Shown here one piece after another: positions 1 to 33,530 of a stretch of DNA of 33,530 nt. Each line of letters starts with the position of its first letter. The first letter of the stretch is position 1. The notes under the pieces are model-generated. The model saw only the letters and a list, made by a program, of their open reading frames with translations. It searched no databases and was not told where the DNA came from. Both the position numbers and the translations under genes were made by a program. This stretch comes from Halorubrum coriense DSM 10284 (lineage in GTDB: Archaea > Halobacteriota > Halobacteria > Halobacteriales > Haloferacaceae). The stretch spans positions 43,213-76,742 of the forward strand of contig NZ_AOJL01000008.1 in NCBI RefSeq assembly GCF_000337035.1, given 5' to 3'.

Positions 1-93
1 GAGCACCGCGGGGTCGGTGTCGGCCGCCGCGCCGTCGCCGCCGAGCCCCTCGCCCGCGAGCGCCTCCCGGGCGGGAGCGTACGGATCGTCCAT
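1..93 (-). CDS. N-terminal fragment of an unidentified protein (runs off the left edge)
   Basis: Only the first 31 codons are present, reading leftward from an ATG at 91-93 (start MDDPYAPAREAL, then a Gly/Ala/Asp-rich stretch). The frame is open to the window edge. A TATA-like GATTAG (minus strand) lies about 25 bases before the ATG, so the gene probably has its own promoter although it follows leuS by only 70 bases. The family cannot be recognised from this fragment. The acidic, low-complexity N-terminus is ordinary for haloarchaea. Confidence 0.55.
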   Translation of the reverse strand, partial: MDDPYAPAREALAGEGLGGDGAAADTDPAVL

Positions 94-163
94 ACACGAA
101 GACACCGCGCCGGCGACTAATCGTTACCGGGGTCGGCCGAGTTTCCCGGGGCCGCGGAGCGGG

Positions 164-2836
164 CTACTCGACGATGTCTATCGCGGGCCGGCCCGGTTCC
201 GCCTTGCTGACGACGCCCTCGTCTGCGTCCGCGGCGCGCTCGACGCGGACGGGCGCGTCGAATTCGCGCTCGATCAGCCACGCGGCCGCGCGCAGGGCGT
301 CGTACTCGGCGTCGCCGTCGAGCGTCTCGCGGAGCGCCTCGCGGTTCGCTTGGAGGTCCTGCCCGTACGAGGCGGCGTCGTCGCCCCGCTCGCGGATGTG
401 GCTCTCGGCCATCAGCTCCGAGATCAGGTTGTCGGCGTCGCTGTCGATCGCGATCTCCAGCGCGTCGTACTTCCAGTCGGGCGCGACGACCACGTCGATC
501 CGCTCGGGGTCGTCGATCCCGGCGACCTCGACGATGTCGCGCACGTCCTCCCGGGTGTTCGCCACCAGCCGCCGCCGTCGCTCGACCGTCTCGCGGTCGA
601 CGCTCGCGGTCGGCCAGTCGGCCTCCGCGACGAAGCCGTCGCGCCCGAGCGTCTCCCACAGCTCCTCGGCGAGGTGGGGCGCGACGGGCGCGAGCAGGCG
701 GACCGCGACGTCGACGCCGCGCTCGAAGACGGCCGGGTGCGGGTCGGCGTGCCCGCGGTAGCTCCGCAGGGTGCGGACCAGCTCCTGCGCCTCCCGCAGC
801 GCCACGTTGAACGTCAGGTCGTCGTACTCCGCGCCGGCGATGGCGACCGCGGCGTCGGTCTCGTCGGCGACGTAGTCGTCGATGGTGTCGCGGCCGGCGT
901 CGGGGTCGGCCGTCGCCGCCTCGCCGGCGGCGTACGCCTCGACGAGGTCGCTGAGGCGGGTCAGGAACCGGTGGGTGGACCTGACGCCCTCCTCGGACCA
1001 GTCGAAGTCGCGCTCGGGCTGGGCGGCCTCCATCATGAACAGCCGCGCGGTGTCGGCCCCGTACTCGTCGACGATCCGCTGCGGCGAGACGACGTTCCCC
1101 TTCGACTTGGACATCTTCTCGCCCTCCAGCTGGACCATCCCCTGCGCCAGTAGGTTCGTGAACGGCTCGCGGTGGTCGAGCCCCTCCTCGTCGGCGAGCA
1201 CCTTGGTGAAGAACCGCGAGTACAGCAGGTGCATCACGGCGTGTTCGATCCCGCCGACGTACTGGTCGACCGGCATCCAGTCGTTCGCGCGGTCGGGATC
1301 GAAGGGAGCGTCCGTCAGGTCGGGCGAGACGTACCGCAGGAAGTACCACGAGGAGTCGACGAACGTGTCCATCGTGTCCGTCTCGCGGGTCGCGGGGCCG
1401 CCGCAGTCGGGGCAGGTCGTCTCCTGCCACTCGTCGGCGGCGTCCAGCGGGTTCCCGGTCGTGTTGATGAACTCCGGCAGTTCGACCGGCAGGTCCTCGT
1501 CGGGGACCTGGACCGCGCCGCAGTCGTCGCAGTGGACGATCGGGATCGGCGTCCCCCAGTAGCGCTGGCGGGAGATGCCCCAGTCGCGCAGGCGGTACTG
1601 CGTCGTCTCGCTCGCGCCCTCGGTGTCGGCCGTGATCCGCTCGCGCGCGGTCTCGCTGCCGAGGCCGCTGTACTCGCCGGAGTCGATCACGACCCCGTCG
1701 TCGGTGAACGCGGCGTCCTCCACGTCCGGGGCGTCCGGGACGGTCTCGCCGTCCCAGTCGTCCGGCTCCGGCGCGATCACGGGGCGGATCTCGACGCCCT
1801 TCTCCGTCGCGAACGCGTGGTCGCGCTCGTCGTGGCCGGGCACGGCCATCAGCGCGCCCGTCCCCACGTCCGAGAGGACGAAGTCGGCGACGTAGACGGG
1901 GATCTCCTCGCCCGTGACCGGGTTGGTCGCGGTGAGGCCGGTCTCGACGCCGTTCGGCTCGTCGCCGTCGGGGTCGGCCTCCTCCTCGACGAATCGCCGG
2001 ACGTCGGCGTCCTCCTCGGCCAGCTCCTCGGCGATCGGGTGGTCGGGGGCGATCGCGAAGAACGTCGCGCCGTGGATGGTGTCGATCCGGGTCGTGAACG
2101 CGGTAGTGGGACCGTGGCCCTCGATTTCGAAGTCGACCTCGCTGCCGTACTGCCGGCCGATCCAGTTGCGCTGCATCTGTCGGACGGAGTCGGGCCACCC
2201 CTCCAGCTCGTCGATGGCCTCCAGCAGCTCGTCCGCGTACTCGGTTATCTTCAGGAACCACTGGTCGAGCTCGCGGGTCTCGACGGGGGTGTCACACCGC
2301 CAGCACAGCTCCGCGTCCCCCTCGACCTGCTCGTCGGCGAGGACGGTCTCGCAGGAGGGACACCAGTTCACCTCGGCGTCGCGGCGCTCGACGAGGCCGG
2401 CGTCGCGGAAGCGGCCGAACAGCCACTGGTTCCACCGGTAGTAGTCGGGCGTACAGGTGGTGACCTCGCGGTCCCAGTCGTAGCCGAACCCCATCGACTT
2501 CATCTGGCCCCGCATCGTGTCGATACAGTCGAACGTCCAGTCGCGGGGGTTGGTGTCTCGCTCCTTCGCGGCGTTCTCGGCGGGCAGGCCGAACGCGTCC
2601 CACCCCATCGGGTGGAGGACGTCGTCGCCGCGCATCCGCCGGTAGCGGGCGTACGCGTCGGTGATCGTGTAGTTTCGGACGTGGCCCATGTGGAGCTTCC
2701 CGGACGGGTACGGGTACATGCCGAGGACGTACGTCGGGTCGTCCGCGTCGTCCGGGACGCGGTACACGTCGGCGTCGTCCCACGCCTCCTGCCAGCGTTC
2801 TTCGACCGTCGCGTGGTCGTATCCCTCCTGAGACAT
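164..2836 (-). CDS. leuS: Leucyl-tRNA synthetase, bacterial type
   Basis: Class I aminoacyl-tRNA synthetase of 890 residues that charges tRNA-Leu in the cytoplasm. The nucleotide-binding HIGH motif is HMGH at residues 49-52, following MYPYPSGKL, and the KMSKS loop is at 574-578. Zinc-type cysteine pairs CPSC/CWRC and HCDDC/TCPDC are visible, with the CP1 editing domain between. The MGWDAFGLPAENAA stretch is typical of bacterial LeuRS rather than the archaeal/eukaryotic form; a bacterial-type enzyme in haloarchaea is consistent with old gene transfer. An ATG 15 codons upstream (2881) is in frame, but the protein most likely starts at the ATG at 2836 (MSQEGYDHATVEERW), because the conserved N-terminus begins there and a TATA-like box (2867-2876) would lie inside the longer version. 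The gene stands alone. Confidence 0.95.
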   Translation of the reverse strand: MSQEGYDHATVEERWQEAWDDADVYRVPDDADDPTYVLGMYPYPSGKLHMGHVRNYTITDAYARYRRMRGDDVLHPMGWDAFGLPAENAAKERDTNPRDWTFDCIDTMRGQMKSMGFGYDWDREVTTCTPDYYRWNQWLFGRFRDAGLVERRDAEVNWCPSCETVLADEQVEGDAELCWRCDTPVETRELDQWFLKITEYADELLEAIDELEGWPDSVRQMQRNWIGRQYGSEVDFEIEGHGPTTAFTTRIDTIHGATFFAIAPDHPIAEELAEEDADVRRFVEEEADPDGDEPNGVETGLTATNPVTGEEIPVYVADFVLSDVGTGALMAVPGHDERDHAFATEKGVEIRPVIAPEPDDWDGETVPDAPDVEDAAFTDDGVVIDSGEYSGLGSETARERITADTEGASETTQYRLRDWGISRQRYWGTPIPIVHCDDCGAVQVPDEDLPVELPEFINTTGNPLDAADEWQETTCPDCGGPATRETDTMDTFVDSSWYFLRYVSPDLTDAPFDPDRANDWMPVDQYVGGIEHAVMHLLYSRFFTKVLADEEGLDHREPFTNLLAQGMVQLEGEKMSKSKGNVVSPQRIVDEYGADTARLFMMEAAQPERDFDWSEEGVRSTHRFLTRLSDLVEAYAAGEAATADPDAGRDTIDDYVADETDAAVAIAGAEYDDLTFNVALREAQELVRTLRSYRGHADPHPAVFERGVDVAVRLLAPVAPHLAEELWETLGRDGFVAEADWPTASVDRETVERRRRLVANTREDVRDIVEVAGIDDPERIDVVVAPDWKYDALEIAIDSDADNLISELMAESHIRERGDDAASYGQDLQANREALRETLDGDAEYDALRAAAWLIEREFDAPVRVERAADADEGVVSKAEPGRPAIDIVE

Positions 2837-2866
2837 CTGCTTATATACTCGTGGTCGGGTCGGCGT

Positions 2867-2876
2867 CGTATAGCTT
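2867..2876 (-). promoter_or_regulatory. TATA-like box of leuS
   Basis: On the minus strand this reads AAGCTATACG, centred about 35 bases before the leuS ATG at 2836. A second TATA-like run (GTATATAAG) sits only 6-14 bases before the ATG, too close to drive this start. The spacing supports 2836 over 2881 as the start codon. Confidence 0.4.
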
Positions 2877-2950
2877 TCCATCCAGTGGTGCGCCGTGCCA
2901 CACCGCCTCGCGGGCGGCGAGCGCGTCGCCGCCGGGACCGCTCCGAACGC

Positions 2951-5227
2951 CTACAGTTTCTCGGAGTTCTGGGCCTGTTCGACCCGGCGGGTCGCCTGCT
3001 CGACCCGCTTTCCGGTCGCGTTCGCGAGCCCGGGCGGGAGCCCCTCGCGCGCGGCCGCGAGCCGCTCCTCGATCCGGGCGATCCGGTCGAGCACGTTCGC
3101 CAGCTGGCGCTCCGTCCCCTCGGCGTCGCCCTCGCGGGCACGTTCCTCGGCCCGCTCCGCGGCGTCGACCGCGGCGGCCAGCGCCCGCTCGAGCCCGTTG
3201 ACCGCGTTCGACGGGCCGCCGTCGCCGCCGTTGCCTCCGCCTCCGCTCCCGCCGCCAGCGTCGTCGTCGCCGTCGTCGCTCTCGGCCGCCGCGGCCGCGA
3301 CCGCCGCGCGCGTCTCCTCGGCCACGTCGGCGACGTAGCCGGCGAGCGGGGCCGCTCCGGTCTCCGGGCGCTCGATCCGGATCGGGTCGCCGCCGTCGGC
3401 GTCCGAGTCGTCGCTCCCGCCGTCTCCCGACGCCGACGGATCGGGGTTGACCCGGTACGCGCCGACCTCGTCGTCGGCGTCGCGGACCTCCGTCGTGTAC
3501 GCGCCGCCGCCGTGGACGTAGACGGCGTCGCTCCCGTCGATCGCGGAGTCGTAGATCCGCCCGGCGAAGTCGTCCTCCACCGCGGTCCGGGTCAGGTCGA
3601 CGTCGCTGTCCTCGTCGGAGAGCTCGACCTTCCGGGCGCTCTCGCGGGCGACGAGCGGGACCTCGCCCTCGACGCCCGCGGTCGTCACCGACTCGTCCGC
3701 AGAGACGGTCAGGCGCTCGCTGTGCGGCGCTTGGCCGGCGGCGTTGACCGTGAACCGGTGGTCGCCCTCGGGGACGCCGTTCGCGACCGCCACGCCGCCG
3801 GCGAACGTCGGCACCGCCTCGGGGTCGCTCTCGATCAGGGCGACCGACTCGACGGTCGACTCCGTCGTCGTCAGTCCCTCGCCGTCGGGGGCCTCGTCGG
3901 TCTCCGTCGCCGTCGTGACGCGGGCGACGACGGCGTCGAGCGCGCCGGCCGCGTCGTCGGCGAACGACGGGTCGTCGGCGATGGCGTCGTACCGGGCCGC
4001 CATCTCCGACCGGTGGTTCCCGGCGGTGACGTCGAGCGCGGGGTTCTCGTAGCGGGGCTGCTCCCACGGGACGCCGGTGGTGGTGATGTGGCTCGCGACG
4101 GCGTCCTCGACGGCCTGCGGCACCGCGAACTCGAAGCTGAGCTGCGGGCCCGTGAACGCCGCGATGTCCTCCAGTTCGGCGCTCTCCACCAGCTCGTACT
4201 CGACGACCGACTCGGCGACCTCGTCGGCGAGCGCGGCGTCCTCGCCGTCGGCCGGCCGCTCGGCGTGCCGGAAGGCGATTCCGGTCTCGCGGAGCGGCAG
4301 GTCGGTCGGCGGCGACCGGAGCGCGTTGAGCGAGCGGATCGCCAGCGCGCCGTCGACCAGCGACTCCTCGGAGACCGACGGCAGGTCCGGGTGCTCGTAG
4401 ATCGGCTCGCCCTCGTACTCGGGGACGACGAACGGGAGCCGCGCCCCCTCGTCGCGGGGGAGGCCGTAGGCGATCGGGATCCCCAGCAGGTCCTCGACGG
4501 TGTCTATCGTCGTGTTCGTGATGTCCGCGAGCAGTCCCGCCTCTCCGACGCGCTGGAAGCTGTCGGCCGCCTCGTTGACCGAGAGCGTGCTGGAGTGCGA
4601 GCCGAGTTCGGGGAGGATCCGCGGGACGACCTCGGGGTCCGGGTCGAGGAACTCGTTGTTCGGGACGCTCCGGGAGTGCGAGCTGGCGACGTACAGCTGC
4701 GGCTCGCCCGTGTCGAGGTCGACGAAGACGTGGAGCACCTCCCAGTCGTGCCAGTGGAAGTTCGCGGTGAACTGGTCGAACGCGGAGTAGAGCCAGAACT
4801 GGACGACCGCCAGCGGGGAGTCCTCGTACCGCATCCCGTTGTAGAACACCGTCGGGTCCGGCGGCTCGCCCGCCTCGTCGTACCGCTCGTGGTAGCCGTC
4901 GAACGCGGCGAACCCGTCGACGACCGTCTCGCCGTCCTCCTCGGTCGCGTACGGCCGCGGGTCGGTCGGATACCACGGCTCGGCGGTGTCGAAGTACAGC
5001 GTCGGCGCGAACCGCGCCGCGAGCTCGTCGAGCCGGTCGGGGCCGAGCCCGGTCGTCGACGCGTCGCTCGGCTTCGAGCCGGAGCAGCCGGCCGCCGCGG
5101 CGCTTCCGGCCCCCGCGAGCGCGCCGAGGACGGTCCGGCGGTCGACGCCCTTCGCGGGCGACCCGTCGGACCCGTCGCCCGGTTCGACCCCGTTCGCGCC
5201 GCCGTCGGCGTCGGCGTCCCGATCCAT
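2951..5227 (-). CDS. Large Tat lipoprotein with a Vps62-like region and coiled-coil tail
   Basis: Predicted 758-residue secreted lipoprotein. The N-terminus has a twin arginine (R30-R31, VDRRTVLGALAG) followed by a lipobox ending in Cys48, so export by Tat and anchoring on the outer membrane face are likely. Residues about 60-250 include RFAPTLYFDTAEPWYP, then HWHDWEVLHVFVD and SSHSRS. The W-E and SxHS pattern recalls Vps62-related (PF06101-like) proteins; this is a resemblance read by eye, not a proven match. After a long acidic middle there is a Gly/Asn/Asp-rich linker near residue 665, and the last ~80 residues are an Ala/Glu/Arg-rich coiled coil (AERAEERAREGD). It lies 68 bases downstream of the glycerophosphodiesterase gene on the same strand, so the two may be co-transcribed. 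The function is unknown. An in-frame GTG two codons upstream is a possible alternative start. Confidence 0.8.
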   Translation of the reverse strand: MDRDADADGGANGVEPGDGSDGSPAKGVDRRTVLGALAGAGSAAAAGCSGSKPSDASTTGLGPDRLDELAARFAPTLYFDTAEPWYPTDPRPYATEEDGETVVDGFAAFDGYHERYDEAGEPPDPTVFYNGMRYEDSPLAVVQFWLYSAFDQFTANFHWHDWEVLHVFVDLDTGEPQLYVASSHSRSVPNNEFLDPDPEVVPRILPELGSHSSTLSVNEAADSFQRVGEAGLLADITNTTIDTVEDLLGIPIAYGLPRDEGARLPFVVPEYEGEPIYEHPDLPSVSEESLVDGALAIRSLNALRSPPTDLPLRETGIAFRHAERPADGEDAALADEVAESVVEYELVESAELEDIAAFTGPQLSFEFAVPQAVEDAVASHITTTGVPWEQPRYENPALDVTAGNHRSEMAARYDAIADDPSFADDAAGALDAVVARVTTATETDEAPDGEGLTTTESTVESVALIESDPEAVPTFAGGVAVANGVPEGDHRFTVNAAGQAPHSERLTVSADESVTTAGVEGEVPLVARESARKVELSDEDSDVDLTRTAVEDDFAGRIYDSAIDGSDAVYVHGGGAYTTEVRDADDEVGAYRVNPDPSASGDGGSDDSDADGGDPIRIERPETGAAPLAGYVADVAEETRAAVAAAAAESDDGDDDAGGGSGGGGNGGDGGPSNAVNGLERALAAAVDAAERAEERAREGDAEGTERQLANVLDRIARIEERLAAAREGLPPGLANATGKRVEQATRRVEQAQNSEKL

Positions 5228-5295
5228 GGTCACGGGCGACGAGAGCCGGACGAATAACACTTCTGCCGGCGGCGAGCTCTCGTTCCGCTCGGCTG

Positions 5296-6225
5296 TCACG
5301 TCCCCCGACCGGCCGGAGAGATGTCCGACACGACGGCGTCGACGCCGGCGGCCGCGACCGCCTCGTACTCCCGGTCCAAGGTGACCGTCCACGGGAACAC
5401 CCGGAGTCCGGCGTCCGCGGCCCGCGAGACGATGTCCGTTCGGAGGCAGAGCTCGTACCGCGGCGACACCGCCGCACAGCCCGACTCGCTCGCCGTCTCG
5501 ATCATCCCCGCCACGTCCTGCGGCGGGTACGCCCACTCCGGGACCGTGACTCCGCCTCGTCCCCCCGGAATGACCGGTCGGAGGAGCCGCGCCGGGACGG
5601 ACTCGCGGACGCCGTAGACGGTCGGTACTGTCGGGTCGGCCGCGGCCGCCGCCTCGATCACCGCGGGGTCGTCGGCGGTGACGGCGAGGTCGTGGTCGCG
5701 CGCCGCGCCGGCCGCGACCGCGTCGGCCGCGACGCCCCGTTCCTTCAGGTCGAGCAGGACCCACGCGTCCGCCGGCACGGCGTCGAGCGCCCGCGCGAGC
5801 GTCGGCACGGGTTCCCCCGACCCCTCGACCGAGAGCTCCGCGAGCCGGTCCGCCGAGGTCCGGTCGACGCGACCGGTCGCGTCCGTCACCCGCCCCAGCG
5901 TCGCGTCGTGGAAGACGACGAGCTCGCCCGTCCCGCAGCGGCGCACGTCGAGCTCGATCCGGTCGACGACGGCCGTCGCCGCCTCGACCGCCGCGACCGT
6001 GTTCTCCGGGTGTTCGGCCGCGAAGCCGCGGTGCGCGATGAGTGGGGGACCGTTCGTACCGCCCCCTTCGGCGTCATCGTCGCTCCTGCGGGTGGCGCAG
6101 CCGGCCAGCGCGGTCGACCCGGCCGCCGCGACCGCGCCGACCCCGAGCGACCCGCCGCGCCGGAGCACCGCTCTGCGGGTCGCTCTCGACCTTGCGTCGG
6201 ATTCGGGCGGGTCGACGTCGTTCAC
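5296..6225 (-). CDS. Glycerophosphodiester phosphodiesterase, Tat lipoprotein
   Basis: 309-residue GDPD/GlpQ-family enzyme that would release glycerol phosphate from deacylated lipid head groups outside the cell membrane. It starts with GTG at 6225. The N-terminus carries twin arginines (R17-R18) and a lipobox ending at Cys43 (TALAGC). The catalytic domain opens with LIAHRGF (H65, R66) and HPENT, followed by RIELDV (metal-binding acidic pair) and VVFHD (second catalytic His). The C-terminal part has the TIM-barrel strand VFPWTV. Length fits the family. It is divergent from the SHOCT gene, with a perfect palindrome in the shared promoter region, and it precedes a second Tat lipoprotein. A role in phosphate or glycerol scavenging is inferred from the family. 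Confidence 0.9.
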   Translation of the reverse strand: MNDVDPPESDARSRATRRAVLRRGGSLGVGAVAAAGSTALAGCATRRSDDDAEGGGTNGPPLIAHRGFAAEHPENTVAAVEAATAVVDRIELDVRRCGTGELVVFHDATLGRVTDATGRVDRTSADRLAELSVEGSGEPVPTLARALDAVPADAWVLLDLKERGVAADAVAAGAARDHDLAVTADDPAVIEAAAAADPTVPTVYGVRESVPARLLRPVIPGGRGGVTVPEWAYPPQDVAGMIETASESGCAAVSPRYELCLRTDIVSRAADAGLRVFPWTVTLDREYEAVAAAGVDAVVSDISPAGRGT

Positions 6226-6252
6226 GGCGGGCTCCGGCCGTGACGTTCGGAG

Positions 6253-6272
6253 CCACGGACAAAAGTCCGTGG
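6253..6272. promoter_or_regulatory. Perfect palindrome over the glycerophosphodiesterase promoter
   Basis: CCACGGAC-AAAA-GTCCGTGG, two perfect 8-base arms around a 4-base centre. On the minus strand the centre reads CTTTTG, a TATA-like element centred about 37 bases before the GTG at 6225. The arms therefore flank the probable TATA box, as an operator would. The site is also 70-89 bases upstream of the divergent SHOCT gene. Confidence 0.5.
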
Positions 6273-6341
6273 GCGCGGACCGAACCGGGCGGCGTCGCCC
6301 GCGGGAGAAGGTATTTGCGGGCGGCCGCCCGACTTCGGCGC

Positions 6342-6728
6342 ATGGACGGGAAGAAGGTCCTCTACTACGCGGCGATCGCGATCGCGGTGTTGATCGGGGT
6401 CAGCGTCGTCGCATCCGCCCTGTTGACTCTCGTATCCACGGTCATCTCCGGGATCGTCTCGCTCGCGGTGCTGGCGGGGATCGCCTACGTCGCGTATAAG
6501 ACCGGCTCGTGGCTCCTCGGAGGCGACGACTCGCCGTCGATGGACTCGCTCGGCTCGGGCTCCTCCCGGTCGACCTCGGCCGACGCCGGGAGCAGCCGGC
6601 AGGACCGCCTCCGACAGCAGTACGTCGAGGGGCAGATCAGCGAGGCGGAGTTCGAGCGCCGGATCGGCGAGGAGTTAGAGACCGAGGAGCTCGACGAGAT
6701 CGACCGCGAACTCGAACGGGAGCGGTAG
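6342..6728 (+). CDS. Small membrane protein with C-terminal SHOCT domain
   Basis: 128 residues. Two hydrophobic segments (about residues 6-27 and 31-52) are separated by a very short loop, so the protein probably forms a membrane hairpin. A Ser/Gly/Asp-rich linker follows, then a SHOCT motif (LRQQYVEGQISEAEFERRI) and an acidic, charged tail rich in Glu, Leu and Arg. SHOCT domains are short oligomerisation modules found at the ends of many prokaryotic proteins; the cellular role is not known. The ATG at 6342 is preferred because the membrane hairpin begins directly after it; the frame is open upstream but that stretch is arginine-rich and unlike protein. It is divergent from the glycerophosphodiesterase gene. 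Confidence 0.85.
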   Translation: MDGKKVLYYAAIAIAVLIGVSVVASALLTLVSTVISGIVSLAVLAGIAYVAYKTGSWLLGGDDSPSMDSLGSGSSRSTSADAGSSRQDRLRQQYVEGQISEAEFERRIGEELETEELDEIDRELERER

Positions 6729-6755
6729 CCTCCGGTCGGCGGCCTCCGCGGCCTC

Positions 6756-7106
6756 TCAGAACCGCTCGCGGAGCTCCTCGCGCAGGTCGTCGACGCCGAG
6801 GTCTTTCATCGCGAACAGCACGAGCAGGTGGTAGACGAGGTCGGCGCTCTCGTAGGTGAGCTCCTCGCGGTCGTCGTCTTTCGCCGCGAGGATCGCCTCC
6901 GTCGTCTCCTCGCCGATCTTCTCTAAGACGGCGTTCTCGCCCTTCTCGTGGGTGAAGAGGGAGGCGGTGTACGACCCTTCGGGGAGCTCCTCCCGCCGCG
7001 ACTCGATGGTGGCGAACAGCTCGTCGAGGACCGCCTCGCTCGGGACGTCAGACGCCTCCTCGTCCGGCCCGCCCGAGGTCGCCTCCTCCTCGGTCGAGTC
7101 GCTCAC
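6756..7106 (-). CDS. hisE: Phosphoribosyl-ATP pyrophosphatase
   Basis: 116 residues. HisE hydrolyses phosphoribosyl-ATP to phosphoribosyl-AMP in the second step of histidine synthesis. The MazG-like helical fold shows in SYTASLF, KIGEETTEAI and the metal-binding YESADLVYHLLV. A 25-residue acidic Ser/Glu-rich extension precedes the domain. It starts with GTG at 7106, overlapping the pdxT stop by four bases (GTGA), so translation is probably coupled to pdxT. Other his genes are not adjacent; hisH lies at 14.4 kb. Confidence 0.93.
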   Translation of the reverse strand: MSDSTEEEATSGGPDEEASDVPSEAVLDELFATIESRREELPEGSYTASLFTHEKGENAVLEKIGEETTEAILAAKDDDREELTYESADLVYHLLVLFAMKDLGVDDLREELRERF

Positions 7107-7696
7107 GCGAGCACCTCCCGATCGGGGAAGAAGGCGAGGTCGTGGATCCGCGGGTCGTCGGTGAGCTCCGGGTGGAACGCGGTGGCGACGACCGGCCCGT
7201 CGCGCACCGCGACCGGGCGACCGTCGACCGCGGCGAGCGTCTCGACGCCCGCGCCCACGTCGTCGATCGCCGGCGCGCGAATGAACACGGCATGGAAGGG
7301 GTCGTCGAGGCCGTCGACCGGGATCTTCGCCTCGAAGGAGTCCTTCTGTCGCCCGAACGCGTTGCGGTCGACGGAGACGTCGACAAGCCCCAGCGGCTCG
7401 ACGCGGTCGTCCTTCGCGTCGGTCGAGCAGACGATGAGCCCGGCGCAGGTGGCGAGGATCGGCTTCCCGGCCGCGACGTGGTCGCGGATCTCCGCCGCGA
7501 TCCCCTCCCGCTGGATCAGCCGCGAGATGGTCGTCGACTCCCCGCCCGGCATCAGGAGGACGTCGCAGTCGGGCACGGTCCCGGAGTCCCGGATCTCGAC
7601 GACCTCCGCGGACTCGTCGTGGGCGGCCGCGGCGTTGCGGACGGCGGCGGCGTGTTCGGCCACGTCGCCCTGAACGGCGATGACGCCTGCTTTCAT
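7103..7696 (-). CDS. pdxT: Glutaminase subunit of pyridoxal 5'-phosphate synthase
   Basis: 197 residues, full length for PdxT. It supplies ammonia from glutamine to PdxS for PLP synthesis. It shows the start MKAGVIAVQGDVAEH, the oxyanion-strand MPGGESTTI, the nucleophile-elbow Cys in ATCAGLIV, and the His-Glu pair in AFHPELT. A TATA-like CCTTTTTCC (minus strand, near 7725) sits about 28 bases before the ATG. It is the first gene of a two-gene unit with hisE; pdxS is not in the window. Confidence 0.95.
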   Translation of the reverse strand: MKAGVIAVQGDVAEHAAAVRNAAAAHDESAEVVEIRDSGTVPDCDVLLMPGGESTTISRLIQREGIAAEIRDHVAAGKPILATCAGLIVCSTDAKDDRVEPLGLVDVSVDRNAFGRQKDSFEAKIPVDGLDDPFHAVFIRAPAIDDVGAGVETLAAVDGRPVAVRDGPVVATAFHPELTDDPRIHDLAFFPDREVLA

Positions 7697-7780
7697 ACGG
7701 ATCGATGGGGCCGGCGCGTGGAAAAAGGGCGCGCTACGCGACCGGGTGGGTCGTCGGGAGAACGGGAGCGGTGGCGGGCG

Positions 7781-7942
7781 TTACGCGACCGTCAGCGAGA
7801 GGATCTGGACGAACACGCCGAAGAGGACGCAGAACGCGAGGACCGTCTTGGGGTCGATCGCGATGGCGTTCCGGTCCTCGTTCTCGAAGTAGCGGACCAG
7901 TCCCGCACTGGACATCAGTCCGCCGGAGTTGGAACCACTCAT
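7781..7942 (-). CDS. Preprotein translocase subunit Sec61-beta (SecG-like)
   Basis: A 53-residue tail-anchored protein that forms the small subunit of the SecYE-beta channel. The N-terminal half is polar ([19 protein letters not shown]), with the [13 protein letters not shown] stretch typical of archaeal Sec61-beta, followed by one C-terminal transmembrane helix ([15 protein letters not shown]). A TATA-like GTTTAGGA (minus strand) is about 28 bases before the ATG, so the mRNA is probably leaderless. Monocistronic. Confidence 0.93.
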
Positions 7943-8145
7943 ATCGACTTCTGGACTGCGACGCGTCCTAAACGTTTCGTTCGCCGCTCGGACCGCGGTC
8001 AGCGCCGTCGCCGCGCAGTCGGCAGGATAAGGTCGCTGCCTCTCCGCACCCGCCGAGATCTGGTCGCCGTCGCCGCCGCGCGGTCGCCCGGTTAGGCCGC
8101 TGGGTGCGGGCCGCGTGGAACCCGCACACGCACAAGTGGGAAACC

Positions 8146-8152
8146 CTTATGC
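8146..8152 (+). promoter_or_regulatory. TATA-like box of the thioredoxin gene
   Basis: CCTTATG lies about 30 bases before the ATG at 8180, the spacing of a near-leaderless haloarchaeal transcript. A GTGCGGG/CCCGCAC inverted repeat (8104-8110 and 8121-8127) sits just upstream, but arms of that length are expected by chance in DNA this GC-rich. Confidence 0.45.
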
Positions 8153-8179
8153 GCGGGCCGGCGGTAGTTGACTCCGACT

Positions 8180-8449
8180 ATGACCGTCCGACTGCTGGAC
8201 TTCCACGCCGAGTGGTGCGGCCCGTGTAAGACCCAAGACCCCATCCTAGAGGAGATTCAGGAGGACCTCGGCGACGCGTTCGAGCTCCAGAAAGTCGACG
8301 TCGACGAGGAGCAGGACGTCGCCAACCAGTACCAGGTCCGCTCGCTGCCGACGCTCATCGTCGAGAACGACGACGGCGTCGTCGACCGCTTCGTCGGCGT
8401 CACGCAGCGCGAGGACATCGAGGCCGCCCTCTCGGAAGCGGGCGCCTGA
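8180..8449 (+). CDS. Small thioredoxin
   Basis: 89-residue thioredoxin-fold protein with the redox motif WCGPC (C13 and C16) and the cis-proline segment SLPTLIV. It is shorter than standard ~105-residue thioredoxins because the first strand and helix are abridged. It would reduce protein disulfides in the cytoplasm and could be a partner of the thioredoxin reductase at 23.5 kb. The ATG at 8180 is chosen over an in-frame TTG four codons upstream because of promoter spacing and the usual start of the family (MTVRLLDFHAEW). Confidence 0.93.
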   Translation: MTVRLLDFHAEWCGPCKTQDPILEEIQEDLGDAFELQKVDVDEEQDVANQYQVRSLPTLIVENDDGVVDRFVGVTQREDIEAALSEAGA

Positions 8450-8560
8450 CCCCGGTCTCGCTCGGTAACGCTCTTTCCCCGCGGCCGCCGGTTTCGCGTC
8501 ACTTCTCCGCCGGCGAGTCGCCTTCCGGACGCGCGACCGCCAGCCGCGGCGTCTCGCAAC

Positions 8561-8567
8561 CTTTTAC
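8561..8567 (+). promoter_or_regulatory. TATA-like box of the L40e gene
   Basis: CTTTTAC is centred about 27 bases before the L40e ATG at 8591, placing the transcription start at or next to the start codon (leaderless). Confidence 0.5.
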
Positions 8568-8590
8568 AGCACCGCACGCCCAGAGAGGGT

Positions 8591-8740
8591 ATGGCCAAAT
8601 TCGACGCCGCCGAACGCCGCATGCTCGACCGACAGATCTGTATGCGCTGTAACGCTCGCAACGCCTCCGAGGCCGAGCGCTGCCGCAAGTGCGGCTACAC
8701 GAAGCTCCGCCCGAAGGCGACCGAGCGCCGCGCGGCCTGA
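8591..8740 (+). CDS. rpl40e: 50S ribosomal protein L40e
   Basis: 49-residue zinc-ribbon ribosomal protein of the large subunit. Four cysteines are arranged as CMRC and CRKC (C17, C20, C31, C34), within the family pattern from [11 protein letters not shown] to [10 protein letters not shown]. In archaea it exists without the ubiquitin fusion seen in eukaryotes. Basic and short; it has its own promoter. Confidence 0.95.
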
Positions 8741-8872
8741 TCGGCGCGCTCCGGGCCGCGTTCGGCCCTTTTCGCGACCGTTCTCTTCCCTCGAACAGCG
8801 GTGCTCTTCTCTCTCGGCTCTCCTACCATTCCTCCCCTCCGGGCCGACCGGCACCTCGCGCCCGACCCGCGT

Positions 8873-9511
8873 TCAGTCGTCGTACTTCGGCTCGCGGCGC
8901 TCGGCGCGGTCGGTCGCGCGCTCGATGACTTCCCGGAGGGTGTCCGGGCCGTCGGCGGCGCGGTAGACGTCGCCGTGGCCGGGGAACATCGCCCCTGCGG
9001 TGTCCGGCAGTCGGTCGAGGATCTCGTGTAGGCTCTCGATCAGGCGCTCGCGCGACTGGCCGGCCATGTCGGTCCGGCCGAACGAGCCGTCGTCGAACGC
9101 GCCGTCGTTGTAGACGACCACGTCGCCGGAGTAGAGTCGCTCGTCGCCGACGAGCGCGACGTGGTCGTCGGCGTGCCCCGGCGTGTAGACGACCTCGCAG
9201 TCCTCGTCGCCGACGCGGACCGCGTCGCCGTCTCCGAGCGCGGCGTCGCGGTGGGGGTGATCGGCGTACGCGAGCACCTCCGGGTCGAAGCGCTCGACCA
9301 CGGCGTCGAGCTCGCCCACGTGGTCGCGGTGCTGGTGCGTGATCACGACGCGGTCGAGGCCGTCGACGCCGGCGTCGGCGAGCGCGTCGGCGACCACGTC
9401 GTCCACGCCCGGCATCGTCCCGGCGTCGACGAGCGTCGTCTCGTCGCCGACGACGAGGTACGCGTTACAGGTGAACTCCTCCGCGTCCGTGGTGACGGTG
9501 ATCGGCTCCAT
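8873..9511 (-). CDS. Metallo-beta-lactamase-fold hydrolase
   Basis: 212 residues. The metal-binding signature HxHxDH is at residues 59-64 (HQHRDH), followed by TPGHADDH, the bridging aspartate in YSGDVVV, and a late His in FPGHGDVY, so the active site looks complete. The compact size and spacing are those of glyoxalase II-like hydrolases. The substrate cannot be told from sequence; a thioester such as S-lactoyl-thiol is one possibility. The ATG at 9511 (MEPITVTTD) is preferred to an upstream ATG because the strand order of the fold begins there and a CTTTTG TATA-like element lies about 20-27 bases before it. Confidence 0.88.
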   Translation of the reverse strand: MEPITVTTDAEEFTCNAYLVVGDETTLVDAGTMPGVDDVVADALADAGVDGLDRVVITHQHRDHVGELDAVVERFDPEVLAYADHPHRDAALGDGDAVRVGDEDCEVVYTPGHADDHVALVGDERLYSGDVVVYNDGAFDDGSFGRTDMAGQSRERLIESLHEILDRLPDTAGAMFPGHGDVYRAADGPDTLREVIERATDRAERREPKYDD

Positions 9512-9590
9512 GACCGTACTCGCTCGCGGAGCGACAAAAGCGTACAGCCGCGCCCCAGTGAGCGCTCTCGGGCCCGCTGCCGGCCGTGGA

Positions 9591-9596
9591 TTTATC
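9591..9596 (+). promoter_or_regulatory. TATA box of the DUF5786-DUF99 unit
   Basis: TTTATC is centred about 31 bases before the ATG at 9625, typical haloarchaeal spacing. Confidence 0.5.
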
Positions 9597-9624
9597 ACTC
9601 ACCCCTTGTTAGTCTCATACACAT

Positions 9625-9807
9625 ATGGGCTTCGGCAGCTACGACGAGTCCGAACAGGAGAATCAGGACCTGGACGCGGACTTCGACGACGACGACGGCG
9701 TCCAGGCTGCCCAAGAGACCCACGAGGGGTCAGTCGACTACGAGCCCGGGGCCTCGAACGACGAGCTTCTCGACCGGCTCCAGGAGATCAAGTCCGAGGA
9801 CGCGTGA
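9625..9807 (+). CDS. DUF5786-family acidic microprotein
   Basis: 60 residues and extremely acidic, starting MGFGSYDESEQENQ, with an Asp cluster in the middle and a C-terminal helix (NDELLDRLQEIKSED). This matches my recollection of the haloarchaeal DUF5786 family, for which no function is known. No membrane segment or metal motif is visible. Its stop codon is directly followed by the GTG start of the DUF99 gene, so the two are probably translated from one message. Confidence 0.85.
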   Translation: MGFGSYDESEQENQDLDADFDDDDGVQAAQETHEGSVDYEPGASNDELLDRLQEIKSEDA

Positions 9808-10374
9808 GTGAACCCGCCGAGCCGCGCGCTCGGCCTCGCCTTCTCCGACGCCCGCGACGCGAGCCACGCGGCCGGCGTCGTCGTCCGCGCCGACGGGAGC
9901 CCGGACGGCTTCGCGTTCGCGCGGTGTACCGTCGGCGGCACCGACGCGACCGACGCGGTGATCGACTGCTGGCGCGCGCTCGACCGCGAGGACGTCCGTC
10001 ACGTAGTCTGCGCGGGGGTCGCGCCGGCGTGGTTCAACATCCTCGACCTCGACCGCCTCTCCGAGTCGCTCGACCGCCCCGTCTACGCCGTGAGCTACGA
10101 GGCGAGCCCCGGGCTCGAACCGGCGCTCCGCGACGCGTTCGACGGCGAGGCGCTCGCCGACCGACTCGCGACGTACCGGTCGCTCCCGCCTCGCGTTCCG
10201 GTCGACGGCACAGACTCGGACCGGCCCCGCTTCGTCCGCGCGGTCGGCATCGAGCCGGAGCGCGCCGCCGCGGCGATCCGGGGACTCACCCGAGACGGGT
10301 CCCGACGCTGCGAGCCGCTCCGGGTCGCGGCGCTCGCCGCGAGCGCGCACCGCGAGGCGGTGACGGGCGGGTGA
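9808..10374 (+). CDS. DUF99 (UPF0215) family protein
   Basis: 188 residues. The order LGLAFSDAR, a central VVCAGVAPAWFNILDL segment and a following VYAVSYEASPGLE segment matches DUF99, an archaeal family of unknown activity with a nuclease-like fold suggested in the literature. It starts with GTG at 9808, zero bases after the preceding stop, giving translational coupling with DUF5786. The uracil-DNA glycosylase follows 65 bases later with its own TATA-like element. A DNA repair link is only an inference from position. Confidence 0.8.
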   Translation: MNPPSRALGLAFSDARDASHAAGVVVRADGSPDGFAFARCTVGGTDATDAVIDCWRALDREDVRHVVCAGVAPAWFNILDLDRLSESLDRPVYAVSYEASPGLEPALRDAFDGEALADRLATYRSLPPRVPVDGTDSDRPRFVRAVGIEPERAAAAIRGLTRDGSRRCEPLRVAALAASAHREAVTGG

Positions 10375-10439
10375 GACTCCTCGGCGAACGGACCGGTTCG
10401 ACCGACGCTACTTAGACGACCGCGCCCGGAGCCGTGTGT

Positions 10440-11072
10440 ATGAGTGAATACGGCGGCGACGGGGGCGCGCTCGACGAGGACCTCCGGGTCCCGGCCTGCG
10501 AGCGATGTCCGGCGCTGGTGGAGTCGCGGAGCCGGATCGTCGACGGCGTCGGCCCGACGGACGCGGACCTGCTGTTCGTCGGCGAGGGGCCGGGCGCGAC
10601 TGAGGACGAAGAAGGGGAGCCGTTCGTGGGGCGGTCGGGCGACGTGCTCGACGAGGCGCTGCGTGACGCGGGGCTCGCCCGCGCCGACGTGCGGATCACG
10701 AACTGCGTGCGCTGTCGCCCGCCCGACAACCGCGACCCGACGACCGAGGAGCTGGTGAACTGCCGCGGCCACCTCGAGAGCGAGATCGACCGGCTCGACC
10801 CGGAACTGATCGTGACCCTCGGGAAGGTGCCCAGCGAGCACCTCCTCGACCGCTCGGTCGCGATCACCGGCGAGTCGGGCGACGTGGTCGACGCGCGGCT
10901 CGCCGGCGCGTCGCGGCGCGTGCTGCTCTCCGTCCACCCCGCGGCGACCCTGTACGACCGGAGCCAGCGCGACGGCTTTTTCGAGACGATCGGCCGGGCC
11001 GCCGAACTGAGCGGCGTCGGCGACCGGGGAGAAGGCGGCGGCGACGGGCAGTCCCGTCTCGGCGAATTCTGA
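10440..11072 (+). CDS. Uracil-DNA glycosylase, family 4 (iron-sulfur)
   Basis: 210 residues. It removes uracil, mainly from deaminated cytosine, starting base excision repair. Four cysteines fit the [4Fe-4S] ligands of family 4: C20 and C23 (CERC), C92 (VRCRPP) and C108 (NCRGHL). Motif 1 is at residues 48-67 (GEGPGATEDEEG, then PFVGRSG), and the catalytic-loop motif is SVHPAATL. The C-terminal 25 residues are a Gly/Asp-rich tail. The ATG at 10440 is chosen over a GTG two codons upstream; a TATA-like CTACTTAG lies about 30 bases before it. Confidence 0.92.
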   Translation: MSEYGGDGGALDEDLRVPACERCPALVESRSRIVDGVGPTDADLLFVGEGPGATEDEEGEPFVGRSGDVLDEALRDAGLARADVRITNCVRCRPPDNRDPTTEELVNCRGHLESEIDRLDPELIVTLGKVPSEHLLDRSVAITGESGDVVDARLAGASRRVLLSVHPAATLYDRSQRDGFFETIGRAAELSGVGDRGEGGGDGQSRLGEF

Positions 11073-11113
11073 GTCGGCAGTCGACGACCCCGAGTGCGAC
11101 GGTCGTTCGGTAT

Positions 11114-11135
11114 CTATATAGAAAACATAGAAAAC
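11114..11135 (+). promoter_or_regulatory. TATA box and tandem 9-base repeat upstream of phnD
   Basis: CTATATAG (11114-11121) is a good TATA box. It runs into two head-to-tail perfect copies of ATAGAAAAC (11118-11126 and 11127-11135). A start site near 11143 would leave a leader of roughly 24 bases before the ATG at 11167. A tandem repeat immediately downstream of a TATA box is where an archaeal repressor would bind, but no regulator is known from this window. Confidence 0.45.
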
Positions 11136-11166
11136 GATTAGTCACGCGAACGAAAGTATAGGCTGT

Positions 11167-12312
11167 ATGTCCGACAACAAGTGGTCGGCGAATCGGCGAA
11201 CATTTGTCAAGACCGCGGGGGCGGGCGGCGTGGTCGCACTCGCTGGGTGTTCTGGGGGTGACGATGGCGCCGACGGCGGATCGGGAGGCGACGACGGCAG
11301 TTCGGACGGCGGCACCGCCGGAGACTCCGGAAACTCTGCGACGGAGATCACGTGGGTGTTGAACCCCGCGGAGGAGGAGATCGATATTCAGGTACAGTAT
11401 CAGCCGCTGTTCGAGTATCTAGAGTCCGAGGCCAACATTGAGATCGTCGAACAGCCGACTGCGAGCTACTCCGGGACTGCCCAAGAGCTTCGACGGGCCG
11501 CGGAAGGCGATCGACTCTTCGCCGACGTGTCACCGGGCGCAGTCGCGCAGATCCCGAACGAACTCGACGTGACCGGGATGCGAGTGGCGTATGGCGCGGA
11601 GCAGTACTTCTCGCTCATCACGACGACTCCGGATAGCGAGATCGAGTCGCTTTCTGATCTTGAAGACGAGGTCGTCGCATCGGCCGCGCCGACCTCGGTT
11701 TCCGGAACGTTGTTCCCGCTGTACATGCTGAGCAACGCCGGACTCGACATCGGGAGCGCCCCCTCCGGCTCCCCGGAAGACTTCGAGCTTCGGACTTCGG
11801 ACCACACCACTGCCCGAGAACAGCTCATCCAGGACGACCGGATCGCGGCCGCCGGAACGGGTGCGTTCTCCACGGCCGCGCACGTCTCGAAAGAGCAGTT
11901 CGACGAGATGTCTCAGGACTTCGTCGACATCTCCTCCGAGTACGAGGGCGCCGGCGAAGCCGACCCCGAGCTTCAGCTGCTTGCGGTCTCCGATCCGATC
12001 CCGCGTGCGCCGATCGTGAGCAACGCTGCGTGGGGGGAGTCGCTCAAAGACGACCTCCGCCAGCTGATGGTCAATGCGCCTCAGGAGGCGTTTGAGCACG
12101 ACTCACAGGCCGACATCGCTGAGGCCCTCAGTATCGACCCCGAGATCCTCGAGATGGAGGAGTCTGAACTTACCGAGGAACAGCAGGACGACTTAGAGCT
12201 GGTTGAGGCGCACTCCCTCTGGTTCAGCGGCGTTGTCGACGCGAGCGTCGAGGATTACGACCCCGTCGCGGAGCTCGGCCAAGAGCTCGGCCTAGAGTGG
12301 AGCGCGCTTTAG
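11167..12312 (+). CDS. phnD: Phosphonate/phosphate-type ABC transporter substrate-binding lipoprotein
   Basis: 381 residues. Twin arginines (R10-R11, NRRTFVKTAG) and a lipobox ending in Cys28 (ALAGC) indicate Tat export and lipid anchoring. A Gly/Asp/Ser-rich spacer of about 30 residues follows, then a PhnD-type periplasmic-binding fold (FEYLESEANIEIVEQPTASY; SDLEDEVVASAAPTSVSGTL in the hinge region). The substrate may be phosphonate, phosphite or phosphate; no C-P lyase genes are nearby, so phosphonate catabolism cannot be claimed. It is the first gene of phnDCE. GC is about 55% in a counted line, well below neighbouring genes. Confidence 0.9.
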   Translation: MSDNKWSANRRTFVKTAGAGGVVALAGCSGGDDGADGGSGGDDGSSDGGTAGDSGNSATEITWVLNPAEEEIDIQVQYQPLFEYLESEANIEIVEQPTASYSGTAQELRRAAEGDRLFADVSPGAVAQIPNELDVTGMRVAYGAEQYFSLITTTPDSEIESLSDLEDEVVASAAPTSVSGTLFPLYMLSNAGLDIGSAPSGSPEDFELRTSDHTTAREQLIQDDRIAAAGTGAFSTAAHVSKEQFDEMSQDFVDISSEYEGAGEADPELQLLAVSDPIPRAPIVSNAAWGESLKDDLRQLMVNAPQEAFEHDSQADIAEALSIDPEILEMEESELTEEQQDDLELVEAHSLWFSGVVDASVEDYDPVAELGQELGLEWSAL

Positions 12313-12341
12313 TCTGAGCGGCTACTCACTCCCCTTTCTTT

Positions 12342-13127
12342 ATGACTTACATCGAAGTAGACGGTCTTACGAAACGGTTTGGCGACACGGTCGCGATCGA
12401 TGACGTGTCCTTCGAGGTTCCCGCAGGAGAGTTCGTCATCGTGTTGGGCGTCTCGGGGTCCGGAAAGTCAACCCTGCTCCGGACGCTGAGCGGACTGCTC
12501 TCTCCGACGGAAGGTGAGATCCGGATCGACGGGGACGCCATGCTCGGACCTCGGCCGGAAGTCGCGATGATCTTCCAGCAGCACAACATCATCGGCGACA
12601 TGACGGCGTACTCGAACTCGCTGTCCGGCGGTGTACACCGCGCCGGCTTCCTCTCTAGCGTTCTACAGCTTCAGGACACGCCGGAGAAACACCGCGCCCT
12701 CGACGCGCTCGACACCGTTGGACTTCTGAGCGAGGCCGAACAAAAGGCGCGAAGCATGAGCGGCGGCCAACAGCAGCGCGTCGGTATCGCCCGCGCGCTT
12801 GTCCAGCAGCCCAACGTCTTACTCGCCGACGAACCGGTCGCGAGCTTGGACCCCGGCAGCGCACAGAGCGTGATGGAGTACCTCCAGACTGCCTCCGACG
12901 ACCGCGATCTGACGACCTTCTGTAGCCTCCATCAAGTGAACATTGCCCGGAAGTTCGGACACCGATTCATCGGCCTGCGAGACGGCGAGAAGGTGTTCGA
13001 CGGATACCGGGACGAACTAACGATCGACGTCATCGACGACCTCTACGGCGACATCGACACCGAAGGAATGTTCGTCCGTGACGACGATGACGACGACGCC
13101 GCGACCGACGAGGTCGCGACGACGTGA
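12342..13127 (+). CDS. phnC: Phosphonate-type ABC transporter ATP-binding protein
   Basis: 261 residues. It shows Walker A GVSGSGKST near residue 36, Q-loop IFQQHNI, ABC signature SGGQQQRVGIARAL, Walker B VLLADEP and switch His in CSLHQVN. The QLQDTPEKHRALDAL region is typical of PhnC subfamily ATPases. The C-terminus is an acidic Asp/Thr tail. It sits 29 bases after phnD with no separate promoter visible. It powers import through PhnE. Confidence 0.93.
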   Translation: MTYIEVDGLTKRFGDTVAIDDVSFEVPAGEFVIVLGVSGSGKSTLLRTLSGLLSPTEGEIRIDGDAMLGPRPEVAMIFQQHNIIGDMTAYSNSLSGGVHRAGFLSSVLQLQDTPEKHRALDALDTVGLLSEAEQKARSMSGGQQQRVGIARALVQQPNVLLADEPVASLDPGSAQSVMEYLQTASDDRDLTTFCSLHQVNIARKFGHRFIGLRDGEKVFDGYRDELTIDVIDDLYGDIDTEGMFVRDDDDDDAATDEVATT

Positions 13128-13149
13128 CGAGAACGGAGTTGATCTACGA

Positions 13150-14241
13150 GTGACAACAGACACCACGGATTCCGACGGTACCTCCGAATCGGGGGCGGTC
13201 GGCGTTGGCGACGGCGCTGACGTTCCGGATCGCATCGCCGAACAGTTCGAGAACATCAAGCGAACGCGGCGCCGTCGCGCCTTCGGATGGCTCGGGCTGG
13301 CCGCCTTCCTTGCGTTCGCGACGCTTCAGGCGTTCGCCGCGACAGAGCTGTTGAACCCGGACGCGCGTCTCGAAACGTTCGTTGAGTCGCTAACCGGATT
13401 CTTCCCGATCACCGACTACTTCGGGGTTATTCCGTTCCTCGACATCGGCCAGTATACCAGCTTCATAAGGCAAGAAAACCTACTGTACGACCCCGATATC
13501 GGCGGATTACTGTTCCAGTTTCCGCCGAACCCGACAGATATCTACGCGTTCTTCTTTCAAGAACTTGGCATCTTCCAGATCTTCGGCGAGGCCGGAATCA
13601 CGCTCGCGATGGGATTCGTCGGCACGATCCTCGGCTTCCCGTTCGCACTCATCTTCGGGACGCTCGGGTCCGAGCGTGTCACTCCGTTCCCCTTCAATTT
13701 CCTTTTCCGCGGGACGATGTCCTTCATACGGGCGATTCCGGCGATCATCTGGACGCTAATCTTCATCCCTTTCCTCGGTCTCGGTCCCGCCTCGGCAGCG
13801 ATCGCGATCGCGTTCGACACGATCGGCAATCTTGGCCGCCTGTTCGTCGACGAACTCGAAGAGATCGAAGACGGGCCGATCGAGGCGATGCGCACGACGG
13901 GTGCGAGCAAGCCACAGATCGTCTTTTTCGGCATGCTGAGTCAGGTCAGGACCGGTTTTATCGCGTGGACGCTGTACATCTTCGAGATCAACGTCCGCGC
14001 CGCCGTCACTGTCGGTGTCATCGGCGCCGGAGGGCTCGGGTACGTCCTCACCTCTCAGCAGAACCTGCTCCGGTTCACCGAGATGATGGCGACGCTGCTC
14101 GCCATCTTCCTGCTCATCATCTCCGTCGAACTGTTCAGCCAGCGGCTCCGGTCGCGGCTGCGCTCCGACGACGTGGAAATGAGTCTTTGGGAACTCATCA
14201 CCGGCTTCCCGCGCCGGATGGTGAATTCGGCGATGAAGTAA
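13150..14241 (+). CDS. phnE: Phosphonate-type ABC transporter permease
   Basis: 363 residues from a GTG at 13150. The first ~50 residues are polar and acidic, followed by about six membrane segments starting at FGWLGLAAFLAFATLQAF. The cytoplasmic EAA loop that docks the ATPase is visible (EAMRTTGASKPQIVFFG). An in-frame ATG at 13078 would overlap phnC by 50 bases and add an Arg/Thr-rich tail, so GTG 22 bases after the phnC stop is preferred. It is the last gene of phnDCE and shares the group's low GC (about 55% in a counted line). Confidence 0.88.
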   Translation: MTTDTTDSDGTSESGAVGVGDGADVPDRIAEQFENIKRTRRRRAFGWLGLAAFLAFATLQAFAATELLNPDARLETFVESLTGFFPITDYFGVIPFLDIGQYTSFIRQENLLYDPDIGGLLFQFPPNPTDIYAFFFQELGIFQIFGEAGITLAMGFVGTILGFPFALIFGTLGSERVTPFPFNFLFRGTMSFIRAIPAIIWTLIFIPFLGLGPASAAIAIAFDTIGNLGRLFVDELEEIEDGPIEAMRTTGASKPQIVFFGMLSQVRTGFIAWTLYIFEINVRAAVTVGVIGAGGLGYVLTSQQNLLRFTEMMATLLAIFLLIISVELFSQRLRSRLRSDDVEMSLWELITGFPRRMVNSAMK

Positions 14242-14358
14242 TCAACGGGACAATCGCCATGTCGCTCCGTCCGTCGCGCCTCCTTCGCGCGGCCCAAGTC
14301 TACCCCCGGCGACCGTCGCAAGGGAAACCGATTTTTCTGTCCCCCTCCGAGGGGATGT

Positions 14359-15018
14359 ATGAGTACCTTCGAACCGCCTACGGAGACGCTGGCGGACATC
14401 GTCTTAGTCGACTACGGGCTCGGGAACCTCCGGTCCGCGACCCGCGGGTTGGAGCGCGCGGGTGCGTCCGTCGAGATCACCGACGATCCCGAGGCGTTCG
14501 CCGCCGCCGACGGCGTCGTCCTCCCGGGCGTCGGCGCGTTCCGCGAGGGGATGGAGAACGCCGGCCCGCTCCGCGAGGCGCTGACCGACCACGCCGCGGC
14601 CGGCCGCCCGCTCTTCGGCATCTGCCTCGGGATGCAGATGCTCCTCACGACGAGCGAGGAGGCGGACCACGAGGGCGAAGGCGAGGTGACGGGCCTCGAC
14701 CTGGTCCCCGGCACCAACGTCCGCTTCGAGGTGGACCAGAAGGTGCCGCACATGGGGTGGAACGACCTCGACGTCGCGCGCGAGCACCCCATCGTCGATG
14801 GCGTCGACGGGGGGTACGCCTACTTCGTCCACTCGTACTACGCCGAGCCGGACGACTTGGACGCGGTCGTCGCCACCGCGGACTACGGCGTCGACTTCCC
14901 CGCGGTCGTCGCCAACGAGGCCGGCAACGTGTTCGGCACGCAGTTCCACCCCGAGAAGAGCGGCGAGACGGGGCTGAAGATCCTGCGGAACTTCGTCGAG
15001 TACTGCGCGGAGCGGTAG
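14359..15018 (+). CDS. hisH: Imidazole glycerol phosphate synthase, glutaminase subunit
   Basis: 219 residues. HisH hydrolyses glutamine and channels ammonia to HisF to make IGP and AICAR in histidine synthesis. It shows VDYGLGNLRS, the oxyanion strand LPGVGAF, the nucleophile Cys in GICLGMQ, PHMGWNDL, and the His-Glu pair in QFHPEKSG. The first ~10 residues are a short extension. A T-rich GATTTTTCTG sits about 28 bases before the ATG as a TATA-like element. hisF is not in the window. Confidence 0.96.
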   Translation: MSTFEPPTETLADIVLVDYGLGNLRSATRGLERAGASVEITDDPEAFAAADGVVLPGVGAFREGMENAGPLREALTDHAAAGRPLFGICLGMQMLLTTSEEADHEGEGEVTGLDLVPGTNVRFEVDQKVPHMGWNDLDVAREHPIVDGVDGGYAYFVHSYYAEPDDLDAVVATADYGVDFPAVVANEAGNVFGTQFHPEKSGETGLKILRNFVEYCAER

Positions 15019-15033
15019 GCGGCGCGGTCCGTC

Positions 15034-16047
15034 CTACAGTTCGTCGTACGGCCCCGGCTTGGCCGCGGTCAGGCGGTCGACCTGCTCGTCCGACAGGTCG
15101 ATCGTCGCGGCCGCGAGGTTCTCGCGCAGCTGGTCGACGGTCCGCGCGCCGACGATGGGCGCGGTGACGCCGTCGCGGTGCGCGAGCCACGCGAGCGCGG
15201 TCTGCGCGGGCGACGCGCCGACCTCGTCGGCGACCGCGTCGAGCTCGTCGTGGACGTCGAAGTTCTCCTCGGTGAGGTACGCCTCTTGGAAGCGGCTCGA
15301 CTCGGCGGCCTTCGAGTCGTCGGGCAGGTCGGCGTCGCGGTCGTACTTCCCGGTCAGGAAGCCCTGACCGAGCGGGCTCCACGGGGAGACGGCGACGTTG
15401 CGCTGGCGCGCGAACTCGAGGTAGTCCCCCTCGACCTCGCGGTCGACGAGGTTGTACCGCGGCTGGAGCACGGTGAACGGTTCCCACCCCTCGCTGCGGG
15501 CGATCGCGTTCGCGCGCGCGACCTTCCAGGCGTTCGGGCGGAGCGTGGACGCGCCGAGGTAGTGGACCTTCCCGGACTCGACGAGCCCGTTGAGGGTCTT
15601 CATCAGCTCACGGGCCGGCGTCTCGTCGTCCCAGCGGTGGATGTAGAGGACGTCGATGTAATCGGTGTCGAGCCGGTCGAGGAGGGCGTCGACGCGGTGG
15701 CGGACGTTCTTGCGGTTCGTGCCGCGGCTGTTCGGATCGCCGTCGCGGATCTGCCAGTACACCTTCGAGGCGATCGTGTAGCGCTCCCGGTCGCGCTCGG
15801 CGAGCCAGTCGCCGATCCAGCGCTCGCAGTCGCCGCCGCCGTACACGTCGGCGGTGTCGATGTAGCGACCGCCGGCGGTCTCGTAGGCGTCGAGCAGTTC
15901 GCGGGCGCGCTCATCGTCGATCTCCATGTTCCCCTCCTCAGTCACGCGGCCGAACCGCCACGTGCCGAACTGGAGCTCGCTCGTCCGCAGGCCGGTTCGG
16001 CCGAGCGGCACGGTTCCCAGGTCGATCTCGTCGAGCTCGGGCGTCAT
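15034..16047 (-). CDS. Aldo/keto reductase
   Basis: 337 residues from the ATG at 16047 (MTPELDEIDLG). The catalytic tetrad is visible: Asp and Tyr in YIDTADVYGGG, Lys in TIASKVYW, and His in VLYIHRWD. The C-terminal cofactor region has APIVGARTVDQL, as in the YajO/Tas-like group with voltage-gated channel beta-subunit similarity. It would reduce an aldehyde or ketone with NADPH; the substrate is unknown. An upstream in-frame ATG (16083) is less likely because a CAAAAAG TATA-type element lies between the two. It is convergent with hisH. Confidence 0.92.
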   Translation of the reverse strand: MTPELDEIDLGTVPLGRTGLRTSELQFGTWRFGRVTEEGNMEIDDERARELLDAYETAGGRYIDTADVYGGGDCERWIGDWLAERDRERYTIASKVYWQIRDGDPNSRGTNRKNVRHRVDALLDRLDTDYIDVLYIHRWDDETPARELMKTLNGLVESGKVHYLGASTLRPNAWKVARANAIARSEGWEPFTVLQPRYNLVDREVEGDYLEFARQRNVAVSPWSPLGQGFLTGKYDRDADLPDDSKAAESSRFQEAYLTEENFDVHDELDAVADEVGASPAQTALAWLAHRDGVTAPIVGARTVDQLRENLAAATIDLSDEQVDRLTAAKPGPYDEL

Positions 16048-16137
16048 CGTCGAACGGTTGTCGCGGTCCACGCAAAAAGCCATAGCAAGCGGACGCGATG
16101 TGTCAACGCGTGTCGACCGTCGCCGGGTCCGGGGTTG

Positions 16138-16194
16138 GTCGCGGGGGTCACTCGGGAGTCGCGGGGGTCACTCGGCGGCCGAGACGGTCACTCG
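16138..16194. repeat. Tandem repeat with 20-base period, two full units and one partial
   Basis: The 18-base block 16138-16155 (GTCGCGGGGGTCACTCGG) is repeated exactly at 16158-16175. The core GGTCACTCG appears a third time at 16186-16194, in the same 20-base phase. The third unit contains the stop codon of the zinc-ribbon microprotein. This looks like slippage duplication between two genes. Confidence 0.85.
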
Positions 16195-16331
16195 CAGGTC
16201 ACGGCGAAGTGTTCCTCGGCCGCGGCCGCGGTACACACCGGACAGCCGGCGTCGAGTATCGTCTCGCGCATCGCGTCGTTGACCTCGATGGTCTGCTCGC
16301 AGTCCGGACAGGTGAAGTGAACGGTCGTCAA
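16188..16331 (-). CDS. Zinc-ribbon microprotein (DUF7560-like)
   Basis: 47 residues. Two CxxC knuckles bracket a conserved core: FTCPDCEQTIEV, then NDAMRETILDAGCPVC. This pattern is common in small haloarchaeal zinc-ribbon proteins (DUF7560-like from memory) of unknown function, perhaps in DNA or protein contacts. The start is set as TTG at 16331, because the frame has no ATG or GTG upstream before it runs into the TATA box (16368-16376). The stop overlaps the 20-base repeat. Confidence 0.8.
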   Translation of the reverse strand: MTTVHFTCPDCEQTIEVNDAMRETILDAGCPVCTAAAAEEHFAVTCE

Positions 16332-16367
16332 CGCTTTGCCTCTCGGTTCTCCGATGCGCGGGCCGTG

Positions 16368-16376
16368 ATTATAAAT
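16368..16376 (-). promoter_or_regulatory. TATA box of the zinc-ribbon microprotein
   Basis: On the minus strand this reads ATTTATAAT, centred about 41 bases before the TTG at 16331, leaving a leader of roughly 15 bases. It is one of the clearest TATA boxes in the window and supports a real gene with a TTG start. Confidence 0.6.
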
Positions 16377-16422
16377 GAACGGTTCCGAAACGCCGCGCCG
16401 ACGGCGCCTCGTCGCCGCGCTC

Positions 16423-17178
16423 TCACTCCGTCCGCGGGACCGCGTACGCGCCGACCGCGAGGAAGCCGGCCGCGAGCGCGGTCAACACCAGCAGGTCGCC
16501 GGCCCACGCGCCGCCCTCGAAGGTGATCGCCCGGGTCCCCCGCGCGAAGTACGTCAGCGGCGAGGCCGCAACCGCGGGCAGGAACCACTCCGGCAGCAGC
16601 GACGGGGTGACGAACGTCTCGGAGAGGAAGAGGAGGGGGAGCGCGACCGTGTTGCTCGCGGCGATCACGCCGTCCTGCGAGTCGGCGAGCGCGCCGAGGA
16701 CGGCCCCGAGCCCGCAGAACAGTGCCACGGCGACCGCGACGAACACCGGCAGGACGGCCAACGCGGGCGACAGGATGAGCGTCGCGTCGGTCACCCCCAG
16801 CACGAGCCCGAGGATGAGCAGGCTCGCCGCGCCGATGATCCCGACGTTGACGAGGGTGTGCGCGAGCAGCCACTCGGCGCGCGACAGGGGCGTCGTCGCC
16901 AGCTTCTCGAATCGCCCGCCGTCGCGGTGGCGCGCGATCTCGGAGCCGACCCGCGACAGCGGCGTGAACAGCACGACGACCGCGAGGTAGCCGGGGATGT
17001 AGTAGCCCGCCGGCTCGGCGAAGAGGCCGCCCCCGGTTGGTTGCGTCCGCACCAGCGCGCCGAAGATGACGACGAGGATGACGGGGAAGAAGAAGGTGAA
17101 GAACACCGCCGTCCGGCGGCGCGTGAACGAGCGCGCCGCCGCGAGCGCCTCCGTCCGAATCCGACCGAGGCGGGTCAT
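16423..17178 (-). CDS. ABC-2 type transporter permease
   Basis: 251 residues with about six membrane segments. The first (VFFTFFFPVILVVIFGALV) is followed by an extracytoplasmic loop with YYIPGYLAVVV, then the ABC-2 features FEKLATTPLSRAEWLL and PLLFLSETFVTPSLLP. It forms the membrane part of an exporter with the ATPase encoded just upstream, with a four-base ATGA overlap (17175-17178), so the two are translationally coupled. The cargo is unknown; such pairs export drugs, lipids or polysaccharides. Confidence 0.92.
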   Translation of the reverse strand: MTRLGRIRTEALAAARSFTRRRTAVFFTFFFPVILVVIFGALVRTQPTGGGLFAEPAGYYIPGYLAVVVLFTPLSRVGSEIARHRDGGRFEKLATTPLSRAEWLLAHTLVNVGIIGAASLLILGLVLGVTDATLILSPALAVLPVFVAVAVALFCGLGAVLGALADSQDGVIAASNTVALPLLFLSETFVTPSLLPEWFLPAVAASPLTYFARGTRAITFEGGAWAGDLLVLTALAAGFLAVGAYAVPRTE

Positions 17179-18212
17179 CGGTCCCCCCCGTCGGCGACGG
17201 CCTCGACCGCCTCGCCGTCGCCTTCCCGCCGCGTGTACTCCTCGCCGGTGAGCCGCAGGTACACGTCCTCCAGCGACGGCTCGGACCAGGAGAGCGATTC
17301 GAACGCGACGCCGGCGGCGTCGAGCGCGTCGACCGCGTCCCCGATCGACTCCGGACGGACGCCCCGGACCCGGAGTCCGCCGTCGGTCGCCTCGACGGCC
17401 GGATCGGTCCCGAGGCGCTCGCGGACGCCGGCCGCGACGCGCTCGACGGTCTCCTCGCTCGTCGCCGCCGCGGTGTCGGCGTCGAGGCGGGGCGCACCGC
17501 CGTGTTCGGCGACGAGCCGGTCGGGAGCTCCGCTCGCGACGACCCGTCCGTCGCGGAGCAGCGCGACCCGGTCGGCGAGCCGCTCGACCTCGTCCATCGC
17601 GTGGCTCGTGAGGAAGACGGTCGTCCCGCCCGCCGCGAGCCGCTCGATGAGCCGGTGGATCGCCCGACGGCCGGCGGGGTCGATCCCCGTCGTCGGCTCG
17701 TCGAGGAAGAGGAGGTCGGGATCGTTGACGACGGCTGTCGCGACGCAGGTCCGACGCTTCTGCCCCCCGGAGAGCGTCTCGTACCAGGCGTCGGCGTCGT
17801 CCGCCATCCCCACGTCGTCGAGGACGGCCTCGGTGTCGCGCGCCTCGTCGTACAGCCCGCCGTAGTAGTCGACTAACTCTCGGGCCGTGAGCCGCGCGGG
17901 CGGGTCGAACGACTGCGGGAGCAGCCCGATCCGGGCCGGGTCGACGGTCGCCGGCGGCGCGCCGAAGACGCGCAGTTCGCCCGCCGCCTCGGTGGTCCCG
18001 GTGAGCGCGCGCACCAGCGTCGTCTTCCCAGCCCCGTTCGGACCGATGAGCCCGAACACCTCGCCGGCCGCGACGTCAAGGTCGACGCCGTCGAGCGCGA
18101 CGACGTCGCCGTACTCCTTCCGGACCCCCTCCCCCGCGACCACGGGGTCGGCCGCGGACCCGGCGGCTGCCGTGCCCCCGGTCGCGGCGTCGGCGGTCGC
18201 TGTCTCGTCCAT
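17175..18212 (-). CDS. ABC transporter ATP-binding protein (exporter type)
   Basis: 345 residues from the ATG at 18212. An Ala/Thr-rich N-terminal extension of about 23 residues precedes the domain. Walker A is GPNGAGKTT (57-65), the Q-loop is in LLPQSFDPP, the signature is LSGGQKRR, Walker B is LLFLDEPTTGIDP, and the switch His is in TSHAMDE. The C-terminal ~100 residues resemble the extra domain of CcmA/DrrA-like exporter ATPases and end in the acidic SLEDVYLRLTG. It pairs with the downstream ABC-2 permease. A TATA-like CCTTACGC lies about 30 bases before the start. Confidence 0.93.
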   Translation of the reverse strand: MDETATADAATGGTAAAGSAADPVVAGEGVRKEYGDVVALDGVDLDVAAGEVFGLIGPNGAGKTTLVRALTGTTEAAGELRVFGAPPATVDPARIGLLPQSFDPPARLTARELVDYYGGLYDEARDTEAVLDDVGMADDADAWYETLSGGQKRRTCVATAVVNDPDLLFLDEPTTGIDPAGRRAIHRLIERLAAGGTTVFLTSHAMDEVERLADRVALLRDGRVVASGAPDRLVAEHGGAPRLDADTAAATSEETVERVAAGVRERLGTDPAVEATDGGLRVRGVRPESIGDAVDALDAAGVAFESLSWSEPSLEDVYLRLTGEEYTRREGDGEAVEAVADGGDR

Positions 18213-18359
18213 GCGGTCGACTGCGGTCGCCGCGCGCGTAAGGGTTATCTTTCGGTCGACGCCGGCGTCGCCGCGCCGGCGGGTGCGGCGACGCTCGCCG
18301 CGACCGCTCACCCGGTCCGGTCCGTTACGCCTAAGCGACGCGCCGCCGACTCACGGGAC

Positions 18360-20990
18360 ATGCACTACCACGAGGCGGCGGCGTTCCTCTTCGACCTCCG
18401 CCGCTTCTCGGTCAAGCCCGGCACGGAGCGGGTGGAGGCGCTGTTGGCGCACCTCGGCGACCCGCAGGAGGCGGTCCCGTTCGTCCAGATCGCCGGCTCG
18501 AACGGGAAGGGCAGCGCGGCGCGGATGACCGAGTCGGTCCTCCGGGAGGCGGGGCTGTCGGTGGGGTTGTACACCTCGCCGCACCTCTCCGCGCTCGCCG
18601 AGCGGGTTCGCGTCGACGGCCGGCAGATGACCGAGTCGGCGATCGCCGACTTCGTCGACGACGTCCGCCCGTGGCTGATCGACCGGGCCGCCGCCGGCGA
18701 GCCGCTCACCTTCTTCGAGGTCGTCACGGCGATGGCGGTCCGCGAGTTCGCGCGCCGCGACGTCGACGTGGCCGTCCTGGAGGTCGGCCTCGGCGGCGAG
18801 TACGACGCGACCAGCGCGGTCGACCCCGTCGCGACCGCCGTGACGAACGTCTCGCTCGAACACACCGCGGTCCTCGGCGACACGGTCGCCGAGATCGCCC
18901 GCACGAAGGCCCGGATCGCCCGCCCCGACGCGCCGCTCGTCACCGCCTGCGACGGCGAGGCGCTCGACGTGGTCCGCGAGGTCGCCGGCGAGGCGGGCGC
19001 GCCCGTGACGCGGGTGACCGGCGACGGCGGGGCGAACGACGGCGGAGCCGACGAGCGCGACGACGGGGGGAACGACGGCGACCGCGAGGACACCGACGAG
19101 CGCGACGCCGAGCCCGCCGACCCGCCGGCGTTCGCGGCGACCTACGAGGGGCGGGTCAGCGCCACCGACGCCGAGGTCGCGCTCGCCGGCGAGCGCGAGG
19201 GCACCTACCGGATCCCGCTCGTCGGCCGCCATCAGGCGACGAACGCGGCCGTCGCCGTCGGCGTCGCCGACCGGACCGCGGCCGCGCTGGGGACCGACCT
19301 ACCCGACCGCGCCGTGCGCGACGGCCTCGCCAGGGCGACGTGGCCCGGCCGCTTCGAGGTGATCGACACCGCGCCGCTGACGGTGCTGGACGGCGCGCAC
19401 AACCCCGCGGCCGCTCGCACGCTCGCGGCGACGCTCGCCGAGTACGAGTACGACGACCTCCACCTCGTGTACGCGGCGATGCACGACAAGGACCACGCCG
19501 AGACGGCGGCGGCGCTCCCGGACGCGTCAACGGCGGTCACCTGTCGCCCCGCCATCGACCGGGCCGAGGACCCCGCCGTCCTCGCGGCGGCGCTGCGCTC
19601 CGCGGGCGTCGAGGGCGTGACCGCCAGCGGCGACGTGGCGGACGCGCTCGCGACGGCGGTCGACCGCGCCGACGCGGACGACTGCGTGCTGCTCGTCGGC
19701 TCGCTGTTCGCGGTCGCGGAGGCCCGGGCGGCGCGGACGCGAACGGTCCGGGAGCGGACGGTGCGCGGACCCGACGACGCGGCCCACGCGCTCGACACGG
19801 CCGGCGTCCCACCGGACGGGATCGCGGCGCACAGGGACGGTGTCGACCACCGGGTGCTCACGCTCCGACTGCGCGGCGACCGGGCCGAGCGCGTCGCGGC
19901 CGCGGTTCGGTCCGTCGGCGGCGACGCCGCGCTCGGGGGGCTCGGCGCGGGCGAGGACCGCGGGGCCGGCGGCGAGCAGGTCCCGGTCACCGTCGCGGGG
20001 ACGGTCGCCGAGCTCCACGCGCTCGTCGACCGACTCGCCGCGAGCGACGGCGGCGGGCTCGGCGGCGTGGCGACCGACCTCGCCGCGGCGGCCGGGATCG
20101 CGGGGCCCGAAGGCGGTCCGGCGTCCGCGGACGACGACTCCGCCCCCGAGTTCCCGTGGAGCGACCGGACTGCCGTGATGGGCGTGCTCAACGTCACGCC
20201 GGACTCCTTCCACGACGGCGGGCGGCACGCCGACCTCGACGACGCGGTCGCGGGCGTCGAGCGCATGGTCGACGCCGGAGTCGACATCGTCGACGTCGGC
20301 GGCGAGTCGACCCGGCCGGGCGCGGAGCCGGTCCCGGTCGAGGCGGAGATCGAGCGCGTCGTCCCGACGATCGAGGCGATCCAGTCCGTGCCCGCGGTCG
20401 GCTCCGGTGACGTGCTGGTCTCGGTTGACACGCGGAAGCCGGCGGTCGCGGCGGCGGCCCTCGACGCCGGCGCGGACATCATCAACGACGTGACGGGGCT
20501 GGAGGACCCCGAGATGCGGTCGATCGTCGCGGACGCCGACTGCCCGGTGATCGTGATGCACAGCCTCGACGCGCCGGTCGACCCGGACGCCGACCCCGAG
20601 TACGACGACGTGGTCGGCGAGGTCGTCGACGCGCTGCGCGAGCGCCTCGCGCTGGCCGACACCGCCGGGATCGACCGCGACCGCGTCATCGTCGACCCCG
20701 GGATCGGCTTCGGGAAGTCGCCGGTGGAGGACTTCGAACTGCTCGCGCGCTGCGACGAGTTCGCGGCGCTCGGCTGTCCGGTCCTCGTCGGTCACTCCCA
20801 CAAGTCCCTCTACGGCGCGGTCGGGCGCGAGGCGGACGACCGCGAGCACGCGACGGTCGCGGGGTCCGCGCTCGCCGCCGACCGCGGCGCCGACATCGTC
20901 CGGGTCCACGACGTCGCCGAGAACCGCGCGGCGGTCGACGTCGCCGCCGCGGTCGACGGCGCGCTCCGCGACGGGGAGGGCGCGGAGTGA
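18360..20990 (+). CDS. folCP: FolC-FolP fusion: folylpolyglutamate/dihydrofolate synthase and dihydropteroate synthase
   Basis: 876 residues. Residues 1 to about 430 are a Mur-ligase-like FolC: P-loop GSNGKGSAA, LYTSPHLSAL, FEVVTAMA, LEVGLGGEYDATSAV and the C-terminal LDGAHNPAA. From about residue 597 to the end is FolP: GVLNVTPDSFHDGG, VDVGGESTRPGAE, INDVTGL, DPGIGFGKS and VGHSHKS. Dihydropteroate synthase joins the pterin to its acyl partner, and FolC adds the amino acid tail. Between them (about 460-595) is a separate region not belonging to either enzyme. A disordered Asp/Gly/Asn-rich insert lies inside FolC near residues 220-257. Fused folCP genes are known in haloarchaea. Monocistronic or leading the DHH gene, which is 76 bases downstream with its own TATA-like element. 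Confidence 0.95.
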   Translation: MHYHEAAAFLFDLRRFSVKPGTERVEALLAHLGDPQEAVPFVQIAGSNGKGSAARMTESVLREAGLSVGLYTSPHLSALAERVRVDGRQMTESAIADFVDDVRPWLIDRAAAGEPLTFFEVVTAMAVREFARRDVDVAVLEVGLGGEYDATSAVDPVATAVTNVSLEHTAVLGDTVAEIARTKARIARPDAPLVTACDGEALDVVREVAGEAGAPVTRVTGDGGANDGGADERDDGGNDGDREDTDERDAEPADPPAFAATYEGRVSATDAEVALAGEREGTYRIPLVGRHQATNAAVAVGVADRTAAALGTDLPDRAVRDGLARATWPGRFEVIDTAPLTVLDGAHNPAAARTLAATLAEYEYDDLHLVYAAMHDKDHAETAAALPDASTAVTCRPAIDRAEDPAVLAAALRSAGVEGVTASGDVADALATAVDRADADDCVLLVGSLFAVAEARAARTRTVRERTVRGPDDAAHALDTAGVPPDGIAAHRDGVDHRVLTLRLRGDRAERVAAAVRSVGGDAALGGLGAGEDRGAGGEQVPVTVAGTVAELHALVDRLAASDGGGLGGVATDLAAAAGIAGPEGGPASADDDSAPEFPWSDRTAVMGVLNVTPDSFHDGGRHADLDDAVAGVERMVDAGVDIVDVGGESTRPGAEPVPVEAEIERVVPTIEAIQSVPAVGSGDVLVSVDTRKPAVAAAALDAGADIINDVTGLEDPEMRSIVADADCPVIVMHSLDAPVDPDADPEYDDVVGEVVDALRERLALADTAGIDRDRVIVDPGIGFGKSPVEDFELLARCDEFAALGCPVLVGHSHKSLYGAVGREADDREHATVAGSALAADRGADIVRVHDVAENRAAVDVAAAVDGALRDGEGAE

Positions 20991-21066
20991 CCCGGGATCG
21001 GTCCGCGGTCCGGACTCCGCGCCGCGCCGACGGCAGCGTTTTGCCTCGCGACCCCGTCGCGTCCGT

Positions 21067-22575
21067 ATGACCCGACGCCTGCTGCTCGGCTGTAGCGCGG
21101 TCGGGAACGCGCTCGTCGAACACGCCCGCGACGAGCGCGGCGAGCGCGACGACCTGGTGGCGATCACCGACGACACCGGCTGGGTGTCGACGCTGCGCGA
21201 CCGCAACGTCGCCACCGTCGAGGCCGATCCGAGCGACCCCGAGACCTACCCTGACAGCGCCGCTGTCGTGCTGATCGCGAGCGACGATCCAGAGCGCAAC
21301 GTCGCCGCCGCGCGCGCCGCCCGGGCGGCGTACCCGGACGCGATGATCGTCGCGCACCTCGGGACGACGCCGACCGACGAGCAGCGGGCGGCGGTCGCGG
21401 CGGTCGCCGACCGTGTGGTCGACCCCGTCGAGGCGGTCGCCGACCGCGTCTTCGAGGCGGTCGGCCTCGACGGGGAGCGCGGCCCCGCCGGAGGGTCCGC
21501 GGCCGGCGCGGAGGCGTCCCTCACCGACGAGGGGGGCCGCGAGAAACCGGCCCGGCTGCTCGCGACGCTGCGGGGGCTCTCCGGGCCGCTGTTGATCGTC
21601 GCGCACGACAACCCCGACCCGGACGCTATCGCGAGCGCGCTCGGCCTAGCGCGGATCGCGGCGTCGATCGGCGTCGACGCCGACGCGTGTTACGGCGGCG
21701 AGATCGCCCACCAGGAGAACCGCGCGCTGGTGAACCTCCTCGACATCGGCCTCCGCCCGTTCGACGACATCGACCTCGACGAGTACGCGGGGATCGCCTT
21801 AGTCGACCACTCCCGGGCCGGGATCAACGACAGCCTCCCCGAGGACTACCCGGTGGACGTCGTCGTCGACCACCACCCGCCGCGGGGGCCGGTCGCGGGG
21901 TCGTTCGTCGACATCCGGCCCGCGGTCGGCGCGACGAGCACGCTGATCGCGGAGTACCTCTCGCGGTACGGGATCGCGCCGGACCGCGAGCTCGCGACGG
22001 CGCTCCTGTACGGGATCCGGATCGACACGAAGGACTTCACCCGCGCGACGGCAATCGACGACTTCGAGGCGGCGGCCGACCTGCTCGCGCACGCCGACGA
22101 GTCGACGCTCGAACGCGTCGAGAGCCCGAGCGTGAGCCCGGAGACGCTGCGCGTCCTCGCGGCCGCCATCGAGAACCGCGACGTGCGCGGGTCGGTCGCG
22201 GCCTCCTGCGTCGGCGAGATCACGGACCGCGACGCCCTCGCACAGGCGGCCGAGCGGCTCCTCGACTTGGACGGCGTGACGGTGACGTTCGTCTACGGGT
22301 ACATCGACGACGTGATCTACGGCTCCGCCCGCGCCCGCGGTGCCGACCTCGACGCGGGCGAACTGCTGCGCGACGCGCTCGACCCCGTCGGGTCGGCCGG
22401 CGGCCACGCCGCGATGGCCGGCGCGCAGGTCCCCCTCGGGATCCTCTCGGAGGTCTCCAAGTCGGAGTCGCTGCCGGACGTCGTCGAGGCGTTCGTCGCC
22501 GGGCGGTTCTTCGAGGCGCTCGACGACGCTCCGGTCCAGCCCACCGGACTCCCGGCGGAGTTCTCGACCGACTGA
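21067..22575 (+). CDS. DHH-family phosphoesterase with N-terminal Rossmann (TrkA-N-like) domain
   Basis: 502 residues. Residues 1 to about 135 resemble a TrkA-N/RCK nucleotide-binding domain (LLLGCSAVGNALVEHA; VLIASDDPERNV). The DHH domain follows, with metal ligands in AHDNPDPDAIASALG, ALVDHSRAG and the signature VVVDHHPPRG. The DHHA1 substrate domain has the GGHAAMAGAQ motif. DHH-DHHA1 enzymes cleave nanoRNA, pAp or cyclic dinucleotides. The regulatory-looking Rossmann domain suggests control by a nucleotide, which is inference. Substrate not resolved. A GTTTTGCC TATA-like element is about 28 bases upstream. Confidence 0.88.
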   Translation: MTRRLLLGCSAVGNALVEHARDERGERDDLVAITDDTGWVSTLRDRNVATVEADPSDPETYPDSAAVVLIASDDPERNVAAARAARAAYPDAMIVAHLGTTPTDEQRAAVAAVADRVVDPVEAVADRVFEAVGLDGERGPAGGSAAGAEASLTDEGGREKPARLLATLRGLSGPLLIVAHDNPDPDAIASALGLARIAASIGVDADACYGGEIAHQENRALVNLLDIGLRPFDDIDLDEYAGIALVDHSRAGINDSLPEDYPVDVVVDHHPPRGPVAGSFVDIRPAVGATSTLIAEYLSRYGIAPDRELATALLYGIRIDTKDFTRATAIDDFEAAADLLAHADESTLERVESPSVSPETLRVLAAAIENRDVRGSVAASCVGEITDRDALAQAAERLLDLDGVTVTFVYGYIDDVIYGSARARGADLDAGELLRDALDPVGSAGGHAAMAGAQVPLGILSEVSKSESLPDVVEAFVAGRFFEALDDAPVQPTGLPAEFSTD

Positions 22576-22636
22576 GCGCGACAACGCGTCGCATTACGGG
22601 GCAAGAGACTCGTCGCTCGCGGCCGACGCGCCCACC

Positions 22637-23380
22637 GTGCCCGACGGACTCTACGACGAGCGGCCGCGGCTGTACGACGCGATCCAGTCCGACTGGGCGT
22701 ACGACCGCGACGTCGACTTCGTCCGCGACGCGCTCGTCGACCGCGATGTCGACCCGGAGCGCCTGCTGGAGGTCGGCTGCGGCACCGGCGAGCACACGCG
22801 CCGGTTCGCGACCTGCGGGGTCGACGTGACCGCGATCGACGTCCACGAGGGGATGCTCGCGGTCGCGCGGGAGAAGTGCGACGCCGCGGCAGCGATCGAC
22901 GGCCGCGGCGCGGTCGACTTCCACCGCACCGGCCTCCCGGATCCGGCCGTCGGCGACGCCGGCCCGTTCGACGTGGCGGTCGCGATCCGCGGCGTCGTGA
23001 ACCACCTCGCGCCCGACGACCTTGACCCTGCGCTCGCCGCGCTTCGGGACCGCCTCCGACCCGGCGGCGTCCTCGTCTTCGACAACTCCCCGCTGCCCGT
23101 CGACGGGAACCGGCCCGGGCTCGACGTCGGCCGCGACGCGGACGGGGCGATCGAGTACGTCCGCGTCGCCCACCACGTCGCGACCGACGACGGCCGACTC
23201 GACTGGCGGGCGGTGACGTTCACCCCCGACGGCGACCCGTTCACCGACCGGCGTCGGATGACGCCCTTCTCGGACGACCGCATCGCCGACGCGCTCGCCG
23301 GGGCGGGGTTCGACGAGGTCGACGTCGTCGACGGTTACGGACCGGACGACGCGCGGAGCGTGTTCGTCGCGGTTCGGTGA
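22637..23380 (+). CDS. Class I SAM-dependent methyltransferase
   Basis: 247 residues starting at GTG 22637 (VPDGLYDERPRLYDAI). SAM-binding motif I is LLEVGCGTGEHT, the acidic motif is VTAIDVHEGML, motif IV is FDVAVAIRGVVNHL, and the post-IV motif is LRPGGVLVFD. The substrate is unknown; small-molecule methylation is common in this fold. The start is placed after the short gap from the DHH gene; a TATA-like GCATTACG lies about 41 bases before it. The longer in-frame extension overlaps the DHH gene in another frame and looks like a shadow. Confidence 0.85.
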   Translation: MPDGLYDERPRLYDAIQSDWAYDRDVDFVRDALVDRDVDPERLLEVGCGTGEHTRRFATCGVDVTAIDVHEGMLAVAREKCDAAAAIDGRGAVDFHRTGLPDPAVGDAGPFDVAVAIRGVVNHLAPDDLDPALAALRDRLRPGGVLVFDNSPLPVDGNRPGLDVGRDADGAIEYVRVAHHVATDDGRLDWRAVTFTPDGDPFTDRRRMTPFSDDRIADALAGAGFDEVDVVDGYGPDDARSVFVAVR

Positions 23381-23480
23381 GTCGAACTGCCCGCCGCGGT
23401 GCGGGCGATCGCGTCGCCGGTCGTGCGGGGATCGCGCAACGGTCGCAACGTACATAGGACGCGCCGGCCAACTGTGGGTC

Positions 23481-24551
23481 ATGACCGACGACATCGTCGA
23501 ACACCGCCGACTGGTTATCGCCGGCACCGGTATCTCGGGGCTCTCCGCGGCGATATACGCCGCGCGGTCGAACAACGACCCGCTGCTCATCGAGGGCGAC
23601 GAGCCGGGCGGCCAGCTCACGCTGACGACCGACGTGGAGAACTACCCCGGCTTCCCCGAGGGGATCTCCGGGCCGAGCCTGATCAACGATATGAAAGAAC
23701 AGGCGAAGAAGTTCGGCGCGGAGTCGCGCAACGGCGTCATCGAGGATGCCTCGAAGGAGCCCGCGGGCCACTTCCGCGTCGCGCTCTCCGACGGTGACGC
23801 CTACACCGCCGACGCCGTCATCGCCGCGTCGGGCGCGAGCGCCCGGACGCTCGGCGTCCCCGGCGAGGAGGAGCTGATGGGGTACGGCCTCTCGACGTGC
23901 GCGACCTGCGACGGCGCGTTCTTCCGCGACGAGGACATGCTCGTCGTCGGCGGCGGCGACGCCGCGATGGAGGAGGCGAACTTCCTGACCAAGTTCGCGG
24001 ACACCGTGTACGTCGCGCACCGCCGCGAGGAGTTCCGCGCCGAGGACGTGTGGATCGAGCGGACGATGGACAAGGTCGACGACGGCGAGATCGAACTCCT
24101 CCTCAACACCGAGCTCACCGAGATCCACGGCACTCCCGAGGACGGCATCGACCGCGTGACGCTCGTCGAGCACCCGGAGGGCCACCCCAAGGAGAAGCTC
24201 GACGACCCCGCGACCGCCGACGCGGTCGACGAGTACGACTTCGACGTGGGGGCCGTCTTCTACGCCATCGGCCACACGCCGAACACGGACTTCCTCGAAG
24301 GGACCGGCATCGACACCGACGACGACGGCTACCTAATCACCGAGGGCGGCCGCGGCGGCGGGCAGACCCGCACCGGCGTCGAGGGGCTCTTCGGCGCGGG
24401 CGACGTGGTCGACTTCCACTACCAGCAGGCGGCCACCGCCAGCGGCATGGGCGTGAAGGCCGCGCTCGACGCCGACGAGTACCTCTCCGAGCGCGAGCGC
24501 GCCGGCGAGCTGTACGCGGGCGAGATCGACGCCGCGGCCGCGGACGACTAA
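23481..24551 (+). CDS. trxB: Thioredoxin reductase
   Basis: 356 residues. The FAD-binding GTGISGLSAAIYAA is at the N-terminus, the redox pair CATC is at residues 140-143, the second nucleotide-binding site has VVGGGDAAMEEA and HRREEFRA, and the FAD tail is GLFGAGDVVD. It passes electrons from NAD(P)H to thioredoxin. It is about 40 residues longer than typical bacterial TrxB because of an acidic insert (EHPEGHPKEKL region) and an acidic tail. A partner could be the small thioredoxin at 8.2 kb. A TATA-like GTACATAGG is about 28 bases before the ATG. Confidence 0.93.
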   Translation: MTDDIVEHRRLVIAGTGISGLSAAIYAARSNNDPLLIEGDEPGGQLTLTTDVENYPGFPEGISGPSLINDMKEQAKKFGAESRNGVIEDASKEPAGHFRVALSDGDAYTADAVIAASGASARTLGVPGEEELMGYGLSTCATCDGAFFRDEDMLVVGGGDAAMEEANFLTKFADTVYVAHRREEFRAEDVWIERTMDKVDDGEIELLLNTELTEIHGTPEDGIDRVTLVEHPEGHPKEKLDDPATADAVDEYDFDVGAVFYAIGHTPNTDFLEGTGIDTDDDGYLITEGGRGGGQTRTGVEGLFGAGDVVDFHYQQAATASGMGVKAALDADEYLSERERAGELYAGEIDAAAADD

Positions 24552-24639
24552 TCGATTTTCGAGGACTCGGTCGTTCTCTTTGCCAGATTCGGGTTATCAG
24601 CTCTGTGAACTGTCGTTACCACCCCACTGAACCGTTCTA

Positions 24640-24790
24640 ACGCCCCAGCCGTGTGGCGCACGCTCGCTGCGCCCGCCACACGACTGCCCCTTCGAGTCTC
24701 ACCCCGTACAGCACCTCACGCCTCCCCACCCTCGTCGCTCGCAGGCACGCGCCACCACGATTCCGATTATAAATACCTGCCGTCGCCGCC
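24640..24790. repeat. Stem-loop and possible dispersed intergenic element between convergent genes
   Basis: Between the 3' ends of trxB (plus) and ilvA (minus). It contains a perfect 9-base stem (CGTGTGGCG at 24650-24658, CGCCACACG at 24674-24682) around a 15-base loop, followed by a C-rich stretch with TTCGAGTCTCACCCC and an AT-rich TTATAAATA near 24770. From memory, this type of sequence recurs in haloarchaeal intergenic regions. It could act as a two-way terminator. No open reading frame of note is present. Confidence 0.4.
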
Positions 24791-24794
24791 CGAT

Positions 24795-26006
24795 TCAGGA
24801 CAGGATCTCCACGTCGTACCCCTCCGCTTCGAGCGCGTCGACGATGTCGGCGGCGTGTTCGGCGTCGTCGGTCTCTAATTCGAGTTCGAGTTCGGCCGCG
24901 TTGACCGCTACGTCCCGCGAGGTGCGGTCGTGGTGGACCGCGTACACGTTCGCGCCGGTGCGCGCGACGATGCTGGAGACGCGCTCCAGCTCGCCGGGCC
25001 GGTCTTTTAAATCGATCGTGATCTTGAGGTACCGGCCCATCTGGACGAGGCCGCGCCGGACCACGGTGCCGAGGCGGTTGAGGTCGATGTTGCCGCCGCA
25101 GAGCGCGGCGACGACCGTCTCGCCGTCGTCGTACTCGAACGCCTCCGAGAGGACGGCGGCGAGCGCGACCGCGCCCGCGCCTTCGACGAGCGTCTTCGCG
25201 CGCTCCAAGAGCAGCGTGAGCGCTAAGGCGATCTCGCGGTCGTCGACGGTGACGACCTCGTCGACGTACTCTTCCATCACTTCGAGAGTCCGGTCGCCGA
25301 TCGACCGCGTCGCGATCCCGTCGGCGATCGTGTCGACGCTGTCGATCTCCGTGACCTCGCCCGCCTCCAGCGACTTCGCGGCCGACGCCGCGCCCTCCGC
25401 TTGGACCCCGACGACGCGGGCGTCGGGCAGCTGTTCTTTGATCGCGACCGCGACGCCCGAGATCAGCCCGCCGCCGCCGATCGGGACGACCACGGTGTCT
25501 AACTCGGGGCAGTCGTCGACGATCTCGAGGCCGAGCGTCCCCTGCCCGGCCATCACGACCGGGTCGTCGAACGCGTGGACGTAGGTCCGGCCCTCCTCGC
25601 GCTCCAGCTGGTGTGCGTACGCCTGCGCCTCGTCGTAGTCGACGCCCTCCAAGCGGACGCTCGCGCCGTACCCGCGGGTGGCTTTCACCTTCGAGACGGG
25701 CGCGAACTTCGGCATCACGACGGTGGCGTCGACGCCCGCGCGGCTGGCCGCCAGCGCCACGCCCTGCGCGTGGTTGCCGGCGCTCGCGGTGACGACGCCG
25801 GCCTCGCGCTCCGCCTCGGAGAGCGTCTGGATCCGGTTCATCGCCCCGCGAATCTTGAACGCCCCGGTGCGCTGGAAGTTCTCCAGCTTGAGGTGGAGGT
25901 CCGCGCCGCTCATCTCGGAGAACGAGCGCGACCGCTCCAACGGCGTGTGCCGGGCGACGCCCGAGACCCGCTCGCGGGCCTCGCGGATGTCGGCAAGACT
26001 GAGCAT
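24795..26006 (-). CDS. ilvA: Threonine ammonia-lyase with ACT domain
   Basis: 403 residues. It deaminates threonine to 2-oxobutanoate for isoleucine synthesis or threonine breakdown. The PLP lysine is K51 in GAFKIRGA, the phosphate-binding loop is PIGGGGLISG, and SAGNHAQGVA is the substrate loop. The C-terminal ACT domain (about 325-403: KITIDLKDRPGEL) resembles the ~400-residue shorter IlvA/TdcB forms, and effector binding there is likely. A TATA-like CGATTAGC (minus strand) is about 27 bases before the ATG. A LeuA/CimA-type gene lies further right, so two entry routes to isoleucine may be encoded here. Confidence 0.95.
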   Translation of the reverse strand: MLSLADIREARERVSGVARHTPLERSRSFSEMSGADLHLKLENFQRTGAFKIRGAMNRIQTLSEAEREAGVVTASAGNHAQGVALAASRAGVDATVVMPKFAPVSKVKATRGYGASVRLEGVDYDEAQAYAHQLEREEGRTYVHAFDDPVVMAGQGTLGLEIVDDCPELDTVVVPIGGGGLISGVAVAIKEQLPDARVVGVQAEGAASAAKSLEAGEVTEIDSVDTIADGIATRSIGDRTLEVMEEYVDEVVTVDDREIALALTLLLERAKTLVEGAGAVALAAVLSEAFEYDDGETVVAALCGGNIDLNRLGTVVRRGLVQMGRYLKITIDLKDRPGELERVSSIVARTGANVYAVHHDRTSRDVAVNAAELELELETDDAEHAADIVDALEAEGYDVEILS

Positions 26007-26258
26007 GCCACTCCGTCGCCGCGCCGCCCGCTAATCGGTTCCGGTCGGTCGCGGCCGGTCGGGCTCGGCCGCTCGTGGAGCGGTGACGATCGCGGCCGCC
26101 ACCGCGCCGACGCGGATCGACGAGCGACCGGCTCGGGGTTGATAAGGGGGGAATGCACGCGTGTGACGTGCGAGTGGAATGAGGCGACGGGAATACAAAA
26201 AGGTGCGGCTACCAGAGTGAAAGTGAAACCGCACGACTGCGTCGCCGTCATCGCTCCG
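26007..26258. other. Intergenic region with a possible tiny plus-strand open frame
   Basis: It holds the ilvA promoter at its left end. A plus-strand ATG at 26179 opens a 13-residue frame (MRRREYKKVRLPE) ending in TGA at 26218-26220, with a TATA-like GATAAG about 38 bases before it. The peptide looks like a DNA-binding-protein or antitoxin start, but nothing coding-like follows in any frame. Treat it as a remnant or chance. Confidence 0.3.
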
Positions 26259-26666
26259 TCAGACGGGATCTCGAGGGGACAGCCGGACCCGCACGTCGCG
26301 GTCGTCGAGGACCGCTCGGACTCGCTCGCCGAACGGTCCGGTCCCCGGCCACGTCGCGTCCGCGTCGAGGCGGTCGGGGTCGCCGACGTACACCACGGCG
26401 GCCTCCGGGTAGTCGGCCGGCGCGTCGAGCGGCACGGTCTCGCGGACGTACAGCCCCCCGTCGACGTCCTCGTATGTGTCGAGCGCGTCGACCGCCTCCG
26501 TCCGGAGGAGTCGCCCCGCGGTCTCGCCGCCCGGCGCGAGCGTCGGGTAGCGTCCCTCCACCAGCCGCAGACCGGTGAGCGTCGCGGGACCGACGAAGAC
26601 GAACGAGTCCGCCACCTCGGCCACCCGCTCCGGCTCGGTCAGCGTGCCGTACACGAAGACATCCAT
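26259..26666 (-). CDS. Gamma-glutamylcyclotransferase-like (AIG2-like) protein
   Basis: 135 residues. It starts MDVFVYGTLTEPERV with the substrate-binding YGTL motif. The predicted catalytic acid is in LDTYEDVDGGLYVRETV (the E of YEDV), and the strand VVYVG follows. These proteins may release 5-oxoproline from gamma-glutamyl compounds; haloarchaea use gamma-glutamylcysteine as a thiol, so that link is possible but inferred. The ATG at 26666 fits the family start. It is divergent from the MATE gene. Confidence 0.85.
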   Translation of the reverse strand: MDVFVYGTLTEPERVAEVADSFVFVGPATLTGLRLVEGRYPTLAPGGETAGRLLRTEAVDALDTYEDVDGGLYVRETVPLDAPADYPEAAVVYVGDPDRLDADATWPGTGPFGERVRAVLDDRDVRVRLSPRDPV

Positions 26667-26762
26667 GGGGTCCGTGGGTCGCTCGCGGCTTTCAACGTTC
26701 GGGCGCTCTCGCCCCCGTCAGGTCCCCGCGGCGTCGGGTCCCGGCGACGCCGACCGGCTCCG

Positions 26763-26770
26763 GTATATCA
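26763..26770 (+). promoter_or_regulatory. TATA box of the MATE transporter gene
   Basis: GTATATCA is centred about 34 bases before the ATG at 26800. An 8-base inverted repeat (CGGCGTCG/CGACGCCG, 26729-26752) is just upstream but is not unusual for this base composition. Confidence 0.5.
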
Positions 26771-26799
26771 ATACCCCGGGCGTCCGTCGGGGGCGACAG

Positions 26800-28230
26800 A
26801 TGGACTTCCCGCGGCTGCGGCGCGTCTGGAAGCGCGTGTTCTCGCTCGCGTGGCCCGTGATGGCCGAGCAGACGTTCCGCACCGCGATGCGGACGACCGA
26901 CATCCTCGTCACCGCGCTGTTCTCGCCGGCCGCGGTCGTCGCGATCGGGCTCGCGGATCTGTACGCCCGGTTCCCGCTGCGGATCGGGCTCGGCCTCGGC
27001 GGCGGCGCCATCGCGCTCTCCTCACAGGACACCGGCGCGGGCGCCGCGGAGAACCGCGACGAGGCGGTGACACAGGCGATCCTGCTCGGCGCGCTCGCCG
27101 GGATCCCGTTCGTCCTCTTCGGGTTCCTCTTCGGCGAGCTCGCGATCGACATCTTCGGCCGCCTCGTCGGCGAGCGCACCTCACCCGCGGTCGTCGACCT
27201 CGGCTCGACGTACCTCGCGATCGTCTTCGCGACCGCTCCGGCGCGGCACGTCGCCCTCGTCGGGGCCCGCGCGCTCCAGGGGACCGGCGACACCCGCACG
27301 CCGATGTACGTCAACATCGCCGCCAATTCCGTGAACATCGCCGGCTCTGTCGTCCTCGGCCTGGGGCTGTTCGGGCTCCCGTGGCTGGAGGTGCTCGGCG
27401 TCGGCCTCGCGACCGCGGGCGCAAACGTGCTCACGGCCGGGCTGCTCTGTTTTGCCATCTGGGGGTCGTGGACCGACGCGGACTTCGCGTGGCCGCGCGA
27501 CCTCACCGTCGCGAAGCAGCTCCTCGTCGTGAGCGCCCCGCGCGTGTTAGAGGGATTCGGCTCCGAGATCGCCGAGTTCCCGTTCAACGCGCTCCTCCTC
27601 GGCTTCGGCGAGACGATCAACGCCGGCTTCCAGATCGGCCGCCGCGTCTACCAGCAGGTGACCGGGCCGCTCTCGCGCGGGTACAACGTCGCGGCGTCGG
27701 TACTCGTCGGGCAGGCGCTCGGGGAGGGCGACCCGGAAGCGGCGCGGTTCAACGGATGGGCCGTCGCCGGACTCGGCGTGCTCACGGTCGGGACGATCGG
27801 CGTCGGGCTCGTCGTCGCCGCGCCGCGGATCGTCCCGGTGTTCACCGACGACGCGGCGACGATCTCGTCCGCGGTCGACTTCGCGCGGGTGTACGGGGTC
27901 GCCGGTGCCGCCCTCGCCTGCTTCTCCGCGCTCTCCGGGTCGCTCCAGGGCGCGAGCGAGACGCGGATCCCCCTCGTCGCGCGCCTCTCGGCGATGTTCG
28001 GCCTCTTCTTGGGGCTCTCGTGGCTGCTCGGGCGCACGGTCGGACTCGGGCCGACGGGCGCGTACGTCGGCGTGTCCGCGGCCTACGCGTGGATGGCGCT
28101 CGTCGTCGCCGTCGGGTTCCGCTACTCGGGCTGGGCGACCCGCGCCGCGGACATGATGGACGCGCGCGGGTCCGGGCCGGACGCCGACGCCGCGTCCGGC
28201 GAGGAGCCGCGCGCGGACGACTCGCCGTGA
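26800..28230 (+). CDS. MATE-family efflux transporter
   Basis: 476 residues in two similar halves of about six membrane helices each. The first half opens with SLAWPVMAEQTFRTAMRTTDI and the second has APRVLEGFGSEIAEF, the positions at which MATE halves align. It carries out Na+ or H+ driven export of cationic drugs or metabolites from the cytoplasm; the true cargo is unknown. The C-terminus is an acidic Asp/Glu/Pro-rich tail. The ATG at 26800 is chosen because the first helix follows closely and the TATA box is correctly spaced; the longer upstream frame overlaps the divergent gene. Confidence 0.93.
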   Translation: MDFPRLRRVWKRVFSLAWPVMAEQTFRTAMRTTDILVTALFSPAAVVAIGLADLYARFPLRIGLGLGGGAIALSSQDTGAGAAENRDEAVTQAILLGALAGIPFVLFGFLFGELAIDIFGRLVGERTSPAVVDLGSTYLAIVFATAPARHVALVGARALQGTGDTRTPMYVNIAANSVNIAGSVVLGLGLFGLPWLEVLGVGLATAGANVLTAGLLCFAIWGSWTDADFAWPRDLTVAKQLLVVSAPRVLEGFGSEIAEFPFNALLLGFGETINAGFQIGRRVYQQVTGPLSRGYNVAASVLVGQALGEGDPEAARFNGWAVAGLGVLTVGTIGVGLVVAAPRIVPVFTDDAATISSAVDFARVYGVAGAALACFSALSGSLQGASETRIPLVARLSAMFGLFLGLSWLLGRTVGLGPTGAYVGVSAAYAWMALVVAVGFRYSGWATRAADMMDARGSGPDADAASGEEPRADDSP

Positions 28231-28322
28231 GCCGAGACGGCGGAGACGCGGGGCGGCCGAGAACAGCGGCCGTCGCGCCGTGTCGGGGGAACAGTGATAG
28301 GGGCGGCGTCCGTGCCCGACGT

Positions 28323-28700
28323 ATGTCGAACGAGACGCTGTACGAACGCCTCGGCGGCGAACCGGCCATCGGCGCGGTCGTCGAGGAGTTCTACGACCGG
28401 GTGCTCGCCGACGAGCGAGTGAACCACCACTTCGAGGACGTGGACATGGCCGAACAGCGCTCGCACCAGACCAAGTTCTTGAGCGCGGTCACCGGCGGGC
28501 CGCTCCGCTACGAGGGCGAGGAGATGGCGACCGCTCACGAGGAACTGGCGATCTCGCCCGCGGAGTTCGACGCGGTCGCGACCCACCTCGACGAGGCGCT
28601 GCGCGTCTTCGACGTCGACGACGCCGACCGCGAGGCGGTGATGGAGGCGGTCGCCGGATTCGAACGCGACGTGGTCGAGGGGCCGTCCGCGGGCGGGTAG
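28323..28700 (+). CDS. Truncated hemoglobin, group I
   Basis: 125 residues. It starts SNETLYERLGGEPAI and has the conserved FYDRVLADERVNHHF (B/C region with Tyr), the E-helix QRSHQTKFLSAVTGGP, and the proximal heme His in ATAHEELAIS. The order GGP...YEG..M...H..L.I is the trHbN signature. It may bind oxygen or nitric oxide, possibly detoxifying NO. A GTGATAGG TATA-like element is about 29 bases before the ATG. Monocistronic; it follows the MATE gene by 92 bases. Confidence 0.93.
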   Translation: MSNETLYERLGGEPAIGAVVEEFYDRVLADERVNHHFEDVDMAEQRSHQTKFLSAVTGGPLRYEGEEMATAHEELAISPAEFDAVATHLDEALRVFDVDDADREAVMEAVAGFERDVVEGPSAGG

Positions 28701-28774
28701 CCGTCGTTGGGCGTCACCGCTCGTCCGGGTTCGTCTTCGTCCGGAGCCCGCCGCCGGTCAGCGCCCGTCACCGC

Positions 28775-29086
28775 TCAGGGCTCGCCGCCGAGCGACTCCT
28801 GTTCCGACCCCGTGTCGCCCCTGAGCCGGCGACGGCGCTTGTCGTAGGCGGCCTCCAACTTCGCGTTCGTCGCCCGCGAGACGAGGTAGCAGTCCGCGTC
28901 GCCGTCGTCGCGGGGGTGCGCGCTCGCCACCCAGACGTGGCCGTCGCCGGCCGACAGGTCGTCGGCCCACCGCTCGGCGGCCGCACGGCTCTCGAAGGCG
29001 TGACGGGGGCCGTCCTCGAAGACGAGCCGTCCCACCTTCGCGTTCCGCTTGCGGGCCGAGGGTTTGATCGCGACGACGACGCTCAC
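28775..29086 (-). CDS. Uncharacterised small haloarchaeal protein
   Basis: 103 residues from GTG at 29086. It has a compact N-terminal half rich in strands (VVVAIKPSARKRNAK; RLVFEDGPRHAFES), then a helix (AAAERWADDL) and a Trp-containing strand (HVWVASAHP), and ends in a basic helix (AAYDKRRRRLRG) and an acidic tail. No family is recognised. A good TATA element (GTTTTTATTC, minus strand) sits 22-31 bases before the GTG, so it is probably a real leaderless gene. It is downstream of the LeuA-type gene on the same strand (51-base gap) but has this promoter of its own. Confidence 0.7.
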   Translation of the reverse strand: MSVVVAIKPSARKRNAKVGRLVFEDGPRHAFESRAAAERWADDLSAGDGHVWVASAHPRDDGDADCYLVSRATNAKLEAAYDKRRRRLRGDTGSEQESLGGEP

Positions 29087-29107
29087 ACCCGTGGATCGAG
29101 CGCCCTC

Positions 29108-29117
29108 GAATAAAAAC
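29108..29117 (-). promoter_or_regulatory. TATA box of the small uncharacterised gene
   Basis: On the minus strand this reads GTTTTTATTC, centred about 27 bases before the GTG at 29086. It decides for the GTG start and for independent transcription from the upstream gene. Confidence 0.55.
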
Positions 29118-29137
29118 CTCGTCAGACGCCGGCGCGC

Positions 29138-30694
29138 TCAGTCGTCGGCGACGGCGCTCGGGTCGGCGTCCGCCGCGTCCGCCTCGGCGGCCAGCAGGCG
29201 GTCGAGCCCGTCGACCATCCCGACGACGCTCGCGCGGGTGATGTCCGCGTCCGACGCCGAGACGCTCACGGAGCGGTCGCCCCGGCAGAGGTCGACCTCG
29301 ACGGTGACGACCGCGTCGGTGCCGCCCGTGATCGCGTCGACGTGGTAGGAGTCGAGGTCGAAGGCGACGCCCTCGCCGCGATCGCCGTCGTCGTCGCCCG
29401 CGAGCGCCGTCCGGACCGCCTCCAGCCCGGCGTCGACCGGACCGGAACCCGTGCCCGAGGCGACCCGCTCGTCGTCGCCGACGCGGAGCCGCACGGAGGC
29501 GGTCGGGAGGTTCCCTCCGGAGGTCGCCGAGAGGTCGACGAGCGCCACGTGTCGCTCGCGCTCGCGCCCGCGGACGTCGTCCGCGACGGCCAGCAGGTCG
29601 GCGTCGGTGACCCGCTTCCCGCGCTCGCCGAGCTCTTTCACGCGGGCGACGACCTCGCGCAGCTCGTCGTCGGCGACCGCCACGTCGTGCTCCGCGAGCG
29701 CGGCCTTCACCCCGGCGCGCCCGGCGTGCTTCCCGAGGACGAGCCGGCGCTCCCGCCCGACCGTCTCCGGCGGGTACGGCTCGTACATCGTCCCGTCCTT
29801 CAGCGTCCCGTCTGTGTGGATCCCGGACTCGTGGGCGAAGGCGTTGGCCCCGCAGACGGCCTTGTTCGGCGGGAGCGCGACCCCGGTGGCCTCCGAGACG
29901 GTTCGGCAGAGCCGGTAGAGCCGCGAGAGCTCGACGGTGTCGACGTCGTACGACCGCCCGAGCGCAATGGCGACCTCTTCGAGCGCGACGTTGCCCGCGC
30001 GCTCGCCGACGCCGAGGACGGTCCCGTGGACGGTGTCGGCTCCCGCCTTCAGGCCAGCGTGGACGTTCGTCAGCCCGAACCCGAGGTCGTCGTGGGTGTG
30101 GAGGCTCGTCGGGCCGAGGTCGGCCAGCCGCGAGACGACCGCGGCGGTGCGCTCGGGGTCGGCCGCGCCGACCGTGTCGCAGTAGCAGATCCGGTCCGCG
30201 CCGGCGTCGAGCCCGGCACCGAGCAGGCGTTCGAGGTAGTCGACGTCGGCCCGCGAGCCGTCCTCGCCGAGCACCTCGACCCACAGGCCGTGGTCTTTCG
30301 CGTACTCGACGAGCTCGACGGTCGTCTCGACGACCTCGTCGCGGGTCGACCCCACCTTCGTCTCGACGTGCTTGTCGGAGGCGGGGACGACGAGGTTCAC
30401 CCCGTCGACGCCGCAGTCGAGCGCGTGGTCCACGTCGGCTCGCACCCCGCGGGCGAAGCTCGTCACCGTCGCGTCGAGCCCCTCGTCGGCGACGCGCCGG
30501 ATCGCCTCGCGCTCGCCGTCCGAGGTACACGCCGAGCCGGCCTCGATCAGGTGGACGCCGGCGGCGTCGAGCTCGCGGGCGACATCGACCTTCTCGCCGG
30601 GAGTCATGGAGACGCCCGGCATCTGTTCGCCGTCGCGCAGGGTGGTGTCGAGTAGCTGTGCCTCGTCGAGGTCGGTGAGTGGTGTTCGGGTCAA
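29138..30694 (-). CDS. 2-isopropylmalate synthase / (R)-citramalate synthase family
   Basis: 518 residues. The catalytic TIM barrel opens with LLDTTLRDGEQMPG, metal-binding HTH (H199 and H201, LHTHDDLG) and NTVHGTV-type loops, and includes HESGIHTDGT and LVLGKHAGRAG. The C-terminal regulatory domain is present (FDLDSYHVDAITGG, VTVEVDLCRG). It condenses acetyl-CoA with 2-oxoisovalerate (leucine) or pyruvate (isoleucine via citramalate); the choice cannot be read by eye. The start is taken as TTG at 30694: the frame is open further upstream to a stop at about 30840 but offers no ATG or GTG. A long leader is therefore likely. A close LeuA-type homologue elsewhere in such genomes is usual. Confidence 0.88.
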   Translation of the reverse strand: MTRTPLTDLDEAQLLDTTLRDGEQMPGVSMTPGEKVDVARELDAAGVHLIEAGSACTSDGEREAIRRVADEGLDATVTSFARGVRADVDHALDCGVDGVNLVVPASDKHVETKVGSTRDEVVETTVELVEYAKDHGLWVEVLGEDGSRADVDYLERLLGAGLDAGADRICYCDTVGAADPERTAAVVSRLADLGPTSLHTHDDLGFGLTNVHAGLKAGADTVHGTVLGVGERAGNVALEEVAIALGRSYDVDTVELSRLYRLCRTVSEATGVALPPNKAVCGANAFAHESGIHTDGTLKDGTMYEPYPPETVGRERRLVLGKHAGRAGVKAALAEHDVAVADDELREVVARVKELGERGKRVTDADLLAVADDVRGRERERHVALVDLSATSGGNLPTASVRLRVGDDERVASGTGSGPVDAGLEAVRTALAGDDDGDRGEGVAFDLDSYHVDAITGGTDAVVTVEVDLCRGDRSVSVSASDADITRASVVGMVDGLDRLLAAEADAADADPSAVADD

Positions 30695-30876
30695 AAGGTA
30701 GTCCGTCGGCTCTGCGGTGGTCTCGGGGTCGGTGCCGCCGCGGGGCGGTCGTGCCCCGGAGTCGTTATCGTCGGAGAATTTCGCGGCCAGCCGCCGCGAG
30801 GCGACTTCCTCTATCCTCCGAACGATCGCGAGCGTCTCGCGTCATTCGTATCCGTGCGAACGACGCACACACACAT
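30695..30876 (-). other. Possible structured leader of the LeuA/CimA-type gene
   Basis: On the minus strand a TATA-like AGTTTATG (about 30874-30881) would start a transcript near 30850, leaving a ~155-base leader before the TTG at 30694. The leader contains a hairpin with 6-base arms (CGGGGC at 30741-30746, GCCCCG at 30753-30758, 6-base loop). A 21-residue open frame (30811-30876, start MCVCVVRTDT, Cys/Val/Arg-rich) overlaps, but its ATG lies within the TATA-like element, so it would need an earlier start site. A nearer TATA-like CGATAACG (30763-30770) is an alternative promoter. Confidence 0.35.
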
Positions 30877-30900
30877 AAACTGCCGGGTCGCGTCAGGTAT

Positions 30901-30951
30901 GGCCGAGCGATCGTCGGCGCGGCACGGGAGATCGCCGACGATCTCTCGGCC
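30901..30951. repeat. Near-perfect 19-base inverted repeat
   Basis: The left arm (30901-30919, GGCCGAGCGATCGTCGGCG) and right arm (30933-30951) are reverse complements in 18 of 19 positions, around a 13-base centre. It lies 23 bases beyond the stop of the broken Cas4-like gene and upstream of the leuA-type leader. No T-tract follows on either side, so it is not a standard archaeal terminator. This is the longest inverted repeat I found in the window. Confidence 0.9.
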
Positions 30952-30974
30952 GGGGTCCGGCTCGGCCGGTCGCG

Positions 30975-31678
30975 TCACCCCAGAAGCGACCGGATCGACC
31001 GCCGCCGCGTGCCGCACTCCCCGCGGTAGTCGCAGGGCGCACACCGGTCGTCGTCCACGCGCGGCGGCAGGCCGTCGATCGACCGCGCCGCGCGGAGCGC
31101 CCGGCGGTACGCGGCCTTCTTCTGGGTCGTCAGCCGGACCTCGCGGACGACGCCGACCGCGGGGTACTCGATGAGGGCGCGCTTGACCGCCCGCTTGTGC
31201 TCCCAAGCCAGCGCTTCGCGATCCCGACCGCGCGGACCGCCTGTGGCTCACACACGCCGCTCTTCGGCGGCTCGCCCGACGAGACGAGCGTCGGGACCGG
31301 CGGTAGCCCGTGCTCCGGACCGTCGGCGTCGCCGCACGCGCTCCCGCCCGCTCCTCCCGGTTCCAGCACCTTGTGGACGGTTCCGTGGTAGTCCTTCCCC
31401 GAGAGGAACCCCCGCTCAGCCGCGGAGTTGAGGAGGCGCTCGTACGGGTCGCGTTCACGCAGGCGATCCATGTAACGGTAGGCGGCCGGCGGCCGGTGAA
31501 GGGGAAGCCGCTGGAGCGTCCGATCGGGCGCGTCGACCAGCTCGTCGTTCCGGAACGCGAGGTTGATCCGCTCGCGCGCCGCTGGCGGGACGTTTCGCTC
31601 GTCGTCGCGTCAGACGTAGTAGAGCTGTCGGGGGCAGTACGCCGCGCGGGCCAAGTCGTTGAACGGAACAAGCGTCAC
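30975..31678 (-). pseudogene. Broken Cas4-like (DUF83/RecB-type) nuclease gene
   Basis: Read from GTG at 31678 the protein begins MTLVPFNDLARAAYCPRQ and continues LYYV, then meets TGA at codon 23 (31610-31612), where CGA (Arg) would be expected. The frame then continues clean (RDDERNVPPAARERINLAF ... GEPPKSGVCEPQAVRAV) to about 31214, where one base is missing; shifting frame restores ALAWEHKRAVKRALIEYPA and VVREVRLTTQKKAAYRRAL to the stop at 30975. The single N-terminal Cys (C15) and the C-terminal CAPCDYRGEC are the four iron-sulfur cysteines of Cas4. Total length would be about 234 residues. A TATA box with ideal spacing is present. No cas genes or CRISPR are nearby; related stand-alone genes occur in haloarchaea. 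Confidence 0.8.
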
Positions 31679-31700
31679 ACGAGGGGTGGCCGCGGCTTCG

Positions 31701-31710
31701 GGTATAAAAC
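31701..31710 (-). promoter_or_regulatory. TATA box of the Cas4-like pseudogene
   Basis: On the minus strand this reads GTTTTATACC, centred about 28 bases before the GTG at 31678. The promoter is intact although the reading frame is not. Confidence 0.55.
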
Positions 31711-31738
31711 GGCGTCCGCGGTCGATCTGCGAACTTCC

Positions 31739-32434
31739 TTACAGCGACACGTCCGTCTCGATGTCCTCGGTCGCCTCGCGGAGGCCGTCCTCGCGCGCGT
31801 CGCTCGCGAGCGACCCCTCGATGTCGGCGTCGGTAAGGAGGTCGCGGAACGCGTCGCGGAAGCGGTCGTTCGCCCGTGTGGAGGCGACGTCGGTGCGCGC
31901 GACGGCGGCGTACCGGGCGACCGCGTCCGGCGCGGTGTCCAGCGCCTCGGCGCACTCGACGATCGAGTTGCCCGCGGCGGTGAGTCGCTTCAGGTCGGCG
32001 TACGCGAACGGCGACTCGCCGCCGTCGTCGCCGCCGACCTCGTCCGCGTCGACCTCGCGGTCCGACTCGCGGACGAGGTGGAGGTCGAGGCGTGCCTTCC
32101 GGACCGTCTCGGCGTCGATATCGGCGGGATCGATTTCGTCGCTTTGCGCGTCCGCACTCTCCTCAAGCGCGTCTCGGATCGCGGCCGAGATTGTCGCGTC
32201 GTCCGCGCCGTCGAACCGGCCGCGGGCGACCAGCGCGTAGACGGCGTCGTCGAGCGGCGTCGAGAAGCCGTACCGGTCGCGCATCGCGGTGACGAGGTCA
32301 CGAACCGCGTCGTCGACCGCCTCGTCGTCGCGGTCGACAAGGGTCCCGCGGTCCGCGTCCTGCCGCTCGGTGACCGTCTCCGATCCGGTGGCGTCGACGA
32401 ACAGATCGCGGAGTTCGGCGGTTTTTCGATCCAT
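31739..32434 (-). CDS. Conditioned medium-induced protein 4 (Cmi4)-like
   Basis: 231 residues, very acidic and soluble, starting MDRKTAELRDLFVDATGSET and VTERQDADRGTL. I recognise this as the haloarchaeal family annotated conditioned medium-induced protein 4, named for induction by spent medium; its molecular role is unknown. Two alpha-helical parts (about residues 35-80 and 150-205: FAYADLKRLTAAGNSI, AEALDTAPDAVARYA) look like helix-turn-helix or helical-bundle segments, joined by an acidic linker. The ATG at 32434 is preferred; the longer frame crosses the promoter. A CTTTTCTACC TATA-like element lies about 27 bases upstream. Confidence 0.8.
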   Translation of the reverse strand: MDRKTAELRDLFVDATGSETVTERQDADRGTLVDRDDEAVDDAVRDLVTAMRDRYGFSTPLDDAVYALVARGRFDGADDATISAAIRDALEESADAQSDEIDPADIDAETVRKARLDLHLVRESDREVDADEVGGDDGGESPFAYADLKRLTAAGNSIVECAEALDTAPDAVARYAAVARTDVASTRANDRFRDAFRDLLTDADIEGSLASDAREDGLREATEDIETDVSL

Positions 32435-32492
32435 GTAGACATATTGGGTGGGCGCGGTAGAAAAGCCTCCTGTCGCCGGGGTGCTTGCTTCG

Positions 32493-32525
32493 CCGTTGGC
32501 GGGCCCCACACCAGCCCGCCAACGG
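32493..32525. repeat. Perfect 12-base stem-loop upstream of the Cmi4 gene
   Basis: CCGTTGGCGGGC (32493-32504) and GCCCGCCAACGG (32514-32525) are perfect reverse complements around a 9-base loop. It is 59-91 bases upstream of the Cmi4 ATG, just outside the probable TATA box, and marks the left edge of the AT-rich region. Confidence 0.85.
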
Positions 32526-32654
32526 TGAAAACCACGTAACAGCACGCTACGAGCGCACCCGAGTGAAGCAGCGTAGCATAGCGTCTGCGAGCAGCGGTAC
32601 TAGTAGATCACTTGGACAGTAATATGATTGTCTGCGTGACGGCATACAACTGGC

Positions 32655-32686
32655 TTGACCTCCTCCCCCGCGTGAACGCGGAGGAA
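32655..32686 (-). mobile_element. Probable end of an IS200/IS605 (IS1341-type) element
   Basis: On the minus strand this reads GATTCCTCCGCG then TTCACGCGGGGGAGGAGG and ends TCAA, the hairpin-plus-tetranucleotide form seen at right ends of IS200/IS605-family elements. The stem is CCGCG (32668-32672) with CGCGG (32677-32681) around a TGAA loop. No tnpB or tnpA coding sequence is recognisable beside it, so this is a relic. In intact elements this region is also the 3' end of the guide RNA scaffold, with the flanking DNA serving as guide. Confidence 0.5.
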
Positions 32687-33050
32687 TCTGCCTGCTAGCC
32701 CTGTTAGCACGTCTGTGATGACCGCTATCTCTGTGAGCTGCTCGGTGTTGTCCACCTACGTCTTCATGTTCGCGACGACGCCAGCGACGAACTGTCTGAG
32801 TCCATCACGGTGATGCCCGGCTACATCGACAAGCGCAGCATGCGCTGCTCAATCTATAACCATCTGATATTGAAATGGGAATTTGAATTCAGTGTTGAAA
32901 TCACTACCATCATCTCTGTGTATCTGTCCAATTCACTGGCGCTGGACAGTCTCATTTAAACGTTCTATGTTGAGGCAAGCGTCAGCGTTGGGGTCTGAAG
33001 CATCTCTAAAGCAACCGAAGTCGAGCTCGCTGAATCGGTTACATGCTCTT

Positions 33051-33072
33051 GTTAATATTGATTATAATTAAC
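33051..33072. promoter_or_regulatory. AT-rich inverted repeat upstream of the permease gene
   Basis: GTTAAT (33051-33056) and ATTAAC (33067-33072) are perfect reverse complements around a 10-base AT-only-but-one centre. It lies about 26 bases upstream of the TATA box at 33098, where an archaeal activator would bind. Short arms in AT-rich DNA could also arise by chance. Confidence 0.3.
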
Positions 33073-33097
33073 CGAGATTATCTTGTGTGAAAACGAA

Positions 33098-33104
33098 TTT
33101 ATAC
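33098..33104 (+). promoter_or_regulatory. TATA box of the TauE/SafE-family gene
   Basis: TTTATAC is centred about 34 bases before the ATG at 33135, giving a leader of only a few bases. Confidence 0.6.
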
Positions 33105-33134
33105 CGCTCCCCGTAACTCGCGTTCCACGCCTCA

Positions 33135-33530
33135 ATGAGTAGTTCACTGTCGAGCGGTGTGCAGCGTACATTCCTTCGATATCAGCACGTCGTCGTGTTC
33201 CTCGCACCGCTGTTGTTCGTCGCCGGAGTCTACGCCTTCGCGCCGACGCCGGCCGACGCCGGCGTCGATTACTGGACCGAGTACTGGTGGCTGTTCCTCG
33301 TGTTCGTCACCGGTGCGACGATCGTCAACACCGTGGGGATCAGTGGGTCGGCGCTGTTCGTCCCGTTCCTCATCTTCCTCTTCCCGCTCGTCGCGTACCC
33401 GCTGGAGCCGACGACGCTGGTGAAGATCGGTCTCATCAGCGAGTCGTTCGGCCTATCGAGTTCGTCGCTCGCGTTCATCCAGTACGGGCTCGTCGACCGA
33501 CGCCTCTCGCTGTCGCTCGTGTTGGGCGGC
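33135..33530 (+). CDS. TauE/SafE-family (TSUP) membrane permease, N-terminal part
   Basis: 132 codons, open to the right edge. After a short polar start (MSSSLSSGVQRTFLRY) there are at least three membrane segments: about residues 19-36 (VVVFLAPLLFVAGVYAF), 48-68 (WWLFLVFVTGATIVNTVG) and 75-95 (ALFVPFLIFLFPLVAY). The GISGSALFVPFLI stretch is the conserved glycine-rich repeat of TSUP permeases, which move sulfite, sulfonates or other organosulfur anions. The substrate is unknown. It has its own TATA box and lies just beyond the AT-rich relic region. Confidence 0.85.
   Translation, partial: MSSSLSSGVQRTFLRYQHVVVFLAPLLFVAGVYAFAPTPADAGVDYWTEYWWLFLVFVTGATIVNTVGISGSALFVPFLIFLFPLVAYPLEPTTLVKIGLISESFGLSSSSLAFIQYGLVDRRLSLSLVLGG

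Follow-up and report, generated by a model that had tools for sequence, protein, structure and literature searches.

A lineage-specific Cas4-like pseudogene in Halorubrum coriense from a haloarchaeal core family that is probably nuclease-dead

A broken, stand-alone Cas4-like gene lies on the minus strand of Halorubrum coriense DSM 10284, at 30975-31678 of the 33,530-nucleotide stretch analysed here (the window). We consider it very probably a real, lineage-specific pseudogene of a haloarchaeal gene that is near-universal, vertically inherited and CRISPR-independent, and whose family has probably lost nuclease activity. The pseudogene is ordinary in itself; the unusual part is the family behind it.

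The pseudogene runs from a GTG start at 31678 to a stop codon at 30975-30977 and is homologous over its full length to intact relatives (L001-L030; 59-78% identity). Both lesions named in a preliminary description of this DNA were recovered. The first is a premature TGA in frame with the GTG start, at codon 23 (31610-31612, minus strand; the plus strand reads TCA), where CGA had been expected and where all aligned intact congeners carry an arginine codon. The second, described as a missing base near 31214, is a one-base deletion on the minus strand placed between 31213 and 31214; the reading frame extends from 31678 to about 31214 and then switches to the other frame until the stop codon. All four iron-sulfur cysteines are encoded, as had been noted, but they are divided over the two frames: the first, C15 of the YCPR motif, at 31634-31636, and the three C-terminal ones in the second frame within a CxxCxxxxxC motif at 31014-31043 (codons 31041-31043, 31032-31034 and 31014-31016, all minus strand). 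Together, the two lesions preclude a product with all four cysteines, as translation from the ATG at 31471, past the TGA, would omit C15 and the frameshift would cost the other three. The promoter had been called intact, and this agrees with a TATA box (TTTTATA on the minus strand, 31703-31709) 25-31 bases upstream of the GTG, whose TTTATA core is positionally conserved in the majority of the nine relatives examined.

The preliminary description left a choice between recent inactivation and sequence error in an otherwise well-preserved gene. That state of preservation does not hold. Besides the two lesions, the window copy departs at 10 positions from a state shared by all of 27 intact Halorubrum relatives, one of these departures being the deletion of a whole codon; among those 27 sequences the next highest count is 5 and the median 1. 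Several of the changes affect positions that hardly vary elsewhere in the order (Y44, P86, W140). The tip dN/dS of the window copy, estimated from pairwise tip distances with the broken codons masked, is 0.57 (bootstrap 0.33-0.96) as against 0.07-0.33 in 14 relatives; the pooled value of the relatives is 0.14-0.25, and none of 500 bootstrap replicates fell at or below the pooled value. The flanking genes evolve normally in the same lineage, with a tip dN/dS of 0.15 for leuA and 0.32 for the upstream neighbour. The excess of non-synonymous change and the raised dN/dS make sequence error insufficient as a cause and point to real relaxed selection. An undamaged gene in the organism, with both lesions arising as sequencing or assembly artefacts, is improbable: the frame-disrupting lesions number only two and the genome is a draft of 69 contigs, but two errors explain neither the deleted codon nor the surplus of non-synonymous change, and both adjacent genes are intact. 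Either lesion singly could still be an error superimposed on real decay. Inactivation therefore stands, while 'recent' has to be tempered: selection appears to have been relaxed for a considerable share of the lineage's history after it diverged from its closest sampled relative (L083), and with omega set at about 0.2 for constrained and 1 for unconstrained evolution, we infer that about four tenths of that time was unconstrained.

The loss had also been tentatively linked to a mobile-element relic 1 kb away. A 38-base element end is indeed present about 1 kb upstream, at 32649-32688, and recurs at five other genomic sites and on haloarchaeal plasmids; for the remainder of the AT-richer stretch 32600-33100, neither the genome nor plasmids yielded a match. 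An insertion nearby is nonetheless a most improbable trigger of the loss, because a complete gene (31739-32434) and an undamaged promoter stand between the relic and the lesions, and because a nonsense change and the loss of one base are not the scars that an insertion leaves. The suggested link thus found no support.

The intervening gene, on the minus strand, encodes a conserved haloarchaeal protein of 231 aa that often adjoins the Cas4-like gene across families; leuA adjoins it within the genus. Only sub-threshold HTH-like matches were obtained for the 231-aa protein in Pfam and NCBIfam. The annotation 'conditioned medium-induced protein' was considered for it, but a literature search gave this name no support. 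Downstream lies an intact gene for a LeuA-type acyltransferase with HMGL-like and LeuA_dimer domains (29138-30694, minus strand), preceded by its cis-regulatory leader, the leuA-Halobacteria RNA motif RF03001 (30773-30825, minus strand; 73.4 bits). The gap between the 231-aa neighbour and the Cas4-like gene is 60 bases in the window (31679-31738) and about 370 bases in clade relatives (L079:4623-5000, L083:4632-5000), in which it holds a palindromic repeat element with the core CCCCTTTGAGTCCC. This core occurs in 19 copies in the window genome, compared with 0 for the reversed control.

The preliminary description had proposed that the locus be compared in close relatives. A single-copy orthologue without internal stop is present in 32 of 34 congeneric genomes, the copy in G002 being cut by a contig end, and the window gene is therefore not a chance open reading frame. 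The two exceptions are uninformative about absence. In G034 the contig ends 303 bases past the neighbour gene; G010 is 84% complete, and its neighbour gene is followed by pyrE-like and tRNA-like sequence in a different gene order. Beyond the genus, a family profile built from 23 sequences matches all 145 sampled Halobacteriales genomes (49 genera), and a search of plasmid and phage records gave no match. Because matches are near-universal, plasmid and phage matches are lacking and the gene neighbours are conserved, the Cas4-like gene is a vertically inherited chromosomal core gene rather than cargo.

Loss has occurred repeatedly within this distribution. The copies in G163 and G080 have in-frame stops plus changed residues in conserved motifs (L192, L194), and that in G081 (L187) is interrupted by a stop where the second cysteine of CxxC should be; these are independent pseudogenes in three further species. 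In G038 an insertion of 33 kb divides the gene into two pieces (G038:C25:257340-257801 and 291186-291386; L048 about 5459 and L196 about 3193) that keep the same strand and order. Close to one of its ends lies a tyrosine recombinase gene of the phage-integrase family, and close to the other a gene for a type I restriction subunit together with a YgjP-like gene. A congener of this genome, G108, lacks the N-terminal part of the gene at the same point, and in the near-complete genome G084, where the orthologue appears to be absent, the sole match is a different Cas4-like gene. Stops were also listed for G138, G157, G099, G155 and G178; these fall beyond the aligned portion and do not count as lesions. 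The pseudogene at the window locus is thus ordinary and lineage-specific, one case among several in which the gene decayed independently, and such repeated independent loss suggests a gene that is useful on average and dispensable in some lineages.

Alignment of the corrected translation with DUF83/Cas4 had been suggested as a check on the family call. The read-through protein, with X inserted at both lesions, scored 19.8 bits against PF01930 (cut-off 22.7) and 24.6 bits against TIGR00372 (cut-off 65), so that its own matches are weak and below the cut-offs, and the call rests on the relatives and the fold. At E<=0.1, PF01930 was matched by 22 of the 23 family members and TIGR00372 by all 23; the Halorubrum member tested fell under both curated cut-offs, its match being confined to the C-terminal third. 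A search of PDB sequences with the family profile gave nothing credible, and matches came from fold comparison alone. An AlphaFold model of an intact orthologue, computed from a 47-sequence alignment, has a mean pLDDT of 90.5 and is closest to the Cas4 chain 7mi4 (Z 16.5, 173 aligned residues, rmsd 3.2). The top four matches are all Cas4 (7mi4, 7mi5, 8d3l and 8d3q, Z 16.5-12.7; the 8d3l Cas4 chain at 14.9) and are followed by AdnA, Dna2, Sso0001 and Exo5. The cysteines C15, C210, C213 and C219 are invariant in the 47 members and in the 23-member set. On the strength of the modelled structure, the family belongs firmly in the Cas4 fold. The label 'Cas4-like nuclease' given earlier is accordingly right as to the Cas4/DUF83 fold and the four-cysteine iron-sulfur module, while its second half is doubtful, since the catalytic residues are absent family-wide.

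In a profile alignment referenced to haloarchaeal Cas4 proteins that retain D and ExK, the positions of D, E and K of PD-(D/E)XK are occupied by H103, L128 and S130. Position 103 is H in 38 of 47 members and D in 4; position 128, the E of ExK, is hydrophobic in all 47 (L/V/I/M/F), and position 130, the K, is S, F or T in all 47. The divergent members L045, L047 and L066 retain D103 and K130 and have a hydrophobic residue already in place of the E, a pattern which suggests that the catalytic residues were lost stepwise. Besides the cysteines, K104, G132, P134, P135 and E168 are invariant. Judged from these residues, the intact family is a probable nuclease-dead solo-Cas4.

Doubt arises from the D at position 103 in 4 of 47 members and from the invariance of K104. 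PD-(D/E)XK enzymes can relocate their active-site residues, lysines included, and the family might still be an active nuclease with a rearranged site, for instance K104 with E168 or D97, in which case the window lineage would have lost a DNA-processing nuclease. We regard this as unlikely. The invariance of E168 as well as K104, the mostly acidic position 97 in the main clade, the retention of D103 and K130 in the three divergent members and the precedent for relocation would all fit such a site. However, D97 is not kept more broadly (18 of 23 acidic in the A2 set) and is placed by the model in the hairpin turn that joins strands 88-94 and 98-106, every member has a hydrophobic residue for the E of ExK, and in Sso0001 the D99A change at the corresponding Asp is by itself enough to abolish cleavage (PMC3466216). 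A nuclease-dead family would be contrary to the view of a 2017 survey, which describes the catalytic motifs of Cas4 as conserved and considers every Cas4 protein probably active (PMC5704561), a survey that may not have included this family. Among the papers searched, none describes this haloarchaeal variant. A second haloarchaeal Cas4-like family (L170-L174, L202) keeps the canonical D and ERK together with the four cysteines. Judged by motif, some haloarchaeal genomes hold a putatively dead Cas4 homologue beside a putatively live one.

The probably nuclease-dead family resembles solo-Cas4 (Sso0001, Pcal_0546; COG1468/PF01930/TIGR00372) in its Cas4 fold, the YCPR cysteine, the CxxCxxxxxC motif, the stand-alone gene and vertical inheritance. 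It differs in that D, E and K of the PD-(D/E)XK/RecB motif are replaced in the haloarchaeal main clade, the tested Halorubrum member scores under the PF01930 cut-off, and the window copy is broken. With the CAS-Cas4 proteins of type I adaptation modules (7mi4, 8d3l; haloarchaeal L159-L169) it shares the four-cysteine module, and these provide its best structural matches. In contrast to them, the window gene does not stand beside cas1/cas2, being flanked by leuA and the conserved hypothetical gene, and the canonical haloarchaeal members keep D and ExK whereas the window family does not. The window genome was searched for Cas1 and for further Cas4 genes, and neither gave a match, so the gene had no role in CRISPR adaptation there.

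The intact protein would have a fold of the Cas4/AddB type, held together by an iron-sulfur cluster on four cysteines, with the PD-(D/E)XK residues replaced. Instead of cutting, it most likely binds DNA ends or ssDNA, or serves as a scaffolding or specificity component within a complex for repair or recombination. RecC, a nuclease-dead RecB-like fold within a helicase-nuclease complex, is used for DNA recognition, and a dead PD-(D/E)XK fold of this type is the model that we propose for the haloarchaeal family; unlike RecC, the family has no helicase partner identified. A further precedent for a Cas4 fold without catalysis, in a DNA-packaging role, is the nucleocapsid protein of Thermoproteus tenax virus 1, an inactivated Cas4 derivative according to the passage of PMC5704561 that cites it. 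That derivative is viral, whereas the haloarchaeal gene is cellular, near-universal and chromosomal, and keeps its cysteines.

On balance we favour, with less assurance than the pseudogene itself, a CRISPR-independent haloarchaeal core Cas4 whose nuclease site was lost stepwise (the glutamate, then the aspartate and lysine), whose iron-sulfur module stayed invariant, which took a structural or DNA-recognition role, and which has repeatedly been lost in single lineages. The function lost in the window lineage was probably that of a DNA-handling helper, not a cutter. Annotation as a Cas4 nuclease is likely for this gene, which is matched in every one of the 145 haloarchaeal genomes, although its DNA-cutting residues are missing. 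The natural knockouts, in the window species and others, suggest that the gene is not strictly essential, and the family offers a tractable, naturally catalysis-free system for the non-cutting functions of the iron-sulfur Cas4 fold.
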